64,000 nt of DNA from NCBI RefSeq assembly GCF_010499455.1, contig NZ_JAAGOH010000013.1:1-64000 (forward strand), written 5' to 3'. Origin of the DNA: Ideonella livida (lineage in GTDB: Bacteria > Pseudomonadota > Gammaproteobacteria > Burkholderiales > Burkholderiaceae_C). Shown here piece after piece: positions 1-64,000 of the stretch (its first letter is position 1; every line of letters begins with the position of its first letter). The notes beneath the pieces are model-generated. The model searched no databases, was not told the origin of the DNA, and was given only the letters and a program-made list of their open reading frames with translations. A program made the translations under genes and the position numbers.

Positions 1-127
1 TTCTTGTGCAACTTGATCAGCATGTCGGCCTCCGGCCCTTCCATGCTGCCACGACCTCAGCCAACACGGCCCGCCCCAGCAGCAACGGACGTCTACTTTT
101 TAGAAGGTATTCGTCCGGGACCTGACA
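1..127. mobile_element. Probable terminal segment of an insertion sequence (partial)
   Basis: None of the three forward frames reads as a credible protein through this stretch. It ends in TCCGGGACCTGACA (114-127), which read from the other strand gives TGTCAGGTCCCGGA, a plausible IS terminal repeat. The same 14 bases occur at 54703-54716 next to an ISL3 transposase. Protein-like sequence in the frame of the next gene begins immediately after base 127. I infer an IS whose body lies mostly off the left edge and which cut that gene. The IS family is not recognised. Confidence 0.4.
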
Positions 128-205
128 GCTAAGTACGAGGAGCATGTCGACGCTGGGGAGTGGCATCAGGCTGAAAACAGCCTGAGGGCGTACGTCGAGC
201 AAGGT

Positions 206-1000
206 GTGAAGGCTGGTTGGCCGCTGGCAGCGTTAATGCGCACAGGCCTTCATCCAGAAATTGGCGATGTGCTGCAACGTCTTGCCAAAGAGGGCGTCGC
301 CGGTGCCGCAGAGCGACTGCACGAGCTCAACACTCACGGTGGGTGGGACATCGGCGTGCTGGAGCGAGAAGAACATACAAGCTCCGATATGAAAGGGAAA
401 CCCTTCGACGGTGACGTTTCCACCTTCGAACCCGAGCAGTTGCAGGCCTTGCTCGATCGTCTATCGGGTGGTGGTTACGACGACGAAGCGGCGCTTCTGG
501 CCTGGTATCGGTACTGGGAGAAGCAAGGCCAAGGAAAGCGGATTCTTGACGCGCTTGAGAAGCCGCTCCTAGCTGGCCGAGGGCGTAACCTGCTTCACCT
601 TTCCACCCCTGCCTTTCACACCCGACGCAAGTTGAGCGGGTTGAAAGCTGCTTGGAAATACCTTGTTAGCGCGCAGATCAACAGCGGCGCATGGGTCGGC
701 TACGTGGAGAGTGAAGAGAAAACGCTTGCCCGGCTCGACTTGGTAGTCCAGCACTACCCGAAGTCTTGCGATGATTTCGTGATCGAGACGGCCTATGCCA
801 TGTTCGGTGAACCAAAGCGACCGCGATTGGCACCGGGCGAGGCGATGGTGTATTTCTATGTCAAGCAGGGGCGGATTGACGCGGCAATTGCATTCGCGCA
901 GGTCATGGTCGATTGCGTACGCGAAGACACCCGAACCCTTCCTTTGGCTGTGCCTCGCTGGAGAGCCGAGTTGGCTGCTCTTGATGCGCCGGAGGTTTGA
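206..1000 (+). CDS. Unknown protein, probably 5'-truncated
   Basis: 264 residues from a GTG. The frame stays open and protein-like (KYEEHVDAGEWHQAEN) back to about base 128, where the IS-like end begins, and it is closed by a stop at 101-103. The true N-terminus has therefore probably been removed. The composition (many Ala/Leu/Glu/Trp, helix-turn-helix spacing, no signal peptide) suggests an all-helical solenoid-like protein. No catalytic motif was seen. The stop overlaps the next start by one base (TGATG), so the two genes were co-translated. Base composition is less G/C-biased than in the following genes. Function unknown; it may now be a pseudogene. Confidence 0.5.
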   Translation: MKAGWPLAALMRTGLHPEIGDVLQRLAKEGVAGAAERLHELNTHGGWDIGVLEREEHTSSDMKGKPFDGDVSTFEPEQLQALLDRLSGGGYDDEAALLAWYRYWEKQGQGKRILDALEKPLLAGRGRNLLHLSTPAFHTRRKLSGLKAAWKYLVSAQINSGAWVGYVESEEKTLARLDLVVQHYPKSCDDFVIETAYAMFGEPKRPRLAPGEAMVYFYVKQGRIDAAIAFAQVMVDCVREDTRTLPLAVPRWRAELAALDAPEV

Positions 1001-2442
1001 TGGACGATCTTCGAATTCTGATCGCTCGTCTTGGCTGGCCGACTCCAGCCAGTCGGTGGTGGAGCATTCAGGCGCTTGCTGCAAGACTGGGCGATCCCGC
1101 GACAACGACCGCGACTGAGGCAGCGCTGCTGAAACTGCTGCACTCGCGCAAGCTCGAAGCGGAAGTTGTTGAGGTGCTTTGCATTTTCTGGATGGCCGCG
1201 AGTACGCATGGCTACACACCAAGCGCTGAACTCCCAGCCCACACGCCAAAACCGTCACTGTTGTCTCATCTGTTCCTAGAGGCGCTCGGGTTCACTGCGC
1301 AGGCCACACATGCTGACTTTGAAGCGGCACCGCAGAACTTCGAAACACCCAGCGACTTCGATGGGGTTCAGGGAGGAGAGGTAGCCCGAGTCTTCAGGAC
1401 TGCGCTGAACAGGCTGGAACTTCCAACCGGGCTCCCCCTGATTCGCCAGATGGCGTTCGAGTGGGCTCAGAATCGGATGGCCTACCCCGAAGCGCCCTTT
1501 CAAGGCGACCTCGGACACTTTGCGCGACCGCTGGGTGAGGGTTTCGTAGGCTCGTACTCTGCACGTGCCGCCCTTCGTGCAATCTCAGCTTACCTGCGCA
1601 CGCTGGTTGTAGCGGAACGGTTGTGGGGGCTGCCGTCTGACGTCGCTCGCTACTTGGCGCTCAGAGCATTGCCTATTCATCCAACGCTGGCTGCGCTGAG
1701 ACCATCACGTCCGGCATGGGTGCCGGTGCGAGAGGACTTCAGCGGGGATGCAGATGCAATCGAAGGCGTCCTGCGAGGTGTTGTCGATCGCGTCGCAGCC
1801 GAGCGGCCCGGTGATGAGCTGATCGCGCTCAGCACGCCCGTCGAGATGACTATGGGGCGCTGCGTGGAGGTGTCGCTGGTGCGCTGGCTGCGAATCGACG
1901 ACAGCGAAGTAGCAGACGCGGATTTAGCTGCGTATCTCGATTTCTTCTGGCGCAACATGCCGACACCCCCAAGCAATCCAACCGCTCCGCTTGACAGGTC
2001 GACTTGGTTGGAAGCGCTGCCCATAGAACAACTGTTAGACGCTCCGTCTGGGTCCTTGCCTTTGGCCGGGTTGATGGACTTTGATCGCATGGGATACCTG
2101 CAATTGGATCTCTACCCATCCAGATTGTTTGTGCCGACGCTCCTGGGGACTGTTCGGACAGAAGTGCGCCCAGCGGGCACCATGCTCGAGGTTTGGGGGA
2201 ATGAACAAGTGGTTGCGGATTACGTTCACTGGAATGCCGGCTGGGGGCCGGTAAGGCCAGGGCCATTGAGCGGGGTCTGCGGTGCTGCCTTGGTCTCTCG
2301 CGGAACTACATATCGCGAGTTCCCTGCCGCTGAAGGGCAGGTGATTCGTTCGTTCTTCCTTTGGCAAGTTCGTCTTCTTCACCGAAGCAACACGTACGAC
2401 GCGTTTGACGAGACCCTGAAGAGCGGTGTTTTCTTTGTTTGA
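1000..2442 (+). CDS. Unknown protein, coupled to the upstream gene
   Basis: 480 residues from ATG 1000, with GGAGG at 991-995 as ribosome binding site; a TTG at 997 would be too close. It is coupled to the upstream gene by a TGATG overlap. The N-terminal 100 residues are Ala/Leu/Trp-rich and HEAT-like; the C-terminal third is aromatic and Gly-rich (PSRLFVPTLLG, HWNAGWGPVRPGP) and ends in FFV. There are no membrane segments or signal peptide. I do not recognise the family. Two cytosolic unknown genes in tandem beside an IS end look like the tail of an accessory (possibly defence) cassette, but nothing in the sequence proves that. Confidence 0.6.
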   Translation: MDDLRILIARLGWPTPASRWWSIQALAARLGDPATTTATEAALLKLLHSRKLEAEVVEVLCIFWMAASTHGYTPSAELPAHTPKPSLLSHLFLEALGFTAQATHADFEAAPQNFETPSDFDGVQGGEVARVFRTALNRLELPTGLPLIRQMAFEWAQNRMAYPEAPFQGDLGHFARPLGEGFVGSYSARAALRAISAYLRTLVVAERLWGLPSDVARYLALRALPIHPTLAALRPSRPAWVPVREDFSGDADAIEGVLRGVVDRVAAERPGDELIALSTPVEMTMGRCVEVSLVRWLRIDDSEVADADLAAYLDFFWRNMPTPPSNPTAPLDRSTWLEALPIEQLLDAPSGSLPLAGLMDFDRMGYLQLDLYPSRLFVPTLLGTVRTEVRPAGTMLEVWGNEQVVADYVHWNAGWGPVRPGPLSGVCGAALVSRGTTYREFPAAEGQVIRSFFLWQVRLLHRSNTYDAFDETLKSGVFFV

Positions 2443-2612
2443 CCAGCCGGCACTCCTGTGCTGGGCTCATGCGCCGGTGGCGGCTGCTCTGCAAAGCCGC
2501 GTTACTACTTCGGACTCGCAGCTTCGACGACCTTTATTTGCCACACTCCGTTTGCCGCCTCGCTACCAAGACCGTCGGCCGACTTGATTTGCTCCAGTCA
2601 ACGATTTCCCCC

Positions 2613-4454
2613 TCACTCCACCGTCACCGACTTCGCCAGGTTCCGCGGCTTGTCCACATCCGTCCCCCGCGCACACGCCGTGTGATACGCCAGCAGCTGC
2701 AGCGGCACCACGTGCAGGATGGGGGAGAGGGCGCCGTAGTGTTCGGGCATGCGGATGACGTGCAGGCCTTCGGCGTTTTCGATGCGGGTGTCGGCGTCGG
2801 CGAACACGAAGAGTTCACCGCCTCGGGCGCGCACTTCTTGCAGGTTGCTTTTGAGCTTTTCCAGCAGGGCGTCGTTGGGGGCCACGGTCACCACGGGCAT
2901 GGCGCTGGTCACCAGGGCCAGGGGGCCGTGTTTGAGTTCACCGGCCGGGTAGGCCTCGGCGTGGATGTAGCTGATTTCCTTGAGTTTGAGCGCACCTTCC
3001 AGGGCGATGGGGTAGTGCAGGCCGCGGCCCAGGAAGAGGGCGTTTTCTTTGCGGGCAAAGGCTTCGGCCCAGGCCACCACCTGGGGCTCCAGCGCCAGCA
3101 CGGCTTGCAGGGCCACGGGCAGGTGGCGCATGGCTTTGAGGTGGACGGCCTCTTGCTCGGGCGTGGTGGTGCCGCGCACTTGGGCCAGGGCCAGGGTGAG
3201 CAGGAACAGGCCGGCCAGCTGGGTGGTGAAGGCCTTGGTGCTGGCCACGCCCACTTCCACGCCGGCGCGGGTGATGTAGGCCAGCTCGCACTCGCGCACC
3301 ATGGCGCTGGTGGCCACGTTGCAGATGGTCAGGGTGTGCGGCATACCCAAGCTGCGGGCGTGCTTGAGCGCGGCCAGGGTGTCAGCCGTCTCACCGCTTT
3401 GGCTGATGGTGACGACCAGGGTGCGCGGGTCAGGCACGCTGTCGCGGTAGCGGTATTCGCTGGCAATTTCCACGCTGGTGGGGATGCGGGCGATGCTTTC
3501 CAGCCAGTATTTGGCGGTGGAGCCTGAGTAGTAGCTGGTGCCGCAGGCCAGGATCAGCACGCGGTCAATGGCTTTGAACACGCGGTAGGCGCCGTCGCCA
3601 AACAGCTCGGGGGTGATGCCTTCCACGCCTTCCAGGGTGTCGGCAATGGCGCGCGGCTGCTCGAAGATTTCCTTCTGCATGTAGTGGCGGTAGGGGCCCA
3701 GCTCGGCGGCGCCGGTGTGGGCGTGCACGATCTTCACGTCGCGCAGCACGGGGGCGAAGTTGTCGTCGGCCAGGCGCTCGGAGATCCAGTGCTTGCCCAG
3801 TTGCAGGTCCACCACGTCGCCTTCTTCGAGGTAGACGATGCGGTCGGTCACGCCGGCCAGGGCCATGGCGTCTGAGGCCAGGTAGCGGGCTTCGGGGTCC
3901 GCGTCATCCCCCAGGCCCAGCACCAGGGGCGAGCCGTAGCGGGCGCCCACCACGCGGTGCGGCTCGTCACGACAGAACACGGCGATGGCGTAGGCGCCGT
4001 GCAGGCGGGCCACGGCGCGTTGCACGGTGTCAAACAGGTCACCGTCATAGAGGTGGGCCACCAGGTGGGCGATGACCTCGGTGTCGGTCTGGCTCTCGAA
4101 CACATAGCCCTTGGCCTGCAGTTCGGCGCGCAGCTCGTCGTGGTTCTCGATGATGCCGTTGTGCACCAGGGCGATCTTGCCGCCCGAGAAGTGCGGGTGG
4201 GCGTTGTGCACCACCGGCGCGCCGTGGGTGGCCCAGCGGGTGTGGGCAATGCCGGTGCCGCTGGCCACGCCGTCGGCGTCAATTTGCTGGCGCAGCTCGG
4301 CCACGCGGGCGGTGGAGCGGCTGCGGCGCAGGGCGCCGCCTTGGTGCACCGCCACGCCGCAGCTGTCATAACCCCGGTATTCCAGCCTTTGCAGGCCCTG
4401 CACCAGGATGGGGACGATGTTGCGGGTGCTGACGGCGCCGACGATGCCACACAT
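2613..4454 (-). CDS. glmS: Glutamine--fructose-6-phosphate aminotransferase (isomerizing)
   Basis: Makes glucosamine-6-phosphate from fructose-6-phosphate and glutamine, the first step towards UDP-GlcNAc for peptidoglycan and LPS. 613 residues, the family's usual size. The N-terminus is MCGIVGA with the catalytic Cys directly after Met, followed by the glutaminase domain ([16 protein letters not shown]). Two SIS sugar-isomerase domains follow ([20 protein letters not shown]), and the protein ends KSVTVE. A good AGGAG precedes the ATG. The gene stands alone on this strand; a 25-bp palindrome lies 55-79 bp upstream of the start. Confidence 0.97.
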
Positions 4455-4508
4455 GTTGCGGTTCTCCTGAAGATGCGCTCATCGTAGGCTGGAGAGAAAG
4501 ACGTTTGC

Positions 4509-4533
4509 TTTCATATGAAGGCCTCATATGAAA
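4509..4533. promoter_or_regulatory. Perfect inverted repeat, candidate operator between glmS and the cyanase gene
   Basis: TTTCATATGA, 5-base spacer AGGCC, then TCATATGAAA: perfect 10-bp arms in an A/T-rich pocket. It lies 55 bp upstream of glmS (-) and about 185 bp upstream of the cyanase start (+). A second short hairpin (CCCATC / GATGGG, 4541-4559) follows. The symmetry fits a dimeric repressor site, probably for glmS. The regulator is unknown; the Lrp/AsnC gene at 5235 is one candidate. Confidence 0.5.
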
Positions 4534-4717
4534 CAAATCACCCATCAAAATCAGATGGGAAATTTTTAGTCATCAAATACACATACAAGAAATATTCCAT
4601 CCACAGCCGGCGCCTCGTCCCCTGGACTGGCTCTTGCACCCACCCCGCCTGCGCCCCGGCCTGGGGCGCCAGGGCTGGCGCGGCCGCCCTGTCTCACCCT
4701 GAATGGAGAACACACGC

Positions 4718-5161
4718 ATGAGCCGGCTGGACGTGACCGAGAAGATCATCACCGCCAAGGTGTCCAAGGGCCTGAAGTGGGCCGATGTGGCCACGCAGGT
4801 GGGCCTGAGCAAAGAGTGGGTGACGGCCGCCTGCCTGGGGCAGATGACGCTGGATGCCCGGCAGGCCGCCATCGTGGGCGAGATTTTTGGGCTGAGCGCT
4901 GAGGATCAGAAGTGGCTGCAGGTGGTGCCCTACAAGGGCAGCCTGCCCACCGCCGTGCCCACCGATCCGTTGATCTACCGCTTTTATGAGCTGGTCAGCG
5001 TGTACGGCAGCACCTTCAAGGCGCTGATTCATGAGGAGTTTGGCGACGGCATCATGAGCGCCATCGACTTCAAGATGGACCTGCAGCGCGAGCCCGACCC
5101 CAAGGGCGACCGGGTGAGCATCACCATGAGCGGCAAGTTCCTGCCCTACAAGACGTATTGA
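4718..5161 (+). CDS. cynS: Cyanate hydratase (cyanase)
   Basis: Converts cyanate plus bicarbonate to CO2 and carbamate, detoxifying cyanate and releasing ammonia. 147 residues, typical for the family. The N-terminal helical DNA-binding-like domain carries the LSKEWVTAACLGQ motif. The catalytic triad is visible as Arg88 and Glu91 in IYRFYE and Ser114 in GIMSAIDF. I chose ATG 4718 because GGAG at 4705-4708 is well spaced for it; an in-frame ATG at 4703 would add five residues and has no site of its own. There is no cynT or cynR beside it, so bicarbonate supply and regulation are not encoded locally. Confidence 0.95.
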   Translation: MSRLDVTEKIITAKVSKGLKWADVATQVGLSKEWVTAACLGQMTLDARQAAIVGEIFGLSAEDQKWLQVVPYKGSLPTAVPTDPLIYRFYELVSVYGSTFKALIHEEFGDGIMSAIDFKMDLQREPDPKGDRVSITMSGKFLPYKTY

Positions 5162-5234
5162 GCGGCAAGGGGCTTTTCGCCCGGGGTCCCGCGTTGCGGC
5201 CGGCCTGCGCCGGCCGGGCTCGGCAGGAAATTTC

Positions 5235-5735
5235 ATGCAAGATGCCTGCATGGAACTTCCCACCGGTGTTGATGTGGAACTGGACGCCATTGACTGGCGT
5301 CTGCTGGGCCTGTTGCAGGCCGACGCCAGCCTGACCAACCAGGCGCTGGCCGAGGCGGCACATGTCTCGCCCGCCACCGCGCTGCGCCGCGTCAAGCGCC
5401 TGCGCGAAGAAGGGGTGATCGAGCGCTTCACCACCCTGCTGGCGCCGGCCTTTGCCGGTCGTGGCCTGCAGGCGCTGTGCGAAGTGACGCTGGACCGCCA
5501 GGGCGCCGAGGCGCTGGATGCGTTTGAGGCCCGCGCGGTGGCCGAGGCGGCGGTGCAGCAGGTCTGGCGCGTCTCGCCCGGGCCCGACTTTGTGCTGGTG
5601 GTGTGGGCCGCCGACATGCCGGCCTACCTGGCGGTGACGCAGCGGTTGTTCACCCAAGATGCCAATGTGCGCAACGTCAAGAGCTTCTTTGCCTTGAAGC
5701 GCGCCAAGTTCAACCCCGCCGTGCCGGCGCCCTGA
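5235..5735 (+). CDS. Lrp/AsnC family transcriptional regulator
   Basis: 166 residues. An N-terminal winged helix (LTNQALAEAAHVSPATALRR, about residues 33-52, then VKRLREEGVIERF) is followed by a RAM/AsnC ligand-binding domain with LDAFEARAVAEAAV, a Gly-poor GPDFVLVVWAAD strand and FALKRAKF near the end. This is the canonical layout of feast/famine regulators that bind amino acids or small effectors and oligomerise on DNA. AGGA precedes the ATG; a start 15 bases on is also possible. It follows the cyanase gene by 73 bp, which contains a G/C-rich hairpin at 5197-5216. The effector is unknown. Confidence 0.9.
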   Translation: MQDACMELPTGVDVELDAIDWRLLGLLQADASLTNQALAEAAHVSPATALRRVKRLREEGVIERFTTLLAPAFAGRGLQALCEVTLDRQGAEALDAFEARAVAEAAVQQVWRVSPGPDFVLVVWAADMPAYLAVTQRLFTQDANVRNVKSFFALKRAKFNPAVPAP

Positions 5736-5754
5736 GAAGCCGGGAGTCCTGCCC

Positions 5755-6345
5755 ATGTCCCACAGCCTGAACGGGCCGGCCCAGGCCGAGCTGGTGATCA
5801 AGAAGAGCCGTTTTATTGGCTGCGTGCGGCCGGTGGCCGACCGCGCCGAGGCGCAGGCGGTGGTGGCCGCCCTGCGGGCCGAGCACCCCGGCGCGGCCCA
5901 TGTGTGCTGGGCGCTGCTGGCCGGCGGCCAGAGCGCGGCGGTGGACGACGGCGAGCCCGGTGGCACCGCCGGCCTGCCCATGCTCAACGTGCTGCGCCAC
6001 CAGGACCTGGACGGCGTGCTGGCCACGGTGGTGCGCTACTTTGGCGGTGTGAAGCTGGGCGCGGGTGGCCTGGTGCGGGCCTACACCGACGCGGTGGCCA
6101 CCGCCCTGCAGGGCGCCGTGCGGGTGCCGCGCCAGCGCCTGGTCACCCTGGGTTGCGAGGTGCCCTATGCCCTGGAGGGCTGGCTGCGCCGCCAGCTGGA
6201 CACCCATGGCGCCACGCTGCAGGCGGTGGACCACGGGGCGCTGGTGCGGCTGCGCTTTGCCCTGCCCGAAGACGCGGCACCGGCCCTGCGCAGGGCGCTG
6301 GAGGACGGGGGCCGCGGCCAGCTGGGCTGGTGGCGGCCGGACTGA
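5755..6345 (+). CDS. YigZ/IMPACT family protein (UPF0029)
   Basis: 196 residues. The N-terminal UPF0029 core has KKSRFIGCVRPV, HVCWALLAGG and DDGEPGGTAGLPML, followed by VVRYFGGVKLGAGGLVRAY, the family's signature. A short C-terminal DUF1949-type ferredoxin-like domain follows (about residues 137-196). Bacterial YigZ proteins are related to eukaryotic IMPACT and bind nucleic acid; the role in cells is poorly known. GGGAG sits ahead of the ATG, 19 bp after the Lrp gene, so the two may be cotranscribed. Confidence 0.9.
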   Translation: MSHSLNGPAQAELVIKKSRFIGCVRPVADRAEAQAVVAALRAEHPGAAHVCWALLAGGQSAAVDDGEPGGTAGLPMLNVLRHQDLDGVLATVVRYFGGVKLGAGGLVRAYTDAVATALQGAVRVPRQRLVTLGCEVPYALEGWLRRQLDTHGATLQAVDHGALVRLRFALPEDAAPALRRALEDGGRGQLGWWRPD

Positions 6346-6376
6346 GCCCAGCCGCCGCCGCCGCGCGCGCCAAGGC

Positions 6377-8233
6377 TCAGGCTTGCGGCGCCACGTCCAC
6401 CATGTGCCACCACTCCTGCCAGAACAGCGGCCGGCGGTAGCCGGTGACCTGGCGGTGTTGCAGGTCGGTCACCAGGGTGTGCAGGCGGGCGCGGTAGGGC
6501 ATCCACACGGCCCCGTGGCGCCAGACCTCTCTGAAGACGGCGTCGCGCTGCGGTCCGTCGGGCAGGCCGCTCAGGCGCTGGTACAGGGCGGTGACCTCCG
6601 GATGGTCAAAACGCGCCAGGTTCTGGCCGCCTATCTGGGTGCCGTCATAGCGCTGCAGGGCGCCCTGGCTGTCGGGCGAGGCGGACAGGCCGCCCACGCC
6701 CCAGACCATGAAGCGGCCAGCCCGCGCGGCCTTGAGGTTCTCCTGGAAGCTGCCAAAGCGGAACTGGACCTGCACGCCCAGGGCGGTGAGGTCGCGCTGC
6801 CACAGTTCGGCCTGCTGGCGGGCGCGCTGCGTGGTCTCGGTGGTCCACTCCAGGCGCAGGGGGCTGCCGTCGGGGCGCTCGCGCCAGCCGTCGCCGTCGC
6901 GGTCCACAAAGCCGTGCAGGTCCAGCAGGGCCCGTGCGCGGGCGGGGTCGTGGTGGCTCATCTCGGAGCGGAACCGGGGGTCGTAGGCGCGGGTGTGGGG
7001 CGCCACGCTGGCCTGGGCCGGCACGGCCTGGCCGCGGTAGACGAGTTGGATCTCCCGGGCCACGTCCAGTCCCAGTGAGAGGGCGCGGCGCAGCGCCACC
7101 TGGGCGGTGTCCAGCCCGCCCACCACCGGGTCGGCCATGTTGAAGACGGTGACGGTGCAGTCGGCCCGCAGGTTGCGCTGGCCCTGCACGCCCTGGTGCG
7201 CCAGATGAGGCGCCAGGCGGCCATGGGGCATGGCCAGGGCCACGAAGTCGGCAGGCACGTTCTCGATGAGGTCATGCTGGCCGTTGAGAAAGGCCAGCCA
7301 GCGGGGCTGCGCCTCCTCGACGATGGCCACCTCGACCTCATCGACCAGGGGCAGCAGGCGGCCGCGCAGCCGGGCCAGTATGGCCTGGCCCTGGGCATCG
7401 TCCGGGGCGGGTTCGGCGTCGTAGCGTCGCTCGCGGTAGCCCGGGTTGCGCACCAGGCGGATGAGCGATCCCCGCCGCCACTGCGCCAGTTTGAAGGGGC
7501 CGGTGCCCACAGGATGGGCATCGATGGCCGGGCCGTAGTGGTCCACCACCTCACGGGCCACGGCGCCAAAGAGGTCGCTCTCGGCCAGGAACTCGATGAA
7601 ACGCGGCCGGGGGGCCTGCAGGCGGAACTGCAAGGTATGGCGGTCCAGAGCCCGCAGGCCGGCCACCGGGGCGGCGTAGTCATAGGGCTGGCGGCGCTCG
7701 ATCGCACGTTGGCGCTTGGCGGCCAGTCCCTCCAAGCCATAGCTGTCCACAAAACTCCAGACCGGGCTCTTGAGGGCGGGGTCAGCGAAGCGTTCGAGGG
7801 CGTACACATAGTCGGCGGCCACCAGCTCGCGCCGGCGTCCGCCAAAGGCCGGGTCATCGGCAAAGAAGATGCCCGGACGCAACTGCACCGTCCACACCCG
7901 GTAGTCGTCGGTGTGCTCGGGCAGGGCCGCGGCGGTGAGGGGCTTGACGCGGGCCGGCCGGGCCAGGTGGTCGTAGGTGTAGAGCGCCTCAAAAATGTGG
8001 GCGGTCAGGGTGCGGGAGTACAGGTCGCTGAGCTTGACGGGGTCCAGGCTGGTCTCGGCAGCCGGAAAGGCATAGCGCAGCACCCGGCGCCCGGCGACCT
8101 CGGGCGGCGCGGAGGCTGCGCCGGCCGCCGGTGACGGCAGCAGACCGCCGACCGCGACGCCCGCGGCCAAGCTGCCTGCCTGGGCCACCAGGTGCCGCCG
8201 GGCGGGGTCCTCAGGGCGGGTTCGGTGCGGCAT
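6377..8233 (-). CDS. Peptide ABC transporter periplasmic binding protein (SBP family 5), copy 1
   Basis: About 618 residues from ATG 8233 (GTG 8242 is also possible). The N-terminus ARRHLVAQAGSLAAGVAVGG looks like a Tat-type export signal. The mature part is a family 5 (Opp/Dpp/YejA) binding protein: LRYAFPAAETSLDPVKLSD, the long HIFEALYTYDHLARPARV stretch and DRDGDGWRERPDG. It would deliver oligopeptides to the permeases encoded from 10360. Its start lies 15 bp after the stop of the paralogue at 8249, so they form a two-gene operon divergent from the membrane components. Confidence 0.9.
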   Translation of the reverse strand: MPHRTRPEDPARRHLVAQAGSLAAGVAVGGLLPSPAAGAASAPPEVAGRRVLRYAFPAAETSLDPVKLSDLYSRTLTAHIFEALYTYDHLARPARVKPLTAAALPEHTDDYRVWTVQLRPGIFFADDPAFGGRRRELVAADYVYALERFADPALKSPVWSFVDSYGLEGLAAKRQRAIERRQPYDYAAPVAGLRALDRHTLQFRLQAPRPRFIEFLAESDLFGAVAREVVDHYGPAIDAHPVGTGPFKLAQWRRGSLIRLVRNPGYRERRYDAEPAPDDAQGQAILARLRGRLLPLVDEVEVAIVEEAQPRWLAFLNGQHDLIENVPADFVALAMPHGRLAPHLAHQGVQGQRNLRADCTVTVFNMADPVVGGLDTAQVALRRALSLGLDVAREIQLVYRGQAVPAQASVAPHTRAYDPRFRSEMSHHDPARARALLDLHGFVDRDGDGWRERPDGSPLRLEWTTETTQRARQQAELWQRDLTALGVQVQFRFGSFQENLKAARAGRFMVWGVGGLSASPDSQGALQRYDGTQIGGQNLARFDHPEVTALYQRLSGLPDGPQRDAVFREVWRHGAVWMPYRARLHTLVTDLQHRQVTGYRRPLFWQEWWHMVDVAPQA

Positions 8234-8248
8234 GGGGGGCACGACGGC

Positions 8249-10171
8249 TTATCGCGCCACGCCCGCGCGGGCCTGCGCCTCGGGGTCCACGTCCACGTAG
8301 CGCCAGTTCTCGCGCAGGAAGGGGTGGCGGCGGTAGCCGATCACCCAGGGGTGCATCAGGTCGTTGATCATGCGGTGGCCCACCACCTTGTAGGGCATGT
8401 AGGCCACGCCCAGCTTCTTCATCTGCAGGATCACCGCCTCGCGCTGCGGCCCGTCGGGCAGCGAGGACTGCTGGCGGTAGAGCCGGTTGTACTCGGGCAA
8501 GTCAAAGCGCGCATGGTTGGCCTGACCCTTGTTGGGCCCGTACATCAGGTCCAGAAAGTAGGCGCCGTCCGGGGTGGCCGCACTCCAGGACACGCTCCAC
8601 ATCATGAGCTTGCCCGCGCGCGAGGCCTTGAGCTGCTCGGGCCACTTGGCGATGCGGAACGTCGCCTGCAGGCCCAGGGCGTCAAAGGCCTTTTTCCACA
8701 GCTCCTGCTGCTGCCGCGAGATCTGGTCCGTCTGCGACGAGAACTCGATGTGCAGCGGGCCGCCGTCGGGCCGCTCGCGCCAGCCGTCGCCGTCGCGGTC
8801 GGCAAAGCCATAGAGGTCCAGCAGGGCCAGGGCGCGGGGCAGGTCCTGCTGGCTCATCTCGGTGCGCAGGCCGGCCTGGAAGCCCGAGACCCCCGGCGGC
8901 ACGATGGACTGGGCCGGCAGCATCTGGCCCTTGCGCATTTGCTGCCGCTCGGCTTGGGCGTCATAGGCCAAGGCAATGGCTCGGCGCAGGGCCACCTGGG
9001 CCGGGCCGTAGCCGCCCACCACCGGGTTCTCCATGCCGAAGTAGGCGTAGGTGATGTCCACGCCCGCCACACGTTCAAGCTGCACGCCCTTTTTCTGGAG
9101 GTGCGGTGCCAGCTGGCCATGAGGCAGGATGGGGGGCGAGAGCTCGGGCGGCAGGCGGTCCAGCAGGTCGTGCTCGGCATTGAGAAAGCCCAACAGCCGG
9201 GGCTGGGACTCCTCGACGATGCTCACCTCGACCCGGTCCAGCAGGGGCAGGCGCCGGCCCCGCAGCCGCTGGGCGATGGCCTGCGAGACGGGGTCGTCCG
9301 CCGGCGGCTCGGCGTCAAAGCGCTCTTCTCGGAAGCCGGGGTTGCGTGCCAGCACGATGCGCGAGGAGCGCCGCCACTGCGCCAACAAGAAGGGGCCGGT
9401 GCCCACCGGGTGGGCCATGATCTCGTCGCCGTAGTGCTCCACCACCTCGCGGGCCACCGCGCCCAGCATGGCGCCATCGGCAAAGTAGTAGTGGATGCGG
9501 GGTGCGGGCTCGGCCAGGCGCAGCTGGAAGGTGTAGCGGTCCAGCACGCGCAGCCCCTCCACCGGGGCGTCGTAGTCAAAGGGTCGCTGGCCCTGGATCG
9601 CCTGCTGGCGCAGCTCAGACAGGCCCAGGATGCGGCTGCCCTCCAGCAGGCCCAAGGTGGGGCTCTTCCAGCGCGGGTCGTACAGGCGCTTGATGCTGTA
9701 GACGTAGTCCTCGGCCACCAGCTCGCGGCGCCGACCGCCAAAGGCCGGGTCGTCGGCAAAGTAGATGCCCGGGCGCAGGCGGAAGGTCCAGGTGCGGAAG
9801 TCGGCCGAGGCCTCGGGCAGGGCTGCGGCGGTCTGGGGACGCAGGCGCGCGGGACGGGCCAGGTAGTCGTAGGTGAGCGGTGCCTCGAAGATGTGCGCGG
9901 CGATGGTGCGCGAGTACAGGTCAGAGATCTGCGCCGGGTCAAAACCGGTTTCGGCGGTGGGAAAGGCGTAACGCAGCACCCGGGGAGCGGGCGCAGCCGC
10001 TGAGGGGGCCGAGGCGGCGACAGGCGCAGCGGTGGACGGCGCGGTGGCCGCGCTGGCGCCCGGCAGAGCGGACAGCACCAGGCAGGCGGCCCCGCAGACC
10101 ACCCGGGCCAGCGCGCTGGCGCGCCCCGCGGGCCGGCGGATAAGGGGGGGAAGCAACGGAAAGACCAGCAT
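8249..10171 (-). CDS. Peptide ABC transporter periplasmic binding protein (SBP family 5), copy 2
   Basis: 640 residues. An N-terminal hydrophobic stretch (VVCGAACLVLSALPGASA) acts as a Sec-type signal and is followed by an Ala/Pro linker. The mature domain is clearly a paralogue of its neighbour (LRYAFPTAETGFDP, YSRTIAAHIFEAPLTYDYLARPARL, DRDGDGWRERPDGG). Copy 1 has a Tat-like leader and this one a Sec-like leader, so the two may be exported by different routes. It is the promoter-proximal gene of the minus-strand pair. No convincing Shine-Dalgarno was seen. Two paralogues feeding one transporter would widen the peptide range. Confidence 0.9.
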   Translation of the reverse strand: MLVFPLLPPLIRRPAGRASALARVVCGAACLVLSALPGASAATAPSTAAPVAASAPSAAAPAPRVLRYAFPTAETGFDPAQISDLYSRTIAAHIFEAPLTYDYLARPARLRPQTAAALPEASADFRTWTFRLRPGIYFADDPAFGGRRRELVAEDYVYSIKRLYDPRWKSPTLGLLEGSRILGLSELRQQAIQGQRPFDYDAPVEGLRVLDRYTFQLRLAEPAPRIHYYFADGAMLGAVAREVVEHYGDEIMAHPVGTGPFLLAQWRRSSRIVLARNPGFREERFDAEPPADDPVSQAIAQRLRGRRLPLLDRVEVSIVEESQPRLLGFLNAEHDLLDRLPPELSPPILPHGQLAPHLQKKGVQLERVAGVDITYAYFGMENPVVGGYGPAQVALRRAIALAYDAQAERQQMRKGQMLPAQSIVPPGVSGFQAGLRTEMSQQDLPRALALLDLYGFADRDGDGWRERPDGGPLHIEFSSQTDQISRQQQELWKKAFDALGLQATFRIAKWPEQLKASRAGKLMMWSVSWSAATPDGAYFLDLMYGPNKGQANHARFDLPEYNRLYRQQSSLPDGPQREAVILQMKKLGVAYMPYKVVGHRMINDLMHPWVIGYRRHPFLRENWRYVDVDPEAQARAGVAR

Positions 10172-10359
10172 GGCAAAGACGGTGCGACAGGACGGCAGCG
10201 GCCGCCAGCAAGCATAGAGGCCGCCGACGATAGTCCATGCGGGCCCTCACCGCGCCCGTGGTCATCCCGCTCCACCCGCCAACGGCCCGGCCCCTACACT
10301 GCGGCGCACCCGCCGGGGCGCGCCCCGGCCTTCCTGCACTCCTGAACCAAGGTCTCTCC

Positions 10360-11298
10360 ATGGCGGCCTATTTACTGCGGCGCCTGTGGCAGATGGTCCC
10401 CACCCTGCTGGGGGTCGTGCTGCTGGTGTTCGCGCTCTTCAAGTTCTTTGGCGGCGACCCGGCCGAGATCATGGGCGGCCTCAACGCCACCCCGGCGCAG
10501 ATCGAGGCCATCCGCGACCAGCTCGGCCTGAACGAGCCCTGGTGGGTGCAGCTGGGCATCTTTCTGCAGCAGATCGCCACCTTCGACTGGGGCCGCAGCT
10601 GGGCCACGCAGGAGCCGGTGAGCCAGCTCTTTGCCAGCCGCCTGCCCGCCACCCTGACGGTCATGGCCCCCATCCTGCTGCTGGACACGCTGCTGGCCAT
10701 TCCCATCGCCCTGGGCGTGGCCTATGTGCGCGGCTCGCTCACCGACCGGGTGCTGATGGTGGTGACCACCGTGGCGCTGTCCATCTCCTTCCTGGTCTAT
10801 GTGATCGTGGGCCAGTACCTGTTCGGCTTCCAGCTGGGCTGGTTCCCGGTGCAGGGCTGGAGCGACTCCACCTGGACCAACTTGACCACCTATGTGCCGT
10901 TGCCGGCGCTGCTGGCGGTGCTGGTGGGGGTGTCGCCCCAGACCCGGCTCTACCGCAGCTTCTTCCTGGACGAGCTGGGGCAGGACTATGTGCGCACCGC
11001 CCGCGCCAAGGGCCTGCCCGAGGGCCGGGTGCTGTTTGGCCATGTGCTGCGCAACGCCATGATCCCCATCCTGACCAATGTGGCGCTGGCCCTGCCGGGC
11101 ATCTTCGTGGGCTCCTTCCTGATCGAGGTGTTCTTCTCCATCCCCGGCCTGGGCCGCGAGGTGCTGCTGGCGGTCAACCGCAGTGACTACCCGGTCATCC
11201 AGGCGGTCACCATCTACCTGGCGCTGCTGACCATGCTGATCAACCTGGCCACGGACCTGCTCTACAAGGCGGTGGACCCGCGCGTGGTGCTGCGCTGA
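10360..11298 (+). CDS. Peptide ABC transporter permease (YejB/OppB type)
   Basis: 312 residues from ATG 10360 (MAAYLLRRLWQMVPTLLGVV), the usual OppB/YejB N-terminus; AAGG lies at 10349-10352. An in-frame start further upstream would add a proline-rich tail not expected in the family. About six membrane segments are seen. The EAA loop reads YVRTARAKGLPEGRVLFGHV, near residues 210-230, and contacts the ATPase. It forms the channel with the product at 11312, powered by the ATPase at 12371. The spacing of 13 bp to the next gene indicates one operon. Confidence 0.92.
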   Translation: MAAYLLRRLWQMVPTLLGVVLLVFALFKFFGGDPAEIMGGLNATPAQIEAIRDQLGLNEPWWVQLGIFLQQIATFDWGRSWATQEPVSQLFASRLPATLTVMAPILLLDTLLAIPIALGVAYVRGSLTDRVLMVVTTVALSISFLVYVIVGQYLFGFQLGWFPVQGWSDSTWTNLTTYVPLPALLAVLVGVSPQTRLYRSFFLDELGQDYVRTARAKGLPEGRVLFGHVLRNAMIPILTNVALALPGIFVGSFLIEVFFSIPGLGREVLLAVNRSDYPVIQAVTIYLALLTMLINLATDLLYKAVDPRVVLR

Positions 11299-11311
11299 GG
11301 AGGACCCCGCG

Positions 11312-12367
11312 ATGTATCCCCTGACCACGCATGACGCCACGCCCGCCCCGCCGCCGGCCGCACGCCCGCAGGGGGTGTGGCAGGCGGCCTGGCGACGCTT
11401 CCGCACCGACCGGGTGGGCCTGGCCAGCCTGGGGGTGGTGCTGGCCTTTTTGGCCCTGATCGCCCTGTCGGCGGCCGGCCTGGTGGCCGGGGACTGGCAG
11501 CGCGAGGTGGGCGTGCCCCATGCCGCCCCCACCCTGGTCGGGCCACTGCCGCCCGAACCCACGGCGGCGCTGGCCTCGCCGGACGGCCCTCCGGTGGACC
11601 TGAGCGACCTGGACCCGCTGGCCCCGCGTTATGCCGAGATCGCCGAGCGGGCCAAGGCCTATGCCACCCAGACGAGCCCACGCGCCCAGACCCTGCCGCT
11701 GGGCGGCGACCGCCTGGGCCGCGACGTGCTGGCCAAGGCCATCCAGGGCACGCAGGTCTCGGTCTTCGTGGGCGTGCTGGCGGCGCTGCTGGCCACCGCC
11801 GTGGGCACCACGCTGGGCGCACTGGCGGGCTTCTTCGGCCGCTGGGTGGACGACCTGCTGGAGTGGCTTTACAACGTGTTCACGGCCATCCCCGACATCC
11901 TGCTGATCTTCGCCTTTGCCGCCGTGCTGGGCCGCGGCCTGGACACGGTGGTGCTGATCCTGGGCCTGGTGGGCTGGACGGGGCTGTACCGCCAGGTGCG
12001 CGCGGAGTTCATGAAGCACCGCAGCCGCGAGTACGTGCGGGCGGCCGAGGCCATCGGGGCCAGCGCGGGGGCGCGCATGTTCCGCCACATCCTGCCCAAC
12101 GTCAGCCACGTCATCCTGGTGCGCATGAGCCTGCTGGTGGTGGGCTTCATCAAGGCCGAGGTGATCCTGTCCTACCTGGGCCTGGGCGTGCCGGTGGACC
12201 AGGTGAGCTGGGGCACCATGCTGGCCGAGGCCCAGGGCGAGCTGATCCTGGGTTACTGGTGGCAGCTGGCCGCGGCCACCGCCTTCATGGCGGTGTTCGT
12301 CACCGCCTTCTCCCTCATGGCCGACGCCTGGCGCGACGCCCTGGACCCCAAGCTGCAGGGAGCCTGA
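11312..12367 (+). CDS. Peptide ABC transporter permease (YejE/OppC type)
   Basis: 351 residues. A Pro/Ala-rich N-terminal tail and first membrane segment (LASLGVVLAFLALIALSAAG) are followed by a periplasmic stretch of about 110 residues, as in YejE. GGDRLGRDVLAKAIQGTQVS precedes the remaining five membrane segments, and the EAA loop is REYVRAAEAIGASAGARMFRH. GAGGAG precedes the ATG. Only 3 bp separate its stop from the ATPase gene. The large periplasmic insert favours a Yej-like rather than a plain Dpp-like assignment. Confidence 0.92.
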   Translation: MYPLTTHDATPAPPPAARPQGVWQAAWRRFRTDRVGLASLGVVLAFLALIALSAAGLVAGDWQREVGVPHAAPTLVGPLPPEPTAALASPDGPPVDLSDLDPLAPRYAEIAERAKAYATQTSPRAQTLPLGGDRLGRDVLAKAIQGTQVSVFVGVLAALLATAVGTTLGALAGFFGRWVDDLLEWLYNVFTAIPDILLIFAFAAVLGRGLDTVVLILGLVGWTGLYRQVRAEFMKHRSREYVRAAEAIGASAGARMFRHILPNVSHVILVRMSLLVVGFIKAEVILSYLGLGVPVDQVSWGTMLAEAQGELILGYWWQLAAATAFMAVFVTAFSLMADAWRDALDPKLQGA

Positions 12368-12370
12368 CCC

Positions 12371-14107
<1,737 letters not shown>

Positions 14108-14121
14108 GGCGGCCCGGCGCC

Positions 14122-14883
14122 TCAGCGCAGGTAGGCGTCGTAGCCGGTCTTGAGGATGAGCGCGCTGACCACCACGATGAACACCCACCGCACAAAGCCC
14201 GCGCCATGGCGCAGCGCCAAGCGCGTGCCCAGCAGGCTGCCCAGCACATTGGTCACCGCCATCACCGCGGCCACCTGCCACCAGATGTGCCCGCGGCTGG
14301 CCAGCAGGGCCAGCGCCGCCAGGTTGGTGGCCAGATTGACCAACTTGGCCGAGGCCGAGGCATTGAGGAAGTCATAGCCCAGCAGCCGCACGAACAGGAA
14401 CACCAGGAAGCTGCCCGTGCCCGGCCCGAAGAAGCCGTCGTAAAAGCCGATCACCCCGCCCACGCCACCAGCCACCAGCGCCTCGCGCCGGCCGGCAAAG
14501 CGCGGCGCATGGTGCTGACCCAGCTCCTTCTTGGCCAGGGTGTAGGCCAGGATGGCCAGCAGCACCACCGGCAGGGCTTTGCGCAGCCCCTCCGGGCTGA
14601 CCAGGGTGAGCACCCAGGCCCCGGCAAAACTGCCCACGCCGGCGGCGGCCACCGCCGGCGCCACGGCCCCCCAACGCAGTTCCACCCGCCGCGCATACTG
14701 GCGGGCCGCCCAGGCCGTGCCCCACACCGCCGCCCCCTTGTTGCTGCCCGCCAGGGTGGCCGGGTGGGTGGTGGGAAAGGTGGCGAACAGGGCCGGCAGC
14801 AGCACCAGCCCGCCGCCGCCCACGATGGCATCGACGAAGCCAGCCAGGCCGGAGGCCACGGCCACGATCAGGAGTTCAAGCAT
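14122..14883 (-). CDS. TauE/SafE family membrane permease
   Basis: 253 residues with about eight hydrophobic segments. The N-terminus GLAGFVDAIVGGGGLVLLPAL is the family's first Gly-rich repeat, echoed in the second half by GGVGGVIGFYDGFFGPGTGSF. Members export sulfite, sulfoacetate or related anions, or import sulfur compounds; YfcA is the nearest named relative in style. It converges with the ATPase operon, its stop 14 bp from that gene's. No sulfur-metabolism gene is adjacent, so the substrate is open. Confidence 0.9.
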   Translation of the reverse strand: MLELLIVAVASGLAGFVDAIVGGGGLVLLPALFATFPTTHPATLAGSNKGAAVWGTAWAARQYARRVELRWGAVAPAVAAAGVGSFAGAWVLTLVSPEGLRKALPVVLLAILAYTLAKKELGQHHAPRFAGRREALVAGGVGGVIGFYDGFFGPGTGSFLVFLFVRLLGYDFLNASASAKLVNLATNLAALALLASRGHIWWQVAAVMAVTNVLGSLLGTRLALRHGAGFVRWVFIVVVSALILKTGYDAYLR

Positions 14884-15263
14884 GCGCGGGAAAACATCCA
14901 GGGGGAGGGGCGGCCACCTTCTGGATGGGGCAGCACCTCCACCGACGCGGGCATCGGGAAGCGGCCCCCTGAGGCGCCTGACCGCGGGCCCGTCGGACCC
15001 CAGAAGATGAAAAGGGCGCCAGCGGTTGGCTGGCGCCCTTTCATTGTCACATCACCGGTCGGGGCCGCCCGGGTAGGGCGGGGAGCCCGACGGTTGGGCT
15101 GTCTTGAGTTTTGTTTCTAGGCCCGGCTTGTCTCCTCGGCCTCCTTCAGCTGTGGGTCCCGCAGGCCCGGCGCTGAAAGTGCGCGAACTTTAAGGTCGTG
15201 TTCAGGCCTGTTGCATTGGTGACAACCCTGCCCAATGTCGGTGCATCGTGACCTCGTAGACAG
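14884..15263. other. Intergenic stretch with structured elements, no gene seen
   Basis: About 380 bp between the GMC oxidoreductase stop and the TauE-type start, both genes on the minus strand. No open frame is convincing. It holds a strong hairpin/terminator (15011-15041) and a weaker hairpin with TTCAGC/GCTGAA arms near 15147-15179. Bases 14884-15010 would hold the promoter of the TauE-type gene. A small RNA between the GMC stop and the terminator cannot be excluded. Confidence 0.5.
15011..15041 (-). terminator. Strong hairpin, probable intrinsic terminator of the GMC oxidoreductase transcript
   Basis: Perfect 13-bp arms (AAAGGGCGCCAGC and its complement) with a 5-base loop. Read on the minus strand the stem ends in a run of four T. 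It lies about 220 bp beyond the GMC stop. It could act in both directions but no plus-strand gene ends here. Confidence 0.7.
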
Positions 15264-16952
15264 TCAGGCCTGGACATCCGCGGCCTGACGGATCCAGGCC
15301 GCGGCCCGCTCGGCAATCATCAGCGTGGGCGCATTGGTGTTGCCGCTGGTGATGGTGGGCATGACGCTGGCGTCGGCCACGCGCAACCCGGCCACGCCGC
15401 GCACCCGCAGGCGGCTGTCCACCACGGCGGCCGGATCGTCGTCGCGGCCCATGGCGCAGGTGCCCACCGGATGGAAGATGGTGGTGCCAATGTCGCCGGC
15501 CAGGCGCGCCAGGTCCTCGTCGCGCTGCCACTGCACGCCGGGCTTGACCTCCTCGGGCCGGTAGCGTGCCAGCGCGGGCTGCGCGGCGATGCGCCGGGTC
15601 AGGCGCAGCGAGTCCGCCGCCACCCGGCGGTCAGCCTCGGTGCTCAGGTAGTTGGCCAGGATGGACGGCGCATCGTCCACCGAGGGGCCGGTGAGGTGGA
15701 TGCGCCCGCGCGAGCTGGGATTGAGGTTGCAGACGCTGGCGGTGAAGGCGTTGAAGGGATGCAACGGCTCGCCGAAGGCGTCCAGCGACAAGGGCTGCAC
15801 GTGGTACTGCACATTGGGCCAGGCGTGCTCGGGCGAGCTGCGGGTGAAGGCGCCCAGCTGCGAGGGTGCCATGCTCATGGGCCCGCTGCGCCGAAACAGG
15901 TACTCCAGGCCGATGGCGGCCTTGCCCCACCAGTGGGCCGCCCGGGTGTTGAGCGTGCGCACGCCCTGCACCTTGAACACCGCGCGGATCTGCAGGTGGT
16001 CCTGCAGGTTGCCGCCGATGGCTGGCTGGTCCAGCAGCACCGGCAGGCCCAGACCCTGCAACAGCCCGCCCGGTCCCAGCCCCGAGCGCTGCAGGATGGC
16101 TGGCGTGCCCACCGCCCCGGCGGCCATGACCACCTCGGCCGTGGCCCGGGCCCGCACCGGCGCCCCGCCCTGCTCCGGCAGGATCTCCACACCTGTCGCC
16201 CGCAGGCCGCCGTCGGCGCCGCGGGTCATCAGCAGGCGCTGCACCTTGGCACCGGTCCAGACCTGCAGGTTGGGCCGACCCACCACCGGCCGCAGAAAGG
16301 CCTTGCTGGCGTTCCAGCGCACACCACGGCGCTGGTTGACCTCGAAATAGCCCACCCCTTCGTTGCTGCCGCGGTTGAAGTCCTCGGTGGCAGGAATGCC
16401 GGCCTCCTGGGCCGCGGCGGCAAAGGCATCCAGGATCTCCCAGGACAGCCGCTGGCGTTCCACCCGCCACTCGCCGCCGGCCCGCTGACCGCTGGGGTCA
16501 AAGCCCGGCGCGGCGTGCAGCGCATCGCCCCCCCGCCAGTGGTCCTCATGGGCCTTGAAGAAGGGCAGGCAGTGCTCCCAGCGCCAGTTGGCGTCGCCGC
16601 AATGCTGTGCCCACTGGTCGTAGTCACGGCTCTGGCCCCGCATGTAGATCATGCCGTTGATGCTGGAGCAGCCGCCCAGCACCCGGCCCCGGGGGTAGCG
16701 CAGGCGCCGGCCATTGAGGCCGGGGTCTGCATCGGTCTGGTACAGCCAGTCGGTGCGGGGATTGCCGATGCAGTGCAGGTAGCCCACCGGAATGTGGATC
16801 CAGTGGTAATCGTCATGCCCGCCAGCCTCGATGAGCAGCACGCGGAAATCAGGATGGGCCGAGAGGCGGTTGGCCAGCAGGCAGCCGGCGGTGCCGGCGC
16901 CCACGACGATGTGGGTGTAGGTCGGAAGGTCGGCCTGGGCGGTGGCGCTCAC
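15264..16952 (-). CDS. GMC-family FAD-dependent alcohol/choline dehydrogenase
   Basis: 562 residues from GTG 16952, which has AGGAG about 10 bases ahead and puts the FAD-binding GAGTAGCLLANRL close to the N-terminus, as expected; an ATG at 17057 would add 35 unlikely residues. Other family marks: GGCSSINGMIYMRGQ (GMC signature 1), GAVGTPAILQRSGLGP (signature 2), and C-terminal HPVGTCAMG with the catalytic His, then SGNTNAPTLMIAER. Such enzymes oxidise alcohols or choline at FAD in the cytosol or inner membrane. No betaine aldehyde dehydrogenase is adjacent, so an AlkJ-like alcohol dehydrogenase is as likely as BetA. Divergent LysR control is likely. Confidence 0.9.
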   Translation of the reverse strand: MSATAQADLPTYTHIVVGAGTAGCLLANRLSAHPDFRVLLIEAGGHDDYHWIHIPVGYLHCIGNPRTDWLYQTDADPGLNGRRLRYPRGRVLGGCSSINGMIYMRGQSRDYDQWAQHCGDANWRWEHCLPFFKAHEDHWRGGDALHAAPGFDPSGQRAGGEWRVERQRLSWEILDAFAAAAQEAGIPATEDFNRGSNEGVGYFEVNQRRGVRWNASKAFLRPVVGRPNLQVWTGAKVQRLLMTRGADGGLRATGVEILPEQGGAPVRARATAEVVMAAGAVGTPAILQRSGLGPGGLLQGLGLPVLLDQPAIGGNLQDHLQIRAVFKVQGVRTLNTRAAHWWGKAAIGLEYLFRRSGPMSMAPSQLGAFTRSSPEHAWPNVQYHVQPLSLDAFGEPLHPFNAFTASVCNLNPSSRGRIHLTGPSVDDAPSILANYLSTEADRRVAADSLRLTRRIAAQPALARYRPEEVKPGVQWQRDEDLARLAGDIGTTIFHPVGTCAMGRDDDPAAVVDSRLRVRGVAGLRVADASVMPTITSGNTNAPTLMIAERAAAWIRQAADVQA

Positions 16953-17045
16953 GGAATGCGGTCTCCTGGCGGGGCGTTCGGGGTGGGGAGCTGGCGGCAC
17001 TGTAGGCCGCCCCCGGCGCGGTGTGCACACTTTGCACGCTCTTCT

Positions 17046-17066
17046 GATTTCAGGCATCCTGAAATC
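17046..17066. promoter_or_regulatory. Perfect palindrome, candidate LysR operator
   Basis: Arms GATTTCAGG and CCTGAAATC around a 3-base centre (CAT), in the GMC-LysR divergent gap. It contains the T-N11-A form typical of LysR-type recognition. It ends two bases before the LysR ATG, where bound protein would block the regulator's own initiation, and about 95 bp upstream of the GMC start, a usual activating position. Confidence 0.65.
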
Positions 17067-17068
17067 CC

Positions 17069-18001
17069 ATGAGTCCTGATTTGAGGCAGCTGCAGGCGCT
17101 GGTGGCCGTGGCCCGTCACGGCACCCTGGGCCGTGCCGCCGACGCCCTGCACGCCAGCCCCTCGGCCCTGTCCATGCAGCTGGCCGCCCTGCAGCAGCGC
17201 CTGGGTCTGGCGCTGCTGCGCCGCACCGGGCGCGGCCTGGCCCTCACCGCCGAGGGCGAACAGCTTCTGCCGGCCGCCCGCGAAGCGGTGGCCGCCATGG
17301 CGCGCCTGACCCAGCTGGCTGACCATTGCGCCACCCAGGCCCGGGCCGACGGCATGGCCGCGGCGGACGCGCCAGCACCCACACCCGTGGTGCTGGGCAC
17401 CATCCTCGATCCCGCGGCGCTGCGCCTGGGCGAGTTCCTGCGCGCGGCGCGCCAACGGGGCCCGCACTGGCATCCGGAGCTGCGCCACGGTGTGTCCGGT
17501 TGGGTGCTGCAGGAGCTGGCGCGCGGCCGGCTGGACCTGGGCTTCTGCCTGGGGCAGCCCGACGCCGACCGTTTCCTGACCCTGCGCCTGGCGCCGGTGC
17601 GCTACGTGGTGGTGGCCCCGCGCGGCTGGCAGGCCCGGCTGCAGGGCCGCAGCTGGGCCGAACTGGCCGCCCTGCCCTGGATCGACACCCCGCGCGAATC
17701 GGTGCACCACCAGCTGCTGCAGCCCCTGCTGCAGCGCGTGAAGGGACGGCGCCACACGGTGGCCCGGGTCGACCAGGAGGCCTCGATGATCGACCTGGTG
17801 CGCGCCGGCTTCGGCCTGAGCCTGGCGCGCGAAGCGGTGGCGCTGCGCGAGGCCGACCAGTCCGGCTTGGCGGTCTCGCGCGCCCATGCGCTGGACACCG
17901 CCTTGTGGCTGGTGGCGCGGCGCGACAGCCCGGACCCGGTCACCCGCGACGCGCTGTTCGAGGTGGCCGCTGCCGTCTGGGGCCCCACACCCGGCCCCTG
18001 A
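17069..18001 (+). CDS. LysR family transcriptional regulator
   Basis: 310 residues. The N-terminal winged helix has LQALVAVARHGTLGRAADAL, SPSALSMQLAALQQRLGLAL and RTGRGLALTAEGEQLLPAA (residues about 5-75), then a linker helix and a LysR substrate-binding domain. Divergent from the GMC oxidoreductase, so it presumably controls that gene and itself through the palindrome at 17046-17066. No Shine-Dalgarno is visible before the ATG; the palindrome occupies that place, which suggests a leaderless or weakly translated message. Confidence 0.93.
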   Translation: MSPDLRQLQALVAVARHGTLGRAADALHASPSALSMQLAALQQRLGLALLRRTGRGLALTAEGEQLLPAAREAVAAMARLTQLADHCATQARADGMAAADAPAPTPVVLGTILDPAALRLGEFLRAARQRGPHWHPELRHGVSGWVLQELARGRLDLGFCLGQPDADRFLTLRLAPVRYVVVAPRGWQARLQGRSWAELAALPWIDTPRESVHHQLLQPLLQRVKGRRHTVARVDQEASMIDLVRAGFGLSLAREAVALREADQSGLAVSRAHALDTALWLVARRDSPDPVTRDALFEVAAAVWGPTPGP

Positions 18002-18022
18002 CAGGTGGGGCCTGCGCCGGGC

Positions 18023-18664
18023 TCAGGAGACGGCGTGCGCCGCCAGGATGGGGAAGAGCTTGACCAGCCCATCGGCCAGCAGCTCCACCGCCATGGCCGC
18101 CAGGATCAGGCCCATGAGCCGGGTCATCACGTTGATGCCCGTCTGGCCCAGCACCTTGGCGATGCGCCCTGAGGCCGAGAAAGCCACGAAGGTGGCCAGG
18201 GCGATCACCACCCCGTATCCCACCAGCACCGCATGCTCCCAGAAGGTACGGGTCTTCTCGGCATAGATCACCATGGTGGAGATGGTGGCCGGCCCGGTGA
18301 GCAGCGGCACCGTCAAGGGCACCACGGCGATGGAGGAGCCCGCGTCGGCCTTGGCCTGGCCCTGGTCCACGTCGTCCTGGCGGGTTTCGGCTGGCTGGGC
18401 GTTGAGCATGTTCAATGAGCTCACCAGCAGCAGCATGCCGCCCCCCACCTGGAAGGAGGCGATGGAGATGCCGAAGAACTCGATGATCTTGAGCCCGGCC
18501 AAGCCGCTGATGGCAATGACGGCGAAAGCGGTCAGGGCGCTCACCCGGATGGTGTGTCGCCGCTGCGCCGGCGTGAAGGCCTGGGTGAAGTGGATGAAGA
18601 AGGGCACCACGCCGATCGGGTTGACGATGGCCAGCAGCGCGATCAGGGGCTTGAGGAGGTCCAT
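18023..18664 (-). CDS. MarC family integral membrane protein (UPF0056)
   Basis: 213 residues from ATG 18664 (MDLLKPLIALLAIVNPIGVVPFF), the family's standard N-terminus; a longer frame upstream is low-quality sequence. Six hydrophobic segments. Family marks are AIVNPIGVVPFF, FFGISIASFQVGGGMLLL, and AVVPLTVPLLTGPATIST in the middle, repeated in reverse topology later. Related to the YhgN and SnatA amino-acid exporters; MarC itself has no firm function. It stands alone between LysR (convergent, 21 bp) and the RRM gene leader. Confidence 0.93.
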   Translation of the reverse strand: MDLLKPLIALLAIVNPIGVVPFFIHFTQAFTPAQRRHTIRVSALTAFAVIAISGLAGLKIIEFFGISIASFQVGGGMLLLVSSLNMLNAQPAETRQDDVDQGQAKADAGSSIAVVPLTVPLLTGPATISTMVIYAEKTRTFWEHAVLVGYGVVIALATFVAFSASGRIAKVLGQTGINVMTRLMGLILAAMAVELLADGLVKLFPILAAHAVS

Positions 18665-18782
18665 GGGCGATTCTGGCGCGTGGCGGCGCCTGGCGCGAGG
18701 GCACAACTGGCACCGTTCCAGTGCAAACTGCCGCCAAGTCCCTGATTCACAGCAGAAAAACGACAAGTTCTTGGCACGGGCT

Positions 18783-18812
18783 TTGTGATTCCAGAAAAAA
18801 AAAGCCCATAAT
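18783..18812 (+). promoter_or_regulatory. Candidate sigma-70 promoter of the RRM gene
   Basis: TTGTGA (18783-18788), 18-bp spacer containing a run of nine A, then CATAAT (18807-18812). The predicted start near 18819 coincides with the foot of a perfect 7-bp hairpin (GAGCATG / CATGCTC, 18819-18837), giving a structured 5' end and a leader of about 120 bases. Confidence 0.5.
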
Positions 18813-18818
18813 GTCTTG

Positions 18819-18937
18819 GAGCATGTCTTGCATGCTCTGGTATTGCTGTGTATGGACGCGGCACCTTTGCTTGATGGGTTCACGCTGGGTTGAAGCTCCA
18901 CATAGTCTTTTGGTGAATGAAATCAGGAGCTTCCCCC
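18819..18937 (+). promoter_or_regulatory. Structured leader masking the ribosome binding site of the RRM gene
   Basis: Two features are seen. A 5' hairpin with 7-bp arms occupies 18819-18837. Further on, GAAGCTCC (18892-18899) is exactly complementary to GGAGCTTC (18926-18933), which contains the Shine-Dalgarno AGGAG (18925-18929). Pairing would hide the ribosome site behind an 8-bp stem with a 26-base loop. I infer temperature- or protein-dependent translational control, plausible for a cold-type RNA-binding protein. Confidence 0.5.
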
Positions 18938-19657
18938 ATGGGAAACAAGCTTTACGTCGGCAACCTGTCCTACAGCGTGCGTGACGACTCCCTCCATCAA
19001 GCCTTCTCCGAGTTTGGCGCCGTCACGTCGGCCAAGGTGATGATGGACCGTGAAACCGGCCGCTCCAAGGGCTTTGGTTTCGTTGAGATGGGCTCGGACG
19101 CCGAAGCCCAGGCCGCCATCGAAGGCATGAACGGCCAGCAACTGGAAGGCCGCGCCATCGTCGTCAACGAGGCCCGTCCGCGCGAGGAGCGTCCGGGTGG
19201 CTTTGGCGGCGGCAACCGTGGCGGCTTCGGCGGCGGTGGCGGCGGCGGCTACGGTGGTGGCGGTTACGGCGGCGGCGGTGGTGGCTATGGCGGCGGTGGC
19301 CGCAGCCCCTACGGCGGCGGTGGCCGCAGCCCCTACGGCGGCGGTGGCCGCGGTGGCTTTGGTGGCGGCCGTGGCGCTGAAGGCGGCGGCAGCACCGAAA
19401 GCAGCGGCTACGGTGGCGGCGGCTTCTCCGGCGGCGGCGCGCCTGCCGGCGGCAGCGGTGACAGCTACGGTGGCCGTGGCAACTACGGCAACAACAACAA
19501 CCGTGGCGGCCGCAGCGACTTCGGCGGTAACCGTGGCGGTGACGACGGTGGCTACCGTGGTGGCCGTGGCGGCCGCGACGACGGCGGCTACGGCGGTGGC
19601 CGTGGCGGCCGCGGCGGTGACGACGGCTACGGCGGCGGTGGCCGCGGCGGCTACTGA
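18938..19657 (+). CDS. RRM-domain RNA-binding protein with Gly/Arg-rich tail
   Basis: 239 residues from ATG 18938 (MGNKLYVGNLSY), 8 bases after AGGAG; an ATG at 18917 lies ahead of that site. One RNA recognition motif covers residues 1-80: RNP2 KLYVGNLSY and RNP1 SKGFGFVEM, with aromatic residues for base stacking. The rest is a low-complexity tail of Gly, Arg, Tyr and Asn with RGG and GGYGGG units, including a tandem 24-bp repeat (19289-19336) encoding GGGGRSPY twice. This resembles cyanobacterial Rbp and plant GR-RBP proteins, RNA chaperones often induced by cold. The tail is unusually long for bacterial members. Monocistronic, with its own promoter and terminator. Confidence 0.92.
   Translation: MGNKLYVGNLSYSVRDDSLHQAFSEFGAVTSAKVMMDRETGRSKGFGFVEMGSDAEAQAAIEGMNGQQLEGRAIVVNEARPREERPGGFGGGNRGGFGGGGGGGYGGGGYGGGGGGYGGGGRSPYGGGGRSPYGGGGRGGFGGGRGAEGGGSTESSGYGGGGFSGGGAPAGGSGDSYGGRGNYGNNNNRGGRSDFGGNRGGDDGGYRGGRGGRDDGGYGGGRGGRGGDDGYGGGGRGGY
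19289..19336 (+). repeat. Tandem 24-bp repeat within the Gly-rich tail
   Basis: Two exact, adjacent 24-bp copies (19289-19312 and 19313-19336) followed by a partial third, each coding GGGGRSPY. The unit is a multiple of three, so slippage would change tail length without a frameshift. Confidence 0.85.
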
Positions 19658-19710
19658 TCCTGCCCATCCGGCCGGCACGGCCGGATGCCATGCGGATCAC
19701 CGATCCTGAC

Positions 19711-19734
19711 ACGGGGCGCCTTGGGGCGCCCCGT
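19711..19734 (+). terminator. Intrinsic terminator after the RRM gene
   Basis: ACGGGGCGCC, TTGG loop, GGCGCCCCGT: perfect 10-bp arms, then a moderately T-rich TCGCTTTGG. A second hairpin (ATCCGGCC / GGCCGGAT, 19666-19686) lies directly after the stop codon. Confidence 0.7.
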
Positions 19735-19792
19735 TCGCTTTGGGGCCCGCGCCGATGCCGGCGGCCCGCCTCAGCGTGCCGGTCGCCCCGCG

Positions 19793-20476
19793 TCAGCGGG
19801 CGGGGGCGGCGGTCTCCGGCATCAGCACCACACGCGCTGGCCCCTTAAGCGTCAGCCGTTGGGCCAGGCCGTCGTACTCCAGGGCCTGCGCACGGAACTC
19901 GCTGCGCCCCTGACGGGCCAGGATGGGCTGGTCGCCGCTGAGCCGCTGCACGCGGCTGTCGTAGCGGAAATGCTCCCCCTGGAAGAACACGGGCTCGGCG
20001 CCGGCCAAGGCGCTGCTGAGGTGGGCCCCACCCCGCAGCTCCACCACCTCCGCGCCCTTGCCCACCCAACCCTGGCGGGCCGAAGCCAGGGTGCGCCGGC
20101 CATCGGCGCCACGGTGGTCCAGCCGCAGCACGTCCACCTCCAAGGTGTCGCCCACCGGCCGGTGGCGCAGCTGCTCGCCACGGATCTCGGCGACAAAGGC
20201 TCCGTCAGGGGCATAACGCCAGAGGGTGAAGGACTCCAGCGCATAGTCCGGCTCGGTCGCGTCCGGGGTAGGCGCGGCCAGGCGCTCCTGCTTGGGGGCC
20301 ACGCGCACCGCCCACCAACTGCCCGCAGCCAGCACGGCCATCAACAGCAAGGGCAGTGACGCCCCCCAAAGCTCGCGCAGCAGGCTGGGCCAGCGCCGCG
20401 CAGCGGCGCCCAGACGGCCCGCACCGCGCTCGTCGGGGGCGGGCGGCGGCAGAGGGGCGGCGGCGGGTTCGGCCAC
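19793..20476 (-). CDS. lptC: LPS export ABC transporter periplasmic protein LptC
   Basis: 227 residues. A Pro/Ala-rich cytosolic N-terminus of about 35 residues precedes one membrane anchor (LWGASLPLLLMAVLAAGSWWAV), followed by a beta-jellyroll periplasmic domain with YALESFTLWRYAPDGAFVAEIRG and LPS-bridge strands. LptC docks on LptB2FG and passes LPS to LptA. It follows kdsC by 11 bp in the kdsD-kdsC-lptC order usual in this group, but lptA and lptB, which normally come next, are absent: the gene runs into the RRM terminator region. Identity rests on topology and context as much as on sequence. Confidence 0.85.
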   Translation of the reverse strand: MAEPAAAPLPPPAPDERGAGRLGAAARRWPSLLRELWGASLPLLLMAVLAAGSWWAVRVAPKQERLAAPTPDATEPDYALESFTLWRYAPDGAFVAEIRGEQLRHRPVGDTLEVDVLRLDHRGADGRRTLASARQGWVGKGAEVVELRGGAHLSSALAGAEPVFFQGEHFRYDSRVQRLSGDQPILARQGRSEFRAQALEYDGLAQRLTLKGPARVVLMPETAAPAR

Positions 20477-20487
20477 GGGCGGCGGTC

Positions 20488-21078
20488 TCAGCGGCCGTCC
20501 AGCGTCGCCAGCTGCCCGCGCAGCAGCGGGGCATAGCGCCCGGCCGCCACCAGCAGCAGGTCGCAGAACTCGCGGGCGGCGCCCTCGCCGCCGCGCTGCC
20601 GGGTGATGTGGTGCACCCGGGCCAGCACTTCGGCATGGGCATTGGGCGGCGCACAGGCCAGTCCGGCACGCGTCAGCAGGGGCAGGTCAGGCCAGTCATC
20701 GCCCATGGCGGCCACCTCGGGCCAGTCCACGCCCAGCTGGGCCAACAGCGGGGTGGCGGCGGCGAGCTTGTCGCCCACGCCGTAGACGGCATGCGCCAGG
20801 CCCAGGTCGGCCACACGCCGACGCACCGCCGGCGAGTCACGGCCGGTGATGATCACCGGGGTGATGCCGCACTGCTGCAGCGACTTCAGGCCGTGGCCGT
20901 CCAGCACCGAGAAGCCCTTGAGCGTCTCGCCCTCCGCGCCGATGAACAGGCGGCCATCGGTGAGCACGCCGTCCACGTCGAACAGGGCGGCTTTCATGCC
21001 GGCGCCGGTGCCCTGGGCGCGCAACAGCAGCTCGGGGGCGAAGTTCAGGACCGGCTGGGTCAAGTCGACAGGTCGCAT
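20488..21078 (-). CDS. kdsC: 3-deoxy-D-manno-octulosonate-8-phosphate phosphatase
   Basis: 196 residues. HAD-superfamily type C0 phosphatase that releases Kdo from Kdo-8-phosphate. HAD motif I is FDVDGVLTDG (nucleophile and acid Asp, about residues 33-42), motif II is IITGRDS, and motif IV is AMGDDWPDLPLL. It lacks a large cap domain and is active as a tetramer in relatives. The gene begins one base after the kdsD stop and sits 11 bp ahead of lptC, so the three form an operon for Kdo synthesis and LPS export. Confidence 0.95.
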   Translation of the reverse strand: MRPVDLTQPVLNFAPELLLRAQGTGAGMKAALFDVDGVLTDGRLFIGAEGETLKGFSVLDGHGLKSLQQCGITPVIITGRDSPAVRRRVADLGLAHAVYGVGDKLAAATPLLAQLGVDWPEVAAMGDDWPDLPLLTRAGLACAPPNAHAEVLARVHHITRQRGGEGAAREFCDLLLVAAGRYAPLLRGQLATLDGR

Positions 21079-21079
21079 C

Positions 21080-22075
21080 TCAGATCACCTTGGCGCGCAT
21101 CAGGTCGTTGGTGTTGAGTGCGCCGGCCAGGCGCCCCTCGGCATCCACCGCCAGCACGCTGGTGATGCGGTGCTGCTCCATCATCTCGGCCGCATCCACC
21201 GCCAGGGCGTCGGCGCGAATCAGCTTGGGGTGCGGGTTCATCACCTCACCGGCCCGCAGGGCGCGCAGGTCGGCCCCGGTCTCGATCAGGCGCCGCAGGT
21301 CGCCGTCGGTGAAGATGCCGGCGGGCCGCTGGTCCTGCAGCACGACGGCAAAGCCCAGGCCCTTGCCGCTCATGACATGCATCATGTCCAAGAAACCGGT
21401 GTCGGGCGTGATGCAGGGCAGGGCCTCACCAGTGCGCATCAGGTCACGCACATGCATCAGCAACTTGCGGCCCAGGGCCCCCCCCGGATGGGAGCGGGCG
21501 AAGTCGTGCTCACGGAAGCCCCGGGCGTCCAGCAAGGCCACGGCCAAGGCGTCGCCCAGGGCGATCTGGGCCGTGGTGCTGGCAGTGGGGGCCAGGTTGA
21601 GCGGGCAGGCCTCCTGGGTGATATGGGTCAGCAGCACGACATCGGCATGACGGGCCAGGGTGGACTCGGCGCGGCTGGTCATGCCGATGAGCACGATGCC
21701 CAGCCGGCGCATGGCCGGCAGGATGGCGTTGATCTCATCACTCTCACCGGAGTTGGACAGGGCCAACACCACATCGGCCTCAGTCACCATGCCCAGGTCG
21801 CCGTGGGCGGCTTCACCCGGGTGGACAAAGAAGGCCGGCGTGCCAGTGGAGGCCAGGGTGGCGGCGATCTTGCGGCCCACATGGCCGCTCTTGCCCATGC
21901 CCATGACGATGACCCGCCCGCGGGCCACCAGGATGGCCTGCACCGCCGCGATGAACGAGGCGTCGAGCTGGTCACGCAGGTGGGCCAAGGCCTCGGCCTC
22001 GATGCGCAGGGTTTCGCGCGCCAATCGCAGGGCGCGTTCGGAATCGAAGTCGGTGGAGAAGTTCAAGGCAGGCAC
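21080..22075 (-). CDS. kdsD: Arabinose-5-phosphate isomerase
   Basis: Interconverts ribulose-5-phosphate and arabinose-5-phosphate, the first step to Kdo. 331 residues from GTG 22075. The same frame stays open far upstream, but that extension is antisense to the Kef gene and is not real. The SIS domain (about residues 40-170) has VIVMGMGKSGHVGRKIAATLAS and LALSNSGESDEI; two CBS domains end the protein (MRTGEALPCI...; VMNPHPKLIRADALAVDAAEMM). There is no clear ribosome site before the GTG; TTG 22066 is an alternative. First gene of kdsD-kdsC-lptC, divergent from the Kef gene. Confidence 0.93.
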   Translation of the reverse strand: MPALNFSTDFDSERALRLARETLRIEAEALAHLRDQLDASFIAAVQAILVARGRVIVMGMGKSGHVGRKIAATLASTGTPAFFVHPGEAAHGDLGMVTEADVVLALSNSGESDEINAILPAMRRLGIVLIGMTSRAESTLARHADVVLLTHITQEACPLNLAPTASTTAQIALGDALAVALLDARGFREHDFARSHPGGALGRKLLMHVRDLMRTGEALPCITPDTGFLDMMHVMSGKGLGFAVVLQDQRPAGIFTDGDLRRLIETGADLRALRAGEVMNPHPKLIRADALAVDAAEMMEQHRITSVLAVDAEGRLAGALNTNDLMRAKVI

Positions 22076-22156
22076 CTGGTCCAGAATCGGGGTGAATTCT
22101 AGGTGGCCGCCCCTGCGGCGGCCGCATTCCCTCGCCCGCAGGCCCCTCCCCCGCCC

Positions 22157-24154
22157 ATGGTCAGCACGCTCGAAGTCGTCCTCTTGTATCTGGTGGCCGC
22201 GGTGGCCGGGGTGGTGGCATGCCGCAGCCTGAAGCTGCCCCCCATGCTGGGCTATCTGGTGGTGGGCGTGGTCATCGGGCCCAACGCGCTGGCCCTGGCC
22301 AAGGATTCCGCGGGCGTGAAGTACCTGGCCGAGTTCGGCGTGGTCTTCCTGATGTTCGTCATCGGGTTGGAGTTCAACTTGCCCAAGCTGCGCAGCATGC
22401 GCACCCTGGTGTTTGGCCTGGGCCTGAGCCAGGTGGCGCTGACCACGCTGGGGGCCATGGCCGGCAATGCGCTGCTGACGCTGCTGTTCAGTTTCACGGC
22501 CCGCCCCTGGGAGCTGGGTTGGGGCGGCGCGCTGGTGCTGGGCAGCGCCATGGCCATGTCCTCCACCGCCATCGTGGTCAAGCTGCTGGCCGAGCGGCTG
22601 GAGCTGGAGAGCGAGCACGGCAAGCGGGTCATCGGCGTGCTGCTGTTCCAGGATCTGGCGGTGGTGCCGCTGCTGGTGCTCATCCCGGCGCTGGGCTCCA
22701 GCCCGGCCGATCTGGCCTGGGCACTGGCACTGGCGGTGGTCAAGGCGACGGTGCTGCTCACGGTGCTGCTGGTGGGCGGACAGCGCCTGATGCGTTGGTG
22801 GCTGACGCTGGTGGTCAAGCGCAAGAGCGATGAGCTGTTCGTGCTCAACCTGCTGCTCATCACCCTGGGCTTGTCCTGGATCACCGAGCACGCGGGCCTG
22901 AGCATGGCCCTGGGTGCCTTCGTGGCGGGCATGCTGGTGGCCGAAACCGAGTTCAAGCATCAGGTGGAAACCGACATCCGGCCCTTCCACGATGTGCTGC
23001 TGGGCCTGTTCTTCATCACCATCGGCATGAAGCTGGACTGGCGGCCCGTGTGGGACCAATGGTTCCTGGTGCTGCTGCTCACCACCGTCCCCCTGATGGC
23101 CAAGGCGGCGCTGGTGGCGGGGCTGGCCTGGGCCTTTCGCGCCGCACCGGGGGTGGCGCTGCGCACCGGCCTGTACCTGGCCCAGGCAGGCGAGTTCGGC
23201 TTCGTGCTGCTCACGCTGGGGGCCGAGCAGCACCTCATCGCGGCCCACTGGCTCAGCCCGGTGCTGGCGTCCATGGTGATCTCGATGCTGGCCACGCCCT
23301 TCGTGATCCAGCATGCCAACGCCGTGGTCATGCGGCTGGCGGCCAGCGACTGGCTGATGCAGTCGGTGCAGCTGACCACCATCGCCAAGAAGTCCATCCG
23401 CACCGAGGCCCACATCATCATCTGCGGCTACGGCCGCAGCGGCCAGAACCTGGCGCGCCTGCTCACCCAGGAGAGCATTCCTTACATGGCCCTGGACCTG
23501 GACCCGGACCGGGTACGCCAGGCCGCCGCCGCCGGCCAGAGCGTGGTCTTTGGTGACGCCGCCCGCCTGCAGAGCCTGATGGCCGCCGGCCTGGCCCGGG
23601 CCAGTGCGGTGGTGGTGAGCTACCACGACACCCCGTCGGCTCTGCGCATCCTGCAGCTGGTGCGCGAGCACGCCCCACAGGTGCCGGTGGTGGTGCGCAC
23701 CCTGGACGACACCGACCTGGAGAAGCTGCGTGCTGCTGGCGCCACCGAGGTGGTGCCCGAGGCGGTGGAGGGCTCGCTGATGCTGGCCAGCCACGCCCTG
23801 GCCCTGGTGGGCGTGCCCATGCGCCGGGTCATCCGCATCACCCGGGACGCCCGGGATGCCCGCTACGGCCTGCTGCGCGGCTACTTCCACGGTGCCGACG
23901 ACGACACCGCCGACGAGCGGGCGCAAGAGCGCCTGCGCTCGGTCACCCTGCCTCCGGGTGCGGCATGTGTGGGCCGCACCCTGGCCGACCAAGCCCTGCA
24001 CGGCATGGGCGTCAACGTGGTGTCGGTGCGCCGGGCCGACGGACGGGTGGTCAGCCCCAGCGAAGCCCTGCAGCTCACCGGGGGCGACACCCTGGTGCTG
24101 GCCGGCCTTCCCGAGACCCTGGCCCTGGCCGAGGCCCGCCTGCTGACAGGCTGA
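22157..24154 (+). CDS. Kef-type monovalent cation:proton antiporter (CPA2, YbaL-like) with RCK domain
   Basis: 665 residues from ATG 22157; an earlier start would add a Pro/Ala tail. The first 390 residues form a 12-segment CPA2 exchanger (PPMLGYLVVGVVIGPNAL, FLMFVIGLEFNLPKLRSM, ALGAFVAGMLVAET). It is followed by a TrkA-N/RCK nucleotide-binding domain (IICGYGRSGQNLARLL, about residues 415-530) and a TrkA-C domain (LPPGAACVGRTLADQAL). Such proteins protect against electrophiles by K+/H+ exchange, gated by glutathione adducts or nucleotides. No KefF/KefG partner is adjacent. Confidence 0.93.
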   Translation: MVSTLEVVLLYLVAAVAGVVACRSLKLPPMLGYLVVGVVIGPNALALAKDSAGVKYLAEFGVVFLMFVIGLEFNLPKLRSMRTLVFGLGLSQVALTTLGAMAGNALLTLLFSFTARPWELGWGGALVLGSAMAMSSTAIVVKLLAERLELESEHGKRVIGVLLFQDLAVVPLLVLIPALGSSPADLAWALALAVVKATVLLTVLLVGGQRLMRWWLTLVVKRKSDELFVLNLLLITLGLSWITEHAGLSMALGAFVAGMLVAETEFKHQVETDIRPFHDVLLGLFFITIGMKLDWRPVWDQWFLVLLLTTVPLMAKAALVAGLAWAFRAAPGVALRTGLYLAQAGEFGFVLLTLGAEQHLIAAHWLSPVLASMVISMLATPFVIQHANAVVMRLAASDWLMQSVQLTTIAKKSIRTEAHIIICGYGRSGQNLARLLTQESIPYMALDLDPDRVRQAAAAGQSVVFGDAARLQSLMAAGLARASAVVVSYHDTPSALRILQLVREHAPQVPVVVRTLDDTDLEKLRAAGATEVVPEAVEGSLMLASHALALVGVPMRRVIRITRDARDARYGLLRGYFHGADDDTADERAQERLRSVTLPPGAACVGRTLADQALHGMGVNVVSVRRADGRVVSPSEALQLTGGDTLVLAGLPETLALAEARLLTG

Positions 24155-24335
24155 GCGCGCGCGGCCGGGCGGCGGCGCAGGAAAGCCCGGATGCCCACGC
24201 GGGCATGGGCGGGTCATGCTGCAAGCCGTGACGCATGTCACGACCATGGCGCGTCCTGGTGGGCACCTCCGGCATGGTCCAGTGGCCTGCCCCAGCACCG
24301 CCAGCCCTTGCCGCCCCTTTCAGACAGGAGACTCC

Positions 24336-25307
24336 ATGGCCCTCTCACGCCGCCAGTTCGTCACCCAGTCCGCCACGCTGGCGGGCGCCTTTGCCGCCGG
24401 CGCCCTGGTGCCGACCTGGGCCCAGAACACCGACCTGGGCAACCCCACCCTGCCCGCACCGGGCTTTCGCCGCCACCGTCTGGGCCACCTGGAAATCCTG
24501 GCCCTGAACGATGGCGCAGCCCGACGCCCGCTGGGCGAGGAGTTCGTCCGCAACGCCCCGCTCAACAAGGTCCGCGCGCTGCTGGCCCTGCAAGGCCTGC
24601 CCACCGACTACATCGACATCCCGTTCACCCCCTTCGTGGTGGTGGCCGGCGGGCGCCGCATCCTGATCGACAGCGGCCTGGGCGACCTGGGCGGCCCGAC
24701 CACCGGCAAATTGCTGGCGCAGTTGCAAGCGGCCGGCCTGCAGGCCGGGGACATCGACACCGTGCTGGTCAGCCACTTCCACGGCGACCACATCAACGGC
24801 CTGCGCCACAAGGCCGGCACCTGGACCTTCCCGAATGCGCAGATCTGGGTGCCCGCGCCGGAATACGGCTTCTGGATGGACGACGCCCGCATGGAGGCGG
24901 CCCCGGCGGCCATGAAGGGCGGCTTCCAGAACGCGCGGCGGGTCTTCGGCGGGCTGCCGGCCGAGCGCCTGCAGCGCTTCGAGCCGGGCACGGAACTGCT
25001 GCCGGGCGTGCGCAGCATGGCCGCCTACGGTCACACGCCCGGCCACACCCTGTTCGAGTTCGATGGCGGCGTGCGCGAGCGCTTCCTGTACCTGGCCGAC
25101 CTGACCAACATCCCCTCGCTGTTCGCCCGCAGCCCGGACTGGGCGGTGCAGTTCGACATGGACGCCGAGGCGGCACGGCAGGTGCGCCGCCAGGTGTTCC
25201 AGAAGGTCGTCAGCGAAGGCCATCTGGTGGGCGGCTTCCACTTCCCCTTCCCGGCGCTGGGCCGCATGGTGGCCGAGGGCGAAGGCTACGAGTTCAAGCC
25301 CGTCTGA
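24336..25307 (+). CDS. Tat-exported metallo-beta-lactamase fold hydrolase
   Basis: 323 residues from ATG 24336, with CAGGAG 6 bases ahead. The Tat leader [21 protein letters not shown] ends near ALVPTWA. The metal-binding motif is [13 protein letters not shown] (HxHxDH), with further ligands in GHTPGHT and a C-terminal GGFHFPF. The [15 protein letters not shown] loop matches the lactonase/hydrolase branch (AttM/YtnP-like) rather than true beta-lactamases. Likely a periplasmic hydrolase; the substrate is unknown. No operon partner. Confidence 0.88.
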
Positions 25308-25365
25308 AGCCGGTCAAGGCGGCGACAATGCCGGCCCCCTGGCAGCCCCGCGCTGCCCTCTAGTG

Positions 25366-25947
25366 ATGCCTCTTGCCGACATGACCTCCGCCACCGACCT
25401 GCTGAGCCTGCGCCCCCAGGACTACATCCGCGAACACATCCGCACCGTGCCGGACTGGCCGGCGGCCGGGGTGCAGTTCCGCGACATCACGCCGCTGCTG
25501 CAGAACCCGCGGGTGTTCCGGGTGCTGATCGACCAGTTCGTGCACCGCTACTTCGACATGCGGCCCGACGTGGTGGCCGGGCTGGACGCGCGCGGCTTCA
25601 TCATCGGCTCGGTGTTGGCCTACGAGCTCAACGTGGGTTTTGTGCCGATCCGCAAGAAAGGCAAGCTGCCCTTCACCACGGTGGAGGAGACCTACGAACT
25701 GGAATACGGCAGCGCCACCGTGGAGCTGCACACCGACGCCGTCAAGCCGGGCGACCGGGTGCTGCTGATCGACGACCTGATCGCCACCGGCGGCACGATG
25801 ATGGCCGGCAAGCGTCTGCTGGAGAAGCTGGGGGCCACCGTGATCGAAGGGGCCGCCATCGTCGACCTGCCCGAGCTGGGCGGCTCGGCCAAGCTGCATG
25901 CCGCCGGCCTGCCCCTCTACACGCTGGTGGACTTCGAGGGGCATTGA
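25366..25947 (+). CDS. apt: Adenine phosphoribosyltransferase
   Basis: Salvages adenine to AMP using PRPP. 193 residues from ATG 25366; GTG 25363 and ATG 25381 are alternatives and none has a clear ribosome site. Family marks are [48 protein letters not shown] and the PRPP-binding [14 protein letters not shown]. It ends convergently 31 bp from the cyclic-nucleotide-domain gene. Confidence 0.95.
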
Positions 25948-25978
25948 GCCCCCGGCGCCGCGGCCCTCAGCCGCCGGC

Positions 25979-26449
25979 TCAGCAGGGCAGCGGCACACCG
26001 CGCTCGTGGTGCAGGCGCACCCGGCGCGCCGCCACGCCGCCGGCTGCCCGCATCAGCTCCATGGCCAGCGTGGGCTGGCGCTGGGTCAGCTCCTCAAAGC
26101 GGGCGCGCGTCAGGCACCAGACCGAACAGGCGGACATGGCCTCGACCTGGGCCATGCGCGGCGCGCTGCCAAACAGGCTGAGCTCGCCGCAGACGGCCCC
26201 CGGGCGCAGGATGGAGATGCGCCGGCGCCCCTTGGTGGCGTCCGGCACATAGGCCTGCAGCGTGCCGGACTCCAGCAGGAACATGCTGTGGCCCTGCTCG
26301 CCGTAGTGGATGAGGATGGTGCCGCGCGGCACGAGTTCGGGCTGGAGGTAGTGCGCCAGCACGCCCCACTGTTGGTGGTCGAAACGCGCGTGGAACCCCT
26401 CTTCCAACCCCAGGGTCTGCACGGCTTGGACCAGTCTGTCGATGACCAT
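25979..26449 (-). CDS. Cyclic nucleotide-binding domain protein (CRP-like sensor without DNA-binding domain)
   Basis: 156 residues from ATG 26449, with GGAGG 4 bases ahead. One cyclic nucleotide-binding/cNMP jellyroll: LVPRGTILIHYGEQGHSMFLLESG, then the phosphate-binding-cassette region GAVCGELSLFGSAPRMAQVEA, and a C helix from TRARFEELTQRQP. The chain stops before any helix-turn-helix, so it should sense or bind a partner rather than DNA. The PBC-type GELSLF is retained. An FNR/DNR-like palindrome lies 23-36 bp upstream of its start. Confidence 0.85.
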   Translation of the reverse strand: MVIDRLVQAVQTLGLEEGFHARFDHQQWGVLAHYLQPELVPRGTILIHYGEQGHSMFLLESGTLQAYVPDATKGRRRISILRPGAVCGELSLFGSAPRMAQVEAMSACSVWCLTRARFEELTQRQPTLAMELMRAAGGVAARRVRLHHERGVPLPC

Positions 26450-26471
26450 GTTGCCTCCGGGACGCCTGACC

Positions 26472-26485
26472 TTGATCCAGGTCAG
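26472..26485 (-). promoter_or_regulatory. FNR/DNR-like box upstream of the cyclic-nucleotide-domain gene
   Basis: TTGATCCAGGTCAG matches the TTGAT-N4-ATCAA consensus at 8 of 10 defined bases. It is placed 23-36 bp ahead of the ATG at 26449. It closely resembles the sites at 38733 and 43642. Confidence 0.5.
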
Positions 26486-26656
26486 GCACTGACAAAGTGG
26501 GGGGATTATGGAAAGTCCACCCCCCTGAAGTCCAAGGCAGCCCGGCGCGCCCATCGGCGCAGGCTCTCCGCCCGTCGGCGGTGACAACATGGCCTCGCAG
26601 CGCTTACCGGCGGAAACAGCACGGCAGCCGGGGGGACTTCCGTCCCGCCCCGGCGC

Positions 26657-27604
26657 TCAGCGGCCGGCCGCCCGGCCGCGGGCCTCGGCCCGTGCCAGGG
26701 CACGGGCCTTGCCCAGACGCAGCACGTCCCCTTGGTAGGCGCGCAGAAAGCGGCGGAAGTCCGGGTCTTCGTAGCGGGCCTGGCCGGTCAGGGCCGCACG
26801 CAGCCAACCCCACACCACGGCCGCGCTGCCGATGAGCAGCGGCTTCTCATTGAGGCGGAAGAGCGCGCTGGCCAGCAGGTACAGGAAACCCGTGCCCATG
26901 AAGTACTGGCCAAAGCCGTGGCGCATGCGGCCGGTGAGGATGCCGGTCTGGCTGCTGCCCATGGGACGCAGGTGCTCAAAGCGCAGTTCGGGCTCATCCC
27001 AGCTGCAGGCCCGCCAGCCCATCATGCGGCAGCGGTGGCAGTCGATGCCGTCCCACATCACCTGCCGCACAAAGCCGCCCATGGCCTTGAACCGGTCGGT
27101 GCGGTAGAACTTGGTCATGCCCAGCGAGGTGTCGTCACCATGGCGCTCATGCACCAGCGCGCCCCGGGCATCCCGCACATAGGCCTTGCCGCTGCAGGTG
27201 GCCAGCAGCGGGTCCTCACGCATGTGCGCCATCAGGCGCTCAAAGTAGCGCGGGGGCAGGTCCAGGTCCAGGTCGAGCTTGCAGAGGAACTCGTAGGCGT
27301 CCACATCCACCGCACCGTAGCCGGTGTAGAAGGCGTCGATCACCCCCGGGCCCACGGCACGGTGGCCCCGGTCGGCGCGGGTGACGATGCGGATCCAGGG
27401 GTGGCGCTCGGCGTACTCGCGCAGGATGGCGGGGGTGGCGTCGGTGGAGCCGTCGTCCACGATCACCCACAGGGCCGGCTGCACCGATTGGGCCACCACG
27501 CTGTCCAGCGTGCGGCGCATGTAGTCGGCCTCGTTGCGGCAGGGGGAGATGAGCAGGTAGCCCTGGGCGGCGCGGCCGTCGGCGGCCTTGGCGTGGGAGG
27601 TCAT
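26657..27604 (-). CDS. Glycosyltransferase family 2
   Basis: 315 residues. GT-A fold: LLISPCRNEADYMRRTLDSVVAQ, the nucleotide-sugar motif VIVDDGSTDATP (about residues 46-57), a second acidic cluster CKLDLDLDLPPRYFE and a likely catalytic WDEPELRFEHLR. A hydrophobic helix pair near residues 240-275 (FLYLLASALFRL, LLIGSAAVVWGWL) anchors it to the membrane. It follows the GT4 gene by 45 bp in the mnmE-GT4-GT2 strand run. Probably transfers a sugar in exopolysaccharide or glycolipid synthesis. Confidence 0.9.
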   Translation of the reverse strand: MTSHAKAADGRAAQGYLLISPCRNEADYMRRTLDSVVAQSVQPALWVIVDDGSTDATPAILREYAERHPWIRIVTRADRGHRAVGPGVIDAFYTGYGAVDVDAYEFLCKLDLDLDLPPRYFERLMAHMREDPLLATCSGKAYVRDARGALVHERHGDDTSLGMTKFYRTDRFKAMGGFVRQVMWDGIDCHRCRMMGWRACSWDEPELRFEHLRPMGSSQTGILTGRMRHGFGQYFMGTGFLYLLASALFRLNEKPLLIGSAAVVWGWLRAALTGQARYEDPDFRRFLRAYQGDVLRLGKARALARAEARGRAAGR

Positions 27605-27649
27605 GTCGCGTGGGTGGGGTAAAGGTCGTCAGGGCGCGGGGCGGCGGGC

Positions 27650-28978
27650 TCAGGTCCGGCCGGCGGCGGCCAGGGCGCGCCGGAAGTGTGCCGTCAACCG
27701 GTCCAGGTTGACCTGCTGGGAAAACTCGTCGAGCGCATGGCGGGCACCGGCTGCCCCCAGCCGCGACCGCAGCGCGGCGTCACCGGCCAGCCGCATCAGC
27801 TGGGCGGCCAGGCTGTCGGCGTGGCCGGGCTCGGCCAGCAGGCCGGTCTGGCCGTCCACCACCAGCTCGGGGATGCCCGACAGGCGGGTGGAGAGCACCG
27901 GCACGCCCTGGGACATGGCCTCCATCAGGGCCACGGGCACGCCGTCCATGTCGCCCTGGGCATCCACCTGGCAGGCCAGGGCGAAGACGTCCAGGCTGCC
28001 CAGCCAAGCCGCCACCTGGGCATGGCCCATGGCCCCCAGGAAACGCACCCGAGGCGCCACGCCCAGCGTCTGGGCCAGCGCCTGCAGCGGCTCGCGCAAG
28101 GGGCCGTCACCGGCAATGTCGAGCTGCAGGTCCTGGCCCTGGGCCACGGCCTGGGCGAGGGCGCGCAGCAGCACGTCCATGCCCTTCTTCTCGACCAGGC
28201 GGCCCAGGCTGCCCACGCGCAGCGGCGTGCCGGCGGCGGCCGCCGGGCGCGGCGCCCCGGCCTGAAGGCTCACGCCGCAGCGCACCACGGCCAGCCGCGC
28301 GTCGGGCACCCCCTGGGTCTGCAGATAACGCCGGTTGTAGTCGGAAATGGTCAGCAGGGCCTGGGCGCGGCGGGCCTTCTGGGGCAGCAGCAGCTTGCGC
28401 TCGAAGATGTCGTTGGCGTGGGCCGTGATGGTGAAGCCCAGCCCGGACAGGGCCGCGGCGTACATGCCGATCTGCGCCGGCACATGGGCAAAGTGGATGT
28501 GCAGGTGCACACAGCCACGCTGACGCAGCCAGCGGGCCAGGCGCAGGGCGGCCGCCCATTGCCAGACCAGTTTCCAGGCGGCCAGGCGGTGCGGGCCGAC
28601 CCGCAGCACGTCCTGCACCAGCCAGCCCAGGGCACGGGCCAGGGCGACCGGATGGCGCAACGCGGTCCAGGCGCCACGGGCGGCGCCAGCCAGCAGGGCG
28701 GGCGCCCCGTCGTACAGCACGCGGGTGCGGGCCTGCAATGCCTCCTGCCCCCGCGCGGGCTGGGCCGGTCGGTGCACCGAGAAGGGGGCCACGGCCCAGC
28801 CACGACGCTCCAGCGCCGCGATCTCCTCGTAGACGAAGGTGGCCGACAGGCCATAGAGCTCGGGCGCCAGGTAGGCCACAGGGGCGCCGGGCGGGGCCTC
28901 AAGGGGGGCGTCAGACACCCCGGCAGGCGCCCTCTCGGGCGCCGGCGACGGCAGCGGCAGGGGACGGGTCATGGCCAT
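27650..28978 (-). CDS. Glycosyltransferase family 4 (exopolysaccharide type)
   Basis: 442 residues from ATG 28978, which overlaps the mnmE stop by one base (TGATG); GTG 28981 is also in frame. GT-B fold: the N-terminal acceptor domain has VAYLAPELYGLSATFVYEEIAAL, HIHFAHVPAQIG and FTITAHANDIFE. The C-terminal donor domain has RVGSLGRLVEKKGMDVLLRA, LDIAGDGPLREPLQAL and the EX7E region ALMEAMSQGVPVLSTRLSGIPELV. This is typical of colanic-acid-like or EPS sugar transferases. Translational coupling to a tRNA-modification gene is unusual. Confidence 0.92.
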   Translation of the reverse strand: MAMTRPLPLPSPAPERAPAGVSDAPLEAPPGAPVAYLAPELYGLSATFVYEEIAALERRGWAVAPFSVHRPAQPARGQEALQARTRVLYDGAPALLAGAARGAWTALRHPVALARALGWLVQDVLRVGPHRLAAWKLVWQWAAALRLARWLRQRGCVHLHIHFAHVPAQIGMYAAALSGLGFTITAHANDIFERKLLLPQKARRAQALLTISDYNRRYLQTQGVPDARLAVVRCGVSLQAGAPRPAAAAGTPLRVGSLGRLVEKKGMDVLLRALAQAVAQGQDLQLDIAGDGPLREPLQALAQTLGVAPRVRFLGAMGHAQVAAWLGSLDVFALACQVDAQGDMDGVPVALMEAMSQGVPVLSTRLSGIPELVVDGQTGLLAEPGHADSLAAQLMRLAGDAALRSRLGAAGARHALDEFSQQVNLDRLTAHFRRALAAAGRT

Positions 28979-30378
28979 CACTTGCCGATGCAGAAGCGGC
29001 TGAAGATCTCGCCCAGCAGGTCATCGGCGCTGAACTGCCCGGTGATGGCCTGCAGGGCCTGGTGGGCCAGGCGCAGCTCCTCGGCCAGCAGGTCCAGGGC
29101 CGCGTCGGCCTGGGCGGCCAGGTCGGCAGCCTGCTCCAGGTGGGCGGCGCAGCGGCGCAAGGCCTGCACATGCCGGGTGCGGGCGATGAAGACGCCCTCG
29201 GGCGCCGCCTGCCAGCCGGCCCGCTCCAGCAGGGCCTGGCGCAGGGCCTGCAGTCCCTGGCCGGTGCGGGCCGACAGGCACAACGGCTCCGCGCCCTGGG
29301 GACCGGGGGGCGGCGCGGCAGCGCCCGGCGCGTCGGCCTTGTTGTAGACCTGCAGCAGGCGTGCGGGATCGGCGGCGGCCAGCCGCTGGGCGATCTGCCG
29401 GTCGGCCGCCTGGTAGTCGGGGTCGTCCAGCCGGGTCAGGTCATGGAGGAAGACGATGGCGTCCGCCCCCTGGATGGACTCCCAGCTGCGGGCCATGCCG
29501 ATTCGCTCGACCTCGTCGCTGGCCTGGGCCTCATCACGCAGGCCGGCGGTGTCGGTGATGTGGATGGGCACGCCTTCGATCTGCAGGGTCTCGCTGACCC
29601 GGTCGCGGGTGGTGCCGGCGATGGGGGTGACGATGGCCAGTTCGGCCCCGGCCAGGGCGTTGAGCAGGGAGCTCTTGCCCACGTTGGGCTGTCCGGCCAG
29701 TACCACGCGCAGGCCCTCGCGAAGCAGCGCGCCCTGGCGGGCGCGGCCCAGCACCGCCTGCACCGCCGACCGGATGCCCGCCAGCTGGCCCCGGGCGTCG
29801 GCCTTCTCCAGGAAGTCGATCTCCTCCTCGGGAAAGTCCAGCGTGGCCTCCACCAGCATGCGCAGGCGCACCAGCCGCTCGCTGACACCGCCAACCTCGC
29901 GGGAAAACTCGCCGGCCAGCGCCCGGCCGGCGGAACGGGCCGCGGCCTCGGTGCTGGCGTCGATCAGGTCGGCCACCGCCTCGGCCTGCGCCAGGTCCAG
30001 CTTGTCGTGCAGGAAAGCGCGTTCGGTGAACTCGCCCGGCTCGGCCAGCCGCAGCCCCATGCCGGCGCCGGCTTCCAGACAGCGGGCCAGCAGCAGCTGC
30101 AGCAGCACCGGCCCGCCATGGGCCTGCAGCTCGAGCACCTCTTCGCCGGTGTAGCTGTGGGGGGCAGGAAAGTGCAGCGCCAGCCCCTGGTCCAGCACCG
30201 CCCCATCGGCGGCGTGGAACGGCCCGTAGTGGGCATGCCGCGGCCGAAGCGGGCGCCGCAGCAGGGCCTGGACCAAGGGGCTGAGGTCGCGCCCGGAGGC
30301 GCGAACGATGCCCACCGCCCCACGCCCGGGGGCGGAGGCGATGGCCACGATGGGATCGAGGTGACGGCCTAACGACAT
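28978..30378 (-). CDS. mnmE: tRNA uridine-5-carboxymethylaminomethyl modification GTPase
   Basis: 466 residues. With MnmG it makes the cmnm5U34 wobble modification. The N-terminal tetrahydrofolate-binding domain ([22 protein letters not shown]) and a helical domain surround the G domain: Walker [13 protein letters not shown] (about residues 228-239), the K-loop region [17 protein letters not shown] and the NKAD base motif. It ends in the invariant FCIGK with the catalytic Cys. Full length. It is followed directly by two glycosyltransferase genes on the same strand. Confidence 0.97.
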
Positions 30379-30575
30379 GGGGCGATTGTCCCCGGGCGCG
30401 GGGAGGAGGCCGGACCTTGGCGCGGGGGGAGGCGCCGGCGGGAAAACCTACACCGCTGACCCGGGCGCCTCCAGGCTGGCCCAGACGGGCCAGGCAATGC
30501 CCCGCCCCGTGTTTTTCGGCTGCACGGCAGGGGACTTGAGGGCCCCACCGTCCGCCCTCCCGGGCGCGGCGAGGG

Positions 30576-31040
30576 TCAGCCCTTGGCGCGGTGGCGGTAG
30601 GGGTCGGGCAGCCCCAGGCCGGCCAGGATGGCGGTCTCCTCGGCCTCCATGGCCTCGGCATCGGCCTCGCCAGTTTCGTGGTCCCAGCCCTGGGCGTGCA
30701 GGGCGCCGTGCACCAGCAGGTGGGTGTAGTGCTCCAGCAGGTCCACGCCCAGCTCGGCGGCCTCGCGCTCGACCACAGGCGCGCACAACACCAGGTCGGC
30801 CACCACCACCGGCTCGGCGGCGTAGTCGAAGGTGAGCACGTTGGTGGCGTAGTCCTTCTGGCGGTAGGACTGGTTGAGGGCGCGCCCCTCCTCCTCGTCC
30901 ACCAGCCGGACGGTGAACTCGCCCGGCGCGGCCAGGGCATGGCGCAGCGCCCGGATCACGCGGTGGCGGCTCAGCACCGCACGGTGACGGGGGTCGGCGA
31001 ACTGCAGGGACAGGCTCAGCGCAGGCAAGGGGGCGGACAT
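30576..31040 (-). CDS. ybeY: Endoribonuclease YbeY (rRNA maturation factor)
   Basis: 154 residues from ATG 31040. A metal-dependent RNase needed for 16S rRNA 3'-end maturation and ribosome quality control. The zinc motif H-x3-H-x5-H is seen as [16 protein letters not shown], together with [27 protein letters not shown]. It lies 76 bp after phoH on the same strand, the common phoH-ybeY pairing. The following 197 bp to mnmE carry a 7-bp hairpin (30476-30493) without a T run. Confidence 0.95.
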
Positions 31041-31116
31041 GGGGATGGCGTGGCAGGCAAGCGGTGGAGAAGGGACGGGCCCGGCGTTTCGGCGGAGGCG
31101 GCGGACTCGGGCGGGG

Positions 31117-32241
31117 TCAACCCGAGGTGATGGGGGTGGCGCGGGTCCGGCGCCGTGGTGCCACCGGCGCCGGTGCCGCGGCCGCCACGGGGGAGTCCAC
31201 CGCCTTGCCCACCGCCTTGTCCACGGGCTTGGCCACAGACTTGCGCGGGCTTGGGCGCACAGGCTTGTCCACCGGGATGTCCACAGCCGGCGCGGGCCGG
31301 TCCTGCGCGTCATAGGCCTCCACGATGCGGGCCACCAGCGGGTGGCGCACCACGTCGGCCGAGGTGAAGCGCGTGCTGGCCACCCCCTTGACCCCTTGCA
31401 AGACGCGCACCGCATCCACCAAACCGCTGGGCGTGCCGCGCGGCAGGTCGATCTGACTCATGTCCCCGGTCACCACCGCCTTGGCCCCGAAGCCGATGCG
31501 GGTGAGGAACATCTTCATCTGCTCGGGGGTGGTGTTCTGCGCCTCGTCCAGGATGATGAAGGCGTGGTTGAGCGTGCGCCCGCGCATGAAGGCCAGGGGC
31601 GCGATCTCCAGCAGCCCCTTCTCAAAGGCCTTGGTGACGCGGTCGAAGCCCATCAGGTCGTACAGCGCGTCGTAGAGCGGCCGCAGGTAAGGATCGACCT
31701 TTTGCGTCAGGTCACCGGGCAGGAAGCCCAGGCGCTCGCCGGCCTCCACCGCCGGGCGGGTCAGGATGATGCGCTGCACATGGTTGCGCTCCAGCGCATC
31801 CACCGCGCAAGCCACCGCCAGAAAGGTCTTGCCGGTGCCGGCCGGGCCCACGCCCAGGGTCAGGTCGTGCGAGAGGATCTGGCGCAGGTACTGCACCTGG
31901 TGGGGCGTGCGGCCGCTCAGGTCGGCGCGCCGGGTGTGCAGCACGATGTCACCCTCGGGTGTGGCCGCGCGCGGCGCCGCCTGCCCACGGCGCAGGTCGT
32001 CCAGCATGAGCTGCAGCTGCTCGGGCGCAATCGGCTTGGACGCCCGCTCGTAGAGGGCCTGCAGCAGCTCCAGCACGGCCTCGGCGTCGCGTTGGCGGCC
32101 CTCCAGGCGGAAGGCGCCCTGACGGCGGTGGATGGTGACCGGCCGCACCGCCTCGATGGCGCGCAGATGCTCGTCCATGGGCCCGCACAAGTGGGCCAGG
32201 CGGATGTTGTCCAGGGGCGTGAAGGTGTGACGCAAAGGCAT
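31117..32241 (-). CDS. PhoH-like ATPase (YbeZ)
   Basis: 374 residues from ATG 32241; upstream GTG/ATG codons lack support. The KH-like N-terminus ([20 protein letters not shown]) is followed by the PhoH ATPase core with Walker [14 protein letters not shown] (about residues 137-149) and Walker [11 protein letters not shown], plus [10 protein letters not shown]. It probably partners YbeY in RNA processing. The C-terminal 45 residues are an unusual basic low-complexity tail with repeated Val-Asp-Lys-Pro/Ala units ([20 protein letters not shown]), absent from typical YbeZ, and could contact RNA. Confidence 0.93.
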
Positions 32242-32285
32242 GGGCGCGGATTGTCGCCGCAGGGCTGCCCCGACACCCACCCATG

Positions 32286-32307
32286 AAAAAAGCCGCCCGT
32301 GGGCGGC
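32286..32307 (-). terminator. Intrinsic terminator after the DUF3015 gene
   Basis: On the minus strand, GCCGCC / GGCGGC stem with a 4-base loop followed by six T. It lies 50 bp past the DUF3015 stop and separates it from phoH downstream. Confidence 0.75.
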
Positions 32308-32357
32308 TGTCGGACGCCAGGCCGCACGGGGCGGCCGGGCGCAGGCCGGAAGCGGCC

Positions 32358-32846
32358 TCAGATGGTGCAGGTGCCGGCAGCCTGGGCGTTCAGGGTATCG
32401 AGCAGGGCGCGGGCGTTGTCCAGGCGGGTGGCCTGGGCATAGTCCGGGCTGGCCACGCGGGTGGCCAGCTGGCTACGCAGGGCGGTCTTGACCTGGCCCT
32501 GGGCCGGGGCGGCACAGCCGGCGGTGGCCATCAGCGCATCCAGGTGCTCGCCTTCGCCGCGGGCCAGGTCCTGCTCCAGCTGGGCATAGCTGTGGAAGAT
32601 GAAGGCGGCGGTCTTGGCCTGGCCACCCTTGCAGTTGTCGGCGGAGGACAAATCCGAGCTGATGGCGGTGGTGCCCCAGTCCCAGAGGATGTTGGAGGTC
32701 ACGGCCGCCCAGCTGGTGTCGGCAAACAGCATGGCACCGATGCCGCACTGCGTGTAGACGTCAGCCAGCGGACGGGCCTGCACGGCCGGCGCGACGAAGG
32801 TGGAGGCGGCGCAGACGAGGGCGGCGGCGGTGAGCTTGAGTTTCAC
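32358..32846 (-). CDS. DUF3015 family exported protein
   Basis: 162 residues from GTG 32846, with AGGGA about 7 bases ahead. A Sec signal peptide (KLKLTAAALVCAASTFVAPAVQA) is followed by the DUF3015 core: CGIGAMLFADTSWAAVTSNILWDWGTT, ISSDLSSADNC and a final Cys in GTCTI. Family members are small periplasmic or envelope proteins of unknown role. Four Cys in the mature part could form disulfides. It is monocistronic with its own terminator; the 231 bp ahead of it towards the DUF4105 gene show nothing else I can support. Confidence 0.85.
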   Translation of the reverse strand: MKLKLTAAALVCAASTFVAPAVQARPLADVYTQCGIGAMLFADTSWAAVTSNILWDWGTTAISSDLSSADNCKGGQAKTAAFIFHSYAQLEQDLARGEGEHLDALMATAGCAAPAQGQVKTALRSQLATRVASPDYAQATRLDNARALLDTLNAQAAGTCTI

Positions 32847-33077
32847 GAAATTTCCCTGGTGGAAGTGGTGGGGTGGCCGCACTTGGCTGTGCGGCGCGGC
32901 TGTTGTGGTCAACCGGGCGGAGCCCGGTAGCAAAGTGGAGCCCAGAAGCCTCCGGCCGTCAATCGACCGAAGGGAGCACCACCTCGGCGGCGCCACGGGC
33001 TGCCATCGGGTTCACCCTGACGCGCCGTACAGCCATGTGGCAGGGCCGGAAGTTGCAATTTCGCAACAAATCCCCCG

Positions 33078-35045
33078 TCAGCGGAAGAACTGCACCCCCA
33101 CCTGCAGGCTGGCCGGGCTGGCGCCCTCCCGGTCCAGGCTCACGCGCCAGGTCTGCCCGGGCGCCGCGTCCGCCACCAGACCCAGGCGCTGGCCGCGCCA
33201 GACAGTCCCGTCGCCGCCACGCAGGTGCTGCCAGTCAGCCCAGGCGCCCACCCCGCCCTGGCGCCAGGTCGCGCCCAGCCAGGGCCCCACCCGGGGGGTC
33301 TCTCCCTCGCGCCAGCGGGCTTGCCCCATGAGCCAGATGTCCAGGCCGGACCAGGGGGCCGAGGCGGCGCCCAGGCCACCTTCGAGCGCCAGGCGCAGGG
33401 GGGCGGGCGCGCGGCCGGACGCCACCGGGACGGTGCGCCGGTCGACCCCCGCACGCAGGTGCCAGGACAGGCGGGAGAGCGGCCCGTCCAGGGCGCTGTA
33501 GCGCCCCAGCTTGAGAACCTGGAACAGGTCCGCCGCCTCCACCCGGACCGGACCGCCGGCGTCTTGCCGGTCGCGGCTGCGCCAGCGCAGGTGGCCGGCC
33601 ACCAGCTCGCCCTGCGGCAGGCCATGGCGGCCCGCACGCTCGTAGGAGAACGCCGCCAGCTCCCCTTGCGCATGCCAGCCGGCCGCCCCGCGGCTGCGCC
33701 CCAGCCCCAGGCCGATCAGGGTGGGCGCATGGCCCAGTGCCGGCGAGGGCAGAGGCGTCATCTCCAGGGGCGGTTGGGCCCGCGCGGGCAGGCGCAAGCG
33801 GGCCAGCAGCAGGCGATCCTTGAGCTGCCGGGATTCGCTCTGGACGTCTGGAGACTGGGCGGCCAGCCGCACCTCGGCCCAGGCCAGCAGGGTCTCCAGC
33901 AGGGCTTGCTGCTGTGCCAGCGGCAAGGGATGCAGGGCGGGGCCCAGGGCATCGCCCAAGGCCTGCGGGCCGGCGGCCATGAGGCGACGGGCGGCCGCCT
34001 GGGCCTCGGGCGCCAGGCGGTCGAAGTGGGCCTGCAGCACCCGGTCGGCCGAGGGCTTGTACTGCGGTGGCTCGGCCAGCGTGGGTGCCTCAGGACGGTC
34101 CTCGCGGTGCAGGGCATGGAACAGCTCCACCGGGGCATACCAGGCGGTGGGTGCGTCGGCCACCGGGCGCCCGGTGGCCCAGGCCACCACCTCGGCCAGC
34201 CGCCAGCCGCAATTCTGGGTCAGGAAGTAGTAGTCGTAGGCCTGTCCCAGCAGCTCCCACAGGTGGAGCACCAACCGCGCCCGCTGCCCCTCGTCCAGGG
34301 CCAGCCGGTAAACCCACATGTCGCGGAACTCGGTGTGGGCATAGACCAGGTCGTTGGCATAGAAGGGCTTGTCGGAGAAGGTGGCCACATAGCCGCCGCT
34401 CAGGCCCTTGACCACATAGGGCAGCGCCCCTTCGCCGGGCGGGATGAGGGCCCCGAAGTTGACGCTGACGTCGGTGCGCCCGCCCACGCGGGCGCCGCTG
34501 CGGGTGTCCAGGCGCAACAGGGCATGGCCGAAGGTGGAGGCCGGGTTGCCCAGGTAGCCGCTGACCAGGATCAGGCTGACGCCGGTGAGTTCGTCCCAGC
34601 GCGCCCAGGCGGCCAGCGCGGCGCAGCCGGCGGGCAGGGGGCTGGATGCCGATGGCAGCAGACCCTGCTCCATCAACCAGAGCCGGCGGGCCGGCCAGCG
34701 GCAGGCCGCCGGCGCCCCGGCCCCTGGGGGCACCGGCCCGTCCAGCAGCTGCAGGGTGGCCTGCAGCTCGGCCAGCGGGTCCTGGTCGCCCTGGGGACTG
34801 GCAAAGAAGCCGGGGCTGCGGATGCGGCTGCGGCCGGCGGTCTCGTCCCAGTGCAGCAGCTGGCGCCATGCCGGGCTGTCGGCCCAGCGGCGCAGGTCCG
34901 GCCCTGCGTCCGGTGCCGCGGGCAGGGCCTGGGCGCCGGCAGGCCCGAGCCCGGCGCACGCCAGCGCCCAGCCCGCCAACCAGCGCCCTGGGCGCCCCCA
35001 CCGGCAGACTGGCGCCCTCCCGCCCGGTCTTTCTCGCAAGTTCAT
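33078..35045 (-). CDS. DUF4105 domain envelope protein
   Basis: 655 residues from ATG 35045. An N-terminal hydrophobic stretch (WLAGWALACAGLGPAGAQA) is a signal peptide. The first 400 residues match the DUF4105 layout: WARWDELTGVSLILVSGYLGNPASTFGHALLRLD, VKGLSGGYVATFSDKPFYAND, and YDYYFLTQNCGWRLAEV with a conserved NC pair and His positions like an NlpC/P60-type fold. The last 200 residues are beta-strand-like and end in VGVQFFR, an outer-membrane barrel-type terminal Phe motif. Probably an outer membrane protein; function unknown. Divergent from ruvA. Confidence 0.8.
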   Translation of the reverse strand: MNLRERPGGRAPVCRWGRPGRWLAGWALACAGLGPAGAQALPAAPDAGPDLRRWADSPAWRQLLHWDETAGRSRIRSPGFFASPQGDQDPLAELQATLQLLDGPVPPGAGAPAACRWPARRLWLMEQGLLPSASSPLPAGCAALAAWARWDELTGVSLILVSGYLGNPASTFGHALLRLDTRSGARVGGRTDVSVNFGALIPPGEGALPYVVKGLSGGYVATFSDKPFYANDLVYAHTEFRDMWVYRLALDEGQRARLVLHLWELLGQAYDYYFLTQNCGWRLAEVVAWATGRPVADAPTAWYAPVELFHALHREDRPEAPTLAEPPQYKPSADRVLQAHFDRLAPEAQAAARRLMAAGPQALGDALGPALHPLPLAQQQALLETLLAWAEVRLAAQSPDVQSESRQLKDRLLLARLRLPARAQPPLEMTPLPSPALGHAPTLIGLGLGRSRGAAGWHAQGELAAFSYERAGRHGLPQGELVAGHLRWRSRDRQDAGGPVRVEAADLFQVLKLGRYSALDGPLSRLSWHLRAGVDRRTVPVASGRAPAPLRLALEGGLGAASAPWSGLDIWLMGQARWREGETPRVGPWLGATWRQGGVGAWADWQHLRGGDGTVWRGQRLGLVADAAPGQTWRVSLDREGASPASLQVGVQFFR

Positions 35046-35088
35046 GCCGGCAGTATCGCGGCAGGCCCGCTGGCTATGATCCCGCCCC

Positions 35089-35664
35089 ATGATCGGACGT
35101 CTGACCGGCCTGGTGGCCGAGAAATCCCCGCCCCTGGTGCTGATTGATGTGGGGGGCGTGGGCTATGAGGTGGATGTGCCCATGAGCACGTTCTGCGTGC
35201 TGCCGGGCCTGGGCGAGAAGGTCACGCTGCTGACCCATCTGGTGGTGCGCGAGGACGCGCACCTGCTCTACGGTTTCCTGACGGTGGCCGAGCGGGCCAC
35301 CTTCCGCGAGCTGGTGCGGATCTCGGGCATCGGGCCGCGCACCGCGCTGGCCATCCTCTCAGGCCTGTCGGTGACCGACCTGGCCGGGGCGGTGAGCCGG
35401 CAGGAGGGCGCACGCCTGCAGAAGGTGCCGGGCATCGGCAAGAAGACGGCGGAGCGCCTGCTGCTGGAACTCAAGGGCAAGCTGGGCCCCGACCTGAGCC
35501 TGCCGGGCACCGCCGGGCCGGTGGACGATGTGCAGCTGGACATCCAGCAGGCGCTGATGGCCCTGGGCTACAACGACAAGGACGCCAGTGCCGCACTCAA
35601 GAAGCTGCCGCTGGGCGTGGGGGTGAGCGAGGGCATCAAGCTGGCGCTCAAGGCCCTGGGCTGA
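35089..35664 (+). CDS. ruvA: Holliday junction branch migration protein RuvA
   Basis: 191 residues, standard length. The OB-fold N-terminus ([30 protein letters not shown], split here only by reading) is followed by two helix-hairpin-helix motifs ([32 protein letters not shown]) and the C-terminal domain III that binds RuvB ([19 protein letters not shown]). TATGAT at 35075-35080 lies close to the ATG and may be a -10, giving a very short leader. Its partner ruvB is 8 kb away rather than adjacent. Confidence 0.97.
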
Positions 35665-35671
35665 GGACCGC

Positions 35672-37411
35672 TCAGCGCCCCTCGCCGCCCTGTGGCAGCG
35701 GGGGCAGCACAGGCGGTGCCGGCAGGGGGGGCAGCACCACCGGCGCACTGGCCGCGGGCGCTGCCGCCTCGGGCACCGTGGCAACAGCAGCAGGACCCCG
35801 CGCGGGATCGGCCCCGGGGTCACGACTGGCCGCGGCGCCCGCCTCGCTGGCGCGCACGCCCGAGGCTGGCCGGGTGGTGGCAGGTCGCTGAGGCGCCGGC
35901 ACCACCACGCCCGGCAAAGGGTTGACGGTGCGCAGCGGGGCCGCGCCGGGCACGCCAGCCAGCGGGTCCTCGGGCCGGCGGTCCACCGCATCGGCCAGGC
36001 CGCTGTCGCCACCCAGGGCCAGGTACAGCCGCATCTGGGCGCCCAGCAGGTCGCGCCGGCCCTTGGCCAGCGCCAGCACGCTGTCGCGCTTCTGGCGGCG
36101 CTGCTCCAGCCAGGGCATGGCATTGCTCAGGCCGGCCTCAAAGCGCGCCTTGGCCACCCGCTCGGCCCGGTCGGCCAACGCGGCGCCGCGGGTCAGGCGG
36201 GCCACCCGTTCCACCAGATAGGGGCGCTCCGCCAAGGCGTTCTCCACCTCGGACAGGGCGCTCATGACGGTATGACGGTACTGCAGGGCGGCTTCCTCGG
36301 CCCGGGAATACTCGGCCTCCAGGTCCAGGGCGCGCCGCTCCCCTTCCAGAAGTGGCAACAGCAGGCCGCTGCCCAGGCTCAGGGTGGGATTGCTCAGGAT
36401 CTTGAGCCAGCGTTCGCTGCTGGCCGACAGGCTGGCACTCAACTCCAGGCCGGGGTAGAGCCGGGCGCGGGCTTCGTCCACCGCCAGAAATTGGGCGCGC
36501 AGCCGCGCCTCGGCCGCGCGCACGTCGGGTCGGCGGGCCACCACCGCGGCCGGATCCCCCGCCGGCAGGGGCGGCAGGCCTTCGCGGGGCACCATCAGCC
36601 CTTCGCCGGCGGGTGGCTCGGGCCAGGCGCCCAGCAGCAGCGAGAGGGCCTGGCGCGCGGTGCCGCGGTTGCGTCGCAGCTCCAGGCGCTGCAGGTGCAG
36701 GCTGTCGAGCAGCTGCTCAATCTCGGTCACGTCGGTCTCGGGCACGGCGCCGGCCTTGTGGCGCACCCGCACGATGGTGAGCATCCACTCGACATCGCGC
36801 ACCTCGGCGTCCAGCAGCGCCAGCTGCTCGTTGGCCAGGCACAGCTCCCAGTGCTGGGCCGTGACCTCGCCCACCAGAGCCAGGGCGGTGGCCAGGCGGT
36901 CTTCCTGGGTGGCCAGGGCCTCGAACTCGGCGGCGGTGCGGGCAGCGGCCAGGCGGCCCCACAGGTCGACCTCGTAGCTCAGCCCGGCGGAGAGGTCCAG
37001 GGTGGCGGTGCCGCCGCCCTGGCGCATAGGCTGGTCCAGCGACACGTCCACCCCGGCGCTGGCGCTGGGCCAGCGGCTGGCAGAGGCCTGGCGCAGGGCC
37101 AGGCGGGCACGGTGCAGGCGCTCCAGCGCCACCGACATCCGGACGTTGCTGCGCAGCGCCTGCTCCACAAAGCGCTCCAGCGCCGGGTCCTCAAAGCCCA
37201 GCCACCAGCGCGGCTGGATGCTCAGGCCCTCGTCGTCGTCGGGTTGGTGCCAGGCTTCGGGCACCGGCACCGACGGCATCTCGGGCGTCGGGGTGGCAGG
37301 CGGGCTGATCAGGGCGCACCCCCCCAGCAGCAGGGCCAGCAGGCTGACCATGAAGGGGGGCGGCAGAGGCCGCGCGGGCGGGCGCGGCATCAGGGGCGGC
37401 GGCACAGGCAT
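35672..37411 (-). CDS. NodT/OprM-type outer membrane efflux lipoprotein
   Basis: 579 residues from ATG 37411. A lipoprotein signal ends LLALLLGGC, so Cys is lipidated. TolC-like repeats follow: SYEVDLWGRLAAARTAAEFEALATQED, VTEIEQLLDSLHLQRLELRRN, LGAWPEP, RPDVRAAEARLRAQF, and a second half with LSASLSAS, EYSRAEEAALQYRHTVMSALSEVENAL. This is the trimeric exit duct of RND or ABC efflux pumps. The last 100 residues are an unusual Pro/Ala/Val tail. No pump or membrane-fusion gene is adjacent; it ends 7 bp from ruvA (convergent) and follows the first PCu(A)C gene. Confidence 0.88.
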   Translation of the reverse strand: MPVPPPLMPRPPARPLPPPFMVSLLALLLGGCALISPPATPTPEMPSVPVPEAWHQPDDDEGLSIQPRWWLGFEDPALERFVEQALRSNVRMSVALERLHRARLALRQASASRWPSASAGVDVSLDQPMRQGGGTATLDLSAGLSYEVDLWGRLAAARTAAEFEALATQEDRLATALALVGEVTAQHWELCLANEQLALLDAEVRDVEWMLTIVRVRHKAGAVPETDVTEIEQLLDSLHLQRLELRRNRGTARQALSLLLGAWPEPPAGEGLMVPREGLPPLPAGDPAAVVARRPDVRAAEARLRAQFLAVDEARARLYPGLELSASLSASSERWLKILSNPTLSLGSGLLLPLLEGERRALDLEAEYSRAEEAALQYRHTVMSALSEVENALAERPYLVERVARLTRGAALADRAERVAKARFEAGLSNAMPWLEQRRQKRDSVLALAKGRRDLLGAQMRLYLALGGDSGLADAVDRRPEDPLAGVPGAAPLRTVNPLPGVVVPAPQRPATTRPASGVRASEAGAAASRDPGADPARGPAAVATVPEAAAPAASAPVVLPPLPAPPVLPPLPQGGEGR

Positions 37412-37526
37412 GGGGAGGTTGAGGCCGGCGCGGCGCCGGCGGAAGCGGGCGCGGATTGTGCCGCGCGGCGCCCCGCACGGCCAACGCCCGAGGCCGGCGA
37501 CGGGTTGACCGGGCCTCCCCGGCCCG

Positions 37527-38000
37527 TCAGTGCCCGTGGTGGGCGTTGCCACCCGCCGGCGCCGCCGCCGCGCCCAGCGGGCGCACCGGCAGGCTCAGCT
37601 GCAGGGTTTCCTGCCGGCCGCCCGACTCCACCACCAGGGTCAGCGGCACGTCCTGCCCGGCGGGCAGGGCCTGCTTGAGGGCCATGAGCATGATGTGGAA
37701 GCCCCCCGGCTTGAGCTCCACCGCCTTGCCGGCGGGCAGCTCCAGGAAGGGCACGGCTGCCATGCGCATGACGTTGCCTTCCATCTTCATCTCGTGGATC
37801 TCCACCACGCCCGCCACCGGCGAGGCGGCCGACACCAGGCGCCCCCCCTGGGCCGAGGTGATCTGCAGGAAGGCGCCGGTGGCCTTCTGCTGGGCCACGG
37901 TGCCCCGGACCCAGCCATCCTTGACGGTGGTCTGGGCACTGGCGGCCAGCGGGGCGAGCAGCGCGGTCAGCAGGCAGGCGGTGGTCAGCAGGGATCGCAT
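37527..38000 (-). CDS. PCu(A)C periplasmic copper chaperone
   Basis: 157 residues. A signal peptide (LLTTACLLTALLAPLAASA) is followed by a cupredoxin-like domain with the copper motif: VEIHEMKMEGNVMRM and, about 22 residues on, KPGGFHIMLM, giving the His/Met ligands. The C-terminus is GGNAHHGH, adding His. Such proteins bind Cu(I)/Cu(II) and deliver it to cytochrome oxidase. It lies 30 bp after the FNR-type regulator on the same strand; a related chaperone lies upstream at 38814. Confidence 0.93.
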   Translation of the reverse strand: MRSLLTTACLLTALLAPLAASAQTTVKDGWVRGTVAQQKATGAFLQITSAQGGRLVSAASPVAGVVEIHEMKMEGNVMRMAAVPFLELPAGKAVELKPGGFHIMLMALKQALPAGQDVPLTLVVESGGRQETLQLSLPVRPLGAAAAPAGGNAHHGH

Positions 38001-38030
38001 GGTCAGGTCCTGTAGGTCATGGGCAGGTGG

Positions 38031-38687
38031 TCAGGCCGCCTCGGGCGCCTGGGGCTGGCGCAGCAGGCCATCGCTGCGCGTCATGCCGGTGGGCCACTCC
38101 ACCTCACGCAGACGGGCCAGGCTGAAGCTGGCGCTCTGGCGTTGGCGGGTGTCCAGGATCTGGGTACGGCGCAGGTTGGCAAAGATGCGCGAGACGGTTT
38201 CGGGCGCGGTATCCAGGATGGCGGCCATGTCCTTGAGCGTGGGCAGGGCCAGCTCGGCCACGGTGCCGCTCCAGGGCATGTCGGCCGGCACCAGCAGCAG
38301 CAGCAGGTGCTTGAGCCTGTCCTGGGCTGGTCCGGTGCGCAGGGCCACCAGGTCCTCGATGCGCCGCTGCTGTTGCGCCAGGCCTTCAACCAGGATCAGG
38401 CGGCGTTCGGCCTCGGTCACCGGCTGGCGGGCCACGGCGCGGCTGGGCACCAGGGCCCGCGCGGTGTAGGCATAGGGGTAGGCGGCCAGCAGCTCCAGGC
38501 CCAGCAGGTCGCCCGGCAGCACCAGCTGCATGAAGCGCGGGCCCTCGCGGCTGACGCGGTCCAGGCGCAACGCACCCGTCTGGAGCTGCCACACCGGGCC
38601 CATGCCGCCGGCCTCGAAAAGCACCTCACCCACCTGAAGTTCCTGTTCGGGGGCGAGGGGAGCGGCAAGCGTGGCAGAAGGCGTCAT
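38031..38687 (-). CDS. Crp/Fnr family regulator, cysteine-free (DNR-like)
   Basis: 218 residues from ATG 38687. An N-terminal effector jellyroll (VGEVLFEAGGMGPVWQLQTGALRL, LVLPGDLLGLELLAAYPYAYTARAL) and long C helix precede a winged helix-turn-helix: LPTLKDMAAILDTAPETVSRIFANL. The recognition helix keeps the E-x2-S-R pattern that reads TTGAT half-sites in FNR proteins. There is no cysteine anywhere, so it cannot hold FNR's iron-sulfur cluster; heme/NO sensing as in DNR or another ligand is inferred. It lies between the two PCu(A)C genes, and an FNR-like box precedes it, suggesting autoregulation. Confidence 0.9.
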   Translation of the reverse strand: MTPSATLAAPLAPEQELQVGEVLFEAGGMGPVWQLQTGALRLDRVSREGPRFMQLVLPGDLLGLELLAAYPYAYTARALVPSRAVARQPVTEAERRLILVEGLAQQQRRIEDLVALRTGPAQDRLKHLLLLLVPADMPWSGTVAELALPTLKDMAAILDTAPETVSRIFANLRRTQILDTRQRQSASFSLARLREVEWPTGMTRSDGLLRQPQAPEAA

Positions 38688-38732
38688 GGCGAGGTACTGC
38701 AAAGCCGTGCGGCACGTGGCCGCCGGCCAAGT

Positions 38733-38746
38733 CTGATTCAGGTCAA
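38733..38746 (-). promoter_or_regulatory. FNR/DNR-like box upstream of the Crp/Fnr gene
   Basis: CTGATTCAGGTCAA (TTGAC-N4-ATCAG on the gene strand) matches 8 of 10 consensus bases. It lies 46-59 bp before the regulator's ATG, a position suitable for self-control. Confidence 0.5.
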
Positions 38747-38813
38747 GCGAAGGCCCGGGTTTATACCGAGTTCCGGGCCACAAGGCCATTGCGCTGTATC
38801 AATCACGCCACCC

Positions 38814-39365
38814 TCAGTGCTGATGGGCCGCGGTGTTGCCGGCCTCACGCAGGCGCATGACCCAGACCCGGATCTCCTGCGTGCCGGCACGCTCGAAGCG
38901 CAGGGTCAGCGGAATGCGGTCGCCGTGCTGGAGCGGCTGCTTCAACCCGATGAGCATCAAGTGCCAGCTGCCGCCATGCTTGAGGGACACCTCCCCCTGC
39001 GCTGGCACGGGCACGGCCTCCACCGCCCGCATGCGCATGACCTGGGTGGCCGGATCCAGCGTCATCTGGTGGATCTCCACCGACTGGGCCACGGGGGTGC
39101 TGGCGCCCAGCAGCCGCTCGGGCTGGTCACCGCCATTGCGCAGGGTGCGGATGTAGACGCTGCCGTCAGGCTGTCCGGTGATGGACGGTGGCGCATAGGG
39201 GTGGTCGACGACCAGCGTGCCAAAGCGGTAGTCGTGGGCCAGGGCGCCCAGGGGGGCCAGGGCCAGCACGACGGCGCCCGCACCGGCCATCAGCAGGCCC
39301 GCGGCACGACGTCGGTCACGGTCTGCCACCACGGTGGGCCCAGCACGCAAAAAGGAAAAGGACAT
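38814..39365 (-). CDS. PCu(A)C-like copper chaperone, second copy
   Basis: 183 residues from ATG 39365 with AGGAG ahead. A long basic N-terminus and one hydrophobic segment (LLMAGAGAVVLALAPLGALA) form the export signal. The domain begins HDYRFGTLVVDHPYAPP, and the copper motif is VEIHQMTLDPATQVMRM followed by KHGGSWHLMLIG. The C-terminus is AAHQH. It differs enough from the 37527 copy (longer leader, extra GQPDGSVYIRTLRN strand) to be a separate subfamily. It begins 58 bp after the barrel-like gene, probably in the same operon. Confidence 0.9.
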   Translation of the reverse strand: MSFSFLRAGPTVVADRDRRRAAGLLMAGAGAVVLALAPLGALAHDYRFGTLVVDHPYAPPSITGQPDGSVYIRTLRNGGDQPERLLGASTPVAQSVEIHQMTLDPATQVMRMRAVEAVPVPAQGEVSLKHGGSWHLMLIGLKQPLQHGDRIPLTLRFERAGTQEIRVWVMRLREAGNTAAHQH

Positions 39366-39423
39366 GAGGTCTCCTACGGATGGGTGAGCAGGCATGCACC
39401 ACCGGGAAATGAGCAGTCGGTCA

Positions 39424-40671
39424 TCAGTGTCCTTCGAGAAGCGTGGGCCTGTCCCAGGTCAGTCGAAGAGCACCCCAGGGCTGTGGGGACTGCCCGGAGG
39501 CCCGCTCCTGCCCCACCTCCAACGTCAGGCCCAGCGCCTGCTGCCAGCGCCACTGCAAGGTGGCGGTGGCTCGATGCACGGCCACTGCCTCAGCCAGTCC
39601 CGCGGCGGCAGCCAGCTCCGCGGGCGCCCGCCCAGCCACCCGGTTGCGAGGAACCAGTCGCTCCAAGCGCCCGCCTGTGCGCCAGTCCTCGCCCCAACGC
39701 CACTGCAGGTCGACCCAGGCGCCCTGCACGTCGCTGCGCAGCTCCGCCTCGCGGGTGGCGTCATAGAGGGCGCCGCGTTCGCGGCGCCACAGCCACGCCC
39801 CCTGCAGCAGGAGCCGGTCTGCCATCCAGCCGTCCACAGCCGCCGACACACCCAGCACCGTACTGCGACCCGAGAAGCAGACCCTCCCAGTGGTCGTGTC
39901 GCGGCAGTCCGGCACGCCGTGGTGGTGAGCCGGCATGCCATCGGCCATCAGGGCGGTGGCGCCTCGCGCCTGCGGACGCCAGTGGGCCGCCAAGCCATGC
40001 AGCGTCGCATGGCCATGTCCCCATTGGGCCAGCAGGCTGGGTGCCCACGCCCCGGCCTGGCTGCCCGGAAAACCGCGTCCTCGCCATAGCCCGACAGACA
40101 ACGCCTGCCAGCCATCCTCCGGTGGCGGCCGCCACGACAGACGCAGGCCGTCCTCAGGCTCAGCGTCTCCCAGCGCGGCGCGATGCGCCAAGGGCTTCTG
40201 CCCATAGTCCTGCAGGCGTGCGGCGCCGTCCACCACATCGCCCAGGCCCATGGGCTGCCGGCCCAACCGCAACGCCCATTGGGCGCCGGCGATCTGGTGC
40301 CGGGTCTCGACCAGGGCGGATTCCGTGCGAAGGGGCTCTCCATCGTGCCCGGCCAGCGACCAGGCCCCAGCCCAGGACTCATGCCAACGCCAGGCACCGA
40401 GCAATTCAGCCTGCTGCAGCACCAGGCGACCTGCCTGGTTGTCAGGGGCACCGCCGGTGAGCAACACCCCAGGGTGGCGGGCCACCGGCCAGTCCGAAGC
40501 GGACCGTGTGTGGGCCAGAGCCGCGGCAGCCCCAACCTGCCAGCCCAACTCTTCCGGGGTAACGGCCTGCGTACCACCATGCGCACGGGCCGACGGCAAC
40601 CAAGCGACCGACATCACGGCCGCCGCCCACACCAGGCCACGTACGGGCCACAGAAGGACCTCAGCGCGCAT
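39424..40671 (-). CDS. Outer-membrane barrel-like protein of the MbnPH copper locus, unknown
   Basis: 415 residues from ATG 40671, overlapping the diheme gene by 11 bases. A signal peptide (GLVWAAAVMSVAWLPSARA) is followed directly by HGGTQAV. The rest alternates short aromatic strands (LQQAELLGAWRWHESWAGAWSLAG, TLQWRWQQALGLTLEVGQERA), as in a porin-like barrel. It carries His-rich patches (PAHHHGVPDC) that could bind metal. I do not recognise a named family; the position straight after MbnP/MbnH suggests a copper or substrate channel of that system. Confidence 0.65.
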   Translation of the reverse strand: MRAEVLLWPVRGLVWAAAVMSVAWLPSARAHGGTQAVTPEELGWQVGAAAALAHTRSASDWPVARHPGVLLTGGAPDNQAGRLVLQQAELLGAWRWHESWAGAWSLAGHDGEPLRTESALVETRHQIAGAQWALRLGRQPMGLGDVVDGAARLQDYGQKPLAHRAALGDAEPEDGLRLSWRPPPEDGWQALSVGLWRGRGFPGSQAGAWAPSLLAQWGHGHATLHGLAAHWRPQARGATALMADGMPAHHHGVPDCRDTTTGRVCFSGRSTVLGVSAAVDGWMADRLLLQGAWLWRRERGALYDATREAELRSDVQGAWVDLQWRWGEDWRTGGRLERLVPRNRVAGRAPAELAAAAGLAEAVAVHRATATLQWRWQQALGLTLEVGQERASGQSPQPWGALRLTWDRPTLLEGH

Positions 40672-41920
40672 GGCGGCCTCCGGCCTGAGCCGCCGTCGCC
40701 GGCAGGCGGGCGGCGGCAAAGGGATCGGCGTGGCGGACATGGGCCAGAAAGGTCTCATCGGTCAGCGTCTTGAGAAAGGCCACCAGGTCCGCCTTGTCCT
40801 GCACACTCAGATCGATCCGCGACACCAGATCGCTCTTGTAGGGGTTGGCACGGCCATCCCCCGCGTGCGGCCCCGTGGCAATGACGGTGCCGCCATTGGC
40901 ATAGTGGTCGAGCACATCCTCCAGCGTGGCCTTGCTGCCGTCGTGCATGTAGGGCGCGGTGACAGCCACGTTGCGCAAGCTGGGGGCGCGGAACATGCCC
41001 ATGTCGGCAGGCTTCTGCGACACCTCGAACACCCCGCGGTTGGGAAACGGAAAACCTCCCGCACCGTCTATGTTGTAGAGACCGGTGTTGTGGAAAGGGA
41101 TCGAGACGGTGCGGCTGCCGGCGTGCCGCACTTGGTCATTGAAGTTGAATTCGGCGTGGCAATGAAAGCACTCCGCCTTCTCGCCGTTGAACAGCGCCAT
41201 GCCGCGCAACTCCTGCTCGGTCAGCACCTCCCGCCCTTGCTGCCAACGGTCGTACCGGCTGTCGGCGGAGATCAGGCTGCGCTCAAACGCAGCGATGGCC
41301 TTGATGATGGCGCGGAAGGTGATGCGTTCGCCCGCCTCGTCGGGAAAGGCTGCGGCAAACAGCGCCGGATAGGCCGAATCGCCTCGAAAGCGTGCCAGCA
41401 CAGTGTCCTGGTTGCCATTGTTGATGCCCATCTCGACCGGGTTCTCGCCAAACAGCGGCACCTCCATCTGCCGCTCCAGCGTCTGCAGCAGCGGATTGGC
41501 CCAGGTCAGCGTGGCATGGAAGGCCACATTGGCCAGGCCCTGGGCATTGCGCGGATGCGCTTCCCCCGTGGATCCCAGGGCCGTGGCGCGTCCGTCGGTG
41601 AAGCCCAGGGCCTGCACATGGCAGCCAGCGCAGGCCTGCTGCCCGTTGCCCGACAGCCGTTTGTCGAAGAACAGCTGCCGCCCCAGCGCCACCTTGGCGC
41701 GCGACATGGGGTTGTCCGCCGGGACCGCCGGCACGGGGAAGTGGGACGGCAGACCCGCGTCGGCGGCCCAATCCCAATCGGGGTCAGCGCTGGAGGTGGT
41801 CACCACCTCGGTGCCGGCACCGCCGCAGCCCGTCACGGCCAGGGCCAGCAGGGCAGCACCGAGCCGCACGGCCAACGCCATCCCGCCGCCCAGGGGGCGG
41901 GTCAGGGCAAGGTCTTTCAT
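40661..41920 (-). CDS. Di-heme MauG/cytochrome c peroxidase-like enzyme, MbnH type
   Basis: 419 residues from ATG 41920; a GTG at 41938 overlaps the upstream stop. A lipoprotein-like signal ends TGC (Cys32). Two CxxCH heme sites are seen: CAGCH at residues 97-101 and CFHCH at 251-255. Other BCCP/MauG marks: ALGRQLFFDKRLSGNG, FGENPVEMG, FRAPSLRNVAVTAPYMHDGS. MbnH enzymes oxidise a tryptophan of the partner MbnP to kynurenine, creating its copper site. The partner lies immediately upstream, 14 bp away. Assignment to MbnH rests on the pairing; it is inferred rather than proven. Confidence 0.85.
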   Translation of the reverse strand: MKDLALTRPLGGGMALAVRLGAALLALAVTGCGGAGTEVVTTSSADPDWDWAADAGLPSHFPVPAVPADNPMSRAKVALGRQLFFDKRLSGNGQQACAGCHVQALGFTDGRATALGSTGEAHPRNAQGLANVAFHATLTWANPLLQTLERQMEVPLFGENPVEMGINNGNQDTVLARFRGDSAYPALFAAAFPDEAGERITFRAIIKAIAAFERSLISADSRYDRWQQGREVLTEQELRGMALFNGEKAECFHCHAEFNFNDQVRHAGSRTVSIPFHNTGLYNIDGAGGFPFPNRGVFEVSQKPADMGMFRAPSLRNVAVTAPYMHDGSKATLEDVLDHYANGGTVIATGPHAGDGRANPYKSDLVSRIDLSVQDKADLVAFLKTLTDETFLAHVRHADPFAAARLPATAAQAGGRHAR

Positions 41921-41934
41921 GCCGTCCCGCCGCC

Positions 41935-42924
41935 TCACTTGGCCAGTGCCCGGAAGATGGTGTGGCCGTGGAAGAACTCGTTCTCGCTGTCCTGCACGCT
42001 GTTGCCGCTGGCGTCAAACGAGCTGCCGATCACCGACCACATGGCCTGGCATTCCGGATCGGTGCCACCGGACATGCACCCCCCCGCGCCGCCGTGCTCC
42101 TCCACCAGGTTGGACAGCGCGAACAGCGCCTTCAGGTCCACGGTGATGCGCTGCTTCTGCGGGTCGAACCCATGGAGGTGGAAGGTCCGCGTGTTATCCG
42201 ACGTGCAGCTGTAGCCCCAGGACTTGGTGCTGTCCACCGCACAGCCGGTGTTGCCCAGATGGAAATAGAAGCTGTTGTTGAAGGTGCCGGTGGCGCTGCC
42301 ATCGGCATTGAATTTCTTGATGCCCTGCGTGAAAGTGCCCGCAGTGGTGGCGTTCTCGGGGTTCACCTCGATCTTCACGAACTTGCGGCCGGCCTGCCAG
42401 CTCCAGGCCATGTCCTTGTTGTCCAGCGGCGCGGCAGCCACGGTGGACTCGCTGTGGTTGAGGGCCTCGGGCACGCCCAGGGTCATTTCCACACCGGCGT
42501 AGGTGCCCTGAGGCACCGTGCCGGTGACAGCCACGTGGAGCAGCTTGTCGCCCGCGCAAAAGCCGCTGCCGTCCTCCAGGTCGATCAGGGCGACGGTCTG
42601 ACCAGCGCTGGTGAGCTGGAAATCGTTGGCATCCAGCGTCACCAAGACCTCCTCACCCTTGTCATTGGTGAGCTTGACGTTGGAGACATAAAAGCGCAAG
42701 TCCTGCACCTTGGCCTTGGCCCCGGTGGTGCCTAGCCCTTCCAAGGTGCTGGCGCAGCTGACCGGGGTGCCGCCCACCGTGGCGACGAATTCAATGCTCA
42801 CGGCCTGGGTGGTCGGGGCCTCTTCGGTGTCGTCATCGCCGCCGCCACACGCAGTCAGCAGCGCGGAGGCGGTCAGCAGGGCGAGGAGCCCGGAGGGCAA
42901 AAGGTGGGGAATGTTGGGCAACAT
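41935..42924 (-). CDS. MbnP-like copper-binding lipoprotein (metallo-mystery pair four-Cys protein)
   Basis: 329 residues from ATG 42924. A lipobox LLTAC places lipid on Cys26, followed by GGGDDD. Family marks: VSIEFVATVGGTPVSC, LRFYVSNVKL, IDLEDGSGFC, GVEMTLGVPEALNH, DMAWSWQAGRKFVKIE with Trp174/Trp176, FYFHLGNTGC, FHLHGFD and a C-terminal HGGAGGC. The Cys spacing fits the four-Cys pattern. MbnP binds Cu(I) after MbnH converts a Trp to kynurenine; the WSW pair holds the likely target, but I cannot tell which residue. No methanobactin genes accompany it. Confidence 0.88.
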   Translation of the reverse strand: MLPNIPHLLPSGLLALLTASALLTACGGGDDDTEEAPTTQAVSIEFVATVGGTPVSCASTLEGLGTTGAKAKVQDLRFYVSNVKLTNDKGEEVLVTLDANDFQLTSAGQTVALIDLEDGSGFCAGDKLLHVAVTGTVPQGTYAGVEMTLGVPEALNHSESTVAAAPLDNKDMAWSWQAGRKFVKIEVNPENATTAGTFTQGIKKFNADGSATGTFNNSFYFHLGNTGCAVDSTKSWGYSCTSDNTRTFHLHGFDPQKQRITVDLKALFALSNLVEEHGGAGGCMSGGTDPECQAMWSVIGSSFDASGNSVQDSENEFFHGHTIFRALAK

Positions 42925-43188
42925 GGGACGAATTGGGGGTGAAACGGCCCAGCGGCGGACGGACACGCCAGGGCAACCCGGGGGCGCTACGCCAGAGGCA
43001 TAGGGCGGCGCACAGGCAGCCTGGGTCCGGGCCCGGTGGGCACGGTGCAAGAGGATGGAGAAGGCCGAGCGGGACTTGACGTCACCGGGCGCGGCGAGCG
43101 CGTCAGGGCGCGACGGCGAAGCCGCCCTGGCGCCGGCACTGGCCTACGGCCAGGCGGACGCCCAGGGGTGTGTCGCGAAGAAGAAAAC

Positions 43189-43581
43189 TCAAGCGCCCGC
43201 AGGCGGAGCGCGAGGCTGGGCCGGCGCCCAGGTGAACAGCGGGCGGGGCGCCTGCAGGAAGAGCGGCGGAACCCACCGCGCGGGAGCCAACAGTGCGGGC
43301 ACCGCCACCGGCGCAGCCGGCGGGGCCGCCTGGGCCGACAGGCCGCACAGGGGACAGTGCTCCAAGTGGTTCAGTGTGGCGGCGGTGCCCGGCACGGCCT
43401 GGCCAGCCTCGTCGAGCAGCACGACCTTCATGCCCTGCGGGGTGCAGACTTCCACCAGCCGCCCCTGCCCCGCCAGCTGGTGGGCCAGCGCATGCGACAG
43501 GGTAGGCGCCACGGCCAAGCCGAAGATCGCCCACCAGGCGATCCAGCTCAGACGTTGAAGGTAACGGCGCAGCGAAGACAT
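43189..43581 (-). CDS. DUF2946-like small membrane protein
   Basis: 130 residues. A short basic N-terminus and a single hydrophobic segment (LSWIAWWAIFGLAVAPTLSHALAH) are followed by LEHCPLCGL, the HCPxC motif of DUF2946, then a Pro/Ala tail. Such proteins recur next to copper receptors and PCu(A)C chaperones. It is first in the minus-strand copper block. An FNR-like box is 61-74 bp ahead of its ATG. The 264 bp between its stop and MbnP hold no gene I can support. Confidence 0.75.
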   Translation of the reverse strand: MSSLRRYLQRLSWIAWWAIFGLAVAPTLSHALAHQLAGQGRLVEVCTPQGMKVVLLDEAGQAVPGTAATLNHLEHCPLCGLSAQAAPPAAPVAVPALLAPARWVPPLFLQAPRPLFTWAPAQPRAPPAGA

Positions 43582-43641
43582 GGAAGCGCCGGATTCTAGG
43601 AACGCCGCCCCGGGAAGATTTCACCTTCGTTCACCGTCGGG

Positions 43642-43655
43642 CTGATCCAGATCAA
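43642..43655 (-). promoter_or_regulatory. FNR/DNR-like box upstream of the DUF2946 gene
   Basis: CTGATCCAGATCAA matches TTGAT-N4-ATCAA at 9 of 10 bases, the best of the three sites in the window. It is 61-74 bp before the DUF2946 ATG and about 60 bp before ruvB on the other strand. Confidence 0.6.
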
Positions 43656-43714
43656 GGTGCAGCCCAGGGGACCCGGAACCGCGCGCAGCCGGGCAATCCC
43701 CGGATAATGCCTGT

Positions 43715-44785
<1,071 letters not shown>

Positions 44786-44820
44786 AGCCGGCGCGGCCCG
44801 TCCCGCTGGGGCGATGGCCC

Positions 44821-45486
44821 TCAGGCGGCGTGGCCCACCCGGTCTTGAGACTCGTCGCGCGCGGCCTCATCCAGGTGGTGCACATCGGCCCACCCCACCA
44901 GCGTGAGCTGCTCGCCGGTGTGCAGCAGGCGGTTGATGCCGGTGTTGGGCAATTCCCAAGTGCGCGGCGCATCCAGGGCCTGCCCGCTGGCCGCGCGGTA
45001 AAAGCAGTCCAGCACGCCGCCATGGGCCACCAGCACCAGGGTCTGACCGGCATGCGCGGCGGCCAGACGGTGCAGGGTACTCAGGCAACGGTCAAAAAAG
45101 CCCTGCAGCGTCTCGCCCTCGGGCGGGCCGAAGTGCGGCTCGCGGCGGCGCCAGCGGGCACTGGCCTCAGGCCAGCGCTGCTCCACCTCGGCGTAGGTGT
45201 GGCCCTGCCAGGCGCCAAAGTGGCGCTCGCGCAAGCCCGGGTCCTGCGCCAGTGGCAGGCCGGTGGCGGCCGCCACGGCCTGGGCCGTTTCCCGCGCGCG
45301 GCTCAAGTCGCTGCTCACCAGCACCGTGGGGCCCTCATGCAGCAGGGCCTGGGCCGCCAGCCGGGCCTGCTGGCGGCCACGGTCATTGAGCGGAATGTCG
45401 AGCTGGCCCTGCAGGCGGGTGTCGACGTTCCAGGCGGTTTCGCCATGGCGCACGGCGATGATGCGGGTGGGTTCGGCCAGGGGCAT
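44821..45486 (-). CDS. Histidine phosphatase family protein (phosphoglycerate mutase-like)
   Basis: 221 residues. The catalytic RHG motif is IIAVRHGETAWNVDTRLQGQLDIPL (about residues 10-34), followed by SDLSRARETAQAVA, RERHFGAWQGHTYAEVE, GEGETL-type PPEGETLQGFF and the second His in LVLVAHGGVLDCF. Likely a broad phosphatase of the GpmB/CobC type; the substrate is not shown. It lies 17 bp after the DUF1840 gene and is probably cotranscribed with it. Confidence 0.92.
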   Translation of the reverse strand: MPLAEPTRIIAVRHGETAWNVDTRLQGQLDIPLNDRGRQQARLAAQALLHEGPTVLVSSDLSRARETAQAVAAATGLPLAQDPGLRERHFGAWQGHTYAEVEQRWPEASARWRRREPHFGPPEGETLQGFFDRCLSTLHRLAAAHAGQTLVLVAHGGVLDCFYRAASGQALDAPRTWELPNTGINRLLHTGEQLTLVGWADVHHLDEAARDESQDRVGHAA

Positions 45487-45503
45487 GGGCAGGGGTTTCC
45501 AGG

Positions 45504-45836
45504 TCAGACGCCCCAGACGATGGGCTCGTCCTCGGCGTGGCAGCGCTTGATCATCTCCACCAGCGGCCAGGCGCGCTGGCGCAGCGAGATGGGCTCCAGG
45601 GTCGGGGCAGGCTCGGTGGCCGCCTCGTCGGGGGGGACAGGCTGCGCCGCCGCGGCACGCAGGGCCTCGTCGCGGGCAATGGCCTCAGACAGGGCCGCCA
45701 GCGCCGCCGGCATGTCGGCCACCAGCAGGATGCCGCGCGGCGCCGGCTCGCGGCCCATCAGGCCGAGCACCCGGTCGCCGGTGGGGCCCATCATGATGAC
45801 GTCCCCCGCGGCCTTGCTCTTGAACTTGTAGATCAT
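45504..45836 (-). CDS. DUF1840 family protein
   Basis: 110 residues, typical length. Begins MIYKFKSKAAGDVIMMGPTGDRVL, ends ISLRQRAWPLVEMIKRCHAEDEPIVWGV, both diagnostic of the betaproteobacterial DUF1840 family; the middle is Ala/Pro-rich and variable. Cytosolic, no catalytic motif. Function unknown. Confidence 0.9.
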   Translation of the reverse strand: MIYKFKSKAAGDVIMMGPTGDRVLGLMGREPAPRGILLVADMPAALAALSEAIARDEALRAAAAQPVPPDEAATEPAPTLEPISLRQRAWPLVEMIKRCHAEDEPIVWGV

Positions 45837-45909
45837 GGTCGGGCCGGAACCGGGCCGTCAGGGGCCGCCGGCGGCGCCGATTGTGCCGCGCCGTGGTGAC
45901 GGCGCAGGT

Positions 45910-48075
45910 TCAGGACGTGGCCGCCGGCACCAGCCCCAGGCCGGGCGGCATGCGCCGGTCCTCCGCCGCGGCGGCGTGCCGCAGCCAGGGCTCGGGCCGC
46001 AGGGCGGGCGCCCACAGGTGACCCTGCGCCTGCTGGCAGCCCAGCCGGCCAAGCTGCTCGCGCTGGGCCAGCGTCTCCACGCCTTCGGCCCACAGCGGCC
46101 AACGCATATGGCGGGCCACGTCCAGCAAGGCGCCGGTCCAGCCACCGGGGGGCTGCGGACCCAGGGTGCGCACCAGCTGCGGGTCCAGCTTGACCGCGGC
46201 CAGCGGCAGGCGCCGCAGGGCGGCCAGGGGCACCTGTCCGGCGCCGTAGTCGTCCAACACCAGCCGCACGCCCAGGCGGTGCAGGGCCTGCAAACGGACC
46301 ACGGCCGACTCCACGTCGCAGGCCAGTGCCGCCTCGGGCACATCCAGCGCCAGCTGATCCGGCGGCCAGCCGCTGGCCTTGAGCAGGGCGGCCAGGCGGC
46401 GCGGCAGGCCGGGGTCATCCAACGTGGGCACGCTCAGGTTGACGTTGAGCAGCAGGGGGCGTCCCCCCTGCCGCCAAGCACAGGCCTGGCGCAGGGCCTG
46501 CTCCAGCACCCAGTCGTCCAGCGCCGGCATCAGGCCGGCGCGCCGGGCCTGGGGCAAGAACAGCGCCGGGGCCAGCATGCCCTGGTCGGGATCGTGCCAG
46601 CGCAGCAGCACCTCGGCCCCGGCCACCCGCCCGGTGGGCAGGTCCACCAGGGGCTGGTAGTGCAGCAGCAGTTCACGCTCGGCGGCGGCCGAGCGCAGCA
46701 GCACCTCCAGACGCTCCAGCCGGCGCATGCCGGCGCGGACCGTGCGCACCGGCGTGGCCGGGGCCTCGCCCTCCAGCACCCAGGCCGACAGGCCGGCCCG
46801 GGCCCGATCGGCCGCGCGGGCCTGGGCCTGGCGCGCCAGCGGCCACAGCCGGTCGGCCGAGACCCCGGCCTCGGGATACAGCGCCACCCCCAGGCTGGCT
46901 GCGGGGGCATCCGCCCCCTCGGGCCCGCAGCGCGGCAGCAGGCGGGCGGCCAGCTCGCGGGCCTGGCCCGCGCCGGCCCCGGGCAACAGCACGCCCAGTT
47001 GGTCCGGGCCCAGCACCGCCACCCGGGCAGTGGGGCCGGCCTCACGCCCCACGGTGCCGCGCAGGCGGGCCAAGGTGGCCGCCCCGGCTTGCTCGCCCTG
47101 GGCATAAAGGGCCTCGGCCTCCAGCCCCAGGCAGCACACGGCCAGGTCGCTGCCCTGGGCGTCGGCTGCGTCCAGGGCGGCCTCCAGCGCCTCGCGCCAG
47201 TCCGCCTCGGACAGGCCTTCGGTCGGGTTCGGCGCGGCCAGGGTGCGCCCGGCGGCCCGCCAACCGGCGTTCGGGCGGGCCTCACGCCACACCCACACCC
47301 GTCCCTGCACCAGGCCCCGACCCCACTGCGGCTCGGTGCGGCATTCCAGCCAGCGCCCATCGCGCAGGGCAAAGCGGTCCTCGGTGCGGCCCAGCCACTG
47401 GCCCCGCAACTGGGTCAGGCGGGCCAACAGCGCCTGCGGCTGCAGGGCGGACTGCGCCATCCAGGCCCACAGCCGCCCGTCATCGGCCCGGGCGGCGGGA
47501 CTGTCGTGACTGGCAAAGGGCAGCCCCCAGAGCAAGGCAAAACGGTGGTTGAGCGCCTGCACCGCCCCTTGCGCATTGGTCACCAGCAGACCGTCGGGCG
47601 TGGCCTCCAGGGTGGCGCGCAGCTCGGCCAGCGCCTGGTCGCGCTCCTGCAGCCAGCGCCGCTGCGCGGTGCGGTCCTGCAGACGCACCCACATCACGGT
47701 GCGGCCGTCTTCCAGCGTGACCGGGCGGATGTGCCGCTCCACCCAGCGCGGCTCGCCCTGGGGGCCCGGCCATTCGGTCTCGGAGCACAGCGTGGGCAGC
47801 GGCAGGTCCGCGCCGGCCAGCGCCGGCGCGGGCTGGGTCAGCTCGGCCCAAAAATGCACATCCTCCAGCCCGCCCAGCAGGTCAGCCCGCACCGCACCGC
47901 CACCGGGGCGCAGCAGGGCATGCCAGTCCTGCGCCGCGGCGTTGGACTGCAGCACCAAGCCGCTGGACGGGTCCACCAGCCAGGCCGGCTCCTCCAGCTG
48001 CGCCAGCCAGCAAGGCGCCGGGGCCGTGCGGGAGGCCTCCACCAGGGCCTGCAGGCCCGGCTCACGTGGCAGCAT
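45910..48075 (-). CDS. PAS-GGDEF-EAL protein with degenerate c-di-GMP domains
   Basis: 721 residues, no signal peptide. PAS-like region about 15-280 (AWLVDPSSGLVLQSNAAAQDW; AELRATLEATPDGLLVTNAQG). The GGDEF-position sequence is LGPDQLGVLL, so cyclase activity is not expected. The EAL domain (about 460-710) keeps the EVLLRW Glu, NVNLS Asn, LDDYGAG Asp pair, VKLDP Lys and WAEGVET Glu, but the usual LEITE is LDVPE, changing a metal-ligand Glu to Asp. Phosphodiesterase activity is doubtful; it may be a c-di-GMP-binding effector. Its ATG overlaps the HD-GYP stop (TGATG). Confidence 0.88.
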   Translation of the reverse strand: MLPREPGLQALVEASRTAPAPCWLAQLEEPAWLVDPSSGLVLQSNAAAQDWHALLRPGGGAVRADLLGGLEDVHFWAELTQPAPALAGADLPLPTLCSETEWPGPQGEPRWVERHIRPVTLEDGRTVMWVRLQDRTAQRRWLQERDQALAELRATLEATPDGLLVTNAQGAVQALNHRFALLWGLPFASHDSPAARADDGRLWAWMAQSALQPQALLARLTQLRGQWLGRTEDRFALRDGRWLECRTEPQWGRGLVQGRVWVWREARPNAGWRAAGRTLAAPNPTEGLSEADWREALEAALDAADAQGSDLAVCCLGLEAEALYAQGEQAGAATLARLRGTVGREAGPTARVAVLGPDQLGVLLPGAGAGQARELAARLLPRCGPEGADAPAASLGVALYPEAGVSADRLWPLARQAQARAADRARAGLSAWVLEGEAPATPVRTVRAGMRRLERLEVLLRSAAAERELLLHYQPLVDLPTGRVAGAEVLLRWHDPDQGMLAPALFLPQARRAGLMPALDDWVLEQALRQACAWRQGGRPLLLNVNLSVPTLDDPGLPRRLAALLKASGWPPDQLALDVPEAALACDVESAVVRLQALHRLGVRLVLDDYGAGQVPLAALRRLPLAAVKLDPQLVRTLGPQPPGGWTGALLDVARHMRWPLWAEGVETLAQREQLGRLGCQQAQGHLWAPALRPEPWLRHAAAAEDRRMPPGLGLVPAATS

Positions 48076-49472
48076 CAGCGCGCTCCTTGCGGGGTGGGGG
48101 CGTCGGCCGATTCGGCCAGGGCCTCGTCAGGGGCGGCCATCTCAAAGAAGTAGGCCGTGCGCTGGCGCGGCTCCAGCGCCTGACGCGCCTGGAGGCCCAG
48201 CTGCTCGGGCCGCAGGCTGCCGCGCACGCTCAGCGCCGGATGCCGGGCCAGGTCCAGCCAGAGGCCGCCGTCCGGCTGCGACAGGTCGTGCACCCGCAAC
48301 TGGGGTCGCATAGGGTGGTGGCCATTGACACGCAGCACCAGGCCGGGACGGCCGTCGGAGAGCTCCACCACAGTGCCCGGCGGGTAGATGCCCAGCAGGC
48401 GCACCAGCCCTCCCATCACCGCCTCGTCATGCTGGCGGCGATGCTGCGAAAACAGGCGCGAGAGCGCCTCATGCGGGGTGAGCGCCCGGGCCAGGGAGGC
48501 CGGATTGCACAGGTTGTCGTAAGCATTGACCAGCGCCACGATGGACGCCAGGCGGTTCATCTGCGCCTGCTTGACCCCCAGCGGAAAGCCACGACCGTCG
48601 GCGGTCTCGTGGTGCTGCCCCAGCACCAGCAGTGCCCCGGGCGGCAGCGACATGCGCCGGCCCAGCTGCACACCCTGGCCCACATGGTCACGGTAGAGGG
48701 ACAGCTCGGCCGCGCTGAAGTCCTCGCGCGGCCAGCGCACCCGGTCCGGCAGGTTGAGCTTGCCAATGTCGTGCAGCAGGCTGCCCAGACCCAGCTCCTG
48801 CTGCAGGTCAGGCGCCAGGCCCAGCTGGCGCCCCAGCAACAGCGAGAGCACCGCCACATTGAGCGCATGCGCCGAGGCACGGTCCCCCCGCGGCTCGGCC
48901 AGCACCCGCACACACACATCGCCCGCCGGCAGCAGCTTGTCCACCAGGCTGCGGCTGAGCGCGGCCGCCGTCTCCCGGGCCTGGTCGGGCTGCCCCAGCA
49001 CCTGATCGGCGAGCAGGCGCCAAGCGCGGCAGGCCTCCTGCTGCTGGCGCTCGCACAGGCGGGCGCGCGCCTGTTCCTCGGCCCATGGGTCGGGGGCCAC
49101 ATCGGGCGCCACCGCCCCTGCTCCCGGCGCCGACGCCGCCGCAGCCGCAGCCGCCGACTCGGTGGCGTCCGGCATCGCAGCCTCGCCAGCTGCCCCGGGC
49201 GACGGCGCGGCCTGATCCCCGGCCGCCCCACCAGCGCCAGCCGCCGCCCCACCCGCCGGCCACGGCCCGCCATCGGGCAGCACGCTGCGCTCCGGCGACC
49301 AGCGCACCCGCTTCAGGCCCAGATGGCGGATGACCGCAATCTGCTCAGGCTGTGTCAGCCGAAAGCTCGACAGCGGAAACGGGTGCGCCATCCACCCCAA
49401 GTCCAGGTGCACGAACATGCCCACCCGCAACGCGGAGACATCGATGTGGGGAAGGTCGTGGTCTGCGGGCAC
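48075..49472 (-). CDS. HD-GYP domain protein with N-terminal DUF3391, c-di-GMP phosphodiesterase candidate
   Basis: 465 residues from GTG 49472 with AGGA ahead; longer frames upstream look non-coding. The N-terminal DUF3391 reads HIDVSALRVGMFVHLDLGW, then an Ala/Pro/Gly linker (about residues 75-120). HD-GYP: AHALNVAVLSLLLGRQLGL, LLHDIGKLNLP (the HD pair), HVGQGVQLG, GQHHETADGRGFPLG (HHExxDGxGFP in place of GYP) and ALVNAYDNLCNP. Key metal residues are present, so c-di-GMP hydrolysis is plausible. A C-terminal YPPGTVVELSDGRPGLVLR module also occurs in the 58439 protein. Coupled to the degenerate GGDEF-EAL gene. Confidence 0.9.
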   Translation of the reverse strand: MPADHDLPHIDVSALRVGMFVHLDLGWMAHPFPLSSFRLTQPEQIAVIRHLGLKRVRWSPERSVLPDGGPWPAGGAAAGAGGAAGDQAAPSPGAAGEAAMPDATESAAAAAAASAPGAGAVAPDVAPDPWAEEQARARLCERQQQEACRAWRLLADQVLGQPDQARETAAALSRSLVDKLLPAGDVCVRVLAEPRGDRASAHALNVAVLSLLLGRQLGLAPDLQQELGLGSLLHDIGKLNLPDRVRWPREDFSAAELSLYRDHVGQGVQLGRRMSLPPGALLVLGQHHETADGRGFPLGVKQAQMNRLASIVALVNAYDNLCNPASLARALTPHEALSRLFSQHRRQHDEAVMGGLVRLLGIYPPGTVVELSDGRPGLVLRVNGHHPMRPQLRVHDLSQPDGGLWLDLARHPALSVRGSLRPEQLGLQARQALEPRQRTAYFFEMAAPDEALAESADAPTPQGAR

Positions 49473-49910
49473 GGCGAGGTTCCTGGCGTGGTGGGGGGAC
49501 TCCAGCGTTGTCGGAGCTTGCCGGGCAAACCTGAGAGCTGAGCGCTGCGGTATCGTCGTTGCGCAGGGCGACGCGTCACCCACGGCGAAGGTCCACAGCG
49601 CGATTCGTGGGGCTCCAGTCGTCGCGGTCCGCAATCGGGCGGACTCATGCAGCAAAATCACGGCGTGATCGATACCGGCGTGTCCCTGCTGCACTAGCAA
49701 AGAAACTGTGTTTGGCCAACGACTCAGATCCTCGACCGGGAGCGCCGGCTCACCATGTCCTCTCACTGCCCTAAGACAGAACCGCCGCAGCGTATTTAAA
49801 GCAAGTGCCGTGCGAGCGCCTTACTTGTCACCCGCGCAGACAGTCACATTCTTGGATACTGAAACCAACCGCAACAGGACCTTCAAAGATCATCCTCACC
49901 GGCAGCAAAA
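49473..49910. other. Intergenic stretch between HD-GYP gene and glycan island, no gene seen
   Basis: 438 bp of divergent upstream sequence. No open frame is persuasive. A 13-bp palindrome (ATCAC-GGC-GTGAT, 49657-49669) and A/T-rich patches near 49790-49800 (TATTTAAA) and 49850-49860 are possible promoter elements. G/C bias falls here, marking the left edge of the more A/T-rich island. Confidence 0.4.
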
Positions 49911-50198
49911 ATGAACATCAAGCAACTCACCGAAGAAATCTCCTCAAAGCATCCTTCAATCAAGAAGAGCGAAGTGCGGGAGATCATTTACGCCACATTC
50001 TCGGCCATTGCGAACGAGGTTGAACGCGCGTCGACCGGGAAATTGAGGACTCCAGCAGGAGACTTTGTGTCAATTAAGCGCGACCAGGCCGTCACGGGTG
50101 GCGGGAAAAGCCGGCGCATCAACTTCTATCCCAAGACCAACCGCACTTCGCCCGCGCCCGCGCCCGCGCCCGACCAGGGCGAAGACGAAAACAGCTAA
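49911..50198 (+). CDS. Small HU-like DNA-binding protein with Pro/Ala tail
   Basis: 95 residues. The first 45 residues resemble the helical dimer part of HU/IHF (MNIKQLTEEISSKHPSIKKSEVREII, YATFSAIANEV). The next part, GKLRTPAGDFVSIKRDQAVTGGGKSRRINFYP, is shorter and only loosely like the DNA-binding arm. It ends PAPAPAPDQGEDENS; the Pro-Ala part is coded by a CGCCCG hexanucleotide repeat near 50149-50171. A divergent HU-type protein is my best reading. It opens the A/T-richer island, 46 bp ahead of the sulfotransferase-like gene. Confidence 0.6.
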   Translation: MNIKQLTEEISSKHPSIKKSEVREIIYATFSAIANEVERASTGKLRTPAGDFVSIKRDQAVTGGGKSRRINFYPKTNRTSPAPAPAPDQGEDENS

Positions 50199-50244
50199 GA
50201 ACCCAACACGGCTAGACCCCAAGGGCGCCTGACACCGCACCAAG

Positions 50245-51414
50245 ATGAGCTCAACCCCGCTTTCCAGCGACAAGCACTACATCCTGCACATCGGGCGCCA
50301 CAAGAGTGGCACCTCGGCACTGCAACATTTTTTGCACTCTAATTCGGAAAAGCTCGCCCAAGCCGGTTATGCCTATCCGAAAACAGGGCGTGGCAAGAAG
50401 GTGGCCCACCACCAATTGGCGGGCGCACTCAAAGGTCGCAGCACTGGAAAGGAAGCCACCCATTGGGATCAGGTCATCGCCGACCTCAAGGCAGGAATTT
50501 CCCTTGAGGCTTCAGAAGCCTCCATTCATTCGGTCATTATAAGTTCCGAGGCGCTGCAGGACGTACCCCCCACAATCCTTGCATCCGTATTTCCAACCGA
50601 AAACACGACCGTGATCGTCTACCTGCGGGAGCAGGTCGAATACTTGATCACCACTTACCAACAGCGGGTTCACGCCACTGGACTCAGCCTGTCACTTGAA
50701 CAATTCGCTAGTCAGGCCAAAGTAGCCAACTACGCTCGATACCTGGAGAGGCTTGAATCGACGTTCGGGAAAGCCAATCTGCGCGTAGGAATCTACGACC
50801 GCGACCAACTCAAAGATAGAGATATGGTCAGCGATTTCCTTTCCAAGGCAGAAATACGGGAAATACCACTCAATTCCACAATTGAAGCAAACTCATCCAT
50901 CGGCGGCGAGCTTCTCGAATTGAAACGGGTCAGCAACATTCTTCGCGGAGGCATCCCTGCCCACAAGAAAGAATATGTTGCATTCAACGCCGCAGCTCAG
51001 ACTCGAAAAAATTTTTCGGGGCGAGTGCCGATGCCCGCCGACCTTGCGCAAAAGTGGAGAGAACAGGCCGCAAACTCAAACCAGCGGTTGGCAAAAGAGT
51101 GGTTCGATCGCGACCAGGCCTTCAGATTTCGCGTCGCTCTGCCTGGAGAGTTTTTCCCCCCGCTACAGGAAGAACTTCTTCTTGAGGCAATGCACAAAGT
51201 CACGAGCCGGGTTCCAGAGTGGGGGGCACAATTTGTGGAACGACTGGCAGCACACCACACGTGGGTTTCATCAAAAAACCAGACTATTGCAAATGGTCTC
51301 ATCACGGGAGACTTGTCTGTTGACGAAAAGCACTGGTTGATGACTGGAATCAGGTCTGCCCCCGAAAGGCTTTCGCCCACTTGGCAGTGGAACTTTCCCT
51401 GGTCCCCCACCTGA
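50245..51414 (+). CDS. Sulfotransferase-like protein
   Basis: 389 residues. The N-terminal P-loop-like YILHIGRHKSGTSALQHFLHSN (about residues 12-33) matches the 5'-phosphosulfate-binding loop of PAPS sulfotransferases. SVIISSEALQ and TVIVYLREQVEYLITTYQQRVHATG match the 3'-phosphate (Ser/Arg) region. A basic, helical C-terminal half is less conserved. It could sulfate a surface glycan, which fits the glycosyltransferases that follow at 14 and 57 bp gaps. No PAPS synthesis genes are here. A/T-richer than the chromosome core. Confidence 0.8.
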   Translation: MSSTPLSSDKHYILHIGRHKSGTSALQHFLHSNSEKLAQAGYAYPKTGRGKKVAHHQLAGALKGRSTGKEATHWDQVIADLKAGISLEASEASIHSVIISSEALQDVPPTILASVFPTENTTVIVYLREQVEYLITTYQQRVHATGLSLSLEQFASQAKVANYARYLERLESTFGKANLRVGIYDRDQLKDRDMVSDFLSKAEIREIPLNSTIEANSSIGGELLELKRVSNILRGGIPAHKKEYVAFNAAAQTRKNFSGRVPMPADLAQKWREQAANSNQRLAKEWFDRDQAFRFRVALPGEFFPPLQEELLLEAMHKVTSRVPEWGAQFVERLAAHHTWVSSKNQTIANGLITGDLSVDEKHWLMTGIRSAPERLSPTWQWNFPWSPT

Positions 51415-51428
51415 ATAGATTGGGCTTC

Positions 51429-52397
51429 ATGATTCACTTTTCCATCCAACACCACGGCGACAACTGGGAGCACCTGTACTGGCTCGCCAAATCACTTGCC
51501 AGCGCGCAAGGCTCAATCGACGTGGCGCTGGACGGTTCTGGCGAGCTGGCAACCCAGCTCGGGGCTCGACTCGCGGGGCCAAGCGTGACAGTGCGCCAAA
51601 GTCTGCCCGTGGTGTGGGCCGGCCCCAGCGTGGTCATGCAAATGCGCGAAGCAATGGCCCATTCGGTGGGAGTGCCAGGCTGGGAGTGGTTCATCAACCT
51701 GAGCGGCAGCTGCATCCCACTGGTAGATCCATATCAAATGGCGCAGCGCCTACGGGCTTTGCAGTCGCGAACGGGAAAGCACAGTTTTGTGTTCAGCTTT
51801 CAGGTCAAGCGGGCGCCGGTCTGGGTTCCTTATGCCGGCCCGGGCAGCGGGAAAGTCGCCAAGCTGTTCCGGGTGCCCTACGTGGGAGACTTAGCGGTGG
51901 AGCGGCTGGTAGAGGCAGGCCGCTTCAACCCAGTCGCGGAAATCGAAATGCGCCGCTCCCTCTGGTGCGCGGAGTTGGCCACTGCCACCGGCAAACAACT
52001 GCTGCTGCGTGGATTGATGCCACCGGAGTTACAGGACCGGCAGGCCTTTTGGCGGCAGTATCCGTACACCTTGGGCCGGCAGTGGGTGGTACTGCATCGC
52101 AAGGTGGTGGAGTGGCTGGTGAGTTCCCCACAGGTGAGCCAAGTCGCAACCTTGTTGGGACAGACGTTTCTGCCAGACGAGACGTTCTTTCAAACTTGTT
52201 TGGCCAGCGCTCCTCCTGACCTGAAGGAGGGCATTGACATGAAGAACAATCTTCGAACCAAGATGGGCACGCCCGGCCGAATTACAGCGGAAAGTCTGGC
52301 TCACCTGGCCATAGGAGACGCCCTATTCAGCCGCAAAGCATCCGGACCCCTACCTGCCTTGCACCGCGCGGCAGAGACGCTTTGGCAGCGTCCTTGA
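51429..52397 (+). CDS. Beta-1,6-N-acetylglucosaminyltransferase-like protein (Branch family, GT14)
   Basis: 322 residues from ATG 51429. Family marks: IHFSIQHHGDNWEHLYWLAKSL, WEWFINLSGSCIPLVDPYQMAQ, RQWVVLHRKVVEWLV and TFLPDETFFQTCL. The NLSGSCIPL and LPDETFF stretches match the Core-2/I-Branching enzyme fold, which in bacteria occurs in capsule and EPS clusters. It has no membrane anchor. Adds a sugar branch, donor not shown. It lies between the sulfotransferase and pyruvyltransferase genes. Confidence 0.85.
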   Translation: MIHFSIQHHGDNWEHLYWLAKSLASAQGSIDVALDGSGELATQLGARLAGPSVTVRQSLPVVWAGPSVVMQMREAMAHSVGVPGWEWFINLSGSCIPLVDPYQMAQRLRALQSRTGKHSFVFSFQVKRAPVWVPYAGPGSGKVAKLFRVPYVGDLAVERLVEAGRFNPVAEIEMRRSLWCAELATATGKQLLLRGLMPPELQDRQAFWRQYPYTLGRQWVVLHRKVVEWLVSSPQVSQVATLLGQTFLPDETFFQTCLASAPPDLKEGIDMKNNLRTKMGTPGRITAESLAHLAIGDALFSRKASGPLPALHRAAETLWQRP

Positions 52398-52454
52398 CCC
52401 CATTGCGCCCATCCCCCCCACATTCCCCCTTCACTTTTTGAACTGGCGTTCACC

Positions 52455-53240
52455 GTGAATCTTCCCCTCAGTCTGACCCAGCCATTTGACGAACTTGCAT
52501 CGCGCCTGAAAGCCATGGCCGGTGACGATCCAATCTATTACTTTCCGAATCCCGGAAACTGGGGCGACGGGCTGATCCGTGCGGGTGCACTGTCCTTCTT
52601 TGATCAATACGGCATCAAGGTGGAGGAGCATTTCACCCGCCGGGAGTTCATGGTCAAGCCCAAGAAGGGCCTGATGATCTACGGCGGAAGCGGGGCATGG
52701 TGCACGTACTGGAATCATGCCGTGGAGCATGTCAAGGCACTACAGACCAAACACCGCGTCGTGGTTCTGCCATCCACCTTCGAAAGCACATATGAGGTTC
52801 CCGGCGTGGTCTTTCATGTCCGCGACCGTTTTGAAAGTCAGCAATTCATGCCGGAAGCTCATTTCTGCCACGACATGGCATTTGCATTGGCAGGCCGTGT
52901 CGGGCCGATGATCGAAGGAAAGGGCGACGGCTATTTCTTTCGCAATGACAAGGAGCGGAGCCAAGCGCGTGGCCCGTTGCCCGTCGGAAATTTGGACCTT
53001 AGCAACAAGGGGAAACATGACACCGATGTGGCACCGTTCTTTGAACACCTGAGCCGGTACGCGGTGGTGCACACGGACCGGCTACACGTAGCCATCGGCG
53101 CCGCGATGCTGGGAAAGTCGGTTCACCTTTATCCCAGCGCTTATTTCAAGATCCGGGCCATCTTCAAATCCAGCGTGGAGCCCCATTTTGAGAATGTGAC
53201 GCTGCACGACTCGCTGGTGAAACTGCCCTCTGGGCGCTGA
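52455..53240 (+). CDS. Polysaccharide pyruvyl transferase family protein 1
   Basis: 261 residues from GTG 52455. Marks of the family: YYFPNPGNWGDGLIRAGALSFFDQYGI (N-x-GD), LMIYGGSGAWCTYW, VVLPSTFES and a C-terminal VVHTDRLHVAIGAAMLGKSVHLYPS with the catalytic-type Arg/His. Such enzymes add pyruvate ketals to exopolysaccharide sugars. The ISL3 element starts one base after its stop codon; the ending LVKLPSGR looks natural, so it is probably intact, though loss of a few residues cannot be excluded. Confidence 0.88.
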   Translation: MNLPLSLTQPFDELASRLKAMAGDDPIYYFPNPGNWGDGLIRAGALSFFDQYGIKVEEHFTRREFMVKPKKGLMIYGGSGAWCTYWNHAVEHVKALQTKHRVVVLPSTFESTYEVPGVVFHVRDRFESQQFMPEAHFCHDMAFALAGRVGPMIEGKGDGYFFRNDKERSQARGPLPVGNLDLSNKGKHDTDVAPFFEHLSRYAVVHTDRLHVAIGAAMLGKSVHLYPSAYFKIRAIFKSSVEPHFENVTLHDSLVKLPSGR

Positions 53241-53241
53241 A

Positions 53242-54661
53242 GGCTCCTCGTCGTTTCGTGTGGAACGCAACACTGAGAATGCCCACCGGTGGCCCCCCCC
53301 TGTTGAGGGGCGTTGAGACAGGACCGAGTCGATGAGCGTTGGAGTCGAAGCGCTGTTCACCAGCGCACTGGGATTGCAGTTGCCCTGGGTGGTCGAGGAC
53401 GTCAAGCTCGACACCGCCAAACGGCGCATCGACTTCGAGATCGGCTGCCAGGGCGTGTCCCTGTCCTGCCCGGCCTGCGGGGCTGCAGCCCAGCCCGTTC
53501 ATGACCGGCTGCGCCGCTCGTGGCGGCACCTGGACTTCTTCCAGTTCGAGGCCTGGCTGCATTGCGATGTGCCGCGCGTGGCCTGCGGTGGCTGCGGCAA
53601 GACCACGCAGATGTCGGTGCCCTGGGCACGGCCGGGCTCGGGCTTCACCGCCGCCTTCGAGGCCCTGGCGCTCACGCTGTGCCGTGACCTGCCGGTGCGC
53701 CAGGCTGCGGCGTTGCTGCGCTGCGGGGACAAGCAACTGTGGCGGCGCATCGAGCATTACGTCGGGCAGGCTCGGGCGCTGGAGCGCCTGGACGGCGTGA
53801 GCGTAGTGGGCATCGACGAGACCAGCCTGCGCCGCGGTCAGCACTACATCACCGTGGTGCACGATCTGGTGGCCAAGCGGCTGCTGTTCGCCACCGAAGG
53901 CCGCAGCCACCAGACGGTGCTGGACTTCGTGGCCGATCTCCGGGCCCACGGCGGAGACCCAGCGCAGGTGCGGCATGTGTGCATGGACATGAGCGCGGCC
54001 TACGCGCTGGGCGTGACCAAGGCGCTGCCGCAGGCGCAGATCAGCTACGACCGCTTCCACGTCGTGGCCATGGCGATGGAGGCCATGGACCAGGTGCGCC
54101 GCCAGGAGATGGCCGACGACCCCACGCAGGTGCGGCAAGCCCTGGGCGGGCGAACGCCACAGGCGCTGCGCCAGCTGATGTGGGGCATGCGGCGCAACCC
54201 GGCCACCTGGAGCCGCAAGCAGATCGACACCATGCACTGGCTGCAGCGCTCCGGGCTCAAGAGCGCACGGGCTTGGCGGCTGAAGATGGCACTGCGCGAG
54301 GTCTATGCCCAGGCCCGGACGCACAACGACCCTGAACAGGCCGACCAGGACCTGAAGGCTTGGCTGGGCTGGGCCCGGCGCTGCCGACTGGAGCCCTTCA
54401 AGAAGCTGGCGTCCACGCTCGCCGAGCGCCAGGACGCTGTCGTGCGCGGCATGGTGGATCACCGCAGCAACGCCTTCGTCGAGGCCATGAACGGGCCGCT
54501 ACAGCAGGCCAAGCGCGCGGCCCGGAGCTTCAGAACCAGCACCAATTTCATCGCCATCGCCTACCTGCGCATGGCCAAGCTCAAGCACCTGCCGGCCAGC
54601 CCGTTTGCATTGGCACAGGCGCAGTGACGGGGACGCTTTCCACACGGAATGGCATGGAGCC
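53242..54661 (+). mobile_element. ISL3-family insertion sequence
   Basis: About 1.42 kb bounded by imperfect 27-bp inverted repeats: the left end begins GGCTCC at 53242, the right end finishes GGAGCC at 54661; the arms match at 21 of 27 positions and share CGTGTGGAA. It carries one transposase gene. The expected 8-bp target duplication is absent (GCGCTGAA left, ATCTCACA right), so flanking DNA has rearranged since insertion. On the right it touches an IS-end-like fragment (54662-54716). Confidence 0.85.
53332..54627 (+). CDS. ISL3-family transposase
   Basis: 431 residues. An N-terminal zinc-finger-like pair (CPACG at about residues 45-49; CGGCG near 85) and helix-turn-helix (RDLPVRQAAALLRCGDKQLWRRI) precede the DDE catalytic region: VVGIDETSLRRGQHYITVVHDL, DMSAAYALGVTKALPQAQISYDRFHVV and VDHRSNAFVEAMNGPLQQAKRAARSF. 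It looks complete and could be active. G/C content matches the core genome, unlike the island around it. Confidence 0.95.
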   Translation: MSVGVEALFTSALGLQLPWVVEDVKLDTAKRRIDFEIGCQGVSLSCPACGAAAQPVHDRLRRSWRHLDFFQFEAWLHCDVPRVACGGCGKTTQMSVPWARPGSGFTAAFEALALTLCRDLPVRQAAALLRCGDKQLWRRIEHYVGQARALERLDGVSVVGIDETSLRRGQHYITVVHDLVAKRLLFATEGRSHQTVLDFVADLRAHGGDPAQVRHVCMDMSAAYALGVTKALPQAQISYDRFHVVAMAMEAMDQVRRQEMADDPTQVRQALGGRTPQALRQLMWGMRRNPATWSRKQIDTMHWLQRSGLKSARAWRLKMALREVYAQARTHNDPEQADQDLKAWLGWARRCRLEPFKKLASTLAERQDAVVRGMVDHRSNAFVEAMNGPLQQAKRAARSFRTSTNFIAIAYLRMAKLKHLPASPFALAQAQ

Positions 54662-54716
54662 ATCTCACACTCGCACTTGTTCCTCAAAATGATCAGGAAT
54701 CATCCGGGACCTGACA
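54662..54716. mobile_element. Short fragment of a second insertion sequence end
   Basis: The stretch ends TCCGGGACCTGACA (54703-54716), identical over 14 bases to 114-127; read outward it begins TGTCAGGTCCCGGA followed by C/T-GA in both. It lies directly after the ISL3 right end, so the rest of the second element has been lost or replaced. Family unknown. Confidence 0.4.
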
Positions 54717-54756
54717 TCTAGGGCCCAGGGTGGAAAGATATCGTGAGATCGACCCA

Positions 54757-56046
54757 ATGAACAATTTTCAAGCCAAACCGCACACGGCCCTACTTAACGC
54801 CAGATATTTTCGAAAGATTAGAAATATCGGCGATCAGATCACACCACTGATTGCAGGTGCAGTGAGTGGGTTGAATATTAGATTTTGTGGCAATCAAGAG
54901 GCACACCTCTTGAGCCTTGGCAGCATCGCGGCCAGCGCGAACAATGCTTCTGTGATGTGGGGCACCGGCGTCATGGGGCCAGAGTTTTCACTGCCAGCGA
55001 CAAAACCTTTTCATATATCAGCCCTGCGCGGAAAGAGCTCAGCAGCCCATTTGCGCGCACAAGGATGGTTGGACAGGGATGTACCACTCGGAGACCCTGG
55101 AATCCTGGTCTCAGACATGGAAAACGTCTTGTTTGAAAGACGGCCAACCCAGACCGGAAAGATCGGATTTGTACCCCACTACTCTGACAGGTCGCACCCT
55201 GCCGCCAAGGAGTTCCTGAAGAAGGATGGCGTCACCCTGTTGGATGTTCACAGTTCTCCTGAAAAATTCCTTACCGAGATGAGCGAGTGTGAGGCGATTG
55301 TATCTTCAAGCCTACACGGCCTAATTTTTGCGGATGCGTTAGGCATAAAGAGCACTTGGGTCACCATTGCCAACAAAATCGGCGGGGGCGAGTTCAAGTT
55401 CCTTGACTACTACTCAACAACCCAGGACGGCAAGACCTCCCCGACAAGCCTGACCGAAAATTCCTCACTAGCCGAGATACTCGGAGCCGGCTTTGTTTCA
55501 TCAAGTGCCCACCTGAAGCACGACCTGAGAGGCGCTTTCCCGATTGAAGCACTTCAATCCAGCGGTGCCGTGACGGAAATGCCAGAGGGATACGTCGCAC
55601 TAGAAAAATGCCGAAGCGTCATTTTCGAGTCATTTCAATTGACTCCGGAAGAATTGAGCCGACTGTCAAGCCATAGCAGCACGGCACATGGGGTATTTTC
55701 TGCGGCTTTCCGTAGGATCAAGAGCCACTTTTCCACCTGGAGTGAGCCAGCAAAGTTCTCGCTCTTCAGCGAAAAATTTGACCTTTCAGCCAGCGAGAGC
55801 AAATTCCTATCTTCGGTGATGAACTTGCTCGACAAATCCCCCGCGTATGACATCTACGCCATAGACTTTTCAGACAACCAAAAAGTGTCTCCGGTGGAGC
55901 CAATTACTGGAGAGAAACTCACAGAATGGGCCAGCCTCAGGCAACGATTTGCGATCTGCGGCAGGACTGCGTCGCTTGGTCGCCAGACAAAGATTGGCAC
56001 ATTCAAAAATGAGACATGCATAGGCCACCAAGCAAACGCGATATGA
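54757..56046 (+). CDS. Polysaccharide pyruvyl transferase family protein 2
   Basis: 429 residues from ATG 54757; GTG 54730 is also in frame. The N-terminal half is a clear pyruvyltransferase: RYFRKIRNIGDQITPLIAGAVSG, SIAASANNASVMWGTGVMGPE, KIGFVPHYSDRSHP, EAIVSSSLHGLIFADALGI with the catalytic Ser-Leu-His-Gly. A C-terminal part of about 150 residues (EALQSSGAVTEM onwards) is an unrecognised extension. A/T-rich relative to the core. It follows the IS fragments, so its original promoter may have been lost; the next gene is 113 bp on. Confidence 0.88.
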   Translation: MNNFQAKPHTALLNARYFRKIRNIGDQITPLIAGAVSGLNIRFCGNQEAHLLSLGSIAASANNASVMWGTGVMGPEFSLPATKPFHISALRGKSSAAHLRAQGWLDRDVPLGDPGILVSDMENVLFERRPTQTGKIGFVPHYSDRSHPAAKEFLKKDGVTLLDVHSSPEKFLTEMSECEAIVSSSLHGLIFADALGIKSTWVTIANKIGGGEFKFLDYYSTTQDGKTSPTSLTENSSLAEILGAGFVSSSAHLKHDLRGAFPIEALQSSGAVTEMPEGYVALEKCRSVIFESFQLTPEELSRLSSHSSTAHGVFSAAFRRIKSHFSTWSEPAKFSLFSEKFDLSASESKFLSSVMNLLDKSPAYDIYAIDFSDNQKVSPVEPITGEKLTEWASLRQRFAICGRTASLGRQTKIGTFKNETCIGHQANAI

Positions 56047-56159
56047 GCCGGCATTTCAAAATCCCCAAGATCGAATAAATTAAAACTCCTACACTTCAGC
56101 ATCTGCACGCCGAAATCACGCGTACGCAGGTGCCCATCTGAAATTCAGAGAGGCGTTAA

Positions 56160-57125
56160 GTGAGCGACAACCAAAAAGAGATGGAGATCAACCGTCAGGC
56201 AGAAAATTTCGCCAAAGACGACGTCTCGCATCAAGAATACAAGTGCTTTGAAGACTCCCTATCTGCTGTCGGACCAAGAAATCTTATCGACCCATCGAAA
56301 CACGCCAACTTGCAAGAAATTCTCATAAAAAAGGTGAGCGCAGCAGAACCTTTCTCACTCATCCGGCTCGGCGACGGAGAGGGAAATGTCTTGTTTTGGT
56401 CCAAACGGCAGCACGACTATCCTGCACTGGCGAGTCTCGGCATGGAAAGAATATTGGGCCTAATGTTTGGTCGGCTGGCGCCAAAAATCAACTCTTGGGA
56501 TGAATTCGCAGCACCAATTGTCGCAGCAGCTCGCGAAGCAACTTTTGTGGGCATCCCCAACAAAAAGCAGTTCACCACTGCGGTAGATCTGCTTTCAAAG
56601 GCATCAACCGAAAAAGTGGATGTGCGCGGCATGACGGGGGTGGCAGGCGTCTGGGATGCTGTTTCAGCCTTCGGCCAAGAATGGATTGACGATGAAAACC
56701 GCCATTTTGTGAACCGGTACGCCCACAAATTCCTGGCCCAATGGATCGACAGCGTTGTCAAGCAATGCCAGCGACTCAACGTGATCACCTGCTACCCCGA
56801 CCTTCTTGCCCGCATGGCAAATTCTTGGGGCGTCAAGGAGGGCCGCTCCCATCTGATACCAAATCAGGCACTTAATGTGGGCTGGAAACTGACTGAAATC
56901 CACTATCCCGATAGGTACTTTTCAATATCTGAAGAATTGGAGTCAACTGACCTGAGGGGCGAACTCTATCTAGTGGGCGCAGGCCTCCTCGGGAAGGCCT
57001 ACTGCAGGACCATTGAAAAGCAGGGCGGCATGGCAATTGACGTGGGAAGCTTAATGGATGTTTGGCAAGGCATTGGTGTCAGAAAATATCAAACTGAGGA
57101 ATTCGTCGAGAAATATCGCCTCTGA
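56160..57125 (+). CDS. GT-D fold glycosyltransferase-like protein
   Basis: 321 residues from GTG 56160 with AGAGAGG ahead. GT-D marks: FSLIRLGDGEGNVLFW (the DGE motif, about residues 65-80), REATFVGIPN, and a C-terminal LYLVGAGLLGKAYCRTIEKQGGMAIDVGSLMDVWQGIG. Family members transfer sugars to protein-linked or surface glycans. It is the last gene of the A/T-richer island before metH. No signal peptide or membrane segment; presumably cytosolic and acting on a lipid- or protein-linked acceptor. Confidence 0.82.
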   Translation: MSDNQKEMEINRQAENFAKDDVSHQEYKCFEDSLSAVGPRNLIDPSKHANLQEILIKKVSAAEPFSLIRLGDGEGNVLFWSKRQHDYPALASLGMERILGLMFGRLAPKINSWDEFAAPIVAAAREATFVGIPNKKQFTTAVDLLSKASTEKVDVRGMTGVAGVWDAVSAFGQEWIDDENRHFVNRYAHKFLAQWIDSVVKQCQRLNVITCYPDLLARMANSWGVKEGRSHLIPNQALNVGWKLTEIHYPDRYFSISEELESTDLRGELYLVGAGLLGKAYCRTIEKQGGMAIDVGSLMDVWQGIGVRKYQTEEFVEKYRL

Positions 57126-57240
57126 ATTGATCTTTGAGGATTAGAGCCGCAAGGTGCCCAACAACTCCGCCGCCCTGCGTGATTTTCTTGAAAATGAGCA
57201 CTGGACGGCTTGAGATCCAGGAAATTGTCCAGAGGGATTT

Positions 57241-57298
57241 GTAGACGGTTTCCTCGGGCACCATGATCCCCACGTGATTTGCCGACGATACCGTCTAC
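57241..57298. repeat. Imperfect long inverted repeat ahead of metH part 1
   Basis: GTAGACGGT (57241-57249) is the exact complement of ACCGTCTAC (57290-57298), and the arms extend inward to about 17 bp with two mismatches around a loop of about 24 bases. It lies 45-102 bp ahead of the ATG. There is no T run for a terminator. It could be a leader structure, an operator pair or the scar of island insertion. Confidence 0.5.
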
Positions 57299-57342
57299 CG
57301 GGCACTCAGAAGGGCATTCCCCCGGGTCCTACAATCCGCCGG

Positions 57343-58425
<1,083 letters not shown>

Positions 58426-58438
58426 GGCTTCGGTCGTT

Positions 58439-59641
58439 TCAGGCCATGCGAAAGAGTTGGTCCAGGTGGGGGCGCATGCGCACCTCGCTGGAGGGCAGGG
58501 CCTCGGCCACCTCGTGACGGGGCGGCACGGTGATGCGCAGCGCGGGCACGGCCAGCGGCAGGCCCTCGCGGTTGAGCAGGGCCGCCACCTGCTGCGGGGC
58601 CTTAGGGCCTGCCTGGCGCTTGAGGACCAGGGCGGTCTCGCCGCTGGCCAGCCGCACCCAGGTGCCGGGCGGATAGAGCCCCAGCGCCCCCAGCAGGGCC
58701 AGCCCGGCCTCGTCGGCGCTGCCGCCTTCTGAAAAGAAGGCTTGCTGGGCGGCCACCCGGGCAGACAGTGCGGGGCGTCCGCGCCGGATGCTCATGCGCA
58801 CCGCGTAGCGGTCGGCGCGCTGGATCAGGGCGCCCAGGCGGGCAGCGGGGGTACGCTCTTCGACCGGTCCCTGGGGCTGGTCGTGGTGCAGCCGCACCGC
58901 CTCCAGCCAAAGGGGATCGGTGACGCCGGCGGCCTGCAGCAGCTGCATGCCGAGCTGGGCATGGGCGCGCACCTGCACTTGCTGCGGGGCCGACAGGGGC
59001 CTCACCTCACGGGCCAGCTGGTTCTGCAGGGCGTGCATGCCGATGTTCATGGTCAGGGCGGCCTTGAGCAGCGGCGTCTCCCAGGATGGGTCCCAGCGGG
59101 GCAGACGGGGCCCGGCCAGGTCGCACAGCAGCATGACCAGCAGGGCGTGGTGGGTGGCGTAGTCCTCAAAGCTGGTGCCCGCTTCGTAGAAGGTGCGGGC
59201 CAGCAGTTCGTCGGGGCGGCGGCGGAACTGTTGCAGCAGTTCGGCCAGCAGCTCGTCCAGTCGGGGCTGCCAGTCAGGCAGGCTGGTGTCGGCCAGCAGG
59301 ATGCGGGCGCGGGCCTGCAGGTCGGGCCAGGTGGGTTCGGGGTCTCCGGGGCGACGGGCGCCGCTGTCGGCCGAGTAGGTGGGCTTGAGCGCCGCCAGGT
59401 GGGCCAGGGTGGTGTCGTCGCGGTGCAGCTTCTGGGTGACTTCGCGCTGCAGCAGGCGTTGCGCACGCTCAAGTTCACCGGCCTCGACAAACAGGGCGTG
59501 GGCCTGCAGGTGCTCCAGATGCCGGGCTTCCTGCAGCCGGGCGCCACGGGCCACGAGGACCGCGCCGTGTTGGTCACGCAGGGTGAAGGGGAGTGGACGA
59601 CCGGCTTCCACGTCGTCGGCCGGGACGGGGATCAGCTTCAT
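58439..59641 (-). CDS. Degenerate HD-GYP-like protein
   Basis: 400 residues from ATG 59641. The N-terminus (MKLIPVPADDVEAGRPLPF) resembles a small beta-rich adaptor domain. The HD-GYP-like middle has YATHHALLVMLLCDLAGP, but the HD pair position reads ALTMNIGMHAL and HHExxDGxGYP is reduced to HHDQPQG, so metal binding and hydrolysis are unlikely. The C-terminal LYPPGTWVRLASGETALVLKR module is shared with the HD-GYP protein at 48075. Perhaps a c-di-GMP sensor or scaffold. It separates the two metH parts on the opposite strand, ending 13 bp from part 1. Confidence 0.8.
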   Translation of the reverse strand: MKLIPVPADDVEAGRPLPFTLRDQHGAVLVARGARLQEARHLEHLQAHALFVEAGELERAQRLLQREVTQKLHRDDTTLAHLAALKPTYSADSGARRPGDPEPTWPDLQARARILLADTSLPDWQPRLDELLAELLQQFRRRPDELLARTFYEAGTSFEDYATHHALLVMLLCDLAGPRLPRWDPSWETPLLKAALTMNIGMHALQNQLAREVRPLSAPQQVQVRAHAQLGMQLLQAAGVTDPLWLEAVRLHHDQPQGPVEERTPAARLGALIQRADRYAVRMSIRRGRPALSARVAAQQAFFSEGGSADEAGLALLGALGLYPPGTWVRLASGETALVLKRQAGPKAPQQVAALLNREGLPLAVPALRITVPPRHEVAEALPSSEVRMRPHLDQLFRMA

Positions 59642-59795
59642 GGTGGGTCTGGCGGACTGGGCGACGGCCGGGGCGCGGCCGGGTGGGTCGCACATCACGC
59701 GGGCAGGCGCTGCGGGTAAGGCAGTGTGGCGGCGCTGAAGTCTTGGCCATGCGTGGAAAAGCAGCCCCCTGCCGTCCCATAAAATGCGCTCAGCC

Positions 59796-59893
59796 CCGTC
59801 GAGGAGCGTTGCGACAGCCGCGGCCCATGCCGCCGGTTGCCAGGCTCGACAGGGCGGCGTCGTCGCGTGCGGCGCGCCTCAACGGCGCTCACC
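59796..59893 (+). promoter_or_regulatory. S-adenosylhomocysteine (SAH) riboswitch
   Basis: The conserved core is visible: GTCGAGGAGCGTTGCGAC (59798-59815), then CCAGGCTCGAC (59840-59850), then AACGGCGCTCACC (59881-59893). P1 pairs GTCGAG (59798-59803) with CTCGAC (59845-59850); the pseudoknot pairs GAGCG near 59804 with CGCTC near 59886. In known cases SAH binding turns on genes that recycle SAH. A possible -10 (TAAAAT, 59780-59785) lies ahead. About 90 bases separate it from metH part 2. Confidence 0.9.
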
Positions 59894-59981
59894 CCGGCCG
59901 AGGACCGGCCGCCCCGGGTGAGCCCTCAAGCGCGGTGCGTATGGTCTGTGGCCTGTTGTCCCGTTCCTGCCCTGCGCTGCC

Positions 59982-62768
<2,787 letters not shown>

Positions 62769-64000
62769 AAGCTGGCGTTGAGCTGGGTCTCCCACACCAG
62801 GTAGGCCCGGTAACGGTGGAAGAGGTCCACATCCACCGTGCCGGGGTCCTGCCAGAAGTCGGCCAGCTCGCCGGTGTGCACCAGGCCCGGCACGTCATAG
62901 ACCGAGTCGCCCAGGGTGATGACCGGGGTGCGGTGGTAGAGCGACTGCAGGCCGGTGGTGCTGTTGACCGTGACCACGCCCGCCGCATGCTGCAGCAGCG
63001 TGGGCAGGTGCTGGTCGTGCAGGTAGTGCACCCGCCCGGCGATGCCATGCTGGTCAGCCAGGCGCTCGATCAGCTGGCGGTAGTCGTTGTAGGGCCGGTC
63101 CAGGGGATGGTGCTTGAGCACCAGCAGTTTGTCCTGCGGCGCATGGGCGGCAAACGAGTCCATCACATGCTCGATGAACCCGGCCACATGGTCATACGGC
63201 GAGTAGCAGCGGATCTGGCTGTCGTTGTAGACCTGCAGGGGCACCAGGAAGTAGCGCTTGTGTTGGTCGGGCGCCGACAGGTAGGGCAGCATGGCGGCCT
63301 CGGCAAAGTGGTTCTTCCACTTGCGGTAGCCGCCGCGGACCCAGCGCAGGCCTTCGCTGACGGGGCCCAGGTCCCGGTGGTGCTTGTAGTGCGGGTAGGC
63401 CTTGCGGCCGTGACGCTCCGCCCAGGCGTAAGTCATGGAGATGTCGGCCACCACGCTGAACTGCTGGCGCGTGGGACGCGGGGCGGGGATGACCTGCGGC
63501 ACCCAGTCACGGTAGAACTGCGGATCGCGCGGGATGCGCGACTCGGCGTTGACGCCGCCCAGCTCCAGGGTCACATAGTCGGGACGGACGTAACCCTCCT
63601 CGAACACGAAGACGTCAACCTGCCGGGCCCGGGCGCGCTGGATGGCGGTCTCGTGCATCCAGCGGTTCTGACCGAAGAGCACCACGGCGTCGACCGCGTG
63701 GCGCTGCAGCAGTTCGTCCAGGCAATCCCCCCAGGCGGAAGCCGGGTCGCGAAAGTGCGTGACACCCGGGCCGTCGTAGAAGTGGTCGTCGCCGGCATTG
63801 AAGTTGACCTTGTGCACCTGCTGGCCGTGGTCGACCAGCGTGTTGCGCAAGCGCCAGAAGAACGGCCCCATGGGCCCCTGCAGCAGCAGCGTGGAGCTGC
63901 GCGCCAGCAATTGGTCCAGTGAAGTCGGGATCATGGCGGTCGGTGGAGGGATGTGGCCGGACGATGAGGGGAGACGACGCGGACCGCGGGCGGACGGACT

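Follow-up and report, generated by a model that had tools for sequence, protein, structure and literature searches.

A gene block with a CruR-type leader, MbnP, MbnH and a predicted porin-fold protein between ruvA and ruvB of Ideonella livida

The gene block between ruvA and ruvB of Ideonella livida is probably an operon for copper limitation, which would bring copper across the outer membrane and deliver it to periplasmic copper enzymes. It looks to consist mostly of known parts, plus one unnamed outer-membrane porin-fold protein; this protein, representing a family tied to MbnH, is the novel part of the block. We computed the identities and order of the genes, the CruR marks, the porin-fold model, and the porin-MbnH and ZnuA linkages, and we infer copper transport and regulation by the block. 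The window analyzed was the 64,000-nt stretch at positions 1 to 64,000 of the forward strand of contig NZ_JAAGOH010000013.1 (GCF_010499455.1).

Gene content of the ruvA-ruvB gap

The initial annotation had described eight minus-strand genes with a copper theme between ruvA and ruvB. All eight were confirmed as open reading frames (ORFs) with assigned coordinates and, except for the porin-fold gene, families (Table 1), and the copper theme was supported. Likely starts were placed inside the longest ORFs at positions 42924 (mbnP), 40671 (porin-fold gene; longest ORF, 39424-40758), 38687 (crp), and 37411 (nodT), by eye and codon score only. The spacings comprise overlaps of 4 nt (mbnP/mbnH) and 11 nt (mbnH/porin-fold gene) and intervals of 28 nt (porin-fold gene to pcuAC2), 30 nt (crp to pcuAC1), 115 nt (pcuAC1 to nodT), and 264 nt (cruR to mbnP).

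Table 1. Features in and around the ruvA-ruvB gap of I. livida (window positions)
Feature	Position	Strand	Basis or remark
ruvA	35089-35664	+
NodT-type outer membrane factor	35672..37411	-	OEP; TIGR01845 229 bits, cut-off 210
PCu(A)C chaperone 1 (pcuAC1), H-x10-M-x21-HxM	37527..38000	-	PF04314 122 bits; motif
Crp/Fnr-family regulator (crp)	38031..38687	-	PF13545, PF00027, both barely over cut-off; possible longer start 38789
Weak FNR-like palindrome TTGACCTGAATCAG	38733..38746	-	Upstream of crp; 2 mismatches
PCu(A)C-type chaperone 2 (pcuAC2), H-x12-M-x22-HxM	38814..39395	-	PF04314 114 bits; spacing
16-stranded porin-fold protein, unnamed family (predicted)	39424..40671	-	AlphaFold2, Foldseek, family alignments
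His249/His251 loop of porin-fold protein	39919-39927	-	Family alignments
His31 codon of porin-fold protein (likely mature N-terminus)	40579-40581	-	Family alignments
mbnH, diheme enzyme, MauG superfamily	40661..41938	-	TIGR04039; 6e1c; lipobox-like VTGC
mbnP, probable lipoprotein, WSW at residues 174-176	41935..42924	-	TIGR04052; 7l6g alignment; lipobox-like LTAC
cruR-mbnP leader, 264 nt, C 44%/G 30%	42925..43188	-	Expected Rho termination region, by analogy
cruR, DUF2946 copper-responsive upstream ORF, 130 aa (by sequence)	43189..43581	-	PF11162; CPLC/RAPP spacing; criteria of PMC9426467
RAPP codons	43201..43212	-	Derived from translation
CPLC (CXXC) codons	43345..43356	-	Derived from translation
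FNR/Crp-like palindrome TTGATCTGGATCAG	43642..43655	-	1 mismatch to TTGAT-N4-ATCAA
ruvB	43715-44785	+

The MbnP and MbnH identities first proposed for the 41935 and 40661 products held, as both exceeded curated cut-offs: MbnP scored 247 bits against TIGR04052 (cut-off, 140) and also matched PF20243, and MbnH scored 489 bits against TIGR04039 (cut-off, 363) and aligned with 6e1c at an E value of 7.8e-137. The WSW of MbnP aligned with the WNW of the solved MbnP structure 7l6g, and MbnH carries two CxxCH c-type heme motifs (CAGCH and CFHCH). All 93 MbnP ORFs scoring above 150 bits, a threshold of our own choice, contained some W-x-W, and 87 of them also matched a longer WxW pattern; the set includes duplicates among loci. 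In the methanotroph pair, MbnH oxidizes a Trp of MbnP to kynurenine, and Cu(I) is bound. The Ideonella pair thus shares cut-off matches, adjacency, WxW, and CxxCH with the MbnP/MbnH of methanobactin operons (7l6g, 6e1c), but it lies outside such an operon, as had been suggested: the MbnB model gave two matches in the genome, both far under its cut-off of 325 bits (best, 57.6 bits).

The two PCu(A)C chaperones were likewise correctly recognized, both matching PF04314 above its cut-off of 29 bits. The PCu(A)C motif is H-x10-M-x21-HxM, which the first chaperone carries, whereas the second has x12/x22 spacing instead. No conserved cysteine was found in the Crp/Fnr regulator among 13 aligned genus members. 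The description of the system as self-contained fails, since no inner-membrane importer was found by Pfam among the eight products. NodT, also originally counted in the copper system, is probably not part of it: among 15 genus genomes, it occupies the ruvA-ruvB gap only in I. livida, and matches at an E value of 1e-60 or better in four other genus genomes (36-38% identity) are located elsewhere. We rejected it as a component because it is not conserved in the gap.

Variable and constant parts of the gap in relatives

ruvA and ruvB lie apart in all 15 genus genomes that have both genes, I. livida included. In the family sample, 86 genomes carry the two genes on a single contig; 42 of these, two of them from the genus, have a gap of 0.4-20 kb, and the genes are more than 400 nt apart in 47. 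The site is therefore not special, contrary to the initial reading, and an insertion breaking ruvAB in I. livida alone was rejected because of the genus count and the >400-nt separations in the family. As for the objection that these genes might always separate ruvA and ruvB for unrelated reasons, the separation is indeed constant in the genus genomes examined, but the separator is the copper core itself. This constant core consists of PCuAC (15/15), Crp/Fnr (13/15), and CruR (13/15), and it was counted in favor of the copper-limitation reading. The variable part is the MbnP-MbnH-barrel-PCuAC2 cassette, found in 4 of the 15 gaps; I. paludis KCTC 32238 has a cassette of this kind in its gap. 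It was probably gained in the gap twice; a single origin of the four gap cassettes was rejected by the MbnH tree (p-AU 0.001; 33 chosen rows without loci L022 and L060, the group having been defined once the identities were known).

It is conceivable, if on balance doubtful, that the block comprises two units, with cruR and the MbnPH-porin-PCuAC2 genes responding to copper and crp-pcuAC1 being an independent neighbor that responds to, e.g., oxygen or NO. The 126-nt interval between pcuAC2 and crp, with its weak palindrome, and the absence of the cassette from 11/15 genus gaps suit such a division, whereas in the smallest genus loci (L037, L038, L040, and L041) cruR, crp, and pcuAC1 follow one another directly in a single orientation.

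The porin-fold protein and its ZnuA-linked sister family

The product initially listed as an unknown barrel-like protein matched no family in Pfam, NCBIfam, or PHROGs, and its likeness to known porins is at the fold level only. The AlphaFold2 model (pLDDT 86.5, pTM 0.86) has 16 strands and a helical third long loop, with low confidence (pLDDT <50) at the N-terminal histidine (residues 1-4) and the His loop (residues 210-219), and Foldseek matched it to OmpT at 1.2e-11. It shares predicted fold, strand number, and helical third long loop with general 16-stranded porins (Vibrio cholerae OmpT, BpsOmp38, and OmpF), but identity is 8-13% and TM-scores are ~0.5-0.75 for such porins among the 50 matches listed, and no Pfam porin model matched. 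Nor is it a TonB-dependent transporter, as there was no plug match and the barrel has 16 strands rather than 22. A point against the copper-limitation reading is that the protein may serve as a general pore or as an anchor at the surface.

Within the order, the porin profile exceeded 300 bits in 5 of 399 genomes, each copy adjoining MbnH, and a sixth, weaker match (84 bits) was also next to MbnH. Porins above 300 bits thus occurred in 5/20 MbnH genomes versus 0/379 others (Fisher 1.9e-7, not corrected for relatedness). No porin was found next to MbnH in 14 of these 20 genomes, with up to four candidates scored per genome, and 65/80 named MbnH loci lacked the porin by profile; in several loci without it, MbnH is followed by a TonB-dependent transporter gene.

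By profile and tree, a ZnuA-linked porin-like family for which no name was found (L018 and others) falls in the same superfamily. It adjoined a ZnuA-like gene in 15/15 places examined and, in a second set, in 66/68. Besides this other metal context, it differs by lacking the frequent mature N-terminal His and by Gln in place of Glu355 (mature numbering): Glu stands there in 20/21 copper-type rows and Gln in 83/84 zinc-type (ZnuA-linked) rows. A histidine-brace copper site would require a mature N-terminal His with a second His in spatial proximity; a His follows the likely cleavage site in 13/13 aligned sequences, 12 of them with Ala or Ser before it, as judged by eye and at a position unreliable in the model. 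The HxH loop was dropped as a copper-only mark; that impression came from an earlier, smaller alignment, and in the larger one about half of the zinc-type porins carry HxH, with His in 42 and 39 of 84 rows at the two columns.

It is unlikely that the barrel simply accompanies MbnPH as a general porin of the ordinary kind, with no role in copper. Its fold is that of general porins and HxH in the loop is common across the wider family, yet the gene is found after MbnH in both Beta- and Gammaproteobacteria as well as in one Campylobacterota locus, the sister family adjoins ZnuA-like genes, the mature N-terminal His is present in 20/21 copper-type rows and absent from the seven commonest states of the 84 zinc-type rows, and the tree cleanly splits the copper-type branch from the ZnuA-linked one. 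We tentatively propose, at slightly less than even confidence, that the gene in third place in the MbnP-MbnH unit is the founding member of a family of outer-membrane porins that are specific for metals and independent of TonB, with a copper branch (MbnP/MbnH, CruR control, mature N-terminal His, and GHxH loop) and a zinc branch (ahead of ZnuA-type importers).

CruR-type leader and copper-limitation model

The DUF2946 gene had been taken for a working protein of the block. Its product scored 60.4 bits against PF11162 (cut-off, 23.7), and its sequence marks are those of a CruR-type regulatory leader. According to Roy et al. (2022, PMC9426467), CruR is defined by a CXXC and a C-terminal RAPP about 45 residues apart; here the layout is CPLC, 44 residues, RAPP, 3 residues, and stop. 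The DUF2946 match, the CXXC/RAPP spacing, and first position with a long leader behind were thus all found, and as the gene is a CruR-type leader by sequence, shut-down of the operon by copper is predicted. The same paper already lists MbnPH-like and PCuAC genes in CruR-headed operons, so that MbnPH in this setting is published and not new. With Bordetella pertussis cruR-crtA-crpH (PMC9426467), the block shares the first-position DUF2946 leader, CXXC/RAPP spacing, long leader, and copper genes behind; in Ideonella, however, the porin-fold protein replaces the TonB-dependent transporter, the copper response is predicted, and a Crp/Fnr gene lies inside the block, whereas the available text mentions none for CruR operons.

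The C-over-G excess of the cruR-mbnP leader is unexceptional, 11% of 1932 control windows being equally high, such that Rho-site composition is at background. A hairpin resembling a terminator at the end of cruR was dropped, as the region holds 2 such sites versus 2.9 expected, and a scan of the region found no sigma-70-type promoter. The palindrome upstream of cruR is centered 67 nt before its start and, read on the opposite strand, lies a similar distance upstream of ruvB. Sites of the TTGAT-N4-ATCAA type with at most one mismatch number 2 in the window versus 0.20 expected, and boxes with at most two mismatches precede cruR in 13/39 representatives (one an artefact) versus 30/377 other genes.

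CutF of Rhodobacter capsulatus is likewise a DUF2946-family leader upstream of copper genes, but of opposite sign, with copper enhancing stalling (PMC9973294), whereas Ideonella has the CruR-like motif and spacing. This precedent was counted against the copper-limitation reading. Copper tolerance, in which copper excess would induce the block, MbnP, PCu(A)C, and NodT would bind or export the surplus, and the leader would be CutF-like, is improbable: although OEP-type efflux genes often follow CutF-like leaders (same text) and NodT belongs to an efflux outer-membrane family, no RND or P-type pump was found by Pfam among the eight products, NodT is not conserved in the gap, the DUF2946 ORF carries the RAPP and the spacing of CruR with a long leader behind it, and CruR-type ORFs lie near TonB-dependent transporter genes in other loci.

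For copper limitation, we envisage the following sequence. A promoter upstream of cruR would drive transcription of the block, probably with help from an activator of the Crp/Fnr type, perhaps the one encoded in the block itself. By analogy with Roy et al. (2022), ribosomes would stall at the CruR RAPP when copper is low, allowing transcription of the downstream operon, and copper binding to CPLC would relieve the stall, letting Rho stop transcription before mbnP. The porin-fold protein may pass free or weakly chelated copper across the outer membrane via its conserved histidines. MbnH would oxidize the first Trp of the MbnP WSW to kynurenine, creating a Cu(I) site on the lipoprotein, and MbnP would then pass copper on to the two PCu(A)C chaperones or act alongside them; these chaperones would in turn load periplasmic copper enzymes.

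With the DUF2946 gene recognized as CruR, the question of whether the block answers to copper shortage or surplus gives way to a firm prediction, namely, repression by copper. How copper passes the outer membrane under scarcity is poorly understood; the porin family is a likely entry partner for MbnPH outside methanobactin producers, and the MbnPH-tied porins, together with the ZnuA-tied sister family, make the idea of metal-selective porins testable.

A probable CruR-led copper operon between ruvA and ruvB

Open reading frames and family matches agree that, as the initial annotation proposed, an eight-gene MbnP/MbnH block lies between ruvA and ruvB: the eight genes, all on the minus strand, occupy the 8 kb from ruvA to ruvB. 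Seven match Pfam families above cut-off, three (NodT, MbnH, and MbnP) pass the NCBIfam cut-off, and solved structures align with MbnP (7l6g) and MbnH (6e1c). The gene behind MbnH, whose product has a predicted porin fold, was assigned no Pfam or NCBIfam family. The block and the window differ little in G+C content (71% and 69%), so nothing in the composition points to recent acquisition from elsewhere.

The DUF2946 gene, previously listed as a component of the block, is instead a probable regulator. According to the available text of Roy et al. 2022 (PMC9426467), Bordetella pertussis CruR (DUF2946) is a nascent-peptide switch, in which ribosome stalling at a C-terminal RAPP motif excludes Rho, and copper bound at CXXC releases the stall and turns the operon off; 45 residues run from CXXC to RAPP, and RAPP lies three residues before the end. 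The window protein matches this layout (CPLC, 44 residues, RAPP, three residues). These CruR marks and the gene identities are firm, and, by close analogy, copper likely represses the window operon. Among the loci examined, 48 CruR-type ORFs carry both motifs (two loci being counted twice); in some CruR-type ORFs RAPP is replaced by RGPP, which also causes ribosome arrest (available text of PMC12992588). A scan for terminator-like hairpins, including one at the end of cruR, gave no excess over chance.

Because the same text of PMC9426467 reports operons in which CruR-type leaders accompany MbnPH-like and PCuAC genes, this combination is already published, and MbnPH inside a CruR-led operon is the known core of our finding. 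New elements are the porin family with its zinc-linked sister, the interpretation of this DUF2946 gene as a CruR, the probable repeated arrival of a cassette at an older copper locus, and the FNR-like boxes ahead of cruR.

Coordinates of features in the window and in surveyed loci
Feature	Location	Coordinates	Remark
Porin gene	window	39424-40671 (-)	
Terminator-like hairpin	window	43193-43211	over RAPP codons and stop of cruR
FNR-like box TTGATCTGGATCAG	window	43642-43655	1 mismatch; cruR promoter region
Zinc-type porin copy	L203 (G000:C57), window's own genome	around 4478-5278	adjoins ZnuA-like gene
'Copper uptake system-associated protein'	L023, ruvA-ruvB copper locus of G076	3823-4305	NF033672, 125 bits (cut-off 50)
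Exported product behind MbnH	L107	11041-12096	
Exported product behind MbnH	L133	4508-5689	
Exported product behind MbnH	L091	4202-4810	
DJ-1/PfpI-like protein	L025	14763-15590	
DJ-1/PfpI-like protein	L048	13651-14316	

An MbnH-linked porin family and its zinc-linked sister

In an alignment of eleven porin relatives from the genus and family, the ten others were 31-40% identical to the window protein. Among the 80 named MbnH loci, the profile places a porin immediately after MbnH in 14 (fragmented or truncated at a contig edge in three of them) and 5 kb upstream of MbnH in a fifteenth; porin-bearing loci include Sphaerotilus, Hydrogenophilus, Agitococcus, Hahella, Marinobacter, Oleiphilus, and a Sulfurovum. 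As these loci had been selected through MbnH, we also searched porin-first. Across 399 genomes of the order, with up to four candidates scored per genome, the profile exceeded 300 bits in five, always adjoining MbnH (5/20 genomes with MbnH versus 0/379 others; Fisher 1.9e-7, ignoring relatedness). A match of 84 bits in G184 also adjoins MbnH. The other 69 genomes with a match scored 41-100 bits, and all 15 loci examined from them have a ZnuA-like neighbor.

Searching the class (369 genomes) with a broadened profile gave 103 sites, spread over 99 genomes. Among the 70 examined, two were copper-type (one being the window), both adjoining MbnH, and 68 were zinc-type, of which 66 adjoin a ZnuA-like gene, none adjoins MbnH, and two have neither within the stretch examined. 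In a tree, 21 MbnH-linked and 16 ZnuA-linked porins separate on one branch (support 100/98). At L018, a named MbnH locus, the profile match lies 9 kb from MbnH and is zinc-type; ZnuA, ABC-3, and ABC_tran matches there, and similarity to the L018 ZnuA elsewhere, suggest that the sister family would serve zinc.

An AlphaFold2 model of the mature porin, built with 12 relatives (pLDDT 86.5, pTM 0.86), shows a 16-stranded fold whose third long loop contains helices; top Foldseek matches were general porins and chitoporin (OmpT, 1.2e-11; VhChip; BpsOmp38), with OmpF lower. By eye, the likely cleavage site places His at the mature N-terminus in 13/13 aligned members (for L093, the second candidate His was chosen), preceded by Ala or Ser in 12/13. 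In the larger alignment, 20/21 copper-type rows have this His, and in the 84 zinc-type rows it falls outside the seven most frequent states; that 13 copper rows had been pre-cut at this position favors its alignment. In mature numbering, His79 is present in 20/21 copper-type versus 23/84 zinc-type rows, and His219 and His221 each in 21/21 versus 42/84 and 39/84, respectively. Strand order and usual porin topology would put the N-terminus on the inner side, and the His loop, like His79, on the outer side; confidence in the model is lowest precisely at the N-terminus and the His loop, so it does not support placing them in a common site.

Other arrangements were also seen. At L051-L054 (from the genus genomes G154, G153, G158, and G157), a second MbnPH type is followed by a TonB-dependent transporter replacing the porin, and the leader is a CruR variant in which 42 residues separate CPLC from RGPP. 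Behind MbnH at L107, L133, and L091 lies a different exported, perhaps barrel-like product with His-His (by eye) shortly past the signal peptide, which may be analogous to the porin but unrelated to it. Mutually similar DJ-1/PfpI-like proteins (by eye; L025, L048, L104, and L111) recur next to genes for MbnPH, a TonB-dependent transporter, or CruR. MbnH and a partial MbnP stand at the end of L128, a MAG contig that bears the name Klebsiella pneumoniae, perhaps through a binning error.

Probable history of the ruvA-ruvB site

Both ruv genes scored above cut-off in 15 of 16 genus genomes (G160 having neither), with matches 1.1-15.4 kb apart in all 15. All 15 gaps were compared (13 others, L023 of G076, and the window): each one contains PCuAC, 13 contain Crp, 13 a CruR with both motifs, four the MbnP-MbnH-barrel-PCuAC2 cassette, and one NodT. 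Separation, with a copper core in most gaps, is common to the genus genomes examined; neither the location, once taken as special, nor NodT as part of the system is meaningful as first proposed. MbnP occurs in nine of the 16 genomes, four times inside the gap and five times elsewhere.

In a wider-family sample of 100 genomes, 86 (including two of the genus) had both genes on one contig, spaced by up to 400 nt in 39, 0.4-20 kb in 42, and more in five. Antisense PCuAC was found in 4/20 gaps examined outside the genus; CruR was matched in two of the four (weakly in one, at 28 bits) and a TonB-dependent transporter in two; profiles found none of these three genes in the remaining 16. From this survey of genus and family, the genus site is an older CruR-Crp-PCuAC locus that takes in cargo. 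In the MbnH tree, the window groups with G155, and G076 and G159 group apart from them; a single clade for the four gap cassettes was rejected (p-AU 0.001), which makes at least two gains or replacements of the cassette in the gap probable.

Putative control and function

Sites one mismatch from the FNR-type box number two in the window versus 0.20 expected, and boxes within two mismatches lie upstream of 19/48 cruR genes versus 0.7 in shuffles. With near-identical loci reduced to one, 13/39 cruR upstreams carry a box versus 30/377 for other genes (Fisher 3e-5), and random stretches would give 1.9, the 13 including the window itself and L045, whose box is the ruvB start and is to be discounted. 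As the alignment of 13 genus members revealed no conserved cysteine in the Crp protein, it is unlikely to be an FNR-type iron-sulfur sensor.

Among the matches listed from open-access literature on MbnP/MbnH, DUF2946, methanobactin, and MauG, no title or abstract start names a porin paired with MbnPH, and none is described in the available text of PMC3621798, PMC9973294, PMC12914433, PMC13038864, PMC12992588, and PMC4176598. Linkage and the zinc parallel make the predicted role of the porin as a copper entry route plausible. Kynurenine formation in MbnP, for which Manesis et al. in 2021 reportedly provided the basis in this family, is likely here by family knowledge, and PCu(A)C is predicted to deliver copper to oxidases, as is usual for its family. 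Low-oxygen control would fit the copper demand of terminal oxidases.
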